Shown here: one piece after another, positions 1-64,000 of the stretch
Position numbering within the stretch: position 1 is the first letter of the stretch
How the letters are laid out: every line of letters starts with the position of its first letter
Source: Flavobacteriales bacterium
GTDB lineage: Bacteria; Bacteroidota; Bacteroidia; Flavobacteriales; Schleiferiaceae
Direction of reading: 5' to 3'
Assembly (NCBI GenBank): GCA_002707525.1
Contig: PAND01000004.1
Span: forward strand, 35,746 to 99,745
DNA length: 64,000 bases
Translations under genes and position numbers: made by a program
The notes under the pieces: generated by a model
What the model was told of the DNA's origin: nothing
The model's database searches: none
The model's input: only the letters and a program-made list of their open reading frames with translations

Positions 1-2
1 AA

Positions 3-239
3 GTTAAAAATGATGGATTTGAACATATTCACATTCCATCAGGAACCTATGCCGTTTTTCATTTTAAAGGTTTGAGTAGTGATTCAACCATATGGAGATA
101 TATCTACGGGGAATGGCTTCCAAATAGCTCATGGGAGCTTGATGATAAACCACATTTTGAACGACTCGGTCCCGCCTATAAAAACAATCATCCTGATTCT
201 GAGGAAGAAATTTATATACCACTACGGTGCAAAAAATAA
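3..239 (+). CDS. C-terminal fragment of an effector-binding (GyrI-like/AraC-type) domain protein
   Basis: The gene is cut by the left edge of the window. The frame starting at base 3 is open to a TAA at 237-239 and gives 78 residues containing IPSGTYAVFHFKG, then WRYIYGEWLPNS, then DDKPHFERLGP and a final EIYIPL strand. That succession is typical of the C-terminal half of the GyrI-like small-molecule-binding domain found in AraC-family and MerR-family regulators and in stand-alone binding proteins (family knowledge). No DNA-binding part is visible, so whether it is a regulator cannot be decided here. An overlapping forward frame (79-306) reads through the terminator hairpin and is not a real gene. 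Confidence 0.75.
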   Translation, partial: VKNDGFEHIHIPSGTYAVFHFKGLSSDSTIWRYIYGEWLPNSSWELDDKPHFERLGPAYKNNHPDSEEEIYIPLRCKK

Positions 240-251
240 TATCCTAATCAT

Positions 252-277
252 AAAAAACCCCGGCTTTGGCCGGGGTT
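252..277 (-). terminator. Rho-independent terminator for the sdh operon
   Basis: A perfect 9-bp stem (arms 256-264 and 269-277, AACCCCGGC / GCCGGGGTT) with a 4-nt loop. On the minus strand it is followed by a run of Ts (the complement of the A-run at 252-257) and lies 34 bp past the sdhB stop codon. There is no T-run on the plus side, so it mainly serves the minus-strand operon, although the hairpin may also stop the convergent gene. Confidence 0.85.
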
Positions 278-310
278 CAAGATGTGAAAGCTTTTGGCTA
301 GCTTAAGATG

Positions 311-1063
311 TTACTTGTTACTGCTCAAGGAAGCGAATAAATAATCGCGATTCATACGTGCAATATTTTCTAATGAGATTCCCTTTGGGCATTCCACTTC
401 ACAAGCTCCTGTATTGGTGCAATTACCAAATCCCTCTAGGTCCATTTGGTTTACCATACTCAACACGCGTTCCTTGGCCTCAGGCTGACCTTGCGGCAAG
501 AGCGAAAATTGGCTAATTTTCGCGGAAGCGAATAACATAGCAGAAGAATTCTTACAAGTTGCCACACAGGCACCGCAACCTATACAAGTTGCCGCATCAA
601 ATGCCTTATCTGCATTTTCTTTTGGAACCGGAATTGCGTTTGCATCAATGGTATTACCGGAGGTATTGACAGAGATGAATCCTCCCGCACGTTGAATACG
701 ATCAAATGCTGAACGATCCACCATTAAATCTTTAACAATAGGAAACGCCTTAGCTCGGAACGGTTCAATATAGATAGTATCGCCACTCTTAAACTCTCGC
801 ATGTGCAATTGACACGTCGTAACCTTACGGCCTGGACCGTGTGCCTCACCATTAATGAATAAAGAACACATACCGCAAATACCTTCGCGACAATCGTGGT
901 CGAAAACAACAGGCTCAATGCCATCGTTAATCAACTTATCGTTCAAGTAATCCAACATTTCAAGAAAGCTCATATCTTCCTCAACCCCGGAGATTGGGTA
1001 TGTTTTCATCTCACCCTTTTCTTGAGGGCCATTTTGTCTCCAGATTTTTAACGTTAAATCCAT
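311..1063 (-). CDS. sdhB: Succinate dehydrogenase/fumarate reductase iron-sulfur subunit
   Basis: 250 aa. This is the electron-transfer subunit of complex II, passing electrons from the FAD subunit to the quinone site in the inner membrane. The N-terminal ferredoxin-like domain has the [2Fe-2S] cysteines in CREGICGMC. The C-terminal domain has [11 protein letters not shown] and [14 protein letters not shown], the ligands for the [4Fe-4S] and third clusters. It is the last gene of the sdhC-sdhA-sdhB operon, starting 8 bp after sdhA, and a strong terminator follows. The length is normal for the Bacteroidota form. Sequence alone cannot say whether it runs as succinate dehydrogenase or fumarate reductase; an aerobic lifestyle suggests the former. 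Confidence 0.96.
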
Positions 1064-1071
1064 AGGTCCAA

Positions 1072-3072
1072 TTATTTGTAAGAACGCGTCTTTAATTCAA
1101 CATTCTCGAAAGTCAATTCTTCTTTGTGCAATTGCGCTTCAGCCGGAACTCCAGTGAACTCCCATGCACTTACAAAGGCAAAGTTCTCATCATCGCGAAG
1201 CGCCTCACCTTCCAGGCTCTGGTATTCTTCGCGGAAGTGACCGCCACAACTCTCGTTACGCTCAAGTGCATCTTTGGCCATTAGCTCGCCCAGTTCAATA
1301 AGATCCGCAACGCGGCCTGCTTTATCAAGCTCAGGGTTCATACCATTTGCAGAACCAAGCACACGAACATCTGCATAAAATTCTTCACGCAACGCCTGAA
1401 TATCTGCAATAGCTTGTTTCAATCCTTTCTCACTACGTGCCATACCTACTTCATTCCACATGATCTTACCTAGACGCTTGTGGAAGAAGTCTACTGACTT
1501 CGTGCCATTGTTATTGATGAATTTTTCAGTACGCTCACGAACGGCTTGTTCAGCGGCTTCAAATTCCGGGCTATCTGTTGGAATTTTACCCGAACGAATA
1601 TCCGTACTCAAGAATTCACCTACTGTATACGGCGCAACGAAGTAACCGTCGGCCAGGCCTTGCATCAATGCTGAGGCACCCAATCTGTTTGCACCGTGAT
1701 CGGAGAAGTTTGCTTCTCCTAAAGCGAAACATCCCGGAACAGTAGTCATTAAATTATAATCTACCCAAAGACCTCCCATGGTATAGTGTACCGCGGGATA
1801 AATCATCATTGGTTCTTTGTAAGGGTTAGAAGCAGTTATCTTCTCATACATTTGGAAAAGGTTCCCGTATTTGCCTTCAACTACTTTTTCACCTAAGGCT
1901 TTAATTTCATTGACAGAGGCATTTTTCACGCCTTTAACGTGTGCCTCCTCTTCACCAAAGCGCATAATGGCTGCAGCGAAATCTAAGTACACCGCTTCAC
2001 CCGTTTTATTTACTCCGTATCCCGCATCACAACGCTCTTTTGCTGCACGTGACGCAACATCACGAGGCACGAGGTTTCCAAAGGCCGGATAACGACGCTC
2101 TAGGTAGTAATCTCTATCTGCTTCCGCAATGTCATTTGGGTGAAGTTTACCCATACGAATGGCTTCAGCATCTTCTTTTTTAGCAGGTACCCAAATGCGA
2201 CCGTCATTTCTCAACGACTCCGACATCAGAGTCAACTTGCTTTGGTTTTCGCCACTTACCGGAATACACGTTGGATGTATCTGTGTGAAACAAGGATTGG
2301 CCATATGAGCTCCTTTACGGTGAGCCTTCCATGCAGCGGTAACGTTAGATCCCATAGCATTTGTAGACAAGAAGAATACGTTCCCATATCCACCTGTACA
2401 AAGAAGCACCGCGTGTGCGCTGTGACGCTCGAACTCACCGGTGACTAAATTCTTTGCGATGATACCACGAGCCTTTCCGTCAACAACAACCAATTCCTGC
2501 ATTTCGTGACGTGCGTACATTTTCACACGACCCTTTGCAATCTGGCGGTTGAGTGCTGAATAGGCTCCCAATAATAATTGTTGACCCGTCTGGCCTTTCG
2601 CATAGAACGTGCGGCTTACCTGCACGCCACCAAATGAACGGTTATCAAGCAAGCCACCATAATCACGGGCAAAAGGAACACCTTGTGCAACGCACTGGTC
2701 AATAATATTGCGACTTACCTCAGCCAAACGGTGTACATTTCCTTCTCTTGAGCGGTAATCACCGCCTTTAATGGTATCGTAAAACAAACGGTATACAGAA
2801 TCACCGTCATTTTGATAGTTCTTCGCTGCGTTAATACCTCCTTGAGCCGCAATGGAGTGCGCGCGACGCGGCGAATCCTGAAAACAGAATGCTTTCACAT
2901 TATATCCCATTTCTGCCAATGAAGCAGCCGCAGAAGAACCGGCAAGACCAGTTCCTACTACGATTATATCAAGTAACCTCTTGTTTGCAGGTGATACTAA
3001 TGGAATCTCACCTTTATGCTTGGTCCACTTATCGGCAATTGCGCCGGCTGGAACTTTAGAATCTAATGCCAT
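1072..3072 (-). CDS. sdhA: Succinate dehydrogenase/fumarate reductase flavoprotein subunit
   Basis: 666 aa. Catalyses succinate oxidation on covalently bound FAD at the cytoplasmic face of complex II. The N-terminal dinucleotide-binding motif is seen in [19 protein letters not shown]. The FAD-linking histidine region is [15 protein letters not shown]. The substrate-site segment HPTCIP and the C-terminal capping region are also present. I chose the ATG at 3072 ([10 protein letters not shown]) because an upstream in-frame extension to 3135 would run into sdhC, while 3072 leaves a 10-bp spacer after the sdhC stop. This is the long (about 660 aa) form typical of Bacteroidota and epsilonproteobacterial B-type enzymes. 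Confidence 0.96.
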
Positions 3073-3082
3073 AATAAGCGAA

Positions 3083-3778
3083 TTATAAGTTTTGACCCGG
3101 TTGAACGACATACAGAAACACCGCCACTGCAACAAATCCCGCAGGAATCAGCCAAGCAAATGCTGTCATAGTCATTTTAATGATCGGAGTATATTTCGGA
3201 TGGTTTATTCCCAACGTCTGAAAAGCACTCTGTGCGCCGTGACTTAAGTGGAATGCCAATCCCGTAATTGCAATTACGTAGAAAGCCGCGTACCACCATT
3301 GCTCAAAAGCCTTAACAGTAAGACTCCATAAATCTTTGTTACCATTGGCATCTACGCCCAATTCACCGAAATGCATTTCGTACCAAAAGCTTTTCATATG
3401 AACAACGATGAAGAACAATGTGAGTGTACCTAAGAGCGCCATCTTACGAGATGCCCAAGAGGCATTGGCCGATTGCTTTTCTTTCACATAGCCTTCAGGT
3501 CTTGCTGCGCGGTTTTGAAGTGCGAGCATAATCCCATCAACGGTATGAAGGAAAATAGCACCATACGTAATCCATGAAAGTACCTTAACTACTGGAAAAG
3601 TGGTCATGAAGTGACCGTATTCGTTAAAGGCCAACTTTCCTTCTTCACCAGAAACAAAAAGTTGAAGATTTCCCAACAAATGTCCTACAAGGAAGGTACA
3701 AAGGAAGAGTCCGGATATCGCCATCCAGTACTTTCGTGCTAAAGAAGAGCCAAAAAGCCCTTTAGAAGTTGTTGCCAT
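3083..3778 (-). CDS. sdhC: Succinate dehydrogenase cytochrome b subunit
   Basis: 231 aa. Membrane anchor of complex II with about five hydrophobic helices and several helix-borne histidines, for example in [22 protein letters not shown] and [12 protein letters not shown]. This agrees with a single-subunit, di-heme b anchor (B-type complex II) that provides the quinone site. The ATG at 3778 (MATTSKG) is preferred over a TTG two codons upstream. It is the first gene of the operon, and a Bacteroidota -7 box lies about 40 bp upstream. No separate sdhD is present, as expected for this type. Confidence 0.94.
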
Positions 3779-3815
3779 GAGCAATTTAAAGTTTAATAGC
3801 CTAATTTTGACTTAA

Positions 3816-3823
3816 CAAATTTA
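3816..3823 (-). promoter_or_regulatory. Promoter -7 box for sdhC-sdhA-sdhB
   Basis: Reading the minus strand, TAAATTTG matches the Bacteroidota -7 consensus TAnnTTTG and sits 38 bp before the sdhC start codon. I see no clear TTTG -33 element at the usual spacing. Confidence 0.45.
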
Positions 3824-3903
3824 CATCACAGACTTTGGTTTATCTAAGATTGTCATGTAAATCACTTATAGAACAATTCTAAATTAAATTAGTCATACCA
3901 GTC

Positions 3904-5193
3904 ATGCGTTACCACAAGCTCAGCAGCTCAATTTTTATTGAAAACCGCAAAAAATTTACCTCGCTACTGAAACCTAATTCATTAGCTATTTTCACTTCAA
4001 ACGATGTATATCCATCTAGCGCTGATGCTCACCTGCCTTTTAAACAACATAGCGATATTTTGTATCTCAGCGGCGCCGATCAAGAAGAAAGTATCTTGGT
4101 GCTCTTTCCAGATGCACATAAAGAAAACCTTCGCGAAGTATTGTTTCTAAAAGAAACCAATGATTTGATTGCAGTTTGGGAAGGAGCCAAATACACTAAA
4201 GAACGAGCGTTTGACATCAGTGGTATCAAAACTGTTTTTTGGCTGTCTGAATTTGAACGCGTCTTTAATGAAATGGCCGTGAATGCGGAAAGTATTTACC
4301 TCAATGGTAATGAACACCTTAGAGCTCATGTGGAGACAGAGTTGCGACAAGACCGCATGAATGCCTGGATCAAAGAGCATTATCACGCACACGAATATGA
4401 GCGTAGCCAACCGATTTTGCACCGTATCCGTGGTACTAAAAGTGAAAATGAATTGGAGGTTATGCGCAAGGCCGCTGAAATTACAATCAAGGGATACAAG
4501 CGAGTTTTGAAATACATGAAACCAGGAGTTTGGGAGCATGAATTAGAGGCTGAGTTTATGCATGAGTTCTTAATGAATCGCAGCCGTGGTTTTGCCTACA
4601 CTCCAATAATAGCAGCAGGAAATAATGCAAATGTGTTGCATTACATTGAAAATAATGAGGAATGTCATGATGGTGACCTTGTTTTGTTTGATGTGGGCGC
4701 TGAATATGGAAATTATACGTGTGACGTAACGAGATGTTTTCCCGTAAACGGTAAATTCTCTGCACGACAAGCAGAAATATACAACGCTGTTTTACGCGTA
4801 CATGAAGGAGCTATTTCTATGCTTCGTCCGGGTATCATGTTGGACGATTACCATAAGAAAGTAGGTGATTTAATGACCGATGAGTTATTGAAACTAGGAC
4901 TGATATCCAAAGATGATGTAGCCAACGAAGATCTAGCTTGGCCCGCATATAAGAAGTACTTCATGCACGGTACAAGCCACTATTTGGGCCTTGATGTGCA
5001 CGACTACGGCTTATGGACCATACCCGTAGAAGAAGGCATGGTATTTACGGTAGAGCCTGGAATTTATATTCCGGAAGAAGGTCTTGGTATTCGCATTGAA
5101 GACGATATCGTCGTTACCAAAGAAGGACATGAAAACTTGACTCGAGAAATTCCAAAAACAGTGGAAGAAATCGAAGCTTTTATGGCAAAATAA
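3904..5193 (+). CDS. pepP: Xaa-Pro aminopeptidase P (M24 family)
   Basis: 429 aa. Metallopeptidase that removes N-terminal residues preceding proline, probably cytoplasmic because no signal peptide is seen. An N-terminal creatinase-like domain (about residues 1-150) is followed by the pita-bread catalytic domain. The dinuclear metal ligands are recognisable: the two Asp in FDVGAEYGNYTCDVTR, the His in MHGTSHYLGLDVHD, and the Glu residues in VEPGIYIPEEGLGIRIEDD. The start is the ATG at 3904, in a spacer divergent from sdhC. It overlaps the downstream hydrolase by one base, so the two are probably co-transcribed. Confidence 0.92.
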   Translation: MRYHKLSSSIFIENRKKFTSLLKPNSLAIFTSNDVYPSSADAHLPFKQHSDILYLSGADQEESILVLFPDAHKENLREVLFLKETNDLIAVWEGAKYTKERAFDISGIKTVFWLSEFERVFNEMAVNAESIYLNGNEHLRAHVETELRQDRMNAWIKEHYHAHEYERSQPILHRIRGTKSENELEVMRKAAEITIKGYKRVLKYMKPGVWEHELEAEFMHEFLMNRSRGFAYTPIIAAGNNANVLHYIENNEECHDGDLVLFDVGAEYGNYTCDVTRCFPVNGKFSARQAEIYNAVLRVHEGAISMLRPGIMLDDYHKKVGDLMTDELLKLGLISKDDVANEDLAWPAYKKYFMHGTSHYLGLDVHDYGLWTIPVEEGMVFTVEPGIYIPEEGLGIRIEDDIVVTKEGHENLTREIPKTVEEIEAFMAK

Positions 5194-6011
5194 TGACGTT
5201 CATACAATACCAAGGCGCGCCCGTTTATTACCAAATTACGGGCGCGCCTTCTTTATTACCCCCTTTAGTATTGCTGCATGGCTTTCTTGAGGACAGCAGA
5301 ATGTGGGATGGTATGATTTCCCATTTTGAATCCAAGGGGTTAGTGGTTTGTATTGATTTGTTAGGACACGGCAAAAGTGGTTCACTTAGCAGTAATCATT
5401 CCATGGAAAAAATGGCGGAAACAGTCTTTGCCATAGTTCATCACCTTGAATTACAAAAGCCAATTATTTTAGGTCATAGCATGGGCGGTTACGTAGGGTT
5501 GGCTTATGCGCAAAACTATGATCAACTAGGAGGATTAGGATTATTCTTCTCTACCCCACATGCAGACAGTTCAGAGCGGAAAATCATGCGCGACCGATCA
5601 GAAAAGCTCGTAAGAAGCTACAAAGACGCCTTCATTAGAACCGCTATTCCACAACTTTTCAGTGAAGAGTTGAGAGCAACATGTTCTAAGCAAATTTCCC
5701 AGCAAATTGAATACAGTCTTGAAATGAATGTGGAAGGTGTGATTGCAGCGATTCGAGGAATCAAAATCCGCTCAGACAAGACTCCTATTCTAGAACAACC
5801 GCCACAAGCATTAGAACCCAACAAAATTGGCGTTTTTGTTGGAGAAACTGATACTATTGTCCCTTTTGAAAAAACAAAAGATTGGATAAACCTGCCCGGC
5901 ATTGGTTTCAAGTTCATCTCGAAACACGGCCATATGGGACACATTTCCGATACCTTAAATTGCACCAAGGCAGTAATTCAGTGGTGGTCGTCATTCGAAA
6001 GCAAAAACTAA
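5193..6011 (+). CDS. Alpha/beta-fold hydrolase
   Basis: 272 aa. A cytoplasmic esterase-like enzyme of unknown substrate. The fold is shown by LHGFLEDSRMW (oxyanion-loop strand) and the nucleophile elbow GHSMGG with its Ser. A likely acid is in GETDTIVPFE and a C-terminal catalytic His in KHGHMGH. The ATG overlaps the stop of the preceding aminopeptidase by one base, so translation is probably coupled. Many such enzymes are annotated as MenH-like or general carboxylesterases; nothing here decides between them. Confidence 0.85.
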   Translation: MTFIQYQGAPVYYQITGAPSLLPPLVLLHGFLEDSRMWDGMISHFESKGLVVCIDLLGHGKSGSLSSNHSMEKMAETVFAIVHHLELQKPIILGHSMGGYVGLAYAQNYDQLGGLGLFFSTPHADSSERKIMRDRSEKLVRSYKDAFIRTAIPQLFSEELRATCSKQISQQIEYSLEMNVEGVIAAIRGIKIRSDKTPILEQPPQALEPNKIGVFVGETDTIVPFEKTKDWINLPGIGFKFISKHGHMGHISDTLNCTKAVIQWWSSFESKN

Positions 6012-6037
6012 AACAGGCGCCCAAGGGCGCCTGTTTT
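6010..6037. terminator. Bidirectional terminator between hydrolase and gdhA
   Basis: Near-perfect inverted repeat (arms 6010-6022 and 6025-6037, AAAACAGGCGCCC) with A-run and T-run flanks. It lies between two convergent genes and can serve both strands. It begins inside the stop codon of the hydrolase gene. Confidence 0.85.
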
Positions 6038-6065
6038 AGTTTTATTTAACCATTAGTTTTTCAAA

Positions 6066-7418
6066 TTACACGACTCCTTGATCTAACATAGCGTCCGCAA
6101 CTTTCACAAAACCTGCAATATTGGCTCCACCAACGTAATCTACCGTTCCGTCTTTACGGGTACCAAATTCTACACAAGCAGAATGAATATCCTTCATAAT
6201 TCGTCTTAAATGACCGTCTACCTCATCACGAGACCAATTCATCCGTAGTGAGTTTTGACTCATTTCTAATCCTGAGGTTGCAACGCCTCCTGCATTGGAA
6301 GCTTTGCCCGGAGCGAACAAAACACTTTTACTTTGAAAAATCTCTACAGCCTCTGGGGTGCAGGGCATGTTTGCGCCTTCTGCTAAGGCGATTAGACCAT
6401 TTTCTACAAGCGTTTTAGCATCTTCAACCTTAAGCTCATTCTGAGTAGCACATGGCAAAGCAACATCTGCTTTTACATTCCATGGCGTTCCTTTCTTGAA
6501 GGACACATTATCAAATTCATCCGCAGCTTCATGAATACGACCTCTACGAACATTTTTCAAATTCATGATAAATTTCAACTGATCACTACTTAATCCTTCT
6601 TCACAAATAATGTGACCCGAAGAATCTGACATGGTAATGACTTTAGCCCCGTATTCTTGACATTTCTCTGCCGCAAACTGAGCAACATTTCCTGAACCAG
6701 AAATAACCACACGTTTACTTTCAAAAGTATCCGCTTGGGTAGCAAGCATCTCCTTCGCAAAATATACTGTTCCGTATCCCGTTGCCTCCGGACGAATCAA
6801 TGATCCACCCCAGCTAAGACTCTTGCCGGTTAATACGCCTGTAAATTCATTGCGGAGTCGTTTATACTGACCAAACATATAACCAATTTCACGGCCGCCC
6901 ACTCCAATGTCTCCCGCAGGAACATCCGTGTTGGGGCCAATATGACGGCTCAATTCAGTCATAAAAGACTGACAAAAACGCATCACTTCGGCATCTGTTT
7001 TGCCCTTTGGGTTGAAATTAGAACCTCCTTTACCACCGCCCATTGGGAGTGTGGTAAGTGAATTCTTGAATATTTGTTCGAAGCCTAGGAACTTGAGTAC
7101 ACTCAAATTCACTGTAGGGTGAAAACGTAATCCTCCTTTGTAAGGACCGATTGCACTATTGAACTCAACGCGATAGCCCTTGTTCACATGTACATTACCC
7201 TTATCATCTGTCCAAGGCACACGAAACATAACAATACGCTCTGGCTCAACAATTCGCTCTAGTAAGCTTTTGCCTTTGTACTTTGGATGGTTTTCAATGA
7301 ATGGGATTACGGATTCGGCCACTTCAACAACAGCCTGCATAAACTCAGGCTCGTTTGGATTAGCAGCATCAACTTTATCAACAAAAGCATCAATCTGCAC
7401 TTGGTGCTGGCTGGTCAT
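6066..7418 (-). CDS. gdhA: Glutamate dehydrogenase (NADP-type, hexameric)
   Basis: 450 aa. Interconverts 2-oxoglutarate plus ammonia and glutamate, the main ammonium assimilation route when ammonium is plentiful. The substrate domain has PYKGGLRFHPTVN and GGGKGGSNFNPKG, with the conserved lysines. The cofactor domain has VISGSGNVAQFAAEK. The overall sequence is the E. coli GdhA-like class, which usually prefers NADPH (family knowledge). The ATG at 7418 (MTSQHQVQ) gives the usual 450-aa length; an upstream in-frame extension of 18 codons has no family support and would cover the promoter box. Confidence 0.95.
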   Translation of the reverse strand: MTSQHQVQIDAFVDKVDAANPNEPEFMQAVVEVAESVIPFIENHPKYKGKSLLERIVEPERIVMFRVPWTDDKGNVHVNKGYRVEFNSAIGPYKGGLRFHPTVNLSVLKFLGFEQIFKNSLTTLPMGGGKGGSNFNPKGKTDAEVMRFCQSFMTELSRHIGPNTDVPAGDIGVGGREIGYMFGQYKRLRNEFTGVLTGKSLSWGGSLIRPEATGYGTVYFAKEMLATQADTFESKRVVISGSGNVAQFAAEKCQEYGAKVITMSDSSGHIICEEGLSSDQLKFIMNLKNVRRGRIHEAADEFDNVSFKKGTPWNVKADVALPCATQNELKVEDAKTLVENGLIALAEGANMPCTPEAVEIFQSKSVLFAPGKASNAGGVATSGLEMSQNSLRMNWSRDEVDGHLRRIMKDIHSACVEFGTRKDGTVDYVGGANIAGFVKVADAMLDQGVV

Positions 7419-7450
7419 AAATCTCTGTTTATTTAGATAGGTTTCTTCAA

Positions 7451-7458
7451 CAAATGTA
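7451..7458 (-). promoter_or_regulatory. Promoter -7 box for gdhA
   Basis: The minus strand reads TACATTTG, a match to TAnnTTTG, 33 bp before the chosen gdhA start. This supports the shorter gdhA start at 7418. Confidence 0.5.
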
Positions 7459-7484
7459 GAATAAATGTTCACTCGTAAACACTT

Positions 7485-8567
7485 TCAATCAGCAGTTTTT
7501 CGAGCATAGGTATGTACACCAATTCTCTGAAGCACTCCCAGTTCAATTAGAACATGTAAAGACTTGAACAACTGAGAGTTATTTACTTCAAAATACTTTT
7601 TCAAATAGGATGAATGCACCTTTCTTCCGTGTGGAAAGTGCTGAATTAATTGACCTTCGAAAGATTTGCTTAAGTCAATTTTACTTCGATTTTTAGACCA
7701 GAGCGGGTAGAAATTACTTGCAAATGTTCCAGGATCCAATGCAATCGATGCGATTTCATCTGCAATCAACTTGTTGGGTCCTTCACTCATAGGCTGGAAT
7801 AAAGCCCCTGGAAGAGCAAATACTTCTCGACCGTAATTAAAAGCTTGATTAGCTGTAATCATTGCGCCGCTTTTCCTTGCGGCCTCAATAACCAGTGTAG
7901 CCAAGGCTGCTCCAGCGATTAATCTATTGCGAACCGGATAATATGGGGGTAAACTAGCTACATGAAAGGGCTGTTCAGTAAAGTAACCTCCGCCTGAATT
8001 CATAATTTGCTGTGCAAGAATCGCATTTTTTTTAGGACTTATATGGCCTAGTCCGCCTGCTAGAAATGCTTGCGTTGTGGCTCCGCAGTCCAAAGCGGTC
8101 TGGTGTGCTACTTCATCTATACCCATGGCTAAACCACTAATTATATTTATTGGAAACTGACTGAGGTCCTCTACAAAACGACGACATTGGAATTTACCAT
8201 AATTGGTCATTTTTCTAGATCCAATAACACTTAGTGGTACTTTCTTATTGTTCCAACGACCCCTTCCAAAAAGTACCACCGGAGGATCAGGAATTTCGCG
8301 TAAAACAGACGGGAAGTTATCAACATCATTTACATACAAGATTACCACTCCCTCTCTTTGACAAATCTCATATTCCATAGATGCAAGGAGAGCTGCTTTT
8401 TCCCAACGGGAATCAAAGTCCTCCTTCCTTTTATATTGTTGATATACAGTAGGTTTTAAGTCTTTTTCATTGAATTGATCGGACGCGATTATTGCTTGCT
8501 TTTCAGCATTGGTTATTCCCTTGAAAAAATGGAGTGTGAGGAGCGGATTCATAGCAGTTATTAACAT
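7485..8567 (-). CDS. dprA: DNA-processing protein DprA
   Basis: 360 aa. Loads RecA onto incoming single-stranded DNA during natural transformation. The Rossmann-like DprA core is clear: VIGSRKMTNYG, IISGLAMGIDEVAHQTAL, GGGYFTEQPF, YYPVRNRLIAGAALATLVIEA and SGAMITANQAFNYGREVFALPG. A short C-terminal winged-helix-like part follows (roughly residues 300-355). An ATG at 8567 and another at 8552 are both possible starts; I give the longer. It lies downstream of a region divergent from the HU-SPOR gene, with gdhA following in the same direction. Confidence 0.92.
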   Translation of the reverse strand: MLITAMNPLLTLHFFKGITNAEKQAIIASDQFNEKDLKPTVYQQYKRKEDFDSRWEKAALLASMEYEICQREGVVILYVNDVDNFPSVLREIPDPPVVLFGRGRWNNKKVPLSVIGSRKMTNYGKFQCRRFVEDLSQFPINIISGLAMGIDEVAHQTALDCGATTQAFLAGGLGHISPKKNAILAQQIMNSGGGYFTEQPFHVASLPPYYPVRNRLIAGAALATLVIEAARKSGAMITANQAFNYGREVFALPGALFQPMSEGPNKLIADEIASIALDPGTFASNFYPLWSKNRSKIDLSKSFEGQLIQHFPHGRKVHSSYLKKYFEVNNSQLFKSLHVLIELGVLQRIGVHTYARKTAD

Positions 8568-8642
8568 CAATCCTTACAATTTAGAAGCATAGCATCAAAT
8601 AATAAAATGTAGTTATTCACACATTCCTCATTTTTGTATGAG

Positions 8643-9566
8643 ATGAACATTGAGTCTATTATAATCAGCCGTTTGCAGAAAACCGGAAAAGTACATTTAT
8701 CCGGTTGGGGCACTTTCTATTTAAAGAGGGAAGCAGTGCGTTGGAATCACATCACTAATACGGCGTTTCCTGCAGGTCAATACTTACACTATAGTCCAAA
8801 TCCAGGGTCCAAAGAAGACACGCTTCTTCCTGAAGTAATGAAATCGTTGGGCGCCTCCATGGAAGTAGCTGAACAATGGATTGGTAGAAAAATCAAAGTT
8901 TGGCAGAATGAAATCGATCACGGAAATGTAGTGATGTTATCCGGTCTAGGTTCTTTTCCATCTAGTAATAAGTTCAACGCTGAACCAGGCACTTTCGACC
9001 CGCAAAGCTTTGGCTTCGTTCCCGTAATGATTCACAGACTGCACGAGCAGAGTGCTTTGCAAGCAAAAGTGGTCGCAAGTCTTAAAATACCTGGAGAGGA
9101 TACAAAAAACGCTTTAAAAGTTTGGCAACGTATGGGCGCGGCGGCTGCAGTTGCGGCGCTGTTTAGCTTGGGTGTAATGCAGAGCTCCGTGGTGACCCAA
9201 GTGGCTGGATGGTTCAACCAAAATGAAGAAACCAATTTATTAAACAGCGCTGAAGTTGAAATAGAGTCGGAAATTGAAGAGACGCTAAGTATACCTGCTC
9301 CACGTGTAGTAAAAAATACGGTGGCTACTATCAATAAAACAACGCATTCCAAAGGTTACAGCATTGTAGTAGGCTCTTTCAAAGAAAAAAACAATGCTGA
9401 TAATTATGCTGCTGAATTAGCTGCTAAAGGATTAGAAATATCTATCATACCCGGCTCTTTGCTTAAAGTAGGAATTGGACATTATTCTTCCAGGTCTGAA
9501 GCTATCAAATCTATGGCCACGATTAAGTCGTCCATAAATTCTGGCGCTTGGATATATGCTTACTAA
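8643..9566 (+). CDS. HU-like (CCDC81-type) domain, transmembrane and SPOR domain protein
   Basis: 307 aa. The N-terminal ~130 residues look like two tandem HU/IHF-superfamily domains of the prokaryotic CCDC81-like clade (segments ISRLQKTGKVHLSGWGTFYL and VMLSGLGSF). A hydrophobic helix follows at about 164-186 (MGAAAAVAALFSLGVM). A serine/threonine-rich linker leads to a C-terminal SPOR domain (about 238-307, starting GYSIVVGSFKEKNNADNYAAE), which in other proteins binds denuded peptidoglycan at division sites. The inferred topology is HU part in the cytoplasm and SPOR in the periplasm. I chose the ATG at 8643; upstream TTG and an out-of-frame ATG are unlikely starts. The role is unproven but may link nucleoid or envelope to the divisome. 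Confidence 0.8.
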   Translation: MNIESIIISRLQKTGKVHLSGWGTFYLKREAVRWNHITNTAFPAGQYLHYSPNPGSKEDTLLPEVMKSLGASMEVAEQWIGRKIKVWQNEIDHGNVVMLSGLGSFPSSNKFNAEPGTFDPQSFGFVPVMIHRLHEQSALQAKVVASLKIPGEDTKNALKVWQRMGAAAAVAALFSLGVMQSSVVTQVAGWFNQNEETNLLNSAEVEIESEIEETLSIPAPRVVKNTVATINKTTHSKGYSIVVGSFKEKNNADNYAAELAAKGLEISIIPGSLLKVGIGHYSSRSEAIKSMATIKSSINSGAWIYAY

Positions 9567-9578
9567 GCGGCCTTAGAC

Positions 9579-9586
9579 TACCTTTG
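9579..9586 (+). promoter_or_regulatory. Promoter -7 box for the thioesterase gene
   Basis: TACCTTTG matches TAnnTTTG, 22 bp before the thioesterase ATG. It lies inside a small imperfect palindrome (GACTAC..GTAGTC). No clear -33 box is seen. Confidence 0.4.
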
Positions 9587-9608
9587 TAGTCAATTCATTA
9601 TTCTTTTC

Positions 9609-10142
9609 ATGAGCACTATTAAACATCCCAAGGATAGTCTGACCGTAATGACACAAATTGTCATGCCCAATGACACCAACCAGATGAACAACCTTTTTGG
9701 AGGCCAACTTCTGAGCTGGATGGATCGTTGTTGTGCAATCGCTGCTCACCGTCATTGTAAACGTCAAGTGGTGACCTCAACTATAAATAATGTTGCCTTT
9801 AAAAACGCCATTCCACATGGAGCTATAGTAACCATTGAGGCCAAAGTAAGCCGAGCTTTTTCGTCTTCAATGGAGATTATTGCGGATGTTTTTTTAGAAG
9901 AACAGCGCCCCAATGGATCGCGTGTAAAGGCCAATGAGGGGATCTTTACTTTCGTTGCAGTGGATCAATTAGGGAATCCAATCAATGTCCCAAAGATCGA
10001 GCCGGAGACAGATCTTGAAAAGGAACGTTTTGCTTCTGCACTGCGCAGGAGGCAATTAGCATTGATAATCGCAGGAAAAATGGAGCCAGAAGAGGCAACC
10101 GAACTTAAGGCATTGTTCTATCCTGAAGAATCTCAGCAATAG
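9609..10142 (+). CDS. Acyl-CoA thioesterase (hotdog fold)
   Basis: 177 aa. Hydrolyses acyl-CoA to free acid and CoA in the cytoplasm; the chain-length preference is unknown. It has the cytosolic acyl-CoA hydrolase signature: IVMPNDTNQMNNLFGGQLLSW with the following Asp, then the hotdog strand IPHGAIVTIEAKVSRAF. Length fits the YciA/BFIT-like single-domain group. The 3' end overlaps the convergent glycosyltransferase gene by 38 bp, tail to tail, so the last 12 codons of each are encoded on opposite strands. Confidence 0.9.
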   Translation: MSTIKHPKDSLTVMTQIVMPNDTNQMNNLFGGQLLSWMDRCCAIAAHRHCKRQVVTSTINNVAFKNAIPHGAIVTIEAKVSRAFSSSMEIIADVFLEEQRPNGSRVKANEGIFTFVAVDQLGNPINVPKIEPETDLEKERFASALRRRQLALIIAGKMEPEEATELKALFYPEESQQ

Positions 10143-11043
10143 CCTTTTGGATTTCTTTGGTATCTAATCGCAATATTGGATTAGCCGCATAAAACGGTAC
10201 TTTACCGTGTTTACTTCGTGGCGTAGGCGCCTGTGTAACCACACATCGTTGATTTGCCCTTGCAGGCCATGGTCCAAACCCTAAAGATGGATGAGTTGCT
10301 CCCCAAAGGCTAATTAAGGGCACTCCCATTAGTGCAGCAGCATGCATAAACCCAGTATCTCCGCTAATCACCAACTGTGCCTCTTGAATAATAGCCATTC
10401 CCTCTTTTACAGAGGTATGGGTTGCATCTATACATTCCGGAAAAGTCAACATGATTTCAAGTGCTGTTTGCTGATCATCGGGTCCCCCTAAAAGCACCAC
10501 CTGATGCTGAGGTAACCTGCTAATAATCTCAAGCCATTGCTGCTTTGCTAACCGTTTCCCCAATTTAGTGCCGCCAATTACTAACACTATCTTAGCTATC
10601 CATTGGGCTTGGCCTTTTATTTTAAATTTTATTTCTCTTGTTTTAGGGGCAATACCTGCCGCTTTTGCATAACGCTCAACCACAGGAGCAAGAGCATAAC
10701 GACTTTTCTTGGTTGCAATCAAAAGTGCCCTGCGCACATAAGGCTTTTGATAGGTGTCCGAAGGAATTCTTAGTTTTTTAGTGAATCTTTTTGATTGTGC
10801 GGTGCCTTGTAAGTCAATGATCCGGTCAAAACCATGAGTTGATCCGTGAAAGATCTCTTCTGAAGATTCCTCCCAACACAATACCTGATCTACTCCGTTC
10901 AATAGAAGCGCAGTGGACATAAAACGACTCTTTACCAAAAAGGTAATATGATGTCCTGCCTCTTTTAATTCGCGTATTACCGGCGCAGTAAGTAAAATAT
11001 CACCTATAGAGGAGAACCTAATAACAAGGAGTTTCTGCTTCAT
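10105..11043 (-). CDS. Glycosyltransferase family 9, heptosyltransferase-like
   Basis: 312 aa. A GT-B fold enzyme related to ADP-heptose:LPS heptosyltransferases, likely adding a core sugar to lipopolysaccharide at the inner face of the inner membrane. Evidence is the N-terminal LVIRFSSIGDILLTAPVIREL, the middle IDLQGTAQSKRF, and the C-terminal nucleotide-sugar region VISGDTGFMHAAALMGVPLISLWGATHP. Its start codon overlaps the stop of the upstream DUF6427-like gene by 4 bp (ATGA), so the two form a unit. The exact sugar cannot be inferred. Confidence 0.88.
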   Translation of the reverse strand: MKQKLLVIRFSSIGDILLTAPVIRELKEAGHHITFLVKSRFMSTALLLNGVDQVLCWEESSEEIFHGSTHGFDRIIDLQGTAQSKRFTKKLRIPSDTYQKPYVRRALLIATKKSRYALAPVVERYAKAAGIAPKTREIKFKIKGQAQWIAKIVLVIGGTKLGKRLAKQQWLEIISRLPQHQVVLLGGPDDQQTALEIMLTFPECIDATHTSVKEGMAIIQEAQLVISGDTGFMHAAALMGVPLISLWGATHPSLGFGPWPARANQRCVVTQAPTPRSKHGKVPFYAANPILRLDTKEIQKAIAEILQDRTMP

Positions 11044-11921
11044 ATAGGGAGTGTAACGCCGAATAAAAGTAAACAGCTGTAAATAACAATAATAAGTGCT
11101 ATCCCCTCAATGTACCACCTTGGTTTAGAATAATACAGCGCATTGGAAACTTGAAAGCTTAGACCTAGCATAGCTATTGCTGTTGCCATAGTCCCTACTC
11201 CAAACCACGCGCCTAAAGCACCTAAAAGAAATAGGAACAAGGACAATAACGAACGCCTTTTGTTTGTTTGATTTGCCTTTCTATAGGAATATACCACTTG
11301 ATGAAGGGTTAAAATAAAAAGCAAACCCAAAGGGAGCCAAATATGGATATTGGTAGGATAATCCGTAACCCACTCAAAGGTAATATTCATCAATCCGTTT
11401 GTGCTAAGAAGGTAAGCAATCAATAAAGGGAAAAGGAAACCAATCAACCATTGTAGTACATACAGCGGTCTCCAAGTAACTATTCGTAGCAGAATCAAAA
11501 GGGAACAAATTCCAAAAAAATAGCCATTACCAGAGCTGAAAATCAGCACTAAAGCTGATATACTCGCATGGTTTAGCAACCAAACCGCATTCTTTTTTAT
11601 CCTAAAGTTTTCTGAAAACTGCCATTGAATTTCTAGAAGAAAAGACCAAATCAAAAGTTCATACCCCTCATGAGTTGCGGACCATAAAAGTGTGAAGACG
11701 GCAAATACAAAATACCTAAAATTGGTGCTCTTATAGGCCCAGCGTTCCCTAAACATAATATTGGTGAGGCTTCCTAGAACCAGGAATAAAACCAAGAACA
11801 GCACAACTTCCAAGGGAGATTGATTTCTAGCAAATCCTATAGCAATCACCACCGCTATGGCGGTAAGTGATAGCTTAATCCAAGAATAACTATCAATCTT
11901 TCGAAATTGGCGAATGAGCAT
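11040..11921 (-). CDS. DUF6427-like polytopic membrane protein
   Basis: 293 aa with about eight hydrophobic helices and almost no hydrophilic domain. The size, topology and position, next to a small DUF6341-like gene and a glycosyltransferase, match the DUF6427 family of Flavobacteriales (recognition by pattern, no search done). Function unknown; a role in envelope or surface polysaccharide is only a guess from the GT9 neighbour, whose start it overlaps by 4 bp. Start is the ATG at 11921, only 42 bp from the divergent small gene. Confidence 0.65.
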   Translation of the reverse strand: MLIRQFRKIDSYSWIKLSLTAIAVVIAIGFARNQSPLEVVLFLVLFLVLGSLTNIMFRERWAYKSTNFRYFVFAVFTLLWSATHEGYELLIWSFLLEIQWQFSENFRIKKNAVWLLNHASISALVLIFSSGNGYFFGICSLLILLRIVTWRPLYVLQWLIGFLFPLLIAYLLSTNGLMNITFEWVTDYPTNIHIWLPLGLLFILTLHQVVYSYRKANQTNKRRSLLSLFLFLLGALGAWFGVGTMATAIAMLGLSFQVSNALYYSKPRWYIEGIALIIVIYSCLLLFGVTLPI

Positions 11922-11963
11922 TGCTTTTTCTGTATTATTTTAGCGCTTTCAAACGCTCATGCT

Positions 11964-12131
11964 ATGTTAAGAAATTTCTTTGAAGGCTTAGGGGATTTAT
12001 TCCAAGCAACTTTTAAAATACTTCCATTTGCTGGTGATACGGTTAATAGAATATTTATGCTAGTCATTGCAGGCGGATTGCTATACTGGGTGCTTCAAAT
12101 GCGAAAGCACAAATCAAATGGTGAAGCGTAA
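11964..12131 (+). CDS. Small DUF6341-like membrane protein
   Basis: 55 aa. MLRNFFEGLGDLF is followed by a mostly uncharged stretch and one transmembrane helix (about residues 29-46, IFMLVIAGGLLYWVLQM), ending in a basic tail. In flavobacteria a protein of this form is commonly found beside DUF6427 (family knowledge, moderate recall). I chose the ATG at 11964; a longer reading from 11907 would overlap the divergent gene. A terminator follows directly. Function unknown. Confidence 0.7.
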   Translation: MLRNFFEGLGDLFQATFKILPFAGDTVNRIFMLVIAGGLLYWVLQMRKHKSNGEA

Positions 12132-12150
12132 TTAAAAAATATGACTTACA

Positions 12151-12176
12151 AAAGCCCCGGCACAAGCCGGGGCTTT
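12151..12176. terminator. Bidirectional terminator between DUF6341-like gene and purD
   Basis: Perfect 11-bp stem AAAGCCCCGGC / GCCGGGGCTTT with the 4-nt loop ACAA, followed by a T-run on the plus strand and a shorter T-run on the minus strand. It lies between convergent genes. Confidence 0.9.
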
Positions 12177-12213
12177 TTGTTGTTACCACATTGCCTTGAA
12201 TCCGAACTTGAAC

Positions 12214-13485
12214 TTAGAGGTCAAAACCAATATCCTTGCGATAGTTCATGCCCTCAAAACTTACCTCATTTAAGGCAGCATAACTCTTGGACAAGGCGTC
12301 TTCTTTATCTACACCGAAGCTGGTAAATGCCATCACTCTGCCACCTGAGGTAATCACCTCATTACTAAGCTTCGTTCCTGCATGATATACAGTTGTGTGC
12401 TGAAAATCACGCAATCCATTGATGGCCTTGCCTTTTTCATAAGAGCCCGGATATCCTCCGCTCACTGCCATTACTGTAGCCGCAGTTTGAGGGTTTACTT
12501 CAACCTCTATTTCGCCAATAGTACCCTTATTCATGGCAATAAATAAATCAATAATATCTGTTTGCAGACGAGGAATAACCACTTCTGTTTCTGGGTCACC
12601 CAAACGCACATTGTATTCAATTACCTTGGGACCTCTGTTCGTGTTAATTAAACCAAAGAACACAAAACCTTGATAGGGTAAATTATCTTTTACTAATCCT
12701 TGAATAGTTGGCTCAATTATTTCTTTAATGGTACGTTTTCGCAGGGTATCGTCAAAGAACGGTACCGGGCTAACAGCACCCATACCGCCTGTATTTAATC
12801 CCGTATCACCTTCACCAATTCTTTTGTAATCTTTTGCTTCAGGTAACAAAGCATAACCTCCGCGACCGTCCGCCAAAGCAAAAATGCTGAATTCTATTCC
12901 CGCCAAGAATTCTTCTATAACGACGCGAGTTGAAGCATCTCCAAATTTAGCGTCAACAAGCATGTTTTTAAGTTCGGCTTTTGCTTCATTAAGGTCTTCA
13001 ATAATGAGCACACCTTTACCCGCTGCTAAACCATCTGCCTTTAAAACATAAGGTGGATTTAGGGTTTCTAAAAAGGCCTGACCCTGCTCTAGGGTGTCTT
13101 TAGTAAATGTTTCATAAGCTGCCGTAGGGATGTTATGACGAATCATGAACTTCTTTGCAAAATCTTTAGAGCCCTCTAACTCTGCAGCTGCTTTACGAGG
13201 CCCAACAACAATGAGATTTGTTAGTGATGGGTTGGCTTTTAGCCCATCGTGAAGTCCAGAAACTAGTGGCGCTTCCGGCCCAATGACAACAATATCTATG
13301 GCATTCGATTTTACAAAAGTACCAACCTCAACAGCGTCCTCTATATTCAAATTCACATTTTCACCCAATGCTGCGGTACCGGCATTTCCCGGAGCGATAT
13401 ATAACTTTTCACAACGATTACTCTGTGAAATTTTATGCGATAACGCATGCTCCCGTCCACCTGAGCCTAATACCAATACATTCAT
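12214..13485 (-). CDS. purD: Phosphoribosylamine-glycine ligase
   Basis: 423 aa. Second step of de novo purine synthesis: joins glycine to phosphoribosylamine with ATP. The N domain has VLVLGSGGREHALSHK. The ATP-grasp core has LKADGLAAGKGVLI, EEFLAGIEFSIFAL and YNVRLGDPETEV. Start is the ATG at 13485 (MNVLVLGSGG); seven extra upstream codons in the same frame are unlikely. The length is normal. It is a stand-alone gene with its own promoter box. Confidence 0.96.
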   Translation of the reverse strand: MNVLVLGSGGREHALSHKISQSNRCEKLYIAPGNAGTAALGENVNLNIEDAVEVGTFVKSNAIDIVVIGPEAPLVSGLHDGLKANPSLTNLIVVGPRKAAAELEGSKDFAKKFMIRHNIPTAAYETFTKDTLEQGQAFLETLNPPYVLKADGLAAGKGVLIIEDLNEAKAELKNMLVDAKFGDASTRVVIEEFLAGIEFSIFALADGRGGYALLPEAKDYKRIGEGDTGLNTGGMGAVSPVPFFDDTLRKRTIKEIIEPTIQGLVKDNLPYQGFVFFGLINTNRGPKVIEYNVRLGDPETEVVIPRLQTDIIDLFIAMNKGTIGEIEVEVNPQTAATVMAVSGGYPGSYEKGKAINGLRDFQHTTVYHAGTKLSNEVITSGGRVMAFTSFGVDKEDALSKSYAALNEVSFEGMNYRKDIGFDL

Positions 13486-13503
13486 TCTATAGAGATTTGG
13501 CGG

Positions 13504-13511
13504 CAAAAATA
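13504..13511 (-). promoter_or_regulatory. Promoter -7 box for purD
   Basis: The minus strand reads TATTTTTG, matching TAnnTTTG, 18 bp before the purD ATG. A TTTA sits 19 bp further upstream where the -33 element would be. Confidence 0.45.
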
Positions 13512-13546
13512 ACCAGAAATAATGGGTTTATAAAGACCTCAAACAA

Positions 13547-14509
13547 TTAAGACTCTCTATAATAAAGCCAAGAGGCAAACTCTTTCAATGGAGTCAATTT
13601 TTCCTCCTTAACACTCACCTTGGATAATGCCTCAAGGGATAGATGATAATAACGACTTATTTCTTCTTGAGCGTAAGAATCAACCGCTAATATTTTATAC
13701 AGTTCTTGGAAACTATGAACCTTATCCTCATTAGGGGCCATGGAACTATAGCTCTCAAATTCAATACCTTGCTCTTTAGCTCTTCGCTTGGCCTCAATCC
13801 AAAGTAAGGTCTTTTTATTACTGAGTATGTCTCCTCCAACTTGCTTGCCGAATTTTTCAGGATCACCATAAACATCAAGGTAATCGTCCTTAATCTGAAA
13901 AGAGGTTCCTAAAAGCATTGCAAATTGGTACAATGCATCCGAATCGTCTTTGGAAGCGCCGCCTACTAGTGCGCCAATCTTCATTGCACAACCCAACAAA
14001 ACAGAAGTTTTATACTGGATCATTTGTATGTACGCGGAGGAAGCCACATCATCCATGGTCTCAAAATCAATATCCATTTGCTGACCTTCACAAACCTGAA
14101 GAGCCGTCTTAGAAAATGTATTTAAAACCTCTGGTAAAATTGCGGAATCACATTTGGCGATATACTGGTATGCTTTTACCAGCATTCCGTCTCCAGATAA
14201 AATCCCTACGTTTTCATTCCACTTCGTGTGAACAGTTGTTTTTCCGCGCCGTAATGGAGCGGCATCCATGATATCATCATGAATGAGGGAAAAATTATGG
14301 AAAAGCTCTACAGCCAAGGCTTGAGGCATTGCTTTAACCGCATCACCATAAATGCCTGCGCCCATTAATGAGAGGATAGGTCGTAAACGTTTTCCACCCA
14401 ATTGCAGAATATAATGCATGGGATCATACAACATCTCCGGCGTAGTTCCCAAATTCAATTGATCTACTTCCGCTTGAAAGAGCGCTTGTAGGGTAGCGAG
14501 TTGTTTCAT
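13547..14509 (-). CDS. Polyprenyl (farnesyl/geranylgeranyl) diphosphate synthase
   Basis: 320 aa. Condenses isopentenyl diphosphate units into a prenyl diphosphate in the cytoplasm. The first aspartate-rich motif is in LIHDDIMDAAPLRRG and the second in IKDDYLDVYGD. The N-terminal GGKRLRP segment binds pyrophosphate. Product length is not certain from sequence; the small residues before the first motif are compatible with a C15-C20 product. It begins 1 bp after rfbA as the last gene of the secA operon. It may feed carotenoid, quinone or carrier lipid synthesis. Confidence 0.92.
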   Translation of the reverse strand: MKQLATLQALFQAEVDQLNLGTTPEMLYDPMHYILQLGGKRLRPILSLMGAGIYGDAVKAMPQALAVELFHNFSLIHDDIMDAAPLRRGKTTVHTKWNENVGILSGDGMLVKAYQYIAKCDSAILPEVLNTFSKTALQVCEGQQMDIDFETMDDVASSAYIQMIQYKTSVLLGCAMKIGALVGGASKDDSDALYQFAMLLGTSFQIKDDYLDVYGDPEKFGKQVGGDILSNKKTLLWIEAKRRAKEQGIEFESYSSMAPNEDKVHSFQELYKILAVDSYAQEEISRYYHLSLEALSKVSVKEEKLTPLKEFASWLYYRES

Positions 14510-14510
14510 G

Positions 14511-15371
14511 TTATTTGAGCAATTTCAAGAGATACTTTCCATAGCCACTCTTGATTAGCGGCTGGGCAATTTGCTTGAGTTCGTTTGAACTTATAAATCC
14601 TTGTTCAAAAGCTATTTCTTCAATACATCCTACTTTCAATCCTTGACGTTCCTCAATGACCTCAACAAATTGACCGGCTTGTTGAAGACTTGCAAAAGTT
14701 CCAGTATCCAACCAAGCGGTTCCTCGGTCCAATACTCCTACTTCAAGCTCTCCCCATTCAAGGTACTTTTTATTGACATCTGTAATTTCTAGCTCTCCCC
14801 TTGGAGAAGGCTTTAAATTCTTTGCAATATTCACGACTCGATTGTCGTAGAAATATAATCCAGGTACAGCATAATCACTTTTAGGTAGTTCAGGCTTCTC
14901 TTCTATTGAAAGCGCTTTCATATGCTCATCAAACTCTACAACACCATAACGCTCTGGATCACTTACCCTGTAAGCGAAAACCACACCACCTTTGGGGTTT
15001 TTGCTTGCCTTAAGGACATTCACCATAGAGGAGCCGTAGAATATATTGTCGCCTAAAATTAAGGCTACGCTGTCGTCACCAATAAATTCTTCCCCTAGTA
15101 TGAAAGCCTGTGCTAGACCTTCAGGGTTTTCTTGGATGGCATATTGAAATGTACAACCCAGACGGCTGCCATCCCCTAGTAGCTTTTCAAATAGAGGAGC
15201 ATCGTGCGGGGTGGTAATAATCAATATTTCACTTATGCCTGCTTGCATCAATGTGCTAAGCGGGTAATAAATCATGGGTTTATCATATACAGGCATCAAT
15301 TGCTTGCTCACTGCCAAGGTCAATGGATGCAATCTAGTGCCGGATCCCCCGGCGAGAATAATTCCCTTCAT
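14511..15371 (-). CDS. rfbA: Glucose-1-phosphate thymidylyltransferase
   Basis: 286 aa. Makes dTDP-glucose from glucose-1-phosphate and dTTP, the first step toward dTDP-rhamnose and other deoxysugars. The family signature is plain: [26 protein letters not shown] at the N terminus, then LGDNIFYG and the product-loop segment [11 protein letters not shown]. It is normal length. The rest of the rfb/rml set is not nearby; the gene sits between an MMPL exporter and a prenyl synthase with spacings of 3 and 1 bp. Confidence 0.95.
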
Positions 15372-15374
15372 GGT

Positions 15375-17750
15375 TTAATCGTTTTCTGTGTCGGGTTCAC
15401 TATCAACTTCTGAATCATAGATATCAAGAATATTATCACTCAAGTCACTTTTACCCAACCAATTGTCTATGGTAAGCAGAAATGAAGGTAGTAATATTAA
15501 GTTGCTCAACATGGCAACAAGCAACGTAATAGACGTCAAAAGTCCCAATGCCTGCGTTCCTCCAAATCCAGAAGTCATGAAAACAGAAAAACCACAGAAC
15601 AACACTATTGATGTATAGAACATACTTAGACCTGTCTCCACAATGGAACTCTTAACCGCCCATTTTATATTCCAATTATTAGCCTTTAATTCCTGCTTGT
15701 ACTTGGCCAAAAAGTGTAAACTATCGTCCACGGAGATCCCAAAGGCAATGCTAAAGACTAATATGGTTGACGGCTTCAATGGGATACCAAAATATCCCAT
15801 AATCCCGGCTGTAAATAGCATTGGGATTAAATTCGGAATCAAGCTTACTATAACCATTCTCCAGCTCATAAACAGTAAGGCCATAATTATGGAAATTGCG
15901 GCAATCGCAATACTAAGAGAAAGAATCAAGTTGTTAATCAGATAAGTCGTTGAACGAATAAACTTAATTGAGGCTCCCGTTATAATCACATCAAATCGAT
16001 TATCTGGGAAAACGGTCGAAACCATTTGGTTCACCCTTGCCGTCAAATCTCGCATCTCTGGTGTCCCTAGATCAGCCATTTGCACTGTAATTCTTGCCTT
16101 CTGACCATTAGGAGTAACCATGGAACTTGCAAGTCCGGTTTCATCTTTCGCATTCCGGGGCATATATGTTAACAACCACTGCTGTTCGCTTCGCGTGGGG
16201 AGTTCATATAAGTCTGGATTACCAAACATGACTCCTTGTTTTGCGAATTTTACCGCGTCTACCAATGAAACCGCACGACTTAATTCGGGTAAAGTAGCCA
16301 GAGAGTCTTGCAGCTGTTCAATACGCCTTAGTGTACTTAATTTTTCCACACCACCTTCACGCTTAGTGTCAATGATGATATCCATCGGTATCACTCCCCC
16401 AAACTTGCTTTCAAAATATTTGACGTCTTTGTAAATGTCTAATTCCTTATTAAAGTCTGCGGTTAAATTCCCTGCAGTTTCAATTTTAGTAACGCCATAG
16501 ATACTCAAACCAACAATTGCGAGGGTAATCCCGTACACTAAGCCCCGTTTTTTCTCTGCAGTTTGGTCCAAGAAATCCAAGAACCCTACTAGCCACCCAA
16601 TGTCAAAATGGCTCATATGCCGCTCCTTTGGTGGTCTAGCATAGGCATAAAAAATTGGGATTACAATCATGGAAATGACAAAAACCACCATGATACTTAA
16701 GGAGCTTACTAATCCAAATTCTTCTAAACTCTGACTATTAGTTAGCATGAATGCCCCAAACCCAAGAGCAGTAGTAGTATTTGTTATCAATGCGATGTAC
16801 CCGACCTTTTTAATGACGTTTTCAATAGCCAACATCTTATTGCCGTGCTTCTTATATTCTTGATGGTATTTATTAATTAAATAAATGCAATTAGGTACGC
16901 CTATGACAATTATTAGAGGCGGAATCAATGAACTTAATATAGTGATACCATGACCACACATAGCCATTATACCGAGAGAGAAAATCACACCAATGAAGAC
17001 CACTAGAAACGAAATAATAGTGGCTCTAATGCTCTTTAGGAATAGAAAGAAAATCACTATGGTCACCAATAAGGTAAGTCCTATGGTTCTATAAATTTCT
17101 TTTTCAAGGTTGCTTGCATTCGAAATTCTGAGCCACGGTAAACCACTCATATACAAGTTACGACCGGTGGCTTCTTCCCAAGCTTGGATATGCTTCTTTG
17201 CAGTTTCTACTACACTCACGATGCGTTTATTGTACAAGCGCGTTTCGTCAATGCGAATAATCATCATATAAGTGTCGCCCTGATAAAGGCCGCCCTTATA
17301 AAAAGGCCATGATTTCACCTTAGCTTCTAGGGCAATCTCTTGTTCGCCATTTGAGGGAAGCGCATCAAACAGTACGAATGGTTTTAATTTTTCCGTGACT
17401 GTATCCACTTCAAGACCGTAAGCCTCTGTTAAACTCTGAACATTAGTAATTCCGTCCACTAATTTCAGACTATCCACTAGACCCAACCATTCCTCAAGAT
17501 GCTCACGTTTGAAGAAATCCGGATCCTCCATTGCAATAACTATGGTATTGGATGCTTGACCAAATTCTTCTACAAGCATGTTGTACTCAATGCTCACAGA
17601 ATCCGTTTCCGGCATGAGCTTCGCAAATTCATAGCTTGATTCAACCTTACTACCCATGTAACCCATGAATAAAGTACAAAGTCCCAAGAGGACCAGCCAA
17701 GCAAGCTTATTCTTGAGAATCAGTTTTGTGACAGTGTTCCAGAACATCAA
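15375..17750 (-). CDS. MMPL/RND-superfamily exporter
   Basis: 791 aa. An inner-membrane transporter with the two-fold RND layout: one N-terminal helix, a periplasmic loop of about 170 residues, five or six helices with a sterol-sensing-like bundle, and then the same again. The segment SIAFGISVDDSLHFLAKYK in the second half is typical of the MMPL/Patched-like group. No membrane-fusion or TolC partner is adjacent, unlike drug efflux RND systems, so a lipid or hydrophobic cargo is more likely (inference). It starts 3 bp after secA. The cargo is unknown. Confidence 0.88.
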   Translation of the reverse strand: MMFWNTVTKLILKNKLAWLVLLGLCTLFMGYMGSKVESSYEFAKLMPETDSVSIEYNMLVEEFGQASNTIVIAMEDPDFFKREHLEEWLGLVDSLKLVDGITNVQSLTEAYGLEVDTVTEKLKPFVLFDALPSNGEQEIALEAKVKSWPFYKGGLYQGDTYMMIIRIDETRLYNKRIVSVVETAKKHIQAWEEATGRNLYMSGLPWLRISNASNLEKEIYRTIGLTLLVTIVIFFLFLKSIRATIISFLVVFIGVIFSLGIMAMCGHGITILSSLIPPLIIVIGVPNCIYLINKYHQEYKKHGNKMLAIENVIKKVGYIALITNTTTALGFGAFMLTNSQSLEEFGLVSSLSIMVVFVISMIVIPIFYAYARPPKERHMSHFDIGWLVGFLDFLDQTAEKKRGLVYGITLAIVGLSIYGVTKIETAGNLTADFNKELDIYKDVKYFESKFGGVIPMDIIIDTKREGGVEKLSTLRRIEQLQDSLATLPELSRAVSLVDAVKFAKQGVMFGNPDLYELPTRSEQQWLLTYMPRNAKDETGLASSMVTPNGQKARITVQMADLGTPEMRDLTARVNQMVSTVFPDNRFDVIITGASIKFIRSTTYLINNLILSLSIAIAAISIIMALLFMSWRMVIVSLIPNLIPMLFTAGIMGYFGIPLKPSTILVFSIAFGISVDDSLHFLAKYKQELKANNWNIKWAVKSSIVETGLSMFYTSIVLFCGFSVFMTSGFGGTQALGLLTSITLLVAMLSNLILLPSFLLTIDNWLGKSDLSDNILDIYDSEVDSEPDTEND

Positions 17751-17753
17751 TTA

Positions 17754-20700
17754 CTACTCTATAATTTCCCAGCCCTTGGCCAACAAAGGTTCGGCCTTTT
17801 TATACTTTACATTTTGAACTTCTCCCGTAGAAGCATTCCGTATGGATACCGCATCATTACGACCATAACTTTTCCCTGTATTCACTACAGGAGAAGGCTT
17901 GCGAGATTGTCCTGCTGCCATTGGCTGGCCCTGTGATTGGCGAGACTGTTGTGAAGACCCGCCCTCATTTCTTCCCTCCTGCAACTTAGGCTGCTTGGGC
18001 ACATTTGCGGGCGCTCTTCGAACTTGAGATGGATTATTCTCAGGTAAATTACCACGGAATAAAAAGCTCACTATTTCTTGATTTACCTTACTTACCAAAC
18101 CTTTAAAAAGCTCAAACGATTCGAATTTGTAAATCAATAGCGGATCTTTTTGCTCGTAAACAGCGCCTTGAACACTTTGTCGCAAATCATCCATGGCACG
18201 GAGATGGTTTTTCCATTCGTCATCAATAATAGCAATTGAAATACCTTTCTCTACATCTGAAATTAAACTCCGACCCTCAGATTCTATAACATCGTGCAAT
18301 ACACTAGTGACCTGCATTGCTTTTCTGCCATCTGTGATTGGAACAAGAATTTTATCAAAGCTGTTCTTGGGATCGTCATAAACTTGTTTGAAGATTGGCA
18401 TTGCCGCGGTAGAAATACGCGTGCTTTTTTCACCGTAAAACTTAGTGGATTGTTCAAACAGATTATTACAAACCGGTTCAAATTCACCGTTCACAAATTC
18501 GTCCGCAATCATATCTGGTTCAAAAGCAAATGTGCGCAAGAAATCCAGTTTGAAATTTTCGAAATCTTTTGATGGCTGATACGCTTCAACCAAATCGGCC
18601 AAGGTATCGTACATCATATTGGCAATATCCACCTTGATTCGTTCTCCTTTCAAGGCGTTAGAGCGACGTCTGTAAATAACCGTGCGCTGGCTATTCATCA
18701 CGTCATCATACTCAAGTAATCGTTTTCTTGTACCAAAGTTGTTTTCCTCAACTTTTTTCTGGGCACGCTCAATACTCTTACTAACCATGCTGTGCTGAAT
18801 AACCTCGCCTTCTTCTAGGCCTAATCTGTCCATTAAACCAGCTATACGCTCAGAATTGAAAAGACGCATAAGCTTGTCTTCTAGTGAGACAAAAAACTGT
18901 GAGGATCCCACATCCCCTTGACGACCGGCGCGTCCTCTAAGCTGACGATCAACACGACGACTATCGTGGCGCTCTGTGCCAATAATAGCCAACCCACCTG
19001 AAGATTTTGCTTCATCGCTAAGTTTAATATCCGTACCACGTCCCGCCATATTCGTCGCAATGGTTACCATACCAGGCTTACCAGCCTCTGCGATAACCTC
19101 AGCTTCTTTTTGATGCATCTTTGCATTGAGTACTTGGTGAGGAACCTTTCTTATTTTTAATGCACGACTCAGTAATTCAGAAATTTCTACAGAGGTAGTA
19201 CCAACAAGAATAGGTCGACCGGCATCTCTCAATTTTGAAATTTCTTCAATTACGGCATTATACTTTTCACGATTGGTTTTATACACAAAGTCCTCACGAT
19301 CGTCTCGTGCAATTGGACGATTGGTTGGAATAACAACAACTTCTAGTTCATAAATTTCCCAGAATTCACCGGCTTCCGTTTCGGCTGTTCCGGTCATTCC
19401 TGCAAGCTTATGGTACATCCGGAAGTAATTCTGTAATGTGATCGTCGCATAGGTCTGAGTAGCCGCTTCAATTTTGACATTTTCCTTAGCTTCAATTGCC
19501 TGATGCAACCCGTCTGAGTACCTACGTCCTTCCATGATACGACCCGTTTGCTCATCTACGATTTTCACTTTGTTGTCCATGATGACATACTCCGTATCCT
19601 TCTCAAATAAAGCATAGGCTTTAAGTAGCTGATTTACGGTGTGAATACGCTCACTCTTGACGCCATAGTCGCGCATGATTTCATCCTTTTGCTCGGCTTT
19701 CTTTTCAGCAGAAACATCAAGGTCTTCCAAAGCACTCAATTCAGCAGTAATATCCGGCATCACAAAGAAATCCTTGGCAGTGCTCTTGGAAATTAAGTCA
19801 ATTCCCATACCGGTTAAATCTATCTGATTATTCTTTTCTTCAATGGTGAAAAACAAATCCTCATCAATGAGCTTCATTTTTTTACCCTGCTCTTGAAGGT
19901 AAACCCCTTCTGTTTTCTGAAGCAGTGTTTTCATACCATCTTGTGAGAGAAACTTGATTAACGGCTTTGACTTGGGTAACCCACGGTATGCGCGAAGTAG
20001 TTTCACACCACCTTCATCTGTTTCTCCCTCTGCGATCATTTTTTTCGCATCTGTCAATTCCTTTTGAACTAGGTTTTTTTGAGCGGTCATTAATGACTCA
20101 ACGAATCCTTTGAGTTCGTTAAACTCGTGCTGATCTCCTTTAGGGGTTGGACCTGATATAATTAATGGTGTTCTCGCATCATCAATAAGAACGCTATCTA
20201 CCTCATCCACAATAGCAAAATGATGACCTCTTGTTTGCACTCGATCCTCGTCCCTACGGGCCATATTATCTCGCAAATAATCAAACCCGAATTCATTGTT
20301 GGTTCCATACGTTATGTCGCTGTAATATGCAGCACGACGCTCCTCAGAATTAGCTTGATGTTTATCAATACAATCAATGGTCAATCCGTGGAAATTGAAT
20401 AATGGCGCCATCCATTCGCAATCGCGTTTCGCCAAGTAATCGTTTACAGTAACTACATGAACCCCTCTGCCAGCAAGAGCGTTTAAATAGACAGGAAGGG
20501 TAGCAACAAGTGTTTTACCCTCTCCTGTCTGCATCTCCGCTATTTTTCCCTCGTGAAGGACTGTACCGCCAATGAGCTGTACGTCATAATGCACCATATT
20601 CCAAGTGATGTCTCCACCCGCTGCTTTCCAGGAATTTGCATAGACTACCTCTTCGCCTTCAATGGAAATATGTTGAAATTTGGAAGCTAGCTCCTTATCT

Positions 20701-21095
20701 AATGCTGTCGCCGTTGCTCGTACCTCTCCGGACATGAATCGCTTTGCAGTTTCTCTTACCACGGCAAAAGCTTCGGGATGTACTTCCAAAAGTATACGCT
20801 CAATCTCTTGTATTGCATCTGCTTCTAACGCTTCAATCTGCTCGTACAAAGGCTCGCGAGCATCATAGTTCTCAGTAGCTTCAATCTGCTCATGTAATGA
20901 CAACTTTTGTGCCTCAAGACTTGATGTAGCGTCATCTATGGCTGCCCTAAACGCCAAGGTCTTTTGACGAAGATCATCATTCGAAAGTGACTCTATAGAT
21001 TCAGTGAAAGAGTTTACTGCATCAACAAAAGGTTGAAGCTTCTTTAAATCGCGGTCGCTTTTAGAGCCGACAAGTTTTGATATAAATTTCAGCAT
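17754..21095 (-). CDS. secA: Preprotein translocase ATPase SecA
   Basis: 1113 aa. ATP-driven motor that pushes unfolded preproteins through SecYEG. Walker A is in MQTGEGKTLVATLP, the DEAD-like motif in VDEVDSVLIDDARTPLIISG, helicase motif V in ATNMAGRGTDIKL and motif VI in RQLRGRAGRQGD. It is longer than the E. coli protein (901 aa) through insertions in the nucleotide-binding and cross-linking regions, usual in Bacteroidota. The C-terminal tail keeps a YGRND start but lacks the Cys-x-Cys zinc ligands; instead it has AVSIRNASTGEVQNVKYKKAE. It leads an operon with an MMPL exporter, rfbA and a prenyl synthase. Confidence 0.97.
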   Translation of the reverse strand: MLKFISKLVGSKSDRDLKKLQPFVDAVNSFTESIESLSNDDLRQKTLAFRAAIDDATSSLEAQKLSLHEQIEATENYDAREPLYEQIEALEADAIQEIERILLEVHPEAFAVVRETAKRFMSGEVRATATALDKELASKFQHISIEGEEVVYANSWKAAGGDITWNMVHYDVQLIGGTVLHEGKIAEMQTGEGKTLVATLPVYLNALAGRGVHVVTVNDYLAKRDCEWMAPLFNFHGLTIDCIDKHQANSEERRAAYYSDITYGTNNEFGFDYLRDNMARRDEDRVQTRGHHFAIVDEVDSVLIDDARTPLIISGPTPKGDQHEFNELKGFVESLMTAQKNLVQKELTDAKKMIAEGETDEGGVKLLRAYRGLPKSKPLIKFLSQDGMKTLLQKTEGVYLQEQGKKMKLIDEDLFFTIEEKNNQIDLTGMGIDLISKSTAKDFFVMPDITAELSALEDLDVSAEKKAEQKDEIMRDYGVKSERIHTVNQLLKAYALFEKDTEYVIMDNKVKIVDEQTGRIMEGRRYSDGLHQAIEAKENVKIEAATQTYATITLQNYFRMYHKLAGMTGTAETEAGEFWEIYELEVVVIPTNRPIARDDREDFVYKTNREKYNAVIEEISKLRDAGRPILVGTTSVEISELLSRALKIRKVPHQVLNAKMHQKEAEVIAEAGKPGMVTIATNMAGRGTDIKLSDEAKSSGGLAIIGTERHDSRRVDRQLRGRAGRQGDVGSSQFFVSLEDKLMRLFNSERIAGLMDRLGLEEGEVIQHSMVSKSIERAQKKVEENNFGTRKRLLEYDDVMNSQRTVIYRRRSNALKGERIKVDIANMMYDTLADLVEAYQPSKDFENFKLDFLRTFAFEPDMIADEFVNGEFEPVCNNLFEQSTKFYGEKSTRISTAAMPIFKQVYDDPKNSFDKILVPITDGRKAMQVTSVLHDVIESEGRSLISDVEKGISIAIIDDEWKNHLRAMDDLRQSVQGAVYEQKDPLLIYKFESFELFKGLVSKVNQEIVSFLFRGNLPENNPSQVRRAPANVPKQPKLQEGRNEGGSSQQSRQSQGQPMAAGQSRKPSPVVNTGKSYGRNDAVSIRNASTGEVQNVKYKKAEPLLAKGWEIIE

Positions 21096-21123
21096 TTGGC
21101 TGGGTGTATCTTAAAATAGTCCA

Positions 21124-21154
21124 CAAAAATAATAGGTATCCAAGGTTGTACAAG
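21124..21154 (-). promoter_or_regulatory. Promoter of the secA operon
   Basis: On the minus strand a CTTG (21151-21154) is followed after exactly 19 bp by TATTTTTG (21124-21131), matching the Bacteroidota consensus TTTG-N19-TAnnTTTG. The expected transcription start is about 20 bp before the secA ATG. Confidence 0.6.
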
Positions 21155-21500
21155 GTGTTATGCGCTAAAAAAGCGCCAAATAGCATGTAATGAATAAAAA
21201 TTGGACACTATGGCAGTGCAGAAGCGGAAGTTAAGCCAAAAATAGTAGTTGTACAGCAGGTTCCTAAAAAGAAAAAAGGGGAATTTGGAAGCATTTCCTA
21301 GTATTAAAAATCGACTCAATAACACTTCGAAAATTCTGCCAAATAGCCCCTAGAACCTATCACAGAAGCATGAAAAGAAAGAACCACCAATCTTTACATA
21401 CAGATGCAAATATAAAAGGTTTTTGAGTAAGTGTCCAAATAACACTAAGTTTATTTTTTAACCTAAAGCATTTTATACCTTCCTTCCGAAGCACATTCTT
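21155..21500. other. Non-coding spacer with inverted repeats and a possible gene remnant
   Basis: The largest non-coding stretch of the window. It holds a short hairpin (GCGCT at 21162-21166 pairing with AGCGC at 21172-21176). A 9-bp inverted repeat, TTGGACACT near 21204 and AGTGTCCAA near 21429, bounds about 230 bp. Just inside the left copy an open frame from about 21197 to 21301 encodes about 34 plausible residues (IKIGHYGSAEAEVKPK then IVVVQQVPKKKKGEFG) but has no good start codon and follows a stop directly. No tRNA or known RNA was recognised. Confidence 0.35.
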
Positions 21501-21508
21501 TATTTTTG
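21501..21508 (+). promoter_or_regulatory. Promoter -7 box for ridA-ileS
   Basis: TATTTTTG matches TAnnTTTG, 20 bp before the ridA ATG. No clear -33 element. Confidence 0.45.
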
Positions 21509-21528
21509 CAGCCATAAAATGTCCGACT

Positions 21529-21960
21529 ATGTCCGATTCAAATAAAATATCTACCTCCTCAGCCCCAAAACCCGTTGGGTTATATCCTCACGCAAGAAAA
21601 GTAGGAGATTTGCTTTTTTTGTCCGGTGTAGGGCCCCGTACAGCAGGCAGTGATGCCAATGACAGTGGTGTTCCAGGTTTGGAATTAGACCACAATGGGA
21701 ATTTTCTATCATTTGACTTTGAAGCGCAAGTGCATAGTGTTTTTGCGAATGTGAAAGCTATTTTAGAAGCAAGTGACTCCTCTTGGGATAAACTTATTGA
21801 TGTAACCGTATTTCTTGTTGATATGAAGCGTGACTTCCACACCTTTAATCGAATTTATGCTCAATATTTTTCAGAGAATCAACCTTGCAGAACCACAGTT
21901 GAAATCAATAGTCTGCCAACACCTATAGCAATTGAACTTAAGTGCATTGCCACCGTATAA
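21529..21960 (+). CDS. RidA-family deaminase, 2-aminomuconate-deaminase-like
   Basis: 143 aa. RidA (YjgF/YER057c/UK114) fold. PVGLYPHARKVGDLLFLSGVGPR and the C-terminal QPCRTTVEINSLPTPIAIELKCIA closely resemble the subgroup annotated as 2-aminomuconate deaminase (AmnD) rather than the short housekeeping RidA. The conserved Arg in PCRTTVE is the usual substrate-carboxylate contact. The function could be imine/enamine hydrolysis in general or a step in tryptophan/3-hydroxyanthranilate breakdown. It starts at the ATG at 21529 and ends 7 bp before ileS, so they are probably co-transcribed. Confidence 0.82.
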   Translation: MSDSNKISTSSAPKPVGLYPHARKVGDLLFLSGVGPRTAGSDANDSGVPGLELDHNGNFLSFDFEAQVHSVFANVKAILEASDSSWDKLIDVTVFLVDMKRDFHTFNRIYAQYFSENQPCRTTVEINSLPTPIAIELKCIATV

Positions 21961-21967
21961 AAACCCA

Positions 21968-24900
21968 ATGAGTACATTCCCAGAATATTCACATTTAGAT
22001 TTAGCTGCTATTCACAAAGCCGTGCTCGAGCGTTGGAAAGCAGAAAACGTATTTGAACAAACGCTCTCTAAGCGTCAAGGAGCAGAACCTTGGATTTTCT
22101 TTGAAGGACCGCCAAGCGCCAATGGTTTGCCTGGAATACATCATGTGATGGGTCGCTCTCTCAAGGACGTCTTCTGTAGATACAAAACGCAACAAGGATA
22201 CCTGGTAGATCGCAAAGCTGGTTGGGATACTCATGGACTTCCAGTTGAATTAGGGGTAGAAAAAGAATTGGGAATTACCAAAGAGGATATTGGCAACAAA
22301 ATTTCAATTGAAGAATACAACGATGCCTGTAAAGAAGCAGTAATGCGTTATACGGGTATTTGGAAGGACCTTACTGATCAGATGGGGTATTGGGTAGATT
22401 TAGACGATCCTTACGTAACCTATGATTCTAAATACATGGAAAGCGTTTGGTGGCTGCTTTCTGAATTATACAATAAGGACCTTATCTACAAAGGATATAC
22501 CATTCAACCATATTCACCGAAGGCTGGAACTGGTCTTAGTTCTCATGAGCTAAACCAACCGGGATGCTACAGGAATGTTAAAGACCACACCGTTGTTGCG
22601 CAATTTAAGATGGTTGCCTCTGAGCAAACTAAGGCTTTATTTGGTACGGAAGATGCGCATTTTTTAGCTTGGACAACCACACCGTGGACTTTACCGTCAA
22701 ATACGGCATTAACCGTAGGTCCTAAAATTGAATACGCATTGGTAAAAACCTTCAACCAATACACTTTTGAGCCAGTCAACATTATTGCAGCATCTGCATT
22801 ACTCGTGGATCTATTTGGTAAAAAATTCGTGGAAGGCGATATCAATTCCTACCAAAGCGGGGATAAACAAATTCCTTATCAGGTGCTAAATACTGTGCAA
22901 GGGAGAGACCTTGTTGGTATTAAGTACGAGCAGCTGTTGAAATACGCGCTACCACATGAGCGGCCAGAGGATGCTTTTCAGATTATTCCCGGAGATTTTG
23001 TGACAACAGAGGACGGGACGGGTATTGTACATACTGCCCCAACCTTTGGAGCAGATGACGCCAAAGTGGCGGCAGATGCAGGTGTACCTGCGCTCCTTGT
23101 ATTAGATGAGAATGACCATTTAGTGCCATTAGTAGACTTGCGAGGTAAATTCAGACCAGAATTAGCTGACCCAATGTTTGGCTTAGGAGATGAATATATC
23201 AAGGCAGAATACCTTACAGACAATGAAAAAGAGCGCTCGTTCCTTGAACAGAAGGAGAAACTCAAGCCAATCATTCCAGAATTAAAAGCTTATTTAAGCG
23301 TGGATGAGCGCATTGCACTGAAGTTAAAACTGGAGAACAAGGCCTTCAAGATTGAGAAGTACGAGCATAGTTATCCGCACTGCTGGCGCACAGACAAACC
23401 TATTTTATATTACCCTCTTGACAGCTGGTTTATTAAATCCACTTCAAACAAAGACCAGATGATTGCTTTGAATAAAACAATCAACTGGAAGCCTGCCTCA
23501 ACTGGAACAGGACGATTCGGGAATTGGCTTGAAAACTTGAACGATTGGAATTTGAGCCGTTCAAGATTTTGGGGAATACCTCTCCCCATTTGGAGCTCAG
23601 AAGACGGTGATGAACATATTTGTATTGGCAGCGTAGAAATGTTGCAATCGGAAATTAGAAAGTCAATAGATGCCGGTCATATGGACCATAATCCACTGGA
23701 AAGTTTCGTTGCAGGTGATATGAGCAAAACGAACTATGATAAAATTGATCTTCATCGTCATATCATGGACCAAGTTGTTTTGACTAGTCCTACGGGTAAA
23801 TTAATGCACCGCGAAAGTGACTTGATTGATGTCTGGTTTGATAGCGGCTCAATGCCCTATGCTCAATGGCACTACCCGTTCGAAAACAAAGATAAGATTG
23901 ATGATGAAGGAGCCTATCCAGCCAATTTTATTGCTGAAGGAGTAGATCAAACTCGTGGTTGGTTTTTCACACTGCACGCCATCTCTTCAATGGTTTTCAA
24001 TAAAGTAGCTTATAAAAACGTCATCTCAAATGGGCTGGTTTTAGATAAAAACGGCATGAAAATGTCGAAAAGATTAGGCAACGCCGTTGATCCTTTTGAA
24101 ACCATGGATAAATACGGTGCGGATGCGCTCCGTTGGTACATGCTTACCAACGCCTCACCATGGGACAATCTTAGGTTTGACATGGACGGTCTAGAAGAAG
24201 TTCGTCGTAAATTCTTTGGCACTTTACACAATACCTACGCCTTCTTTGCCTTATATGCTAACGTAGATGGTTTTCAGTTTAAGGAGGCTCCTATCCCCGT
24301 ATTGGATCGACCAGAAATGGATCAGTGGATTCTGTCTGAACTAAATAGCTTAATAGCACAGGTGGTCAATGGTATGGAGGCTTTTGAACCTACACGCGCT
24401 TTCCGACCCATTCAAGAGTTTACCACTGAAAAACTGTCCAATTGGTACGTTAGGCTCGGACGACGTAGATTCTGGAAAGGCCATTATGAGGCAGATAAAA
24501 TAAGTGCGTACCAAACCCTATGGACGTGTTTAGAAACCCTGAGCCGTTTGATGGCACCATTGGCACCGTTTTATGCGGACCGATTATATCAAGATCTTCA
24601 TGAAGGTGTGGTTTTGAAAGCAGAAAACAGTGTTCATTTAACGCAATACCCATCAAGTAATTCAGCTCTCATCCATTCTGAACTTGAGCATAAAATCAAC
24701 ACCGCGCGGAAATTAACTTCGTTGGTTTTAAGTATTCGCAAAAAGGAAAATTTAAAAGTTAGACAGCCGCTTGCGCGAGTTCTCGTTCCAGCTTTGAGCA
24801 ACAGGGATGAGGAAGTATTGAACAGTATTAAAGACCTCTTACTCGCAGAAGTCAATGTGAAATCTCTGGAAGTCATAGCACCAGATGCCGGGGTTTTTAT

Positions 24901-25414
24901 AAAGAAAGTTAGGCCCAATTTTAAGGCTTTAGGACCTAAGGTAGGTCGCCACATGAAAGCCGTAAAAGCTTTCATTGAAGGCATGGGGTCCGCCAGCATA
25001 GAAACCTTTGAAAGTGAAGGTGAGGTCACCTTTGAAGACCAAGGTCAAAATATCACCATACAAATAGAAGATTGTGAAGTGGTAACGGAAGACATACCCG
25101 GGATGTTAGTTGCAACCGGAGATGGATTAACCGTAGCATTAGACGCAGAATTGACGGACGAATTACGCAATGAAGGATTGGCAAGAGAATTAGTGAATAG
25201 ACTTCAGAATTTACGTAAAGCCACGGGGTTGGATGTAGTTGATAGGATATCTGTTACTATTCAATCTGAAAAAAGCCTTGCTACGAATCTGGAAAGTTTT
25301 GTAGCTTACATAAAAGATGAAGTACTCGCAGACGAAATATTGTGGGGCGAAACCAAGGAAAATGAAACGGAGGTAGAAGGGTACAAGGTTTGTGTTTCTA
25401 TTTCAAAGATTTAA
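21968..25414 (+). CDS. ileS: Isoleucyl-tRNA synthetase
   Basis: 1148 aa. Charges tRNA-Ile; class I synthetase with a large editing domain. The HIGH-type motif is in GPPSANGLPGIHHVMGR and the KMSKS-type motif in KMSKRLGN. The editing domain carries LAWTTTPWTLPSNTAL. The length and the GLPGIHH form agree with the long Bacteroidota version. I chose the ATG at 21968 (MSTFPEYSHL); an earlier in-frame start at 21932 would overlap ridA. It leads into dksA-like and lspA genes; ileS-lspA linkage is common across bacteria. Confidence 0.97.
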   Translation: MSTFPEYSHLDLAAIHKAVLERWKAENVFEQTLSKRQGAEPWIFFEGPPSANGLPGIHHVMGRSLKDVFCRYKTQQGYLVDRKAGWDTHGLPVELGVEKELGITKEDIGNKISIEEYNDACKEAVMRYTGIWKDLTDQMGYWVDLDDPYVTYDSKYMESVWWLLSELYNKDLIYKGYTIQPYSPKAGTGLSSHELNQPGCYRNVKDHTVVAQFKMVASEQTKALFGTEDAHFLAWTTTPWTLPSNTALTVGPKIEYALVKTFNQYTFEPVNIIAASALLVDLFGKKFVEGDINSYQSGDKQIPYQVLNTVQGRDLVGIKYEQLLKYALPHERPEDAFQIIPGDFVTTEDGTGIVHTAPTFGADDAKVAADAGVPALLVLDENDHLVPLVDLRGKFRPELADPMFGLGDEYIKAEYLTDNEKERSFLEQKEKLKPIIPELKAYLSVDERIALKLKLENKAFKIEKYEHSYPHCWRTDKPILYYPLDSWFIKSTSNKDQMIALNKTINWKPASTGTGRFGNWLENLNDWNLSRSRFWGIPLPIWSSEDGDEHICIGSVEMLQSEIRKSIDAGHMDHNPLESFVAGDMSKTNYDKIDLHRHIMDQVVLTSPTGKLMHRESDLIDVWFDSGSMPYAQWHYPFENKDKIDDEGAYPANFIAEGVDQTRGWFFTLHAISSMVFNKVAYKNVISNGLVLDKNGMKMSKRLGNAVDPFETMDKYGADALRWYMLTNASPWDNLRFDMDGLEEVRRKFFGTLHNTYAFFALYANVDGFQFKEAPIPVLDRPEMDQWILSELNSLIAQVVNGMEAFEPTRAFRPIQEFTTEKLSNWYVRLGRRRFWKGHYEADKISAYQTLWTCLETLSRLMAPLAPFYADRLYQDLHEGVVLKAENSVHLTQYPSSNSALIHSELEHKINTARKLTSLVLSIRKKENLKVRQPLARVLVPALSNRDEEVLNSIKDLLLAEVNVKSLEVIAPDAGVFIKKVRPNFKALGPKVGRHMKAVKAFIEGMGSASIETFESEGEVTFEDQGQNITIQIEDCEVVTEDIPGMLVATGDGLTVALDAELTDELRNEGLARELVNRLQNLRKATGLDVVDRISVTIQSEKSLATNLESFVAYIKDEVLADEILWGETKENETEVEGYKVCVSISKI

Positions 25415-25458
25415 TTAAATTCGTGCCTTTCTATCCTACACAGTAAATTATTTTGAAC

Positions 25459-25842
25459 ATGTCAGATCAAGCAAAAACAAAATACAATGATGATGAATTG
25501 GCCGAATTCAGGGCAATCATTGAAGAAAAAATCGCAAAGTCGGAAGAAGATTTAGCACTTCTTCGCGAGCAGTTTGCAAACGATATGAATAATGGCACAG
25601 ACGATACCTCTCCTCAATTCAAATCCTTTGAAGAGGGTTCTATCACAATGAGCAAGGAGAGAAACTCTCAACTAGCATCTCGTCAAGAGAAATTTATTCG
25701 CGATTTAAAAAATGCAATTGTTCGTATTGAGAATAAAACTTACGGTATTTGTAGAGTTACAGGAAAGTTAATTGAAGCTGATAGACTTAAATTAGTTCCT
25801 CATGCTACATTAAGCATGGAAGCCAAACTCAATCAGCGTTGA
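25459..25842 (+). CDS. TraR/DksA-type transcriptional regulator without a complete zinc finger
   Basis: 127 aa. A charged coiled-coil hairpin (about residues 8-90) is followed by the globular DksA-like tip YGICRVTGKLIEADRLKLVPHATLSMEAK. DksA proteins bind the RNA polymerase secondary channel and, with ppGpp, adjust stable RNA promoters (family knowledge). The classical protein has four zinc Cys; here only one Cys (in ICRV) remains, which is usual in Bacteroidota homologues. I chose ATG 25459; a TTG two codons upstream is also in frame. The stop overlaps the TTG start of lspA. Confidence 0.88.
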   Translation: MSDQAKTKYNDDELAEFRAIIEEKIAKSEEDLALLREQFANDMNNGTDDTSPQFKSFEEGSITMSKERNSQLASRQEKFIRDLKNAIVRIENKTYGICRVTGKLIEADRLKLVPHATLSMEAKLNQR

Positions 25843-26426
25843 GAAAAGCGACTATAATTGTCTTATCCGTAATACTTTTTGACCAAATAGTAAAGCTTTG
25901 GATAAAGAGCACGATGTATCTTGGACAGAGCTTCGAGATAACTCCTTGGTTCTATATTCATTTTACCGAAAACCCAGGAATGGCCTTTGGATTGGAGTTG
26001 GGTGGAGTCACTGGGAAGTTGGCTTTGACCATTTTCAGAATCATTGCCATTATTGGCATCTTCTATTGGTTGAGATCTACAATCAAATCGGGAAGCACGA
26101 ATGTTGCTGTTTGGGGTATAAGTCTTATACTAGCAGGCGCCATAGGCAATGTCTTAGATAGCTTGTATTATGGACTCATATTCTCTGATTCTTTAGGGAG
26201 GGTTGCAGAATTTATGCCGGAAGCAGGAGGATATGCTCCGGTGTTACAAGGTAAAGTAGTAGACATGCTCTACTTCCCATTATATGACGGCAATCTTCCC
26301 GAATGGTTACCCATTTGGGGCGGTAATTATTTTACTTTTTTTAGACCCATTTTCAATATTGCAGATACAGCAATATCCACCGGCGTTGGCCTTCTTTTTG
26401 TCTTTCAAAGAAGCGTTTTTAAATAA
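25839..26426 (+). CDS. lspA: Lipoprotein signal peptidase (signal peptidase II)
   Basis: 195 aa. Inner-membrane aspartyl protease that cuts prolipoproteins before the lipidated Cys. Four hydrophobic helices are seen. The catalytic Asp residues are in GNVLDSLYYG and FNIADTAIS. It is longer than the E. coli enzyme (164 aa) by a loop between the third and fourth helices, as usual in Bacteroidota. Start is a TTG at 25839 that overlaps the TGA of the preceding gene (TTGA), implying coupled translation. The stop overlaps the pdeM-like ATG by one base. Confidence 0.93.
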   Translation: MRKATIIVLSVILFDQIVKLWIKSTMYLGQSFEITPWFYIHFTENPGMAFGLELGGVTGKLALTIFRIIAIIGIFYWLRSTIKSGSTNVAVWGISLILAGAIGNVLDSLYYGLIFSDSLGRVAEFMPEAGGYAPVLQGKVVDMLYFPLYDGNLPEWLPIWGGNYFTFFRPIFNIADTAISTGVGLLFVFQRSVFK

Positions 26427-27130
26427 TGAATCAGTGGCTGGACTATTCGTTCGGTGGCCAATCTTGTCGCTTGTACTTTGATGGTTCAATGTACGTGAAA
26501 CAACTTAATACAATATTCATTTCTGATCTGCATCTTGGCAAAGGCAGTCAATTTCGTAAAGAGGGAATCCCAACTCCAGTTGCAGTTCATAAAAAAGGCA
26601 TGCAGCGGCTTAAAGTAGCAATCGATAGACATACTACTTCCAATGTTGTTTTTCTAGGTGACCTCTTTGATGGATATCAAAATAAAGAAACTGTTGATCT
26701 AAAAAGACTAATTCAAGAAGAACCAAACCGTACATTTACTTTAGTAAAAGGAAACCACGACTTTGACCTACCCAATTGGACCGACCTGAAGATTGTTGAC
26801 ATCTTAGAACTAGGGGATTTCATTTGTATACACGAACCACCTGGTTCTAATTTCAAGAAGAACACACCGTTCCAATTAGATGCTGCCCGAGCAACATTAC
26901 CAGGTTTAGAGCATGGAAAGGTTCTGTTGTGTGGCCATCTCCATCCGGGAGCTACATTAAAAGGGAAAGGCAGATTCAGAGTAAAAATGAAAGCATTTTT
27001 CTTCAACGAATGGATTGGTATTTTACCTGCTTTTGGCGCATTAACTGGTCATCATTCCCTGGGAGAAGCGGGCCATTATTTTGGAATAATAGAGAATCAA
27101 ATTACAGAACTTGGAAATTGGTCGGAATGA
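26426..27130 (+). CDS. pdeM: PdeM-type metallophosphoesterase (DNA damage response endonuclease family)
   Basis: 234 aa. A calcineurin-like fold with all metal motifs: FISDLHLGKGSQFRKEGIP, GDLFDG, KGNHD, IHEPPG and CGHLHPG. This arrangement is that of the family named ligase-associated DNA damage response endonuclease PdeM. In many bacteria it sits beside an ATP-dependent DNA ligase and an Lhr-like helicase; here it is separated from these and joined to lspA, so involvement in DNA repair is inferred from family only. The ATG overlaps the lspA stop by one base. Confidence 0.85.
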   Translation: MNQWLDYSFGGQSCRLYFDGSMYVKQLNTIFISDLHLGKGSQFRKEGIPTPVAVHKKGMQRLKVAIDRHTTSNVVFLGDLFDGYQNKETVDLKRLIQEEPNRTFTLVKGNHDFDLPNWTDLKIVDILELGDFICIHEPPGSNFKKNTPFQLDAARATLPGLEHGKVLLCGHLHPGATLKGKGRFRVKMKAFFFNEWIGILPAFGALTGHHSLGEAGHYFGIIENQITELGNWSE

Positions 27131-27205
27131 GCAATTTTTAACCCTCTTTTAACCAATTATTTTTACCATAATGCGTTTTTTTGAACTCGAATAAAAAGCA
27201 TCGAT

Positions 27206-28201
27206 ATGCAGACAACACCTGATATAATTGCATTGAATGAAAATATAAAAAGTGAGAGTGCATTTATACATCTCATTCAAAGCGAACTAAGTAAAGTAAT
27301 TATTGGCCAGCAAGGTATGGTTGAAGGCCTCTTAATAGGGCTATTAGCTGACGGTCACGTTCTGCTAGAAGGTGTTCCTGGCTTAGCTAAAACACTAGCT
27401 ATCAATAGCTTGAGTCAAACCATTGGTGCCTCATTCTCGCGAGTACAGTTCACGCCAGATTTACTGCCGTCAGATATCATTGGAACGCAGATTTACAACA
27501 TGAGTGAGCATCTTTTTGAAACTAAAAAGGGGCCTGTATTTAGCAACTTTGTACTAGCAGACGAAATCAATAGAGCCCCTGCAAAAGTACAAAGTGCGCT
27601 GCTTGAAGCTATGCAAGAAAGGCAGGTGACTCTTGGTGACAAGAGCTATCCATTGCCAAAGCCGTTCTTGGTAATGGCTACGCAAAACCCTGTAGAACAA
27701 GAAGGAACCTATCCACTTCCTGAGGCTCAAATGGATCGATTCTTATTAAAAATCACATTGACCTATCCTGAAAGAGAGGATGAAAGAACCATATTACGCA
27801 ATCAACTCCGCAGCAACATGGAAGCATTAAATTCTGTGGTCAGTTCCAAGCAGATTCTAAAGGCGCGAACAGCCATTGATAGCATTTATATGGATGAAAA
27901 GATTGAATCTTACATATTGGATATTGTATTTGCGACCCGGTTTCCTGAGGAATTTGGCATTTCAAGTTTAGCTAATAAAATTAGCTTTGGCGCTTCTCCG
28001 CGTGGTTCTATAGCATTAGCGAAGGCTGCAAAATGTCACGCTTTTTTAAGACATAGAGGTTTTGTCATTCCCGAAGATGTACGGGCGGTAGCTCCGTCAG
28101 TATTGCGTCATAGAATAGGACTAACCTATGAGGCCGAGGCGGAAGAAATCACTCAAGACGATATAGTAACCGAGGTACTGAATACCCTAATGGTACCCTA
28201 G
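27206..28201 (+). CDS. MoxR-family AAA+ ATPase
   Basis: 331 aa. MoxR ATPases act as chaperones that mature or activate partner proteins with VWA domains. Walker A is GVPGLAKT, the Walker B segment is LADEINRAPAKVQSALLEAMQE, and sensor I lies in MATQNPVEQEGTYPLPEAQMDRF. It is the first gene of a gap-free operon with DUF58 and VWA (Bat) proteins, the usual partner set. The start is the ATG at 27206 after a 75-bp spacer, which is AT-rich with several T-runs but no convincing -7 box. Confidence 0.95.
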   Translation: MQTTPDIIALNENIKSESAFIHLIQSELSKVIIGQQGMVEGLLIGLLADGHVLLEGVPGLAKTLAINSLSQTIGASFSRVQFTPDLLPSDIIGTQIYNMSEHLFETKKGPVFSNFVLADEINRAPAKVQSALLEAMQERQVTLGDKSYPLPKPFLVMATQNPVEQEGTYPLPEAQMDRFLLKITLTYPEREDERTILRNQLRSNMEALNSVVSSKQILKARTAIDSIYMDEKIESYILDIVFATRFPEEFGISSLANKISFGASPRGSIALAKAAKCHAFLRHRGFVIPEDVRAVAPSVLRHRIGLTYEAEAEEITQDDIVTEVLNTLMVP

Positions 28202-28213
28202 ATTTCTTCTCAT

Positions 28214-29083
28214 TTGGACGCAATTACCCTACTTCAACAAGTTCGTCGCATAGAAATCAAAACGCGCCGATTAAGCGATCAGCTATTTTCTGGAGAATAT
28301 CAAAGTTCGTTCAAAGGGAGAGGTATGAGCTTTGCCGAAGTTCGTCCATATCAAAGTGGTGATGATGTCCGCAGTATAGATTGGAATGTCACTGCAAGAA
28401 AACGTGCGCCATATATAAAAGTATTCGAGGAGGAACGCGAATTAACCTTGTTTTTAGTTATCGATATCAGCAAGAGTATTCAATTTGGAACGAGCGAACG
28501 AAGTAAACGCGATTCATTGACTGAAATAGCTGCCACTTTGGCTTTTAGTGCAATGGGAAATAATGATAAAATCGGCCTCATACTATTTGCTGGAGAGGTT
28601 GAGAAAGTTATTCCTCCTAAAAAAGGGAAAAAGCATGTAATGCGAATTATTCAAGCACTTTTAGAATCAGAGCCTAAATCCACTGGAACTAATATTGAAC
28701 TCGCATTAGAACATTTATTAAAAATTCAGAAGCGCCACAGTAATGTGTTTTTGATGAGCGATTTCATGGGAAAAATACCCGAAAAGAGTTTTAAAATAGC
28801 AGCAAAACGTTATGACCTTTGTGCAATTCATAGTTTCGATCAAAAAGAAAAATCGTTGCCCTCGGTGGGAATTATACCTCTCCGAGACCTTGAAAATGGG
28901 GCTGTGCGTTGGGTAAACAGTAGTAGTAAAGAATTACGGAATAAGCTATTGAAACGATCCGAAAATAAAACTATTGAACTCAGTAGCCTCTCCAAACGAT
29001 CGGGTGCCGGCCTAATATCAATTGAAATGAAAGAGGATTACGTTCCTCCACTATTGAACTACCTAAAATCCAAATCGCGATAA
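28214..29083 (+). CDS. DUF58 domain protein of the MoxR-Bat operon
   Basis: 289 aa, soluble. The DUF58 signature FKGRGMSFAEVRPYQSGDDVRSIDWNVTARK is followed by a VWA-like fold (LFLVIDISKSIQFG and VFLMSDFMG). It is thought to work with MoxR and the VWA membrane proteins in envelope stress or aerotolerance (family knowledge). The likely start is a TTG at 28214 (reading MDAITLLQQV), the position where homologues begin. The stop overlaps the next gene by one base. Confidence 0.9.
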   Translation: MDAITLLQQVRRIEIKTRRLSDQLFSGEYQSSFKGRGMSFAEVRPYQSGDDVRSIDWNVTARKRAPYIKVFEEERELTLFLVIDISKSIQFGTSERSKRDSLTEIAATLAFSAMGNNDKIGLILFAGEVEKVIPPKKGKKHVMRIIQALLESEPKSTGTNIELALEHLLKIQKRHSNVFLMSDFMGKIPEKSFKIAAKRYDLCAIHSFDQKEKSLPSVGIIPLRDLENGAVRWVNSSSKELRNKLLKRSENKTIELSSLSKRSGAGLISIEMKEDYVPPLLNYLKSKSR

Positions 29084-29979
29084 TGTCTAGAACAATAGTA
29101 TTCATCCTTATTCTATGCACCAAAATACTTGTTGGTCAGGATCAGCGCGCAATTGATCAGGCGGTAATAAATGCACACAGCGATACTTCCAATTATTATG
29201 TAGGTGATCTTGTTCATTATACTATTGAGCACACCATTAATGCAGATGAATTTAAGCTGGATTCCATTCAAGGATTACTGTTGATTTCTGATCAAATAGA
29301 TACTTTAGAAAACAGCATCCAACACCAACTTTCCTTTTTAGCGCTTGATTCAGGGGAGGTCAATTTGCCAGCTGCGCAAGTGCGAAGTGGCAATACGAGC
29401 TATGAAAATGAGGAAATAGTCATACAAGTAGATATTCTGCCGGAAGCAGAAGGTGTTGCTCGAGCAGAAGACAGGGAATTAGCTGAAGTTCCATTTAGTG
29501 TAAAGGATTGGCTAAAACATTATAAAGTTCATATAGGCATTGGGGCTCTTGCTTTATTTCTATTGTATATGCTCATTCGATTTTTAAGACGTAAACCCTT
29601 AAGCGCTAAAGAACCTATAGCTGATTCTTCCAAGGATTGGTTTGGAGATACCATGAAGGCTTTGGCAAGACTTAAAGAAGAAAAAATATGGGAACAAGAC
29701 GCAAAAGACTATTACGTACAAATTGGAGATATACTTAGGTTATACCTCAGTGAACAGTGTGGGTTACCACTAACAGAGCAAACAACAGCAGAAAGCTTAT
29801 CAATGCTTCAAAATAGATGGAAAGAGGATTGGCTTCAGAGTTATGAGTTTATCATGACACGTGCGGATTTTGTGAAATTTGCAAAAGGTCAGATGACCGT
29901 TCAAGATCATCTAGACTGTCTAAGTCGTGCGGAGCAGTTAGTCATAAGTTTTAAACCCAATTCTGACTTTGATGAGTAA
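29083..29979 (+). CDS. Membrane protein of the bat operon, between DUF58 and BatA
   Basis: 298 aa. It has an N-terminal signal peptide-like segment (ISRT-type start, hydrophobic to about residue 18), a periplasmic beta-rich part with a BatD-like domain (VGDLVHYTIEHTI and LDSGEVNLPAAQVRSG), one transmembrane helix near residues 150-166 (IGIGALALFLLYMLI), and a cytoplasmic tail rich in charged helices. The layout recalls a short BatD-like protein. Its place in the operon, overlapping BatA by 8 bp, suggests a scaffold role with the VWA proteins; direct function is unknown. Confidence 0.75.
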   Translation: MSRTIVFILILCTKILVGQDQRAIDQAVINAHSDTSNYYVGDLVHYTIEHTINADEFKLDSIQGLLLISDQIDTLENSIQHQLSFLALDSGEVNLPAAQVRSGNTSYENEEIVIQVDILPEAEGVARAEDRELAEVPFSVKDWLKHYKVHIGIGALALFLLYMLIRFLRRKPLSAKEPIADSSKDWFGDTMKALARLKEEKIWEQDAKDYYVQIGDILRLYLSEQCGLPLTEQTTAESLSMLQNRWKEDWLQSYEFIMTRADFVKFAKGQMTVQDHLDCLSRAEQLVISFKPNSDFDE

Positions 29980-30967
29980 TTGGAATTTTAGCAACCCTCT
30001 TTGGCTTTATGGGCTCCTAGCGATACCTATTGCGGCAGTAATCATGGGAATATTGCGTTCCAAACGAATGAACCATTATGCTTACTCTCAGATAGAAGGT
30101 ACTGGACAATATTGGTTTGCTGCACTCAAAAACTACACGGGTATTTTGTCTTGGATGGCAGTGGGCTCGATTTGTATTGCCTTGGCTAGACCTCAAACTT
30201 CACAGGTCATACAACAACCCTCACAAAATCTTGGAATTGACATGATGTTGGCGTTAGATATTAGTGCGTCAATGTTAGCAAAAGACCTCAAACCTAATAG
30301 GCTAGAAGCGTTAAAGGAAGTTGCCACAGATTTTGTTATCCGCAGGAATATGGACAGAATTGGGCTTGTAATTTATGCAGGAGAATCGTACAGCCCTGTT
30401 CCTTTAACTACGGACCACAGCTTACTAAATGAGCAAATAAGATCGTTAGAGTATGATATGCTTGATGGTGGAACTGCAATTGGAATGGGACTTAGTACAG
30501 CAGCAAATAGACTTGCGGAAAGTACAGCCAAAAGTAAAATCATCATCTTACTCACAGACGGAGAAAATAATGTAGGACTGGTTGATCCAATTCAAGCTGG
30601 TGAATTATGCGCAAGTTTAGGTATCAAAGTATATACGATTGGTTTGGGTTCTAATGGAATCGCCTCAATGCCTGTAGGTATTAATCCAAATACTAAAGAA
30701 TTTATCTACCGTCCTGTTCAGGTTACCATAGATGAAGAGCTACTTAAAAGGATAGCTGATATGACCAGTGGTCAATATTTTAGAGCTACCGATAGGGAAA
30801 GCTTGGAGAATATTTATGATGTCATTGACGGTCTAGAAAAAAGTGAAATTGAGGGTTTCCAATTTTATAGATACGATGAGCACTATTCAATCTTTGTATG
30901 TATAGCGATTGCTTTGATCGCGTGTGAATTGTTATTGAATTTTATAATCTTAAAATCTGCGTTTTGA
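29972..30967 (+). CDS. batA: BatA: VWA-domain membrane protein
   Basis: 331 aa. N-terminal helices (about 8-28 and 50-75), a VWA domain with the metal-ion-dependent adhesion site DISAS (residues 96-100), the conserved Thr, and TDGEN, then a C-terminal membrane helix (VCIAIALIACELLLNFIIL). Bat proteins are linked to aerotolerance in Bacteroides (family knowledge). I chose the ATG at 29972; it overlaps the preceding stop by 8 bp and is followed by batB with a one-base overlap. Confidence 0.92.
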   Translation: MSNWNFSNPLWLYGLLAIPIAAVIMGILRSKRMNHYAYSQIEGTGQYWFAALKNYTGILSWMAVGSICIALARPQTSQVIQQPSQNLGIDMMLALDISASMLAKDLKPNRLEALKEVATDFVIRRNMDRIGLVIYAGESYSPVPLTTDHSLLNEQIRSLEYDMLDGGTAIGMGLSTAANRLAESTAKSKIIILLTDGENNVGLVDPIQAGELCASLGIKVYTIGLGSNGIASMPVGINPNTKEFIYRPVQVTIDEELLKRIADMTSGQYFRATDRESLENIYDVIDGLEKSEIEGFQFYRYDEHYSIFVCIAIALIACELLLNFIILKSAF

Positions 30968-32796
30968 TGGATTTCAAGTGGCAATTCCCAGAATTATTAT
31001 TCGTAGGACCGGTATTATTCATTACGCTGATTTTCTTTTCCTTAGTATTTCATAATTGGAGAAAAAAGGTTTGGAGAACGCTAGGTTTAGCATTCTCATC
31101 TTCAAAACTCATTAAAACTTTTGGTTCCGTAAGGTTCTTCACAAGACATACATTTCTTGCCCTATCCCTACTATTTCTTGGCCTAAGTTTAGCCAACCTT
31201 CAAATAGGCGGTCAAAAGCAAAAGGTAAACCGCAAGGGCACTGATGTAGTATTTGCCCTGGATGTAAGCCGATCCATGCTCGCTGAAGATATTACACCTA
31301 CTAGATTAGATAAGGCAAAGCTACTTATATCAAGAACACTTGATCAATTAAGTGGTGATCGTGTTGGCCTTGTGGCATATGCAGGTAGTGCTTATCCTGC
31401 TTTACCCATAACTACTGATTATGTGGCTGCAAAAATGGCTCTAGATGCGGCTAATCCCAATACCGTTCCCTATCAAGGAACAAATCTTGCCGCCGCACTT
31501 GAATATGCCTTTAATTACTTCAACCCCGCCTCGGCGGCGGGAAGATTCATTATAGTCTTCACAGATGGTGAAGACCACGAAAAACTGGATGGTCTTGAGT
31601 TGCCAGAGTTTCCTCTGCAAATTCTCTTTGTAGGGCTTGGAACTCAAAGCGGAGGACCTATTCCAATTAAAAGAACAAGGACTGGAATTATTTACAAAAA
31701 GGATAAAAAAGGGGAAGTAGTCATTACTAGAAGAGACGAAAAAATATTATCAACGCTTATGCAAGAAATCGGCGCAAATTATATAGATGGAAACCGAACA
31801 GATGAAGCTGTTAAACTTATACAAGATTTCATATTAACTGGCGAACAAGCCGCAATTTCAGAAGAAATAGCTATTGATTATGACCCTCAATTTCAATGGT
31901 TTCTCATGCCTGCATTGCTGTTCCTGTTACTGTATGTTCTCTTGCCAAGTAAAATTGGTAATCCTACCAAATACGGTACTTTAATCTTACTATTGGCTGT
32001 AACATCTGTGAAGGCTCAAAATACAGATACCCTTCAATCAAGCCCTATCGTAAGAGCAGGCAGCGCTCACGATTATTACAGGAGTATCAAGGAAGGAAAT
32101 AAGATGGCCCAAGAGAATAATTCTATAACGGCGTCTCAAGAATTTCTAAATTCAACAGCAATAGATCCAAAAGGCTTTGAAGGGTGGTATAATTTAGGGT
32201 CTTCCCTTCTGAAAGAAGGAAAGGTTGATGAAGCAAAAAATGCATTAAACGAATCGCTTAGCAGAACACAAAACAAAGACAAAATAAGCGATGCATTATA
32301 CAATCTAGGAGACGCTGCCTTTGATCAGGAAGCTTATGAAGAAGCTTTGAATTATTATAAAGAGAGTATTATCCAAAATCCTTCAAGAACGGATGCCCAA
32401 TACAATTATAATAGGGCATATGAAAGACTCATGCAGCAGCAGCAGAAAGAAGAGGAACAAGACTCAAAAGAGGAGCAAGGAGAAAAAGACGCTCCAAAAT
32501 CTGATAAAGAAGATTCCCAAGACCAAAGCCCTGATGACGATAAGGCAGAAAAAAAGGAAAATCAGTCTGGAAAAAATGGAGATCAAGATGAGGAAAATAA
32601 AGACAAACAAGGTGACCCCGAAGATAACAATGAAGGGAAAAAAGAAGAAGAAAATGGAGCGTCGCATGGCAACATGACTCCAGAAGAAATAAAAGGCTTA
32701 CTTGAAGCTATTCAAAGAGCAGAAGAAAAGACGGCAAAAAAAGCAAATACTAAGAACGCCAAAGGAAAAAAGAAAAGCGGTGAAAAGGATTGGTAA
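30967..32796 (+). CDS. batB: BatB-BatC fusion: VWA domain plus TPR protein
   Basis: 609 aa. Residues 1-320 are BatB: an N-terminal helix, a VWA domain with DVSRS (residues 99-103) and TDGED (Asp 200), then a membrane helix (WFLMPALLFLLLYVLLP). A second hydrophobic stretch (GTLILLLAVTSVKAQ, ending about residue 351) looks like a type I signal peptide but is internal. Then come TPR units (about 385-470) and a highly acidic/lysine-rich, low-complexity tail to the C terminus, which is the normal form of BatC. There is no stop or internal Met at the junction. In most Bacteroidota these are two genes, so this is a gene fusion. Confidence 0.88.
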   Translation: MDFKWQFPELLFVGPVLFITLIFFSLVFHNWRKKVWRTLGLAFSSSKLIKTFGSVRFFTRHTFLALSLLFLGLSLANLQIGGQKQKVNRKGTDVVFALDVSRSMLAEDITPTRLDKAKLLISRTLDQLSGDRVGLVAYAGSAYPALPITTDYVAAKMALDAANPNTVPYQGTNLAAALEYAFNYFNPASAAGRFIIVFTDGEDHEKLDGLELPEFPLQILFVGLGTQSGGPIPIKRTRTGIIYKKDKKGEVVITRRDEKILSTLMQEIGANYIDGNRTDEAVKLIQDFILTGEQAAISEEIAIDYDPQFQWFLMPALLFLLLYVLLPSKIGNPTKYGTLILLLAVTSVKAQNTDTLQSSPIVRAGSAHDYYRSIKEGNKMAQENNSITASQEFLNSTAIDPKGFEGWYNLGSSLLKEGKVDEAKNALNESLSRTQNKDKISDALYNLGDAAFDQEAYEEALNYYKESIIQNPSRTDAQYNYNRAYERLMQQQQKEEEQDSKEEQGEKDAPKSDKEDSQDQSPDDDKAEKKENQSGKNGDQDEENKDKQGDPEDNNEGKKEEENGASHGNMTPEEIKGLLEAIQRAEEKTAKKANTKNAKGKKKSGEKDW

Positions 32797-34456
32797 CTTA
32801 TTCTCGATTGTCGCGCTTTTCTTAAGTGTACACTGTTCGGCGCAAAACATAGAGCTTACAGCAAAATGTTCAAGAAGGACGGTAGGTCTCAATGAGCCCT
32901 TTAGAATTACATTTTCCACCAATTCAAGGAAAGGTGAAATTACTCCTCCTAACTTTGAACAATTTATTGTTGTAAGCGGACCCTATCAATCTAGTCAAAC
33001 TCAAATCATTAACGGACGGTACTCTTCCAATAGGTCTTTATCTTATGAAGTAGTAGCTCAAAAAAAAGGGGAATTTATCTTACCGTCGGCGTCCATATTG
33101 GTTGACAACAAGCGAATAGAAAGCAATGAGCTTAAAATCACGGTCAAAGAAGGCTTAAAAAAGAAAAATACGACTTCCAAAAAGGTAAAGGATAGTTTTA
33201 AAGTAACCATTCTCTCTTCGAAAAAAGAAGTTTATGTAGGAGAGCCCATTATTTTAAAATTTCGTGCAACGCTTTTCGATCCTGTAAGGGATTTGAACAT
33301 TATTCAAGCACCGAACTTTGAAAATGTCCTTCAACAGCAACTCGATTCAAAGGAGGAAAGATCTAGAGAAGTTGTTGGGAACAAAATCGCCACGATATTT
33401 GATTTTGACAAACGTTTAATACTACCAAACAAACCAGGCATCTTAGGCGGTCAAGAATTAAAAATAAGCGGTAAGGTTCAAGTGCCAACAGGGCGAAGAG
33501 ATTTCTTCAATATGCCTCTAATGAAATATGTTCCACAAGTTGCCTCTGCCAAAATACCGGCAGTACGAATTAAGCCGCTACCGGAAGGAGCTCCCTCAAC
33601 TTTTACAGGAGGGGTTGGGAAATTAAAATTAATTCGTGAAATAAGTAGACGCGAAGTTAGCGGAGACCAAAGCATAACCATCAAACTTAGAATAGAGGGC
33701 AACGGGAATCTCAGCACACTCGAAATTCCTGAATTAAGAAATATAGAAGGGTTTGATATTTATGACCCTAAATTCAATGAAAACATTCGTTACGATGAGC
33801 GAGGAATAACGGGATATAAAGAATATGAATATCTGCTTGTTCCGCAATACCGTGGCAGCTTTATGTTGCCTGAAGTTACATGGACTTACTTTGATCTAAA
33901 GGCTGAAAAGTATAAGACAATTACAATAACAGAAGATACTTTAACTGTTCGAAACCCAAATTTAGCAGCATCGAAACCAAATTCAAATGTACTCGCGTCC
34001 GCTGATCAAGAGTCTGCATTATTGGATGAGGATATACGCTATTTGCAAGATATTGACTTTAAGGTTGATAGGAAGGGACAACTAAGGAGTCTGACGCTGA
34101 TTTTTGGGGCTATTTTAAGCTTATGTTGGCTCTGGCAACTTGCCCCTAGACGAACTCTTAGAAAAAGTGAAAATTGGAGAAAAGGAAAACTAAAAGACGT
34201 ACAAAAAGCTTTTAACGCTAAGGATGGTGCGAGGTATGGTACAATGCTAAACGCAATAGAATTTGGACTTGTAGAACGAGGATTGAATTTGGAAAACATC
34301 ACTAAAACTGAACTTCAGAATACTTATGGCAATCAAACTGGAGTGGAATTATTTGTACTTATAGAAAATTGTAATCTAGCCCAATATGCACCAGTCACTT
34401 CATCTAATGACGAATCAAACCTCAATGCTTTTGTAGAAGTATGGAAGATGATCTAA
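32780..34456 (+). CDS. batD: BatD: signal-peptide protein with C-terminal membrane helix
   Basis: 558 aa. A signal peptide (VKRIGNLFSIVALFLSVHCSAQ) is followed by periplasmic Ig-like/BatD repeats, a transmembrane helix near residues 437-455 (LTLIFGAILSLCWLWQL) and a basic cytoplasmic tail. I chose the GTG at 32780 because it puts the signal peptide at the N terminus; a longer in-frame reading from 32702 starts within batC low-complexity codons and adds a basic stretch before the signal. It overlaps batB by 17 bp and batE by 16 bp. Function by family: aerotolerance and envelope. Confidence 0.87.
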   Translation: MKRIGNLFSIVALFLSVHCSAQNIELTAKCSRRTVGLNEPFRITFSTNSRKGEITPPNFEQFIVVSGPYQSSQTQIINGRYSSNRSLSYEVVAQKKGEFILPSASILVDNKRIESNELKITVKEGLKKKNTTSKKVKDSFKVTILSSKKEVYVGEPIILKFRATLFDPVRDLNIIQAPNFENVLQQQLDSKEERSREVVGNKIATIFDFDKRLILPNKPGILGGQELKISGKVQVPTGRRDFFNMPLMKYVPQVASAKIPAVRIKPLPEGAPSTFTGGVGKLKLIREISRREVSGDQSITIKLRIEGNGNLSTLEIPELRNIEGFDIYDPKFNENIRYDERGITGYKEYEYLLVPQYRGSFMLPEVTWTYFDLKAEKYKTITITEDTLTVRNPNLAASKPNSNVLASADQESALLDEDIRYLQDIDFKVDRKGQLRSLTLIFGAILSLCWLWQLAPRRTLRKSENWRKGKLKDVQKAFNAKDGARYGTMLNAIEFGLVERGLNLENITKTELQNTYGNQTGVELFVLIENCNLAQYAPVTSSNDESNLNAFVEVWKMI

Positions 34457-35139
34457 GTATAATTGCAGACAGTGCCCGAGCACTATATGATAGAGGGCTA
34501 TACAGTGCAGCTCTTGAAAAATATGAGGCCTTAATTCAATCAGAGGTTCATGAGAGTCAATTATATCTAAATATTGGCAACTGCTATACAAGACTTGGTG
34601 AGCTAGGCGAGGCTAAAGTTTATTTTGAGAGAGCCTTATTACATAATCCAGTAAATGAAAGTGCACGACACAATCTTAATTGGATAAATCTCAGGATTAC
34701 TGAAAGTATACTTGAACCCCAAGAAGAACTTATACACTGGGTTAGTGGTGGTGCGCGTAGCTTTCTTCTGCCTGAATACTGGATTATTCTTAGTTGGTTT
34801 TTTATTCTTGTAACGCTGTTCATGTTAATCTTAAGAAGAACTAGAATGGCTGGATTGACTTGGAGATGGCCTTTTGCAACTACAGCACTAGCTGCCGCGT
34901 TCATTATAATTGCCCAAGTAAGCGTACCAAGTTCTCAACTGGCAATTGTCACAAAACGTAATAGCGTTGGCTTTAGTGAGCCTTCAAATGACAGTAATCA
35001 AATTTTAATACTCAATGAAGGTAGTTCCGGGATAGTAATCAAAGAAGAGCATAATTGGTCCTGCATAAAATTTAGCAACGGACAACTTGCATGGTTTTCA
35101 AAAAATGACTGGGAAATGGTACTTCCTAAAACGAACTAG
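34441..35139 (+). CDS. batE: BatE: TPR and membrane protein with SH3-like end
   Basis: 232 aa. Two TPR units (about residues 10-80, LYLNIGNCYTRLGELGEAKVYFERALLHNP) are followed by two transmembrane helices (IILSWFFILVTLFMLIL and ATTALAAAFIIIAQVSV) and a C-terminal SH3-like domain. The ATG at 34441 overlaps batD by 16 bp. Unlike many BatE proteins there is no evident N-terminal signal peptide, which puts the TPRs in question as to side of membrane. It is the last gene of the operon. Confidence 0.85.
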   Translation: MEDDLSIIADSARALYDRGLYSAALEKYEALIQSEVHESQLYLNIGNCYTRLGELGEAKVYFERALLHNPVNESARHNLNWINLRITESILEPQEELIHWVSGGARSFLLPEYWIILSWFFILVTLFMLILRRTRMAGLTWRWPFATTALAAAFIIIAQVSVPSSQLAIVTKRNSVGFSEPSNDSNQILILNEGSSGIVIKEEHNWSCIKFSNGQLAWFSKNDWEMVLPKTN

Positions 35140-35465
35140 ACTAGTCTTGGGAGCCAATTTTTAATTGATGTTTTAATACCCATAGCCTCCTGATAGCTAT
35201 GAGGAAAGGCTCGAACAACATTTTTTGACTCGTTCCACTTGGGATGTTGCTTATCTCCAGAGGCATAGATAGCAAAGTGTGATTTAGCGTTTTCTAAAGC
35301 TTTCAACCTCTGTTCTTTGGTCAACGTCTCAAAACCAGGCATAGTTGCTAAAGAATCATCCTCAAAAGATGCCTGAAGTGTTTTACTCTGATCTAATGGA
35401 GATTTCCAGATAGGAAAGAAGAAAGGATAACCATAAATAAGATTGTTTACAATTTTATCTTCCAT
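35136..35465 (-). CDS. Hypothetical protein, 109 aa
   Basis: Not recognised. A soluble, slightly basic protein without signal peptide, membrane helix or Cys, with aromatic residues near the N terminus (YGYPFFFPIWKSPL) and a helical middle (TKEQRLKALENAKSHFAIYA). It lies on the minus strand, converging on batE with a 4-bp overlap at a palindromic CTAG shared by both stop codons. An ATG at 35465 follows a 150-bp spacer from thiL. Coding is supported by amino-acid composition and a single clean frame, but no family is known to me. Confidence 0.6.
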   Translation of the reverse strand: MEDKIVNNLIYGYPFFFPIWKSPLDQSKTLQASFEDDSLATMPGFETLTKEQRLKALENAKSHFAIYASGDKQHPKWNESKNVVRAFPHSYQEAMGIKTSIKNWLPRLV

Positions 35466-35584
35466 AACAAGGTTTCTTTTGGTTGGATGAGAAAGATATG
35501 AACAATATGTTAATAACCTTGAAGTAATGAGTCATTTTTGCAACAATAGAGAATCATTGTTGACTAATTACCTTTTTTTAAATG

Positions 35585-35609
35585 CGTTTTACTCAATTAA
35601 GGTAAAACG
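35585..35609 (-). terminator. Possible hairpin after thiL
   Basis: A perfect 8-bp inverted repeat, CGTTTTAC (35585-35592) and GTAAAACG (35602-35609), begins 6 bp after the thiL stop codon. The stem is AT-rich and no T-run follows on the minus strand, so termination is uncertain. Confidence 0.35.
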
Positions 35610-35615
35610 TGATAT

Positions 35616-36659
35616 TTAACCTTCATGATGTTTAAAGCCTTGTGCTTTAAGTTCTACGACTTTATCATCCCGTGTAATCAAATTAGCTCCAGAACCCTCC
35701 TTGACATATCCAATAACACTCAAATTAGGATTGGCCTTGATTTTATCGTGATCTTCAATACCTATGGTGAATAGTAGTTCATAATCTTCTCCCCCATTTA
35801 ATCCCACGGTGGTCGTATTCAAATTGAATTCCTCACACAAGGCATATATGCTTGGGTCTATGGGAATTTTATTCTCATAAATATTAAACTGGTGACTAGA
35901 GGCTTTACTTAAATGGAGAATCTCGGAGCTCAGACCATCACTAACATCTATCATGGAAGTTGGCTGCACCTCAAGTTTGTGAAGAAGATCTATTATGTCT
36001 TTTCTTGCTTCCGGTTTGAGCTGTCTCTCTAAAATGTATTCATGACCACCTAATTCTGGCTGCATATCAGGGTTCTCAATAAAGACTTGTTTCTCTCTCT
36101 CCAAAATTTGCAGACCCATGTATGCACCTCCAACATCACCACTTACTACAATTAAGTCATTATCCTTGGCTCCACTGCGCATGGTCGCATTCTCTTTTCT
36201 TACACGACCGGTAGCTGTTATACTTATCATCAATCCCGATGATGACGCTGTAGTATCACCACCAATCAAATCCACATTATAGTGCTCACAAGCTAAATGA
36301 ATTCCTTCATAAACTTCTTCTATAGCCTCTACAGGAAAGCGATTAGACACTGCGATACCAACAGTAATATGTTCCGCCGTGCCATTCATCGCATACACAT
36401 CACTCAGATTTACAATTACACTCTTATACCCCAAGTGCTTTAGGGGCATATAGCTCAAATCAAAATGAACTCCTTCTACCAATAAATCCGTAGTTATCGC
36501 GGTAAAATATTCTCCTTGATCGATTAACCCAGCGTCATCGCCCATGGCAAAGGCAGTGTTTGGGAGTTTTGATTTTGCATTTTTAACTAGACGGTCAATT
36601 AGGCCAAACTCGCCTAACTCCGATATGGGTGTCCTCTGTGGGTTCTTTGAATCAAACAT
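35616..36659 (-). CDS. thiL: Thiamine-monophosphate kinase
   Basis: 347 aa. Phosphorylates thiamine phosphate to thiamine diphosphate with ATP, the last step of cofactor synthesis. The PurM/ThiL fold is shown by FAMGDDAGLID, NLSDVYAMNG, VDLIGGDTTASSSG and IDVSDGLSSEI. The start is the ATG at 36659. It is divergent from the suf operon across only 95 bp that carry promoter boxes for both. The minus-strand -7 box ends just 4 bp before the start codon, so the message may be leaderless. Confidence 0.93.
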   Translation of the reverse strand: MFDSKNPQRTPISELGEFGLIDRLVKNAKSKLPNTAFAMGDDAGLIDQGEYFTAITTDLLVEGVHFDLSYMPLKHLGYKSVIVNLSDVYAMNGTAEHITVGIAVSNRFPVEAIEEVYEGIHLACEHYNVDLIGGDTTASSSGLMISITATGRVRKENATMRSGAKDNDLIVVSGDVGGAYMGLQILEREKQVFIENPDMQPELGGHEYILERQLKPEARKDIIDLLHKLEVQPTSMIDVSDGLSSEILHLSKASSHQFNIYENKIPIDPSIYALCEEFNLNTTTVGLNGGEDYELLFTIGIEDHDKIKANPNLSVIGYVKEGSGANLITRDDKVVELKAQGFKHHEG

Positions 36660-36663
36660 AGAA

Positions 36664-36671
36664 CAAAGTTA
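36664..36671 (-). promoter_or_regulatory. Promoter -7 box for thiL
   Basis: The minus strand reads TAACTTTG, a match to TAnnTTTG, with a TTG 21 bp upstream (complement of CAA at 36693-36695). The perfect 12-bp palindrome TATAACGTTATA (36670-36681) overlaps the spacer and could be an operator. Confidence 0.5.
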
Positions 36672-36715
36672 TAACGTTATAGGTCTTGATTGCAATATTA
36701 AAGCCCCATATTCAT

Positions 36716-36723
36716 TAACTTTG
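36716..36723 (+). promoter_or_regulatory. Promoter -7 box for the suf operon
   Basis: TAACTTTG matches TAnnTTTG and ends 31 bp before the first suf ATG. A TTG at 36690-36692 lies 23 bp upstream, slightly longer than the usual spacing; it belongs to the palindrome ATTGCAAT shared with the opposing promoter. Confidence 0.55.
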
Positions 36724-36754
36724 CAGTGCTTTTTTAGAATTAGTCTAAATCAAT

Positions 36755-37084
36755 ATGGTTAAAGTATCCACAACAGCAAAAGATAAATTGTCTGCACTCA
36801 TGGCTGAGGAAGGCAAGAGTATTGCAAGCAGCTATGTTAGCGTAGGAGTAGAGAGCGGTGGTTGTTCCGGTTTATCATACAAGATGGAATTTACATCTGA
36901 TATACCAGAAAACGCTGAACTCTATGAAGATAATGGAGTTACAGTGGTAGTTGAGAAGAAAAGTCTTCTATACCTAATTGGGACCACGCTAGAATATACC
37001 GGCGGTCTTAATGGCAAAGGGTTCAGTTTTAATAATCCGAATGCTACGCGCACCTGTGGGTGCGGGGAGAGCTTCGCAGTATAA
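36755..37084 (+). CDS. sufA: Iron-sulfur assembly A-type carrier protein
   Basis: 109 aa. HesB/IscA-type carrier that receives a cluster from SufBCD and passes it to target proteins. The three conserved cysteines are visible, in [12 protein letters not shown] and the C-terminal [10 protein letters not shown]. It is the first gene of a suf operon; the stop is 5 bp before the sufB ATG. I use the sufA name because of the operon; IscA or ErpA naming would be equally fair. Confidence 0.88.
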
Positions 37085-37089
37085 TACTC

Positions 37090-38526
37090 ATGGGCGACGA
37101 AATCTTAGGTGAAATCACCGCATCAGAATATAAATACGGATTCACAACGGAAATCGAAAGCGATACGGTGCCTCCGGGTTTAAATGAAGATGTGATTCGG
37201 TTAATTAGTTCCAAGAAAAATGAGCCTGATTGGATGCTCGAATGGCGTTTAGACGCTTTTCGTACTTGGTCCAAAATGAAAGAGCCTGATTGGCCCAATG
37301 TGCACTACAATAAGCCTGATTTCCAAGCCATCTCATATTACAGTGCACCAAAACAAAAGAAAACTTTAGACAGTTTAGAAGAAGTCGATCCGGAACTGCT
37401 GAAGACATTTGAAAAATTAGGGATTAGCCTAGATGAGCAAAAGCGACTAAGCGGCGTAGCTATAGATGTGGTTGTAGATTCCGTATCGGTTGCAACTACG
37501 TTCAAAGAAACGCTTGCTGAAAAAGGCATCATATTCTGCTCCATGAGCGATGCCATTCAAGAACATCCTGAATTGGTAAGGAAGCACCTAGGTACCGTTG
37601 TCCCCAAGCAAGATAACTTCTATGCGGCGCTGAATAGTGCGGTTTTTACTGATGGTTCATTCTGTTATATTCCAAAAGGCGTTCATTGTCCAATGGAATT
37701 AAGCACCTATTTCCGAATCAATGAAGCGGGAACCGGTCAATTTGAGCGCACCCTGCTTGTAGCTGATTCCGGCTCGTTTGTTAGTTATTTAGAAGGCTGT
37801 ACCGCTCCGCAGAGAGATGAAAATCAACTTCATGCTGCGGTGGTTGAACTAGTTGCAATGGAAGATGCCGAAATCAAGTACAGTACTGTACAAAATTGGT
37901 ATCCTGGAGACGCAGAAGGCAAAGGTGGCGTATTCAATTTTGTCACCAAACGCGGTATATGCGAACGTAAAGCAAAGATCAGTTGGACACAGGTTGAAAC
38001 AGGCTCTGCAGTAACTTGGAAATACCCTTCATGTATCTTAAAAGGTGACCATTCTATTGGTGAGTTTTATAGTGTCGCAGTCACCAATAAGTATCAGCAA
38101 GCAGATACAGGAACCAAAATGATTCATCTTGGGAAAAACACAAAAAGTACGATCATTTCCAAAGGTATCAGCGCCGGCAGGAGCCATAACAGTTACAGAG
38201 GTTTAGTTCGGGTTGGAGCGCGAGCAGAAAACGCTAGAAACTTTAGTCAATGTGACTCCCTTTTGATGGGTGATCAATGCGGTGCTCATACCTTCCCATA
38301 CATTGAAGCTCAGCATCCAACTGCTCAGATAGAACATGAGGCAACAACATCAAAGATTGGTGAGGACCAACTTTTTTATTGCAATCAACGGGGAATTGGC
38401 ACAGAAGAAGCCATTGCATTAATAGTCAATGGATATTGTAAAGAAGTATTGAACCAGCTTCCAATGGAGTTTGCAGTGGAAGCACAAAAACTATTAGAGG
38501 TCTCTCTAGAGGGCTCGGTAGGATAG
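37090..38526 (+). CDS. sufB: Fe-S cluster assembly protein SufB
   Basis: 478 aa. Scaffold subunit of the SufBC2D complex on which new clusters form. The right-handed beta-helix core and C-terminal helices match the family, with [41 protein letters not shown] and [24 protein letters not shown] chose the ATG at 37090 (MGDEILGEI); an earlier frame start at 37060 would overlap sufA. It is highly conserved and normal length. Confidence 0.96.
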
Positions 38527-38528
38527 CC

Positions 38529-39278
38529 ATGATTAAAATCAAAGACTTACAAGCCGGTATTGAGGGAAAGGATATTCTTCGCGGTATAAATCTAGAAATC
38601 AATTCAGGCGAAGTACATGCCATTATGGGGCCTAACGGCTCTGGCAAATCTACTTTGAGCAGTATTATAGCGGGTAGAGAAGACTACGAAATTAGCAGTG
38701 GTTCAATTGATTTTGAAGGAGAAGACCTCATGGATCTTTCACCAGAAGATCGTGCGCACAAGGGAATCTTTCTCAGTTTTCAATATCCTGTAGAAATTCC
38801 CGGCGTTACTGTGAGTAATTTCATTAAAACCGCTATAAACGAAAGTAGAAAAGGCCGTGGCGAAGAGCCTATGGGAGCTAGAGAGATGCTCGCGATGATG
38901 CGCGAAAAAACCGCTTTACTAGAAATGGATAAGAGTTATCTGAGCCGAAGTTTAAATGAAGGGTTTTCAGGTGGTGAAAAAAAACGCAACGAGATTTTCC
39001 AGATGGCAATGCTGCAACCAAAATTGGCCATTCTAGATGAGACTGATTCAGGTTTAGACATAGACGCTCTAAGAATTGTGGCAAACGGTGTAAATAAACT
39101 TCGTAGTAAGAATAATGCAGTACTGGTAATTACTCATTACCAAAGATTATTGGATTACATAGAGCCAGATTTCGTGCATGTCTTGTACAACGGTAAAATT
39201 GTCAAGAGCGGCGATAAAAGTTTAGCACTCGAATTAGAAGCAAAAGGATACGACTGGATCAAGGCAGAAAACGTATGA
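38529..39278 (+). CDS. sufC: Fe-S cluster assembly ATPase SufC
   Basis: 249 aa. ABC-type ATPase that drives conformational changes in SufBCD. Walker A is GPNGSGKST, the signature is FSGGEKKRNE, and Walker B is LAILDETDSGLD. It is cytosolic and has no membrane partner. It starts 3 bp after sufB and its stop overlaps the sufD ATG by 4 bp (ATGA). Confidence 0.96.
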   Translation: MIKIKDLQAGIEGKDILRGINLEINSGEVHAIMGPNGSGKSTLSSIIAGREDYEISSGSIDFEGEDLMDLSPEDRAHKGIFLSFQYPVEIPGVTVSNFIKTAINESRKGRGEEPMGAREMLAMMREKTALLEMDKSYLSRSLNEGFSGGEKKRNEIFQMAMLQPKLAILDETDSGLDIDALRIVANGVNKLRSKNNAVLVITHYQRLLDYIEPDFVHVLYNGKIVKSGDKSLALELEAKGYDWIKAENV

Positions 39279-40594
39279 CAGATTTAGCGCAAGATTTACT
39301 CTCTTCCTTCGTAATAGCTGAGGCCGAATTAAACGGCAGCAAGAACTTAGCCGTCGTTAATATGCGCAAAGAGGCCTTAGACCGCTTCGAAGCACTGGGA
39401 TTCCCAACAACTCGTGAAGAAGAATGGAAATATACCAATCTCAAGCCAGTATTGAATCGCGATTATAAAATCATGCTGAAAAGCGAAAGCGCGGTTTCAT
39501 TTGGAGATATTAAACAATATCTACTCAGTGATCTTGACACCTATAAGCTCATATTCATAAACGGAAAATACAGCTCTTGGTTAAGCGAATCTACCCATCA
39601 GAGTTATGACATTTGCACCTTCGCAGCAGCGCTAAATAAGTACCCCGAAATACTTTCCAAGTTCTTGGGTAAGGCCGCTCCGTCCGGCGAAACGTTCGTG
39701 GATCTTAATACTGCTTTTGCCGATGACGGCGCATATATTAGAGTTAAGGCAAATCAAACTGTTGATAAGCCCATTGAAATCATCTACTTAACCACTGAGG
39801 AAAATGGCTCAACCTTCTCACAAGCAAGAAACCTGATTGTCGTTGAGCAAAATGCAGAAGTTCAAATTGTTGAGAGACATCAAAATTTGGGAGAGCATGC
39901 GAGCTTTACCAACTTCGTAAGCGAGGTTTTTGCGGCCCGCGATGCCAGAGTCAGCTATTATAAAGTGCAAAATGACAGCACCAAGGCTTCGCTTGTAGAT
40001 AACACGCATGTGCGTCAAGAAAGCAATTCAAATGTTCATGTGGGTACCTACACGTTTGGGGGCAAACTTGTACGTAATAATTTACACTTCTACTCAGGAG
40101 GTGAGCGCACAGAGAGTCATATGGATGGCATTACCATCATTGGTGAAGGTCAAACTGTTGACCACCACACCCTTGTGGACCACCAAGAACCAAACTGCTA
40201 CAGTCGCGAGTTGTACAAAGGCATTTACCTAGACAAAAGCCACGGGGTCTTCAACGGTAAAGTATTAGTTCGCCAAAAAGCGCAAAAGACCAATGCCTTT
40301 CAACAAAATGACAATATCCTTTTGAGCGATAAAGCAAAGGTTGACACAAAACCACAACTCGAGATATTTGCGGATGATGTCAAATGCTCGCACGGTTGTA
40401 CAATAGGACAATTAGACAAAAATGCTCTGTTTTACCTGCGCTCTAGAGGCATCCCAAAACGCGAGGCTGAAGGTTTGATGACCTACGCTTTTGCCTCAGA
40501 TGCACTAGAATATGTAACCATACCACAATTAGAGAAAAGGCTCAATAGGGTTATCGCAGATAAATTGGGAATCAACCTTGAATTTGCGCTATAA
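39275..40594 (+). CDS. sufD: Fe-S cluster assembly protein SufD
   Basis: 439 aa. SufB paralogue and structural partner in the SufBC2D scaffold. An N-terminal helical part includes GFPTTREEEWKYTNLKP. The beta-helix core and C-terminal end have the conserved DDVKCSHGCTIGQLDKNALFYLRSRGI with the cluster-site His. It overlaps sufC by 4 bp and sufS by 1 bp. Confidence 0.95.
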   Translation: MTDLAQDLLSSFVIAEAELNGSKNLAVVNMRKEALDRFEALGFPTTREEEWKYTNLKPVLNRDYKIMLKSESAVSFGDIKQYLLSDLDTYKLIFINGKYSSWLSESTHQSYDICTFAAALNKYPEILSKFLGKAAPSGETFVDLNTAFADDGAYIRVKANQTVDKPIEIIYLTTEENGSTFSQARNLIVVEQNAEVQIVERHQNLGEHASFTNFVSEVFAARDARVSYYKVQNDSTKASLVDNTHVRQESNSNVHVGTYTFGGKLVRNNLHFYSGGERTESHMDGITIIGEGQTVDHHTLVDHQEPNCYSRELYKGIYLDKSHGVFNGKVLVRQKAQKTNAFQQNDNILLSDKAKVDTKPQLEIFADDVKCSHGCTIGQLDKNALFYLRSRGIPKREAEGLMTYAFASDALEYVTIPQLEKRLNRVIADKLGINLEFAL

Positions 40595-41811
40595 TGGCCT
40601 ACAATGTTCATGATATTCGTAAACAGTTTCCCATACTCAATCAAGAGGTTCATGGCCAACCCTTAGTGTATTTAGATAACGCAGCTACGGCTCAAAAGCC
40701 ATTGGCAGTAATTAATGCTATTTCTGACTACTATTTGAAGTACAATGCAAATGTGCATCGAGGTGTACATACATTAAGTCAACGCGCAACTGATGCCATG
40801 GAGTCAGTTAGAGAAGAAGTAAGGGTGCATATAAATGCAACTGAAGCTGCAGAAATCATTTTCACCCGAGGGATTACAGACAGTATTAATACCATTGCTT
40901 ATGGTATGAGCAATAGAATTCATCAGGGCCAAAATGTTGTTATAACTGCTATGGAGCACCACAGTAATATTGTGCCTTGGCAGATGCTATGTGAACGCAC
41001 TGGAGCTGAACTTCGTCATATTCCTATGGACGAACACGGTGAACTCGTTATAAATGGTTTAGAGGATATTGTGGACCACAATACAGCCATTGTAGCGTTT
41101 AATCATATTTCAAATACCCTTGGCACGATTAATCCGGTTGAAGAAATTTTATCCCGGTCAAGAGAAGTAGGTGCATGGACATTAGTAGACGGTGCTCAAA
41201 GTGGACCGCATGCTCAAGTGGATGTACAATCTTGGGATGTAGACTTTTTTACATTGAGCAGCCACAAGATGTATGGCCCAACGGGTCTTGGTATTCTATA
41301 CGGAAAACGTGAGAGGCTAGAGGCAATTTCACCCTATCAAGGAGGTGGGGAGATGATAGCAACAGTGACTTTAGAAAAGAGCACCTATGCGGGCCTCCCT
41401 CATAAATTTGAGGCAGGCACACCCCATGTAGAGGGCATCATAGGTTTTGGCGCTGCCTTAAAATTTTTAAATGAAATTGGGATAGAATCCATTTCTGCTC
41501 ACGAACAAAATCTTCTTGAATATGCTACCGAAAAATGTTCAAAAATAGAAGGATTTAGAGTTATTGGTAATGCCAAAAATAAAGCAAGTGTTTTGAGCTT
41601 CGTAGTGGATGGTATTCATTCGTATGACTTAGGGGTGCTTCTAGATCAACAAGGTATTGCCGTAAGAACGGGGCAGCATTGTACACAACCCATTATGGAT
41701 GCATTTTGCATTCAAGGAACAGTTAGGGCGAGCTTTGCGATGTACAATACATTTGATGAAATTGATTCTTTCATGTCCGCCCTCTCAAGGGCAGTAACCA
41801 TGCTTCGATAA
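40594..41811 (+). CDS. sufS: Cysteine desulfurase SufS
   Basis: 405 aa. PLP enzyme that takes sulfur from cysteine and hands it to SufE. The PLP lysine is in TLSSHKMYGPTG. The catalytic Cys lies in VRTGQHCTQPIMD, in the short loop typical of group II (SufS) enzymes. VYLDNAATAQKP is at the N terminus. The ATG overlaps the sufD stop by one base and the stop overlaps sufE by one base. Confidence 0.96.
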   Translation: MAYNVHDIRKQFPILNQEVHGQPLVYLDNAATAQKPLAVINAISDYYLKYNANVHRGVHTLSQRATDAMESVREEVRVHINATEAAEIIFTRGITDSINTIAYGMSNRIHQGQNVVITAMEHHSNIVPWQMLCERTGAELRHIPMDEHGELVINGLEDIVDHNTAIVAFNHISNTLGTINPVEEILSRSREVGAWTLVDGAQSGPHAQVDVQSWDVDFFTLSSHKMYGPTGLGILYGKRERLEAISPYQGGGEMIATVTLEKSTYAGLPHKFEAGTPHVEGIIGFGAALKFLNEIGIESISAHEQNLLEYATEKCSKIEGFRVIGNAKNKASVLSFVVDGIHSYDLGVLLDQQGIAVRTGQHCTQPIMDAFCIQGTVRASFAMYNTFDEIDSFMSALSRAVTMLR

Positions 41812-42227
41812 TGGCGACTATTCAAGAGAAACAGCAAGCTCTAATTCAAGAATTCGAGCTCTTTGATGAGTGGATGGACAAATACAATTATATCATTGAA
41901 ATGGGTAAAAGCCTTCCAACACTTCCAGAAGACAAAAAAAATGATGACCTATTGGTGCCAGGCTGTCAAAGTAAGGTATGGCTGCATGTAGAAAAGCGCG
42001 ACAACAAAATAGTCCTTAGCGCTGACGCAGATGCCATTATAGCAAAGGGAATAGTAGCCATGCTTATTGAAGTGTTTAGTGATCAGCCCGCTAAGGAGGT
42101 GGCGGGAGCTCAAATGAAATTCATAGAGGACATAGGCTTGAAAGACCACCTCAGCCCAACTAGAGCAAATGGCCTAATCAGCATGGTTAAGCAAATAAAG
42201 TACTATGCACTAGCCTTTTCCGCTTAA
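41811..42227 (+). CDS. sufE: Sulfur acceptor protein SufE
   Basis: 138 aa. Accepts persulfide from SufS and delivers it to SufB. The acceptor Cys is in LVPGCQSKVWLHVE, and ADADAIIAKGIVAMLIEVFSDQPA is the usual following helix. The start codon is shared with the sufS stop. Confidence 0.93.
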   Translation: MATIQEKQQALIQEFELFDEWMDKYNYIIEMGKSLPTLPEDKKNDDLLVPGCQSKVWLHVEKRDNKIVLSADADAIIAKGIVAMLIEVFSDQPAKEVAGAQMKFIEDIGLKDHLSPTRANGLISMVKQIKYYALAFSA

Positions 42228-42239
42228 ACGAAAAGAAAA

Positions 42240-42572
42240 ATGAGTGAGGAGTTAACACATAGCGAAATGCAAAAGATTGGAGAAGAAGTTGTAGGCGTGC
42301 TTTGCAACATCTTTGATCCTGAAATTCCCGTAGATATTTATCAGCTTGGATTAATATACGATGTAAAGGTTAGCACAGAACGTGATGTGCATATATTGAT
42401 GACCTTAACCTCACCCAATTGTCCAGTAGCAGAAAGCATGCCTCAGGAAGTAAAAGAAAAGTCGCGTGCATTAGATAGTGTAAATGATGTTGAAGTTGAA
42501 ATCACCTTCGAACCCCCTTGGGATAAAAGCATGATGAGCGAAGAAGCAAAATTAGAATTAGGAATGCTCTAA
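42240..42572 (+). CDS. sufT: SufT/PaaD-type DUF59 protein of the suf operon
   Basis: 110 aa. MIP18 (DUF59) domain: IFDPEIPVDIYQLGLIYDVKV, then LTSPNCPVAESMPQEV with its conserved Cys, and a C-terminal EITFEPPWDKSMMS. Stand-alone proteins of this kind accompany suf genes and help maturation of Fe-S proteins (family knowledge). It starts 12 bp after sufE and closes the operon; the 132 bp after it hold no gene. Confidence 0.85.
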   Translation: MSEELTHSEMQKIGEEVVGVLCNIFDPEIPVDIYQLGLIYDVKVSTERDVHILMTLTSPNCPVAESMPQEVKEKSRALDSVNDVEVEITFEPPWDKSMMSEEAKLELGML

Positions 42573-42704
42573 AGGCTATAGAAATTTAAGTTTTCCTAAA
42601 ACAAAAACCTTTAAAGAGGTAATCCGTTAAACATTGTGTTAATTTGACGCTCGTTATTCAAAGAATCGAGTGATTTTTTGTGAATTTGAAAAAATACCTA
42701 CTGA

Positions 42705-44144
42705 ATGAAAATTGGAATTGATGCCATTTCATATTATGTACCCAATCATTACCTTCCTATTGAAGCCCTTGCAAAAGCGAGGAATATTGAATATGCTAAA
42801 TTAAATAAGGGACTAGGTCTAACCTCTATGTCTTTTCCTGATGTTGATGAGGACGCTGCCTCAATGGGGGCAAATGCAGTTTTAGATTTATTCCAAAGAG
42901 AGTCGCTCAATCCTTCAGATGTTGGTAGGATCTACCTTGGTACTGAAAGTGCTTTAGATAGTGCTAAACCCACAGCCACATACATTCTTGATTTAGTTGA
43001 AAAGGAATTAAGTACCGAATTTGGTCCTCGGTCATTAAAAAATACAGATGCTGTAGATATGACCTTCGCTTGCATTGGTGCTGTAGATGCCCTTGAAAAT
43101 GCATGCCTCTACCTTAAGCAAAATCCAGGTAAAAAAGCAATCATTGTGGCTTCAGATTTGGCAAAATACAATCTTGGATCTACTGGTGAATACACTCAAG
43201 GTGCTGGAGCTGTGGCTCTACTTATTTCAAAGGATCCAGCAATCATTTCATTAGGTTCAGAAATAGGCGTTGCAACAAAAGGAGAGCGAGATTTCTTTAA
43301 ACCGAGACGAACGCAAACGAAATCATCCGTTCTTGTACAAGCTGCACATCTACTAGGAATAAACCTCAATGAGGAAGAAGCTAAAACAAAACTACTAGAT
43401 GCAAAAGGGTTTTGGGGAGGTAACACCATGATAAGAACTTATCTTGAGGAACCTGTTTTTGACGGTCAATACAGCAATAGCGCATATATAGCCCGTATAA
43501 AAGAAGCATTAGAAGATTTCCAAAGTAAAATATCATTGAATCCAGCCTTGGATTGGGGCCGTGTTGTAATGCACCTACCTTATGCATTTCAAGGCAGACG
43601 CATGCTGGTAAATTTTTACCTTGACTGGATGCAAACGAATGGCAGATGGAATGAAGTAGTTGAGGCTGTTGGATCTGAAAAACCTGAAAATAAAGAGGAA
43701 TCAAAAAATTGGGTTAGAACCTTTAGTAAAAGTGACTATTATAAGGCATACGTTGACAAAGCGCTTGCGCCAGCCGAGCGTGCCTCAGGTTTGATTGGAA
43801 ACATGTACACCGCTTCCATATTTATGGGCCTGCTTAGTACTCTATGTGATGCTGCAGAAAAAGGAGATAATATTGAAGGTGTCTGCATAGGGTTCATGGG
43901 CTATGGCTCTGGCAGCAAGGCAAAAGTATTCCAAGGTTATGTGCAAAAAGGGTGGTCTAAAGTGGCTCAATTAAATCTTTTTGAAAGACTTAATCAACGG
44001 ACAGCAGTTGATTTTAACACCTACGAAAATTGGCACAACGAGCGTCTTTCTTTACCCATTCTTCCAAAGAAAAATGTTTTCGTTCTTGAGGGTCTAAGAA
44101 CAGAAGAGAATCAAGAGTTTTTCAGAGATTACAAAAGACAATAA
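42705..44144 (+). CDS. Hydroxymethylglutaryl-CoA synthase family protein
   Basis: 479 aa. A thiolase-fold enzyme joining acetyl-CoA and acetoacetyl-CoA to HMG-CoA, the entry to the mevalonate pathway used by Flavobacteriales for isoprenoids. MKIGIDAISYYVPNHYLP is at the N terminus, the catalytic Cys is in MTFACIGAVDALENA, and NTMIRTYLEEPVFDGQYS is in the C-terminal half. It is longer than the Gram-positive MvaS (about 390 aa) through its C-terminal half, which is usual in this phylum. It starts 132 bp after sufT and is followed 9 bp later by a DUF2480 gene. Confidence 0.9.
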   Translation: MKIGIDAISYYVPNHYLPIEALAKARNIEYAKLNKGLGLTSMSFPDVDEDAASMGANAVLDLFQRESLNPSDVGRIYLGTESALDSAKPTATYILDLVEKELSTEFGPRSLKNTDAVDMTFACIGAVDALENACLYLKQNPGKKAIIVASDLAKYNLGSTGEYTQGAGAVALLISKDPAIISLGSEIGVATKGERDFFKPRRTQTKSSVLVQAAHLLGINLNEEEAKTKLLDAKGFWGGNTMIRTYLEEPVFDGQYSNSAYIARIKEALEDFQSKISLNPALDWGRVVMHLPYAFQGRRMLVNFYLDWMQTNGRWNEVVEAVGSEKPENKEESKNWVRTFSKSDYYKAYVDKALAPAERASGLIGNMYTASIFMGLLSTLCDAAEKGDNIEGVCIGFMGYGSGSKAKVFQGYVQKGWSKVAQLNLFERLNQRTAVDFNTYENWHNERLSLPILPKKNVFVLEGLRTEENQEFFRDYKRQ

Positions 44145-44153
44145 TCTACGGTA

Positions 44154-44654
44154 ATGGCGAATCAGGAAATTGTAAATAAGGTAGCGCAAAGCTCATTAAT
44201 CACCTTTAACTTGGAGGATTATTTTCCAGCCAAGGTGACCGATTTGGACATCGCGCAATTCCTTGACAAGGGACTGCTTTTACGCGAAAAAGAATATCGA
44301 ACAGCGCTCAAAGAGGTTGACCACACTCCATTTAAAGACTCAGTTGTTCGTCTACATTGCTCTAGTGACGCGATTCTTCCAGCTTGGGCCTCCATTCTTG
44401 TTGCTGCAATATTAAGCGAACATGAAATTAATTGCTTCTGGGCAGGAACAGAAACCGAGTTCTATTCACAATATTACCGATGGAAATTATCCCAAGTGAA
44501 TTGGGACCAATTTAATGGGAAGCCCGTTATCATTAAGGGTTGTGGCAACTCAAAAATACCGCAAGATGCATATGTTCACGCAGCAGTAGCTCTTAAGAGG
44601 TTTGCCAAGAGAATAAGTTATGGCGAAGCATGTTCAGCTGTTCCCCTTAGATAA
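44154..44654 (+). CDS. DUF2480 family protein
   Basis: 166 aa, soluble, no signal peptide. It matches the DUF2480 family restricted to Bacteroidota: LITFNLEDYFPA near the N terminus, FKDSVVRLHCSSDAILPAWA in the middle and VIIKGCGNSKIPQDAYVHAA near the C terminus. Function unknown; the Cys-rich GCGNSKIP segment could bind a metal or cluster, but that is speculation. It follows the HMG-CoA synthase gene by 9 bp, and a terminator follows. Confidence 0.8.
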   Translation: MANQEIVNKVAQSSLITFNLEDYFPAKVTDLDIAQFLDKGLLLREKEYRTALKEVDHTPFKDSVVRLHCSSDAILPAWASILVAAILSEHEINCFWAGTETEFYSQYYRWKLSQVNWDQFNGKPVIIKGCGNSKIPQDAYVHAAVALKRFAKRISYGEACSAVPLR

Positions 44655-44656
44655 TT

Positions 44657-44693
44657 ATTAAGGAGTCATCATTGCGGCTTCTTAATTCTTTTT
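44657..44693 (+). terminator. Terminator after the DUF2480 gene
   Basis: A 9-bp stem with one mismatch (44657-44665 ATTAAGGAG and 44678-44686 CTTCTTAAT), a 12-nt loop, and a TCTTTTTC tail directly after it. Confidence 0.6.
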
Positions 44694-44765
44694 CATTTGC
44701 CACTGCTATCTGAAGGCTGACTTTTGAGCGCCACAAGAGTCAAAAGGATTAACTACCTTCATGTC

Positions 44766-45971
44766 ATGAATGTCAAAACAAGCGAAGTAAACGCGCTGAA
44801 ACTTCAAGGTATAGTTCCTTTTAATATCAATTTTGCGTTGTTAATACTCTTGAGCGCAGGAATACTGATGCATATCCTCTTGATCGGCATTTCTAATGGA
44901 GGTACGCTCATGGCAATTGCGCTTTTTTCGGTGATAATTGGGGGCGGTATAGCACGCCGAATTCATCCTTTAGCTGAGGCCTACTTTGAAACGATAGTTA
45001 TTTGTTTCCTCCTTTATAATTGTTATTATTTCTACGTTGACCTTAATATACTTCCTCTTGTTGGATTAGTTGCCATATTCGTTCAAAGGGTCACCATGTT
45101 CACTTTCAATTTTCGATATATTAGTTTAATATGGTCGATTGTTCTTTATATTCTGCCATTGGCCGTCGCGTCATTAGTAGTAATAGATATTTCACCTCGT
45201 TATCAAATACCATTGCCTAACACATATGAAATGAAGCTAGCAGGGGTTGGTATGCTTTTAATTTCAACTAGTATTTCATTTCAAACGGTTTTTTGGTTTA
45301 GAAAAACTATTAAAAACATTGAAAAGCGTGAATCAAAAGTCAAAGGCTCTTACAAACAAGTACTAGAACTGAATCAAATCTTAAGTCATAACCTAAGAAC
45401 ACCATTGGCCAACGCGCTGGGACAACTGGAAATTGCAGAAAGAACAGATAACTACAAAAAGTATGTCCATCAGGTTAAGAAAGCTCTAGTTGAAGTTACC
45501 GTACAAACATCTAGTGTTAATAACGCTAAAAAGGCGTTTGAAGGAACCAATAATGTTAATGAATTCCTCTTAAAGTGGAAGGAAGTTTACAAACACGAAT
45601 TAGTACAATTCCAATTTCTTGAAAACAAAATCAAATACGAAATGTCAGAAGAAGTTGCAATTGCTCTAGCGGTTTCATTTGATATTTTTGTAAAAAATTC
45701 TTTTGAGGCATCTGCAAATGAGGTAATTATAAAAGTGAAAGAAAAAGCATCTACACTTAAAATCGAGTTATTAGATAATGGCAAGGGAGCTTCACCTCAT
45801 ATCATTGAAATGTTCGGAAAACCTATGACGAGTTTGAAAGAGCACGGGACTGGAATAGGAACTTATCTTGCCCAAAGATTGCTTTTAAGCGCTGGTGTTC
45901 ATGTTAGTTTCTCCAATAGAGAAAATACATCAGGTTTTAAAGTCGGTATAGAGGTTTCACAGATGATTTAA
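44766..45971 (+). CDS. Membrane sensor histidine kinase (paralogue 1)
   Basis: 401 aa. Six N-terminal transmembrane helices (to about residue 180) without an extracellular domain, a short coiled linker, a dimerisation helix with the phospho-acceptor box SHNLRTPLA (His near residue 208), and a HATPase_c domain with N box KNSFEA, G1 LLDNGKGAS and G2 GTGIGTYLAQRLLL. The usual acidic residue after the His is Asn, as in some Bacteroidota kinases. No response regulator is nearby. It is closely similar to the kinase at 46763-47947. Start: ATG 44766, rather than the TTG at 44724. Confidence 0.85.
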   Translation: MNVKTSEVNALKLQGIVPFNINFALLILLSAGILMHILLIGISNGGTLMAIALFSVIIGGGIARRIHPLAEAYFETIVICFLLYNCYYFYVDLNILPLVGLVAIFVQRVTMFTFNFRYISLIWSIVLYILPLAVASLVVIDISPRYQIPLPNTYEMKLAGVGMLLISTSISFQTVFWFRKTIKNIEKRESKVKGSYKQVLELNQILSHNLRTPLANALGQLEIAERTDNYKKYVHQVKKALVEVTVQTSSVNNAKKAFEGTNNVNEFLLKWKEVYKHELVQFQFLENKIKYEMSEEVAIALAVSFDIFVKNSFEASANEVIIKVKEKASTLKIELLDNGKGASPHIIEMFGKPMTSLKEHGTGIGTYLAQRLLLSAGVHVSFSNRENTSGFKVGIEVSQMI

Positions 45972-46007
45972 TCTTTGTTTTTGCGCTAAAAGAAGCTTCA
46001 CTTCTAG

Positions 46008-46673
46008 TTACAATGTTACAGAAAAACCGATATTCTGGCTCGTGGCGGTTTCGAGTTCACTTGTGAGCACTCCTGAAGTAACAATTGGATTTAAACCGTA
46101 GTAATAATACAGGTTCAACGGTCCACGCCCGAATTTTACATATGTACCATATCTAAGTGTGCTAAATCCTCCTAGATTATAGAATTTAACCCGGTATATA
46201 TCTGAGTTGAAGTATGAATATGAATCAGCCAAGTAACCAATTACACCCCCAATATAAAGGCGCGTATACCTTCCCAAATTATTAGATGTAGATCTAAAGC
46301 GGAATTCAATTATACCATCTAAATACTCGGTTGCAAATCTGTTTGAGGCATATTCGCGGTCATTTATAAACCCTATTGATTGCGTTCCATCGGAATCTAC
46401 ATTGACATGCAGATTCCCGTGATAGAAATGTCCGCTGTATCCTATTCCATAAGCAACTCCAAAATGACTAAGTCCTAAATGATGTTCCCTCAGGAATTGC
46501 ATTTCTTGGGAGTTGGCTCGCCATGACGGTATGTAAGACGCATCTGCGCCAACAATCATTAACGAAGACGTATTAAAGGAAATTCCTTCTCCGCGTTCGG
46601 GGATAAATACTTTTTCCTGTGCCTTTGCAGAAAGTAACAAACATAAAAAAAGAGTGACAGCATTAAATTTCAT
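46008..46673 (-). CDS. Outer-membrane beta-barrel-like protein with signal peptide
   Basis: 221 aa. The N terminus MKFNAVTLFLCLLLSAKAQ is a clear signal peptide. The mature part alternates aromatic/Gly-rich strands, such as HFGVAYGIGYSGHFYHGNLHV, IEFRFRSTSNNLGRYTRLYIGG and LRYGTYVKFGRGPLNLYYYYG, and ends in a hydrophobic strand NIGFSVTL, typical of an eight-to-ten strand barrel. No family recognised with confidence (PorT-like barrels are a candidate). It is convergent with the upstream kinase and divergent from the downstream one, so it is flanked by two related kinases. Confidence 0.72.
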   Translation of the reverse strand: MKFNAVTLFLCLLLSAKAQEKVFIPERGEGISFNTSSLMIVGADASYIPSWRANSQEMQFLREHHLGLSHFGVAYGIGYSGHFYHGNLHVNVDSDGTQSIGFINDREYASNRFATEYLDGIIEFRFRSTSNNLGRYTRLYIGGVIGYLADSYSYFNSDIYRVKFYNLGGFSTLRYGTYVKFGRGPLNLYYYYGLNPIVTSGVLTSELETATSQNIGFSVTL

Positions 46674-46762
46674 AATATGTAGAAGCTAGTAAGAGTATCT
46701 CGCTATGAGTTAGTATTATTGTGTTTGTAGAGAATCAATGATTTTAAGAAGGTTAACATAAC

Positions 46763-47947
46763 ATGCAGCCCATAAATAACGTTTTATCATCATGGGACAC
46801 CACAGCTATGACTAAGACTCTTGTTATAGTTGGGGGTATTGTTTTCTCAATTTTGACTTATTTTGACATTTCACCTGGGGGTCTTTTACTTTCAAGCTGC
46901 TTATTAAGTGCCGCAATAATCAATCCATTAACCAAACGAATAAGTCCCGTTTTTGAGGCTTATGTAGATATTGGAACAATTTGTTTTTTCGCATACAACA
47001 GTTATTACTTTTATAAAGATATAAGCCTAATTCTCTTACTCGGTCTTACTGCTTTGTCCGTGATAAGAATAGTCATGCATAGTTTTGTTTTTCGCGGTAA
47101 AAAGCTCTTTTGGACGTTAGGACTTCACCTAATTCCGGTTTCCACAGCTATACTATTTGTGCTTAATATTGAACCTTTTTATTCCATACCCATACCTACA
47201 GAGCAAGAATTACTAGTAATAGGCACAACAACAATTATAGCATTTTCTTTATTATTTATTCAAACCATTGTTGCTTATGTAAACACTCTAAATTATATCG
47301 AATCCAGTAAAGAGGAGGTTTCCTATTCTTATAAACAGGTTCTCGAACTTAATCAGATATTAAACCATAACCTAAGAACTCCACTTGCTACTGCCTTAGG
47401 ACAATTGGAAATAGCTGAAATTCATCTTAAAGAAAATAAACATATTGCAAAAGCTAAAGAGGCTTTGAGTCTGGTGGTAAATCAAACTGCAAGTGTAAAT
47501 AATGCAAAAAAAGCTTTTTATCAGACTACATCGGTGATAGAATTTCTTACAAATTGGAAAGCTCTCTTCAATTATGAGATGGTTGATTTTGAACTTGTAA
47601 AAAATCGGGACAAATATTTATTGACAGAACAAGTAGCTATTGCATTGGCAGTGTCATTAGATGTTTTTAGCCAAAATTCAATAGATGCCAATGCAGATGA
47701 ATTACTGATGCGAATAGAAAGTAAACGCAACAGTCTTCGCATTGATATCACAGATAATGGAGACGGTGCCTCAGAGGAAACTATAGGTTTGTTAGGTAAA
47801 CCCATGACAAGCAGGAAAGAGCATGGGGCGGGTTTAGGAACCTACCTTGCTCAAAGGCTTATAGTTAGTTCGGGAGGTAAGGTTTATTTTTCAAACAGAA
47901 AAAGAGAGAAAGGTTTTAGAGTGATTATAGAAATTTTACCTCGTTAG
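46763..47947 (+). CDS. Membrane sensor histidine kinase (paralogue 2)
   Basis: 394 aa. The same plan as the kinase at 44766-45971: six hydrophobic helices, a linker, the acceptor box NHNLRTPLATALGQLEIAE (His near residue 202), and HATPase_c with SQNSIDA, ITDNGDGAS and GAGLGTYLAQRLIV. Nearly identical boxes (YKQVLELNQIL, ASVNNAKKAF, GKPMTSRKEHG) mark a recent duplication. Start: the ATG at 46763 (MQPINNVL), or the ATG at 46808. There is no receiver domain in the window. Confidence 0.85.
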   Translation: MQPINNVLSSWDTTAMTKTLVIVGGIVFSILTYFDISPGGLLLSSCLLSAAIINPLTKRISPVFEAYVDIGTICFFAYNSYYFYKDISLILLLGLTALSVIRIVMHSFVFRGKKLFWTLGLHLIPVSTAILFVLNIEPFYSIPIPTEQELLVIGTTTIIAFSLLFIQTIVAYVNTLNYIESSKEEVSYSYKQVLELNQILNHNLRTPLATALGQLEIAEIHLKENKHIAKAKEALSLVVNQTASVNNAKKAFYQTTSVIEFLTNWKALFNYEMVDFELVKNRDKYLLTEQVAIALAVSLDVFSQNSIDANADELLMRIESKRNSLRIDITDNGDGASEETIGLLGKPMTSRKEHGAGLGTYLAQRLIVSSGGKVYFSNRKREKGFRVIIEILPR

Positions 47948-47962
47948 ATAGCTTTTATTCCA

Positions 47963-48736
47963 TTATTTAATACTGAGGTGAATTGGCGCAAAACCTTCCA
48001 TTACCAACCTGATATCATCTCCTTGTTCTACGGATAACATTGGCCCTAAAGCGCCCGATAAAAGCACTTCGCCTTTATGAAGGACCTCTCCTTGGGAGCA
48101 CATTTTCTGTGCAAGCCATAGCGCAGCATTTAATGGATTATCCATGCACGCTCTGCCATTCCCTTGACTACAGATTTCTCCGTTTTTATATAGAGCTATT
48201 GAAACATTTGCGGGATTCAATTCTTCAATTGTTTTAGAGTCATCCCCTAATATAAAGTGCGATCCTGAAGCATTGTCCGCAATCGTATCCGAAATCTGAA
48301 TATCCCAATCTTCCACTCTTGAATCTACAATCTCAATAGACGCCTTGACCTCAGCTATTGCGTCCACCAAAATATCCATACTTAGATTATTACTAGTAAT
48401 ATCCTTACCCAAAATAAATGCCAATTCTCCCTCTACTTTAGGAAGTATGAGCCTTGAGCTGTCTATGCTCTTAGAATTAGAAACATCCATGGTATCAAAT
48501 AAAATCCCATAATCTGGTTGATCAACGCCAAGCTGTCTCTGAACCGCAAAGGATGTAAGACCTATCTTCTTACCTACTACCTTTTCACCTCTTGCTTTAC
48601 GCAAACCAACAAGCTCTTTTTGAATGGTATAAGCGGCATCAATGTCGTTATTGATGAGGCCTCTTAGTGGGCTTATGCTTTGTCCTGAATTTAACGCGTC
48701 AAACAATTGTTTGCCGAGGTCTTGATACAATGACAT
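47963..48736 (-). CDS. 2-keto-4-pentenoate hydratase/4-oxalocrotonate decarboxylase family protein
   Basis: 257 aa. FAH-superfamily enzyme of the MhpD/DmpE/XylI type: GKKIGLTSFAVQRQLGVDQPDYGILFDTM, the metal-site Glu in LPKVEGELAFILG and the Glu in EVKASIEIVDSRVEDW. Either hydrates 2-oxopent-4-enoate or decarboxylates 4-oxalocrotonate in meta-cleavage of aromatic rings. The ATG at 48736 (MSLYQDLGK) gives the family length; an earlier start is unsupported. It is divergent from the homogentisate operon across 71 bp and converges on the kinase with a 15-bp gap. Confidence 0.82.
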   Translation of the reverse strand: MSLYQDLGKQLFDALNSGQSISPLRGLINNDIDAAYTIQKELVGLRKARGEKVVGKKIGLTSFAVQRQLGVDQPDYGILFDTMDVSNSKSIDSSRLILPKVEGELAFILGKDITSNNLSMDILVDAIAEVKASIEIVDSRVEDWDIQISDTIADNASGSHFILGDDSKTIEELNPANVSIALYKNGEICSQGNGRACMDNPLNAALWLAQKMCSQGEVLHKGEVLLSGALGPMLSVEQGDDIRLVMEGFAPIHLSIK

Positions 48737-48766
48737 TTGTAAGGATTTAACTCCTCTAAAGTAGTG

Positions 48767-48774
48767 TATATTTG
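48767..48774 (+). promoter_or_regulatory. Promoter -7 box for hmgA-hppD-fahA
   Basis: TATATTTG matches TAnnTTTG, 33 bp before the hmgA ATG, in the 71-bp divergent spacer. No -33 box at standard spacing. Confidence 0.5.
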
Positions 48775-48807
48775 TAGGGAACCTGCACAAACTAAAGAGT
48801 CATTCCT

Positions 48808-49965
48808 ATGCCGTTTTATCAAAAGCAAGGACAATTCCCTCATAAGCGCCACACTCAATTTCGTAAAGAAAACGGCAGCTTGTTTCATGAAGAACTATTT
48901 GGAACTATTGGCTTTGACGGTATGTCGTCATTGTTATATCATGTTCATCCACCTACAATGGTCAAAGAAGTTGGGTTGAGTAGCAGTATAGCGCCAAAAA
49001 TCGCAGTAGATACAAACATGAAGGCATACAGGTTCAAAGGATTTGATGTCAAACCTGCTGAGGATTATTTAGAAAGTCGTGTTCCTGTGCTCACCAATAA
49101 AGACTGTACCATTTCATTAGCAGCACCAACCTCTTCAATGAGCAAGTACTTTTATAAAAATGCACAAAATGATGAAGTTGTTTTTGTGCACGAAGGAAGC
49201 GGTACGTTAAAAACTCAATTTGGAGATTTAGTTTTTAAGGATGGTGACTATCTGGTCATCCCTAGAGGGATGATACAACAGTTCCAATTCACAGACTCTA
49301 ATAATAGGTTATTAATAATAGAAAGCAGTCATCCAATCTATACACCAAAGCGATATCGCAATTGGTTTGGACAATTACTTGAGCATAGCCCCTATTGTGA
49401 ACGTGATATTCGAACGCCTGAACTAACACCGGCCAAGGATGAAATAGGCGATTTCACCATCAAAGTAAAAAAAGAAGAAATGTTGCATTCATATATGTAT
49501 GCCACACACCCTTTTGATGTAGTTGGATGGGACGGATTTAACTATCCCTATGCATTTAGCATTCATGACTTTGAACCTATTACAGGCAGAGTTCACCAAC
49601 CCCCGCCCGTACATCAAACATTTGAGACAAAAGCTTTTGTGATTTGTTCATTTGTACCTAGACTATACGATTACCATCCGCAATCCATACCGGCTCCATA
49701 CAATCATAGTAATATTGATTCAGATGAAGTACTCTACTATGTAGACGGTGATTTTATGTCGCGAAACAATATTGGAAGAGGACAGATCACTCTTCATCCC
49801 TCAGGGATACCGCATGGTCCGCATCCTGGAACCTATGAGGCAAGTATTGGGAAAAAAGAAACCTTAGAACTAGCCGTAATGGTGGACACATTTGCACCTT
49901 TAAAAATCACTGAACAAGCCCTTAACTTGGATGCCGGTGACTATCATAAGAGTTGGATTAAATAA
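48808..49965 (+). CDS. hmgA: Homogentisate 1,2-dioxygenase
   Basis: 385 aa. Opens the ring of homogentisate to maleylacetoacetate with a non-heme Fe(II). Cupin fold; the metal region has HSNIDSDEVLYYVDGDFM and HPSGIPHGPHPG, holding His and Glu ligands at the C-terminal domain, and VHQPPPVHQTFE upstream. It is of the shorter type (about 385 aa) compared with the 430-440 aa proteobacterial and human enzymes. It begins an operon with hppD and fahA. The ATG at 48808 is chosen. Confidence 0.9.
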   Translation: MPFYQKQGQFPHKRHTQFRKENGSLFHEELFGTIGFDGMSSLLYHVHPPTMVKEVGLSSSIAPKIAVDTNMKAYRFKGFDVKPAEDYLESRVPVLTNKDCTISLAAPTSSMSKYFYKNAQNDEVVFVHEGSGTLKTQFGDLVFKDGDYLVIPRGMIQQFQFTDSNNRLLIIESSHPIYTPKRYRNWFGQLLEHSPYCERDIRTPELTPAKDEIGDFTIKVKKEEMLHSYMYATHPFDVVGWDGFNYPYAFSIHDFEPITGRVHQPPPVHQTFETKAFVICSFVPRLYDYHPQSIPAPYNHSNIDSDEVLYYVDGDFMSRNNIGRGQITLHPSGIPHGPHPGTYEASIGKKETLELAVMVDTFAPLKITEQALNLDAGDYHKSWIK

Positions 49966-49974
49966 CCTATCAGA

Positions 49975-51099
49975 ATGACAAACATATTGCCCAAACAATA
50001 CACAGATGCTAAAGATTTCCTGGAGCTTTGGGGCACCGACCACGTGGAAATTTATGTAGGAAACGCGAAGCAAAGCGCCTATTACTTTAAAACTGCTTTT
50101 GGTTTTCAGGAAGTAGCGTATGCCGGATTAGAAACAGGTGTAACAGACCGTACCTCATATGTGCTTCAACAAGATAAAATCCGATTGGTCATTACCTCTT
50201 CTTTGGTAAAAGACAGCACCATAAATGAGCACCTAAACGAGCACGGCGACGGAGTAAAAATTGTTGCGCTCTGGGTACCCGATGCAACAAAGGCATTTAG
50301 CGAGACAACCTCCCGAGGGGCTCGTCCTTACCAAAAACCACAGGTTATTGAAGATACAAATGGAAAAGTAGTAACCTCAGGAATTTACACCTATGGAGAA
50401 ACCATTCATTTGTTTGTTGAACGGGATGACTACAAAGGACCTTTTCTTCCCGGCTATGTTGCACGCAAACCTCAATACCAACCTTCAGGCGTAGGATTAA
50501 AATACATAGACCATATGGTGGGTAATGTAGATTGGGGACAAATGAATACCTGGGTAAAATTCTATGCAGAAGTCATGGGGTTTTCACAAATCATCTCGTT
50601 TGATGATAAAGATATCTCTACGGAATATACTGCACTAATGTCCAAGGTAATGTCCAATGGCAATGGTAGAATTAAGTTTCCTATAAATGAACCGGCAGAA
50701 GGGAAAAAACGTTCTCAAATTGAAGAGTATATTGACTTTTACAATGGTGCTGGAGTGCAACATTTAGCGCTTGCAACTGATAATATCATACATACCATTC
50801 ACGAACTTCGTGCAAGAGGTGTTGAATTTTTAGACGTCCCGGATACATATTATAATGACTTGAAAGACCGAGTCGGTGCTATAGAGGAGGATATGGAAGT
50901 CCTCAAGAAATATAAGATTCTCGTGGACCGAGATGATGAAGGGTATTTGTTACAACTATTTACAAGACCTCTAATGGATAGACCAACAGTCTTTATTGAA
51001 ATCATTCAACGAAAAGGCGCAACAAGTTTTGGAAAAGGTAATTTCAAAGCACTATTTGAGGCTATTGAAAGAGAACAAGAACAAAGAGGTACACTTTAA
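49975..51099 (+). CDS. hppD: 4-Hydroxyphenylpyruvate dioxygenase
   Basis: 374 aa. Turns 4-hydroxyphenylpyruvate into homogentisate. Two VOC domains: the first from TDHVEIYVGNAKQSAYYFKT, the second with the iron ligands His in YIDHMVGNVDWGQMN, His in GVQHLALATDN and Glu in VFIEIIQRKGATSFGKGNFKAL. The C-terminal helix that gates the active site is present. Gap to hmgA is 9 bp. Confidence 0.96.
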   Translation: MTNILPKQYTDAKDFLELWGTDHVEIYVGNAKQSAYYFKTAFGFQEVAYAGLETGVTDRTSYVLQQDKIRLVITSSLVKDSTINEHLNEHGDGVKIVALWVPDATKAFSETTSRGARPYQKPQVIEDTNGKVVTSGIYTYGETIHLFVERDDYKGPFLPGYVARKPQYQPSGVGLKYIDHMVGNVDWGQMNTWVKFYAEVMGFSQIISFDDKDISTEYTALMSKVMSNGNGRIKFPINEPAEGKKRSQIEEYIDFYNGAGVQHLALATDNIIHTIHELRARGVEFLDVPDTYYNDLKDRVGAIEEDMEVLKKYKILVDRDDEGYLLQLFTRPLMDRPTVFIEIIQRKGATSFGKGNFKALFEAIEREQEQRGTL

Positions 51100-51119
51100 C
51101 CTAAACATATAAGGATTTC

Positions 51120-52400
51120 ATGAACCTATTAGCAAACGACCCTTCTAGAAAGAGCTGGCTTCCTGTGCCGTCAGGATCCGATTTCCCGATTCAAAATTTA
51201 CCCTTTGGTGTATTCATCCCAGAGGACGATATTATCACTACCGGAACAAGAATCGGAGACACTGCCATTGACTTAAGCGTATTACATCAGCTAGGATATT
51301 TTGAAGGCATAGACCTTCCAGATGATGTTTTCTTGCAAGACACACTTAATGATTTTATTGCACTAGGACGCCCCATATGGAGGTCCGTTCGCAATAGATT
51401 AGCTGAAATCTTTGATTACGCAAATACTACTATCAAGAACAACATTGCCCATCAAAACAAAGCGTTATTTCCAGTCAGTCAAGTACAGATGTTAATGCCT
51501 GTATATGTGCAAGACTATACGGATTTCTATAGTTCTATTGAGCATGCTACTAACGTTGGAAAGATGTTTAGAGATCCAGAAAATGCCTTGCTACCCAATT
51601 GGAAGCATATTCCTGTGGGCTACCATGGAAGAAGTTCTTCTATTGTAATTAGTGGAGTGGACCTTCATCGTCCTAAAGGACAACGCATGGCACCCGGGGC
51701 AAATACCCCTACTTTTGGACCAAGTATACGAATGGACTTTGAATTAGAGTTGGCGTTTATTACCGGCGAAGGGAAACCAATGGGTAACAGAATACAAGCA
51801 AACGAAGCAGACGAATACATCTTCGGAATGGTTCTTTTTAACGACTGGAGTGCACGTGATATTCAAAAATGGGAATATGTGCCGCTTGGACCTTTCCTTG
51901 GAAAGAGTTTTGGTTCAAGTATCAGTCCTTGGGTGGTAACCAAGGATGCGCTAGAACCATTCAAGGTGAGTGGGCCTCTTCAAGACCCTCCAGTGCTTCC
52001 TTATTTACAGACAGAAGGAGAAAATAATTATGATATTAAGTTAGAAGTAGAATTAACTCCGGACGGAAAGAAAGGTACCGTGATTTCCAAGTCCAACTAT
52101 AAATACATGTATTGGAATCAGTGTCAGCAATTGGCTCACCACACTGTAAACGGATGTAATATTAACGCCGGGGATATGATGGCTTCAGGTACAATCTCTG
52201 GTACATCAAAAGATAGTTATGGGTCTATGCTCGAATTAAGTTGGGCAGGTAAAGAGCCTATCACCTTAGATACCGGCGAGCGCAGGACTTTTATTGAAGA
52301 CGGCGATACCGTCACAATGAGAGGACACTGTGATAACGGAGAAATCCGGATTGGTTTTGGAGAAGTTAGTTCCACGCTCCTTCCTGCTATTGATGATTAA
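51120..52400 (+). CDS. fahA: Fumarylacetoacetase
   Basis: 426 aa. Cleaves fumarylacetoacetate to fumarate and acetoacetate, the last step of tyrosine breakdown. The N-terminal SH3-like domain is followed by the FAH domain with PVGYHGRSSSIVISG, the metal-site Glu pair in FELELAFITGEGKPMG, and FNDWSARDIQKWEYVPLGPFLGKS. Normal length. The genes for homogentisate dioxygenase and 4-hydroxyphenylpyruvate dioxygenase precede it; CoA-transferase genes follow after a 79-bp spacer. Confidence 0.96.
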   Translation: MNLLANDPSRKSWLPVPSGSDFPIQNLPFGVFIPEDDIITTGTRIGDTAIDLSVLHQLGYFEGIDLPDDVFLQDTLNDFIALGRPIWRSVRNRLAEIFDYANTTIKNNIAHQNKALFPVSQVQMLMPVYVQDYTDFYSSIEHATNVGKMFRDPENALLPNWKHIPVGYHGRSSSIVISGVDLHRPKGQRMAPGANTPTFGPSIRMDFELELAFITGEGKPMGNRIQANEADEYIFGMVLFNDWSARDIQKWEYVPLGPFLGKSFGSSISPWVVTKDALEPFKVSGPLQDPPVLPYLQTEGENNYDIKLEVELTPDGKKGTVISKSNYKYMYWNQCQQLAHHTVNGCNINAGDMMASGTISGTSKDSYGSMLELSWAGKEPITLDTGERRTFIEDGDTVTMRGHCDNGEIRIGFGEVSSTLLPAIDD

Positions 52401-52479
52401 TATTCAACATTAGCTTTTCCAAAAACAGCGTTAAAAGGCCTTTTTTCTTAACTTTTAGTCGACCATAATAATCCAATCT

Positions 52480-53199
52480 ATGTCACAGAATAATTACATC
52501 TCCAAGGTAATAGCAGATGCTCATGAAGCGCTAGAAGGTTTGGAAGATAATATGACCGTAATGTTTGGCGGATTTGGACTTTGCGGTATTCCGGAAAATT
52601 CAATTGCTGCTATCCGAGATAAAGGTACTTCAGGAATCACGTGTATTTCAAATAATGCAGGAGTAGACGATTTTGGACTAGGTTTATTGTTGCATACTAG
52701 GCAAATAAAAAAAATGATTGCCTCCTATGTGGGCGAAAACGATGAATTTGAACGCCAAATGCTCAGTGGTGAGCTTGAAGTGGACCTTGTCCCTCAAGGG
52801 ACATTGGCCGAACGCTGCAGGGCGGCAGGTGCAGGTATTCCCGCGTTTTTCACTCCAGCAGGGTACGGCACTGAAGTAGCAGAAGGCAAAGAAGTTCGAA
52901 TATTTGACGGGAAGCCACATATTTTAGAACATGCCTTTCATGCACCTTTTGCTTTTGTTAAAGCGTGGAAGGGTGATAAGGCAGGGAACCTAATCTTTAA
53001 AGGGACTGCACGCAACTTTAACCCTATGATGGCCATGGCTGGAAAAACCACAGTTGTAGAGGTAGAAGAACTAGTCGAAGTAGGAGAACTTGATCCAAAT
53101 AGCATTCATGTGCCAGGAATTTTTGTTCAGCGCATATTTGAAGGAAAGGGCTATGAAAAAAGAATTGAACAACGCACTATTCGTGCAAAAGTTGAATAA
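52480..53199 (+). CDS. scoA: Succinyl-CoA:3-oxoacid CoA-transferase subunit A
   Basis: 239 aa. With subunit B, moves CoA from succinyl-CoA to acetoacetate, producing acetoacetyl-CoA. Conserved segments are [43 protein letters not shown] and [25 protein letters not shown]. Its place after fumarylacetoacetase suits use of the acetoacetate formed there. The B gene starts 2 bp after it. Confidence 0.95.
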
Positions 53200-53201
53200 C
53201 T

Positions 53202-53861
53202 ATGGGGTTGAATAAGGATCAAATTGCTCAGCGAATAGCACAGGAACTGCAAAACGGTTGGTATGTGAATTTAGGTATTGGTATCCCCACTTTAGTAGCC
53301 AATCATATACCACAAGGAATTAATATAGAATTCCAAAGTGAGAACGGTATTTTGGGCATGGGTCCCTTTCCTATCGAAGGTGACGAAGATGCAGATTTAA
53401 TCAATGCTGGAAAGCAAACTATAACAGCTTTACCTGGTGCCTCTTTCTTTTCTAGCGCAACAAGCTTTGCCATGATTCGCGGACAACACGTTCAGCTCAC
53501 GGTTTTGGGCGCAATGGAGGTGAGCGACAGTGGAGACATTGCCAATTGGAAGATTCCAGGTAGAATGGTAAAAGGTATGGGTGGGGCAATGGACCTAGTG
53601 GCCTCTGCAGATAATATCATTGTTGCCATGCAGCATACGAATAGACGTGGGGAAAGCAAATTACTCCCTTCTTGTTCCCTTCCCCTAACTGGTGTAGCCT
53701 GCGTGAAGAAAATAGTTACAGATTTAGCTGTTCTAGAAATACATCCTGATAGAGGTTTTGTGCTACTTGAAAAGGCCCCAGGAGTATCCGTACAAGAAAT
53801 TCAAGAGAAAACTGCAGGACGCTTGTTCGTGGAAGGCGAGATACCTGAAATGAGGCTATAG
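53202..53861 (+). CDS. scoB: Succinyl-CoA:3-oxoacid CoA-transferase subunit B
   Basis: 219 aa. Carries the catalytic Glu in [13 protein letters not shown], preceded by [15 protein letters not shown]. It also has [32 protein letters not shown] and [12 protein letters not shown]. It pairs with the preceding gene in the usual A-B order and length. The gene ends 28 bp before the convergent tolC-like gene. Confidence 0.95.
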
Positions 53862-53889
53862 CGAACGTCTTATTAGAATTGTAGAAGAT

Positions 53890-55221
53890 TTACCTCGTCG
53901 AGTCATTTTTCTCAATAGTGTCCACTAATGCTCCCATCAACTGATATAATGCAATCTGCGCATTCACGGCGCGAAATTCAGCAGAAGATTTCCCGTTCTC
54001 TGCTGTATACCAAGCGAGTTGCGCTTGACGTTGTTCCAAAGAGGAGACCTGCCCTAGACTATACAACTCATTAATCTTCAGCATTCTAAGATTAGCCACT
54101 GCAGCATTATCCGATTCGATTTTTGCCACTGCAGCAGCATTATTAAAGGTGCGAACTGCATTTTTAACAGTATTCTCAAGAAGTTCTTGAGTCTGAGCCT
54201 GACGATGCTCTGCCTTTAAAACCTCTAGCTTAGAGTTTTGACGCTGCGTACGACTTTGAAACCCGTTGAATATAGCATACTGGAGATTAATGCCTGTATT
54301 CAGACCATTTTGTTGAGAAGCCGTTAAGAAGCCTGCCTCTGCCTGACTTTGATTAATTCCATAAGCAGCTTGAGCAGAAACCGTTGGAAATAGAGTTGCG
54401 TTTTGTAATTGCTGCTGAACTAGTGCCGTCTCAGAAGAAATAGTAGCAAGCCGCACAGAAGTATTGCCGGCATACATGATTGCCAAGGTTTCACTTTCAT
54501 CAAACTCTTGTTCAAGATTCAGTGTAGTTTCATCTGCTACGAGGTATTCTTGGTCATAACCTATAAAAGATGCAAAAGAGTTTTTAGCCGACTCTAATTG
54601 AGTCTTTGCTTCCATTAACTCTACCCTATCACGATTCATATCTACTTGAGCCGCCATAAATTCTGTAGAATTTGAACCGCCGAGTTCATTGGTCAATCGA
54701 GCTTTTTCAAAACGGTTCTTTGAAATAGAGAAGTTTTCATTTGCAATGAATACACTGCGTTGCAAGAGTGAAACTGCAGTGTATTGAGACCATACTTGAG
54801 CAATCGTACTTTCAAGTGCCTGCTTCTCTTTTAGAGAGGCTGCTTCATTCGCATATTTAAGCAGTTGATAACTACGCTGAATACGTCCACCAGCAAACAG
54901 TACTTGGCTAATACCAACGGAAAGGTTCTGGGATAATGACTCAGCACCTTCAACATCCTGTGTTTGGCCAGTTGCAAATTCAAGATTTGAATTTTGATTG
55001 CTATAATTTGTTCCTGCAGAAGCAGTAATGGCAGGAAGTCGACCTGCATTGCCGAACGTAGCGTTATTTTCGGCCTGTTGTGCATCTAATCGGGCGATGT
55101 GTAAATCGTGGTTGTGTGACAACGCCAATTGCAATGACCTATCTAAAGTTAATACATTTTGACTTTGACTGCTAAACCCTATTAAAAGCGTGACCGCAAG
55201 AGAAATTATCCTATTCAGCAT
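53890..55221 (-). CDS. TolC-family outer-membrane efflux protein
   Basis: 443 aa. N-terminal signal peptide (MLNRIISLAVTLLIGFSSQSQ), then the two-fold helical-hairpin repeat of TolC channels: LDRSLQLALSHNHDLHIARLDAQQAENN at the start and ALVQQQLQNATLFPTVSAQAAYG midway. It forms the outer-membrane duct for the adjacent RND pump. The start overlaps the RND gene's stop by 11 bp, so it is the third gene of the MFP-RND-TolC operon. Confidence 0.92.
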   Translation of the reverse strand: MLNRIISLAVTLLIGFSSQSQNVLTLDRSLQLALSHNHDLHIARLDAQQAENNATFGNAGRLPAITASAGTNYSNQNSNLEFATGQTQDVEGAESLSQNLSVGISQVLFAGGRIQRSYQLLKYANEAASLKEKQALESTIAQVWSQYTAVSLLQRSVFIANENFSISKNRFEKARLTNELGGSNSTEFMAAQVDMNRDRVELMEAKTQLESAKNSFASFIGYDQEYLVADETTLNLEQEFDESETLAIMYAGNTSVRLATISSETALVQQQLQNATLFPTVSAQAAYGINQSQAEAGFLTASQQNGLNTGINLQYAIFNGFQSRTQRQNSKLEVLKAEHRQAQTQELLENTVKNAVRTFNNAAAVAKIESDNAAVANLRMLKINELYSLGQVSSLEQRQAQLAWYTAENGKSSAEFRAVNAQIALYQLMGALVDTIEKNDSTR

Positions 55222-58200
55222 CGTTCAATTCTTTAAAGTATTGTTCGCTCTTCATTTCTTTAATTGCCGGCTCTACTTCTTCACGCGAAGGCTTCTGATT
55301 CGTCCAAACGTGTCTAATTAGCACCCTAGAATCGTTGACTAAAGCCATCATAGAAGGTAGTACTAACAGCGTCAGCATGGTTGCAAATCCAATTCCGTAG
55401 GCTATAGAAACTGCCATGGGAATAAGAAATTGCGCCTGAAAAGAAGTCTCAAATATTAACGGCGCTAGACCGGCTATAGTGGTAATCGTAGTTAAGAAAA
55501 TTGCCCTAAATCGACTAATACCCGCATTATAAATAGCATCATAAACCTTCTGGCCGCTCTTGACATTAATGTTGTATTTACTAACCAATACAAGACTATC
55601 GTTGACAATAATTCCAATCAACGCCACCACACCAAGAAAACTCAGTATCGACATTGGCATTCCGTGCAGCCAGTGGCCCCATGCAACGCCAGTAAGACTT
55701 AACGGTATCAGTAACATGATAACTATGGTTTGTACTAAGGATCTAAAGGTAAAAGTGATTGTCAAAATTATCAGGAAGAGAATTAATGGCATCACAGTCT
55801 GTGAACTGTCTTGTGTCTTTTGACTCTCTTTTTGCTGTCCTTCATATCGAGCTTTAACTGACGGATATTTTGCGAAAATATCAGGTAATATGTCGGCCTT
55901 AATTTGAGAGAGTAAAGCGGGGGCAGAACCATTTGGGCTGCTTAACGAACTTTCCACCCTGTACTCGCGCTGTCCATCAAGGTGGTTAATATTTACTGTT
56001 CCTCTTTCAATGGAATAGTTCGCTAACTCACGTAGCGGAATATTTCCTTGTGGGGTTGAAATAAGCATCTCCTCAAGGTCCCACAATTGTTTACGATCCT
56101 TTTCATCTAAGCGCACCCATACTTTTACTTCATCTTCTCCTCTTTGTAAGCGCTGAACTTGCGCGCCAAAGAAGGTTTCGCGCACTTGAGACATCACTAC
56201 ACCCGGAGTTAGCCCTAAGAAACGCGCTTTATCCGTAAGCTCAAGAGTTACTTCGCGAATACCTTTTTGATCATTGTCTATGACATCAGAAAGGGCTTCC
56301 ATTAGTTTGAGTTTTGCTTTAAGTTCTTCTTTGGCTGCCCTAAGTTCTACTAAATCAAAACTGACTAAGGAGATGGAAATTGGCTTTCCAAATGCTTGTA
56401 CGCCACCAAAGCTCAAATTATCGGCACCCTCTATTTCTCCAGTAACCGCTCTAATATCATTTTCTATAAGATAGGATGGTGTGCCCCTGGTCTCACTATC
56501 TAAAAGAATCACATTTAAACGTGCTTTAGATGAAATAGGACCTATATTCTTTTGAATTGCTTTGACAACGTCTAACCCGTCCTCACGTTCCGATTTATAC
56601 TGACTGTTGACTTCCCAAACATTTGCTTCTATTTGGTCAATCCATTTCTGTGTGACGGCCTCATTGGTTCCGGCTGGCATATCTAAACTAATACTCAAAT
56701 TATCTCGTTCAATGAACGGGAAAAATTGCGTTCGGATGATTCCACCGCCCATAGCTCCAAACGTGATGAACATCACTGCAAAGAAAAAGCTGATTGTAAT
56801 AATCTTATTGTTCAAAGACCAACGCAGAAATGGCGAATAAATTCGATCTCTAAATTTGAAAAGTACGCCTGTAGCAAAAGACTGTACGGGATTCTTTTTA
56901 GCATTTCTCTCAAGCTTTGCATGGCTTAAATGGGTTGGTAAAAACAACAACCCTTCTATGAGCGAAACAGCAAGAGTAGCAATTACAATAAAAGCCATCT
57001 CTGAAAAAAAGTCTCCCGCCCTACCGTCTAAGAAGAAGAAGGATGAAAATGCAATAATGGTGGTTAGCACGGCACTAACAACTGACGGAATTACTTCAAT
57101 TGTGCCATCCAAAGCGGCTCTGAGCAACGGTTTTCCACGCTCAAAGTGAGCGTATATATTTTCCGCAATTACAATACCGTCATCAACAAGGATTCCTATG
57201 ACAACAATCATCCCAAAAAGGGAAATCACATTAATAGTAATGCCAAAATATGTGGCCAATACAAACATACCAGCGAAGGATACTGGAATGCCTATTGCAA
57301 CCCAAAATGCCAATCTAAGGTTTAAGAATAACGTAAGTAAGACAAGTACTAGAAAGAAGCCCAACAGGCCGTTTTCCAGGAGTAAATCCTTGCGCTGTTG
57401 TAAGGTTATAGAAAAGTCAGTTATCACATCCAATCGCATGTGATTGCGGCTTTCATTGTAATCTTTTACGTAATTATTTACAAATTCACATGTGCTAAGT
57501 AGATCTTCTTGATCGGTATTGTTTACACTAATTTCTACTGAATTAATCCCATTGAATGCAGCACGAGCTGGGCTGTCAGACCAGCGATTATGAACTTTAC
57601 CCACTTCCTTCAATCGAATTGTTTGCCCCAAAGGAGTGGTGTACACAATAATATTTTGTAGCTCTTTTGCATCGTATTGCTTATTACGTGATCGAATAAG
57701 CATCTCCTCCTGCGTTCCTTTGATTGTTCCGCCTGTTATATCAAGGTTCGTTGCCCTTAGGGCATTAGCGATCTGGGATAAACTCAAATTATATTTTCGC
57801 AGCGTGCTTTTATCTAGAGCTATTTCTATTTCTTCATTAGGGAACCCGCTAAGCGAAACTTTAGAGATCCCATCTTGTAAACGAAGTTCTTGCTCAATTT
57901 TTCTGCCCTCTTGCTTCAGCGAAATGAGATCTACCCCTTCTCCTGTTAAGGCCATACTTATGGCTAACGTTCGATTCTCTCTTTTGGCGACTCGAATTGG
58001 CTCGAGGCCTGTTGGAAAAGACGCCACACTCTGAACAGCATTTTTTACATCCTCCAAAACCAGATCAGTATTGTACCCCTTAATTACTTTAACATTGATG
58101 GAGGCACGGTTCTCGTTTGATGTAGACGTGTATTGCTCAATCCCGGTTAAGCCCTTAAGATTCTGTTCTATCTTATTTACAACACCCTCCTCAATTTCTT

Positions 58201-58372
58201 CAGGAGATGCTCCAGGGTATACTGCCGTAATGGTAATATCACGACTTTCTACTAGAGGAAAAAAGGTCGTATTGAGCTTTCCAAAGCTGATCCAACCAAA
58301 GAAAAAGAAACCAATAAGTAAGGCATCTACGCCTACTGGGTACTTGATGAAAAATTCGATTAATCTTTTCAT
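55211..58372 (-). CDS. HAE1/AcrB-type RND efflux transporter
   Basis: 1053 aa. Inner-membrane proton-driven pump with 12 helices and two large periplasmic loops. The N terminus MKRLIEFFIKYPVGVDALLI and the following PLVESRDITITAVYPGASPEEIEE are typical. The proton-relay Asp pair is in IGILVDDGIVIAENIYAHFERG in helix 4. The family resembles multidrug pumps; the substrate is not predictable. It starts 6 bp after the fusion-protein gene and overlaps the tolC-like gene. Confidence 0.94.
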   Translation of the reverse strand: MKRLIEFFIKYPVGVDALLIGFFFFGWISFGKLNTTFFPLVESRDITITAVYPGASPEEIEEGVVNKIEQNLKGLTGIEQYTSTSNENRASINVKVIKGYNTDLVLEDVKNAVQSVASFPTGLEPIRVAKRENRTLAISMALTGEGVDLISLKQEGRKIEQELRLQDGISKVSLSGFPNEEIEIALDKSTLRKYNLSLSQIANALRATNLDITGGTIKGTQEEMLIRSRNKQYDAKELQNIIVYTTPLGQTIRLKEVGKVHNRWSDSPARAAFNGINSVEISVNNTDQEDLLSTCEFVNNYVKDYNESRNHMRLDVITDFSITLQQRKDLLLENGLLGFFLVLVLLTLFLNLRLAFWVAIGIPVSFAGMFVLATYFGITINVISLFGMIVVIGILVDDGIVIAENIYAHFERGKPLLRAALDGTIEVIPSVVSAVLTTIIAFSSFFFLDGRAGDFFSEMAFIVIATLAVSLIEGLLFLPTHLSHAKLERNAKKNPVQSFATGVLFKFRDRIYSPFLRWSLNNKIITISFFFAVMFITFGAMGGGIIRTQFFPFIERDNLSISLDMPAGTNEAVTQKWIDQIEANVWEVNSQYKSEREDGLDVVKAIQKNIGPISSKARLNVILLDSETRGTPSYLIENDIRAVTGEIEGADNLSFGGVQAFGKPISISLVSFDLVELRAAKEELKAKLKLMEALSDVIDNDQKGIREVTLELTDKARFLGLTPGVVMSQVRETFFGAQVQRLQRGEDEVKVWVRLDEKDRKQLWDLEEMLISTPQGNIPLRELANYSIERGTVNINHLDGQREYRVESSLSSPNGSAPALLSQIKADILPDIFAKYPSVKARYEGQQKESQKTQDSSQTVMPLILFLIILTITFTFRSLVQTIVIMLLIPLSLTGVAWGHWLHGMPMSILSFLGVVALIGIIVNDSLVLVSKYNINVKSGQKVYDAIYNAGISRFRAIFLTTITTIAGLAPLIFETSFQAQFLIPMAVSIAYGIGFATMLTLLVLPSMMALVNDSRVLIRHVWTNQKPSREEVEPAIKEMKSEQYFKELNDAE

Positions 58373-58378
58373 TGACCC

Positions 58379-59485
58379 TTATTTAACTGGAGAAACCACA
58401 AGTCCAGACGCTGCCTTGATACTCGGTTCGTTAACTAAAACTGCACCTTGGTCAATGCCTTTTACGATCACTTCGTTATCCAGCCATTCCACTACTTCAA
58501 CAGAAACTTTAGCTAGTACACTATCCTCTTCAATAGTAAAGACATATGTATTATCAAAAACCATAGATGCAGGTAAGGTAAGCGCATTGAATACTTCAAT
58601 TCCCTTAATTTGACCGGTCAAGTACATACCTTCACGAAGCTTATTGCCTTGAAGGGTGATAACAATACTAATACTTTGCGATGCACCATCTACTACCGGC
58701 GCTATTCGCATAATTTTACCCGTCCAGTCACCCTCAACATCAGGCGAGGTAAAAGTTACTTGTTGACCTAAAACTAATTGATCTGCGTAGCTCAAACTAA
58801 CGGCACTTCTTAATTCGTATGTATTGGTATTAATGAAAGTTCCAAGTGGACGTCCAGGACTAATCAAGTTTCCAGGCTTGACATTCACGCTTGCAACAAC
58901 ACCATTAAACGGGGCGTTAATACTGAATTTGGAGAGTCGTTCTTCAGCACTCTTACTTTGAAAATACGCTCCTTGAATTCCGCGTGCTATCAGAAACTTC
59001 TCTAATTTTCCTTCCACCTGAGGAAGCGCAGTAAACGCATTTTGTAGGTTACATGCATCGTAATATGCTTTGAATCTATCATAATCCAAAGGAAAGTCTT
59101 GTGCTAAATCTGGAAGGATGGCTAAAAGAGCGTTGATGAAATTTCCTTTTATACTCATGGCATTTGCACGAGCTTCGCTATCGTCTAACCCTATTATGGT
59201 TTCACCCTCTAAAAATTCAGTCCCCTCTTCAAAAGGGTGGCTTGCTCTTTTAAATGTACCACTAACTTCTGCCAATAACTCTGTACGTTGTGCAGCATTG
59301 AGTTTACCGTAAATAGTCAATGGCAATTCAATAGTATCAAGGTCTGCAGTAAATACATTAACCTGAAGTTTTCGCAGGTCTTCTTTTATCTCTTCTTTTT
59401 TAGACATATTTCCTAATGTCTTTGAAATAAAAAGTCCAACAGCAAGTATTGCCGCTGCAATTATGACGTTTTTAATCCACTTCAT
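58379..59485 (-). CDS. RND efflux periplasmic adaptor (membrane fusion protein)
   Basis: 368 aa. N-terminal membrane anchor (IIAAAILAVGLFIS) rather than a lipobox, then a lipoyl-like/coiled-coil part and beta-barrel: FSINAPFNGVVASVNVKPGNLISPGRPLGTF is the biotinyl-lipoyl motif; TGQIKGIEVFNALTLPASMVF is in the barrel region. It connects the pump to the TolC channel. It is the first gene of the efflux operon, 65 bp after polA in the same direction; no regulator is next to it. Confidence 0.92.
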   Translation of the reverse strand: MKWIKNVIIAAAILAVGLFISKTLGNMSKKEEIKEDLRKLQVNVFTADLDTIELPLTIYGKLNAAQRTELLAEVSGTFKRASHPFEEGTEFLEGETIIGLDDSEARANAMSIKGNFINALLAILPDLAQDFPLDYDRFKAYYDACNLQNAFTALPQVEGKLEKFLIARGIQGAYFQSKSAEERLSKFSINAPFNGVVASVNVKPGNLISPGRPLGTFINTNTYELRSAVSLSYADQLVLGQQVTFTSPDVEGDWTGKIMRIAPVVDGASQSISIVITLQGNKLREGMYLTGQIKGIEVFNALTLPASMVFDNTYVFTIEEDSVLAKVSVEVVEWLDNEVIVKGIDQGAVLVNEPSIKAASGLVVSPVK

Positions 59486-59550
59486 TATCTATTGTATTTA
59501 GGTTTGTAGTGATTTGTGCTAAGGTTTGTTTGGTTATAAACGCACTGTAT

Positions 59551-62382
59551 TTAATGTGCTTCAAGCCAATTTTTACCGGTACCTACTTCTGCCACCATTG
59601 GCACGGCAAGATTAACAGCTGCTTCCATTTTGTCTATTACCAATGCTTTGAGTTCATCAAGTTCCTCTAACCGAGCGTCAAAAACCAATTCATCGTGAAC
59701 CTGCAAGAGCATCTTAGACTTCATTTCCGCTGTTCGCATAGATCGATCTATTTCAATCATGGCGAGCTTTATGATATCTGCAGCAGAACCTTGAATAGGG
59801 GCATTTACGGCATTTCTTTCACTATGACCACGAACCACTGCATTTCGACTTTCAATGTCCTTAAGGTAACGACGGCGGCCTGTTATTGTCTCTACATATC
59901 CCTTCTCTCGAGCAATACTCACTTGTTTGTCCATGTATTCTTTGATGCCTGGATAGGTTCTGAAATAGCCGTCAATTGCTGCTTTAGCCTCTTTTCTATT
60001 CATATCCGTTTGTTGACTCAAACCAAAGGCACTTACTCCGTAAACAATTCCAAAGTTAACAGTCTTAGCATTTGAGCGCTGTTCGCGACTTACCTCTTCT
60101 AAGGGTACCTCAAAAACTTTTGCAGCTGTTGCTTTATGAATATCCTCTCCGTTTTTAAACGCGCTAATCATTGCCTGATCTTGCGCCAATGCCGCGATAA
60201 CTCGAAGCTCTATCTGACTATAATCCGCGGCCATCAAAACATGATTGTCGTCGGCAGGAACGAACATTGCCCGAACTTTCCGTCCATTTTCTGTTCGAAT
60301 AGGAATATTTTGAAGGTTTGGATTGGTTGAACTTAGTCGACCTGTAGCTGCTACGGTTTGATTAAAGCTAGTGTGTATTCTTCCTTTTTTCTTATGAACC
60401 AATTCCGGTAGTGCATCAACATAAGTACTTTTTAGTTTTTTTAATTCTCTAAAGTTTAATATGCTTTCAATAATTGGATGGTTTTTGCGCAATCCCTCAA
60501 GTATGGCCTCCGATGTTGCATACTGCCCCGTCTTTGTTTTTTTGGGCTTATCTGATAGCTTAAGATCGTCAAAAAGGACCTCTCCCAATTGTCTTGGAGA
60601 CCCCACATTGAATGGACGCCCTGCTAATTCAATAATTTCTTGTTCAAGCGTGATGATGGTTTCTCCTAGCTCTTCACTGTAGCTCTTTAACGACTGAACA
60701 TCAATATTAATACCTTCCCGCTCCATCCGCGCCAAAACTGGAACAAGAGGCATTTCAATATTTTTAAAGACTTTTTCGACTCCTGTTTCTCTCAGTTTGG
60801 GCTCAAAAACTCCCTTTAATTGAAACGTGATATCTGCATCTTCAGCCGCATAGTCCAAAACAGCTTCAGGGGCAATGTCGCGCATGTTTTTTTGATTCTT
60901 ACCTTTTTTACCAAGAATTGTTTCAATTGAGATTGTCTCATAATTCAAATAGGTTTCAGCAAGAATATCCATATTATGACGCATGTCTGGCTGAATAAGG
61001 TAATGTGCAATCATGGTGTCAAATAACGGCCCATTGATATGTACATCGTAATTGAGCAATACGCTCATATCGTATTTGATATTTTGACCAATTTTTTCCG
61101 TTTTCTCACTTTCCCAAAATGGTTTGAATACATGAATCCATTCCATAGCCTTGCTTCTTTCTTGAGGAATGCTCACGTAATATGCTTTACCCGCGGAATA
61201 AGAAAAGCTAATACCCACTACCTCCGCGTCCAATACGTCTAAAGAGGTTGTTTCGGTATCAAAGGCTACGGATGGTTGTTCCGCGAGTACAAGGGCTAAC
61301 TGCCTAGCTTCACCCAAGCTTTCTACAAGTTGGTATAAATGATCAGAATTATCCAGAGAGTTTCTTGAGCTCACTGAAATTTGCGATTCTACAGGCGTGT
61401 CTTCTCCTCCAAAAAGACTCATTTGATCGTTGGAAGTCAAGTTGACCTTCTTGGTAGCCTCGGGTGCTTCGGCGGATATATCATTAGTGCGTTTTATACC
61501 TAAACGTCGCGCAAGCGTTCGAAATTCCAATTCCTCAAATACATCCATTAAGGCGTCCTGATCCCAAGTATCTCTTGTTAAAGTCTCAGAGGCTAATTCA
61601 ATTGGTACCTCTGTAATAATGCGAGCCAATCGCTTTGAAAGAACGCCCAGTTCAGCATTACCACGAATCTTCTCGCCTAGCTTACCTTTAATTTCCTCTG
61701 CATTTGCGAGGGTCTCTTCCAATGATCCGTACTGCTTCAACAGTTTACTTGCAGTTTTTGCGCCAACTCCTGGTAAACCTGGAATATTGTCTACTGCATC
61801 TCCCATCATACCTAGATAATCAATTACTTGCTGTACGTTGTCAAGATCAAACTTCTCGCAAACTTCTGCTTCACCCCAAATTTCAGGTGGATTTCCTCCC
61901 CGCGCAGGACGGTACATGAAAATATTTGGACTAACTAGTTGACCGAAATCTTTGTCTGGGGTCATCATGTAGGTAGTAAACCCCTCTTTCTCCGCCTTCT
62001 TTGCTAATGTTCCAATTACATCGTCTGCCTCATAGCCCGATACCCCAAGTGCTGGAATTTTAAATGCTTCTAGAATTCTATGAATAAAAGGAACGGCAAG
62101 TTTGATTGCCTCTGGCGTTGCGTCACGATTCGCCTTGTATTCTGGAAAAATTTCGTGTCGCTCAGTGGGCTCTGGTAAATCAAAACAAACAGCTATATGA
62201 GTGGGGTTTTCTTTACTTAACAGATCAAGTAAGGCACTAGTGAATCCATAAACAGCAGATGTATCTAATCCGCTTGAAGTGATTCTTGGATTCTTGGCAA
62301 AAGCAAAATATGCGCGAAAAATTAACGCGTATGCATCAAGTAAAAACAGTTTTTTGTCCGCAGCAGAAGAATCTTGGTCCAT
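59551..62382 (-). CDS. polA: DNA polymerase I
   Basis: 943 aa. Repair and Okazaki-fragment polymerase with three domains. The 5'-3' exonuclease/FEN part is at the N terminus (LFLLDAYALIFRAYFAF, YEADDVIGTLAKKAE). The 3'-5' proofreading domain keeps its metal residues (VAFDTETTSLD, IGQNIKYDMSVL, DYAAEDADIT), unlike Bacillus-type Pol I. The polymerase motifs are in MAADYSQIELRVIAALA, SREQRSNAKTVNFGIVYG and QVHDELVF. Normal length; the start is the ATG at 62382. Confidence 0.97.
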   Translation of the reverse strand: MDQDSSAADKKLFLLDAYALIFRAYFAFAKNPRITSSGLDTSAVYGFTSALLDLLSKENPTHIAVCFDLPEPTERHEIFPEYKANRDATPEAIKLAVPFIHRILEAFKIPALGVSGYEADDVIGTLAKKAEKEGFTTYMMTPDKDFGQLVSPNIFMYRPARGGNPPEIWGEAEVCEKFDLDNVQQVIDYLGMMGDAVDNIPGLPGVGAKTASKLLKQYGSLEETLANAEEIKGKLGEKIRGNAELGVLSKRLARIITEVPIELASETLTRDTWDQDALMDVFEELEFRTLARRLGIKRTNDISAEAPEATKKVNLTSNDQMSLFGGEDTPVESQISVSSRNSLDNSDHLYQLVESLGEARQLALVLAEQPSVAFDTETTSLDVLDAEVVGISFSYSAGKAYYVSIPQERSKAMEWIHVFKPFWESEKTEKIGQNIKYDMSVLLNYDVHINGPLFDTMIAHYLIQPDMRHNMDILAETYLNYETISIETILGKKGKNQKNMRDIAPEAVLDYAAEDADITFQLKGVFEPKLRETGVEKVFKNIEMPLVPVLARMEREGINIDVQSLKSYSEELGETIITLEQEIIELAGRPFNVGSPRQLGEVLFDDLKLSDKPKKTKTGQYATSEAILEGLRKNHPIIESILNFRELKKLKSTYVDALPELVHKKKGRIHTSFNQTVAATGRLSSTNPNLQNIPIRTENGRKVRAMFVPADDNHVLMAADYSQIELRVIAALAQDQAMISAFKNGEDIHKATAAKVFEVPLEEVSREQRSNAKTVNFGIVYGVSAFGLSQQTDMNRKEAKAAIDGYFRTYPGIKEYMDKQVSIAREKGYVETITGRRRYLKDIESRNAVVRGHSERNAVNAPIQGSAADIIKLAMIEIDRSMRTAEMKSKMLLQVHDELVFDARLEELDELKALVIDKMEAAVNLAVPMVAEVGTGKNWLEAH

Positions 62383-62461
62383 AAATAGAATTATTGGATT
62401 GGGAAGTTAGCTACTTCAACCCTAAATAACGAGTTTTGTGTTTGAAAACAATACGCTAATA

Positions 62462-63718
62462 ATGGCGTTGCTACTTAGTATACACACAGATATTATGATC
62501 TTTAGAATCCTCTTTACCGTAGGATTTGTTCTTGTTATTGACTTATATGCCTATCAAGCCTTCAAAACCGTCTTCCGTTCAACAGCTACTCCATGGATTT
62601 ATTGGGGCGTTACCTTTGTGTACCTTATCCTGAGTATAGTTATTTCCTTGCTTATGAGTTCAGGAAAGTTGGATTATAAATATGTAGGTCTTCTTGTAGG
62701 TGCAAGTATTTTGATTGCCGTTCCTAAAATGGTGGCTATTATCCCATTACTTTTGGAAGATCTCTGGCGATTGGGTCGATACTTTTTTAGGGTATTAACA
62801 ACTCAACCCAATATCTTACCCGAACGACGTGCTTTTATCTCCCAATTAGCCTTGGGCATTGCAGCTCTTCCATTCCTAGGAATATTAGACGGTATTTGGA
62901 AAGGCCGCTACCGCTACAGAGTAATTAGCCATACACTAGAATACGACGACCTACCTGAAGAGTTTGATGGATTTACCATTGCACAAATTTCTGATATTCA
63001 TAGCGGCTCATTTGATAACAAGGAAAAGGTACAATATGGTGTTAATATGGTGACTGAGCTAGACGCTGATGCGGTCATGTTCACTGGAGACATGGTAAAT
63101 AATCTAGCCGCAGAAGCTGAACCATGGATTGATACCTTTAGGAAATTGGCAGGCAAGAATGGTGTCTTTTCAATTCTTGGCAACCACGATTATGGGGATT
63201 ATTGGCGTTTCCCTAATGCTCAAGATAAAGTAGATAACCTAAACCGCCTAAAAGAAATTCACGGGGAAATGGGTATGGATATTTTGTTAAATGAAAGTCG
63301 ATACTTTGAACGAAACGACCAACGAATCTACATAGCTGGAGTAGAGAATTGGGGATTACCACCTTTTCCTCAGTATGGAGATTTAGACACTGCCTTGACC
63401 GGAATTCCCAAAGACGCATTTACCATACTATTAAGTCATGACCCTTCCCATTTTGATGCTGAAGTTAAAAAGCACAAAAAAAAGGTACATCTAACCCTGA
63501 GTGGACACACCCATGGAATGCAATTCGGAATTGAAATTCCTGGATGGATCAAGTGGTCACCGGTTAAATTCAAATACCCTAAATGGGCCGGGTTATATCC
63601 CGAATTAGACGGTCAAATTTTACACGTAAACAGAGGATTCGGATTCCTAGCATTTCCAGGAAGAGTGGGAATATGGCCAGAAATCACCCACATTACCTTG
63701 AGAAAAAAGCAAGCCTAA
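62462..63718 (+). CDS. Membrane-anchored metallophosphoesterase
   Basis: 418 aa. Three or four N-terminal helices (to about residue 105), then after a hydrophobic anchor (ERRAFISQLALGIAALPFLGIL) a calcineurin-like phosphoesterase domain with QISDIHSGSFDN, FTGDMVNN, LGNHDYGDY, LSHDPSHFD and LSGHTHGMQFG. This resembles YkuE/LpxH-like enzymes of unknown substrate; a lipid phosphoester is plausible for a membrane enzyme (inference). I chose the ATG at 62462; a GTG at 62438 is a possible longer start. The 3' end overlaps the convergent blh gene by 4 bp. Confidence 0.87.
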   Translation: MALLLSIHTDIMIFRILFTVGFVLVIDLYAYQAFKTVFRSTATPWIYWGVTFVYLILSIVISLLMSSGKLDYKYVGLLVGASILIAVPKMVAIIPLLLEDLWRLGRYFFRVLTTQPNILPERRAFISQLALGIAALPFLGILDGIWKGRYRYRVISHTLEYDDLPEEFDGFTIAQISDIHSGSFDNKEKVQYGVNMVTELDADAVMFTGDMVNNLAAEAEPWIDTFRKLAGKNGVFSILGNHDYGDYWRFPNAQDKVDNLNRLKEIHGEMGMDILLNESRYFERNDQRIYIAGVENWGLPPFPQYGDLDTALTGIPKDAFTILLSHDPSHFDAEVKKHKKKVHLTLSGHTHGMQFGIEIPGWIKWSPVKFKYPKWAGLYPELDGQILHVNRGFGFLAFPGRVGIWPEITHITLRKKQA

Positions 63719-64000
63719 ACGTTCTTGTACAATTTAGACATGAAATAGATGTGAGGGAGACTGAGTGCACTGAGAAAAATTAAGAAATAGCTCGACCATT
63801 GCCATAGAGATGTTCTGTCAAATTGAAAGAAGACAAGAAAAATGATGATTGCTGCTGCAGTAAATGGCAATGCTTTGATAAACATGCTGCTGTGAGACCA
63901 ACCTTCGGAATTTTTTAAGTGATTCCACCCTGTTAGACTATGTTGTAAAATAAAGTATGTTCCAAAACTTATCACTAGTGATAATTGAGTGCTTAAAGCC
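63715..64000 (-). CDS. blh: Brp/Blh-family beta-carotene 15,15'-dioxygenase, C-terminal part
   Basis: Truncated by the right edge; 94 C-terminal residues are visible and the frame stays open to the end, so the GTG at 63975 is not the start. The helices and motifs FGTYFILQHSLTGWNHL and FLSALSLPHIYFMSKLY correspond to the C-terminal end of Brp/Blh proteins (ATYFCFIHS... and ...TVPHM in known marine members, from memory). Blh cleaves beta-carotene into two retinals and usually accompanies proteorhodopsin. Partial, so recognition is strong but not absolute. Confidence 0.78.
   Translation of the reverse strand, partial: ALSTQLSLVISFGTYFILQHSLTGWNHLKNSEGWSHSSMFIKALPFTAAAIIIFLVFFQFDRTSLWQWSSYFLIFLSALSLPHIYFMSKLYKNV

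Follow-up and report, generated by a model that had tools for sequence, protein, structure and literature searches.

In a few uncultured Bacteroidota, related histidine kinases are placed on either side of an older gene for a probable outer-membrane protein. We analysed such a locus in a 64-kb stretch of DNA (hereafter the window; G000:C11:35746-99745) from a 2.1-Mb genome (G000; 28 contigs, 91% complete), in which two kinases, designated HK1 and HK2, are duplicated around a fixed barrel gene and belong to an orphan, membrane-embedded kinase family with an H-N acceptor box. The duplication itself we regard as close to certain. We further propose, at about even odds (roughly 50%) for the chain as a whole, that HK1 and HK2 are lineage-specific duplicates around the older barrel gene whose membrane helices would sense a signal and whose catalytic cores would phosphorylate a shared receiver linked to kdsB.

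Two kinases duplicated around an older barrel gene

The kinase-barrel-kinase stretch sits between a DUF2480 gene and a FAA-hydrolase-family gene, as judged from the open reading frames of the window and Pfam matches (Table 1). The layout first read from the letters alone, two duplicated kinases flanking an outer-membrane protein gene on the opposite strand, holds with its coordinates, and both kinases are intact paralogues with 174 of 372 aligned residues identical (47%, E 5e-112). The start of HK1 is ATG 44766, with V-M at 44763 and the longest listed frame running from TTG 44724. The best HK1/HK2 stretch, SYKQVLELNQIL.HNLRTPLA.ALGQLEIAE, is identical at 29 of 31 positions; the near-identity noticed in the sequence-only reading is real, but it lies at the start of the phosphoacceptor helix and not in a linker, where that reading had placed it. 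Its remark that no receiver-domain gene lies nearby also stands, a receiver-domain profile having found none within the 64-kb window.

Table 1 Features of the kinase-barrel-kinase locus, in window positions.
Feature	Position	Strand	Basis
DUF2480 gene; constant left-hand neighbour of the barrel gene in kinase-less genomes	44154..44654	+	Pfam, genus locus comparison
HK1, orphan multi-TM histidine kinase, ~401 aa	44766..45971	+	ORF, HATPase_c, paralogy with HK2, dN/dS
HK1 acceptor box HNLRTPLA	45387..45410	+	alignment; residue 209 with numbering from 44763
Outer-membrane beta-barrel-like protein, 221 aa; genus-conserved independently of the kinases	46008..46673	-	homologues
Intergenic region of 89 bases separating the divergently transcribed barrel and HK2 genes	46674..46762	.	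coordinates; G012 and G009 likewise have a divergent barrel/kinase pair
HK2, orphan histidine kinase with six predicted TM helices, 394 aa	46763..47947	+	ORF, HATPase_c, AF2 model, core matches histidine kinase structures
HK2 membrane part, residues 13 to ~172, six predicted helices	46799..47278	+	DSSP on AF2 model
HK2 acceptor box HNLRTPLA (H202, N203, T206)	47366..47389	+	alignment, DNA box pattern
FAA-hydrolase-family gene; adjoins the barrel gene on the right in kinase-less genomes	47963..48790	-	Pfam, genus loci

Two further observations concern the surrounding genes. An HMG-CoA synthase-like gene (42705-44144), together with mevalonate kinase- and diphosphomevalonate decarboxylase-like genes named by eye elsewhere in the same genome (L112:4070-6014), possibly makes up a mevalonate pathway in a Bacteroidota genome. 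The FAA-hydrolase-family gene is followed by HmgA-like and HPPD-like genes, both named by eye, in a tyrosine/homogentisate breakdown cluster (47963-51099).

Across the genus (25 genomes, G000 and 24 sister genomes), the barrel gene is present in 22 of the 24 sisters, whereas only G012 and G009 have close kinases at that locus. The neighbourhood SUF-HMGCS-DUF2480-barrel-FAAH-HmgA is found without kinases at nine further genus loci visible on both flanks (L081-L088 and L090; L089 and L091 are cut and show the DUF2480 side only). These kinase-less loci run from DUF2480 through the barrel gene and two polyamine-type genes, or nothing, to FAAH, which lies within ~20 bases of the barrel gene in G004, G017 and G019, and no kinase remnant was detected at E ≤ 1e-3 in any of the 12 loci searched (L081-L091 plus L070). 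Conservation of the gene order in relatives, a check suggested with the original reading, extends only so far: kinase-barrel-kinase was seen only in G000 and, in exactly the window's order, in G012, and G009 is rearranged, with barrel, kinase, a 94-aa gene, decayed genes, a second kinase and FAAH in that order. In these three genomes the divergent barrel/kinase pair shares a region of ~90-140 bases. The decayed genes between the two G009 kinases (L080:10249-11350) are arginine-decarboxylase-like and deoxyhypusine-synthase-like by eye, and are intact in G016 and G020.

In the kinase tree, HK1 and HK2 are sisters and the two kinases of the G009 locus branch next, giving the topology (G009 second, (G009 first, (HK1 pair, HK2 pair))) with support of 98-100%. 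The tree indicates that an older kinase at the site duplicated in the G000/G012 lineage and that the copies came to flank the barrel gene; together with the neighbourhood conserved without kinases, it bears out the original proposal of duplication around a fixed barrel gene. A search of 395 genomes of the order at E ≤ 1e-25 gave close relatives of HK1/HK2 in 3, all within this genus (named records with such relatives are PXYR01000005.1 and JAAXJR010000029.1). The wider family has at least four members in G000, three in G012 and nine in G009, and paralogues at other loci have no barrel gene beside them. The kinases thus partly scatter without a barrel gene, an outcome that the sequence-only reading had named as counting against it, and most of the genus retains the barrel gene without kinases.

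The middle gene probably encodes an outer-membrane or envelope protein. Its opposite strand and its N-terminal signal-peptide-like helix are as first described; its identity as a barrel is indirect, and the name 'outer-membrane beta-barrel' rests on homology because PF13568 (OMP_b-brl_2) matches 12 of 17 barrel homologues and not the window's own copy. A profile search found no solved relative, and an AF2 model built on three sequences reached a mean pLDDT of 31.

Membrane architecture and the H-N acceptor box

In the AF2 model of HK2 (mean pLDDT 68.7), six predicted membrane helices (residues 13-33, 38-60, 62-84, 89-109, 115-133 and 147 onward) are joined by short loops with no periplasmic domain; helix 6 runs into the acceptor helix and continues to residue 221, so that its membrane end (~172) is an estimate, and pLDDT is low around the acceptor box. 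The model agrees with the six-helix sensor lacking a periplasmic domain that had been predicted from the letters, and a plain hydropathy scan gives four strong windows in each of HK1 and HK2. The accompanying idea of sensing by membrane helices is matched by the modelled HK2 architecture, and the helices may act as the sensor. A fold search with HK2, which covered mainly the core, matches histidine kinase structures, and the best solved sequence for the kinase family profile is the core of sporulation kinase B (3d36, E 8.5e-22).

HATPase_c is found in HK1 and HK2 (33.9 and 43.5 bits; Pfam cut-off 26.4) and in 17 of 17 kinase family members at E ≤ 0.01. HisKA (PF00512) scores 24.5 and 16.6 bits in the two kinases, below its cut-off of 26.9, and matches 14 of the 17 at the same threshold. 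HK2 carries T206 at H+4, N305 in the N-box, D331-N-G333-x-G335, G357 and G359, with the same set in HK1; the alignments retain the His, N-box, G1 and G2 in both, and in three other members of the family the H+4 residue is Ser. Against the G012 orthologues, dN/dS is ~0.21 for HK1 and ~0.20 for HK2, compared with 0.09 for the barrel gene and 0.03 for HmgA, all rough values since dS between G000 and G012 is near or above 1. With intact catalytic boxes and a dN/dS of ~0.2, neither kinase looks degenerate, and the degenerate copy that had been raised as a threat to the original reading is rejected. The two kinases nevertheless diverge faster than neighbouring genes, with 66-69% versus 77-95% identity to G012.

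A RegB-type redox sensor was considered and rejected. The best NCBIfam match by E-value is NF033792 (ActS/PrrB/RegB), but the likeness to these redox kinases spans the catalytic core only, and the scores of 38.1 and 45.1 bits fall far under the cut-off of 350.

Asn follows the phosphoacceptor His in all 17 family members (H202-N203, HK2 numbering), in place of the acidic residue in the consensus H-E/D-x-x-T/N given in the accessible part of PMC3510030, and we therefore describe the kinases as HisKA-like, HN variant. According to the same part of that source, the residue after His must be acidic for kinase activity in characterised HisKA kinases, and CrdS E372A/D/G/Q are kinase-dead and phosphatase-competent, HK853-E261A behaving alike.

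Within the 25 genus genomes, the family profile (A3; 17 members, one non-kinase row of alignment A1 having been left out) reaches the membrane part only in G000, G012, G009 and G007, the four genomes from whose members it was built and which it therefore favours. For the remaining 21, every one among the matches listed begins at profile position 177 or later; some weaker matches are other kinases, such as an HD-box one. At E ≤ 1e-20 the profile also finds matches in 48 of 394 other genomes of the class; the HN box is absent from all 22 parsed class loci matching A3, several of which (L212, L225 and L234) combine six hydrophobic segments with an HDLRAP box.

An HN box unique to the HK1/HK2 family was a notion overturned by a class-wide search for its DNA pattern, which occurs at 58 places in 39 of 295 Bacteroidia genomes (reversed control, 6 among the matches listed). 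The acceptor box first called unusual thus deviates from the H-E/D consensus, yet it is frequent among Bacteroidia. A frame with the HN box and both ATP boxes intact is encoded at 21 of the 29 foreign loci examined (22 of 30 counting the window's own), and the acceptor boxes of 51 frames in fetched loci divide into HE 28, HN 12, HQ 10 and HD 1. The other Bacteroidia HN-box kinases share the HN[LI]R.P.A box, intact ATP boxes and single-domain receiver neighbours, but in most of them the box is preceded by few membrane segments or none. Receivers flank (within ~1.5 kb) 10 of 25 foreign HN loci (30 loci less four without a long open frame and the window's own; four of those kept have incomplete boxes), all single-domain in frames of 94-165 aa, and 8 of 22 HD/HE loci (29 less seven without a parsed kinase), all of 226-263 aa. 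Single-domain receivers thus account for 10/10 on the HN side versus 0/8 on the HD/HE side (Fisher p 2e-5, relatedness ignored). In a tree, the HN-side receivers form their own clade apart from the kdsB-linked candidate described below, so that the pairing supports the kind of partner and not the candidate's identity.

Our literature search returned no apt report of orphan-kinase/single-domain-receiver pairs in Bacteroidetes, or of HNLR boxes or six-helix kinases there; orphan kinases as such are present in many marine bacteria, according to the accessible part of PMC6365647. As a separate observation, G009 holds a phytochrome-like 1308-aa kinase (by eye; L102:9477-13759) whose acceptor box is of the HQ type; a small receiver adjoins it, and two HN kinases are close by.

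A candidate receiver at kdsB

Among the 14 receiver matches in G000, the likely, though still putative, partner of the HN kinases, as judged from its distribution, is a single-domain protein of 124 aa, encoded by a gene that overlaps the kdsB start (G000:C1:61665-62024). It occurs in 4 of the 25 genus genomes at E ≤ 1e-30, with 87-88% identity in the other three, and these are the same four that hold the HN kinase family; in each, its gene overlaps kdsB (named by eye) and has a J-domain-like gene as its other neighbour. The search for a distant shared receiver by co-occurrence, as the sequence-only reading had advised, thus yielded a candidate. The next-best receiver matches in the order, from seven genomes, are 40-45% identical and sit in larger open frames.

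The candidate leaves no trace in G004, G017, G019 (77% complete) and G021, though the kdsB neighbourhood is kept, and in the kdsB neighbourhood of G003 (86% complete) the receiver and the J-domain-like gene are both missing. At the kdsB locus of G011 (90% complete) we found a decayed receiver remnant (L197:1315-1480) with a local DNA score of 93.5, compared with a mean of 47.8 and a maximum of 66.5 in 200 shuffles. Because the G003 barrel gene abuts DUF2480, HK1 is absent there; the FAAH side of that locus is cut by a contig end. A four-protein tree joins G003 to G012 (99) and the G017 group to G009/G007 (70), and a 12-protein tree without G003 and G007 places G009 beside the G017 group (100). 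Combined with the absences, these trees indicate that two separate branches within the clade, as well as G011, lack both receiver and kinases.

Receivers of 130, 287 and 680 aa were set aside as partners: they have close relatives in G009 and G007, and they fit the kinases less well because none is among the matches listed for G012. Photolyase/cryptochrome-like genes, named by eye, stand beside the 287-aa receiver in G000 and G009 (L109:9388-13480 and L131:3662-7797). Two other single-domain receivers of the same genome, of 122 and 114 aa, stay in consideration as alternative partners. Conversely, an orphan HD-box kinase (G000:C12, G012:C105, G009:C16 and G007:C109; loci L178:5630-6919, L179, L185 and L187) shares the four-genome distribution of the receiver and the HN family and could be an alternative partner of the receiver, as a possible phosphodonor.

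Proposed circuit and its alternatives

In the mechanism we propose, the six helices would respond to a signal within or at the inner membrane, which would alter the six-helix bundle; the cytoplasmic core would autophosphorylate H202 (HK2 numbering) and phosphorylate, or dephosphorylate, the shared single-domain receiver overlapping kdsB, which would then relay the phosphoryl group or act by binding. The duplication, the insertion around the barrel gene, the intact cores, the six-helix model of HK2 and the joint distribution of kinase family and receiver are what the data show; the phosphotransfer partner, the membrane signal and any envelope role are what we infer. Counting against the chain are the HD-box kinase of identical distribution, the 122- and 114-aa receivers, the separate clade of receivers next to HN kinases elsewhere, the Asn where characterised HisKA kinases require an acidic residue, the incompleteness of the genomes and a kinase profile built from the four genomes themselves. 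By analogy, the arrangement would best be read as a circuit like those of Spo0F or MrrA, in which several kinases act on one shared single-domain receiver. According to the accessible part of PMC6011975, Bacillus subtilis KinB has six membrane domains and no separate extracellular one, as in the HK2 model, and sporulation kinases feed the relay protein Spo0F; here the receiver link is proposed from co-distribution. HK1 and HK2 further differ from KinB in having no sporulation context, in carrying Asn for the acidic H+1 residue and in a sequence likeness limited to the catalytic core. In Caulobacter, several kinases act on the single-domain receiver MrrA (accessible part of PMC5964349), the same logic as proposed here, but those kinases are HWE/HisKA2 rather than HisKA-like HN kinases and MrrA is a FATGUY-type receiver. 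We assign the HK1/HK2 system to neither.

The sequence-only reading had also suggested a sensory unit of kinases and barrel, and in such an envelope-sensing unit the barrel would detect an outer-membrane signal and the flanking kinases would read the barrel. A probable envelope protein whose gene diverges from that of HK2, or its G009 counterpart, across a shared region in three genomes would suit this arrangement; against it stand the barrel-less paralogues, the different G009 arrangement and the scarcity of close kinases at a locus that nearly all sister genomes retain. Because the barrel gene is kept without kinases in most of the genus, we reject the unit as the default reading and consider it very improbable.

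The HN family could instead be biased towards phosphatase activity, autophosphorylating poorly and using Thr at H+4 to remove phosphoryl groups that another kinase has placed on a receiver. The invariant H202-N203, the CrdS and HK853 variants reported in the accessible part of PMC3510030 and the HD-type kinase of the same distribution, which could serve as phosphodonor, all fit such a bias. The N-box, G1 and G2 are conserved, however, so that ATP binding is probably kept, and the frequency of HN boxes with intact ATP boxes in Bacteroidia, some of them adjoined by receivers, suggests a working variant; we think the bias unlikely. Similarly doubtful is a family expanded by drift in a few lineages, each copy with a different receiver or none, whose joint distribution with the receiver would reflect shared ancestry only. 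That the HD kinase occurs in the same four genomes, and that the kinases diverge faster than their neighbours, would be expected under drift, but the dN/dS values argue for function, and both the joint absences on separate branches and the receiver remnant in G011, where the kinases are gone, count against it. We thus prefer lineage-specific duplicates that would report to the kdsB-linked receiver. A broader claim, that a changing set of Bacteroidota membrane HN kinases reports to one single-domain receiver encoded across the edge of the LPS-precursor gene kdsB and forms an unrecognised many-to-one envelope circuit, its kinases working without the acidic residue regarded as necessary for autophosphorylation, is put forward tentatively, as a possibility with the odds against it.

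HK1 and HK2 are a lineage-specific orphan kinase pair made of ordinary parts, interesting for the partner candidate and for a common, unexplained acceptor-box variant. Orphan kinases are hard to match to receivers, and here joint absence across a genus with small genomes and a decaying receiver gene at its locus point to a concrete putative partner. The frequency of the HN box in Bacteroidia offers a natural test of the claimed need for an acidic residue in HisKA kinases, and a link between HN kinases and single-domain receivers would give a useful pairing rule for the class.
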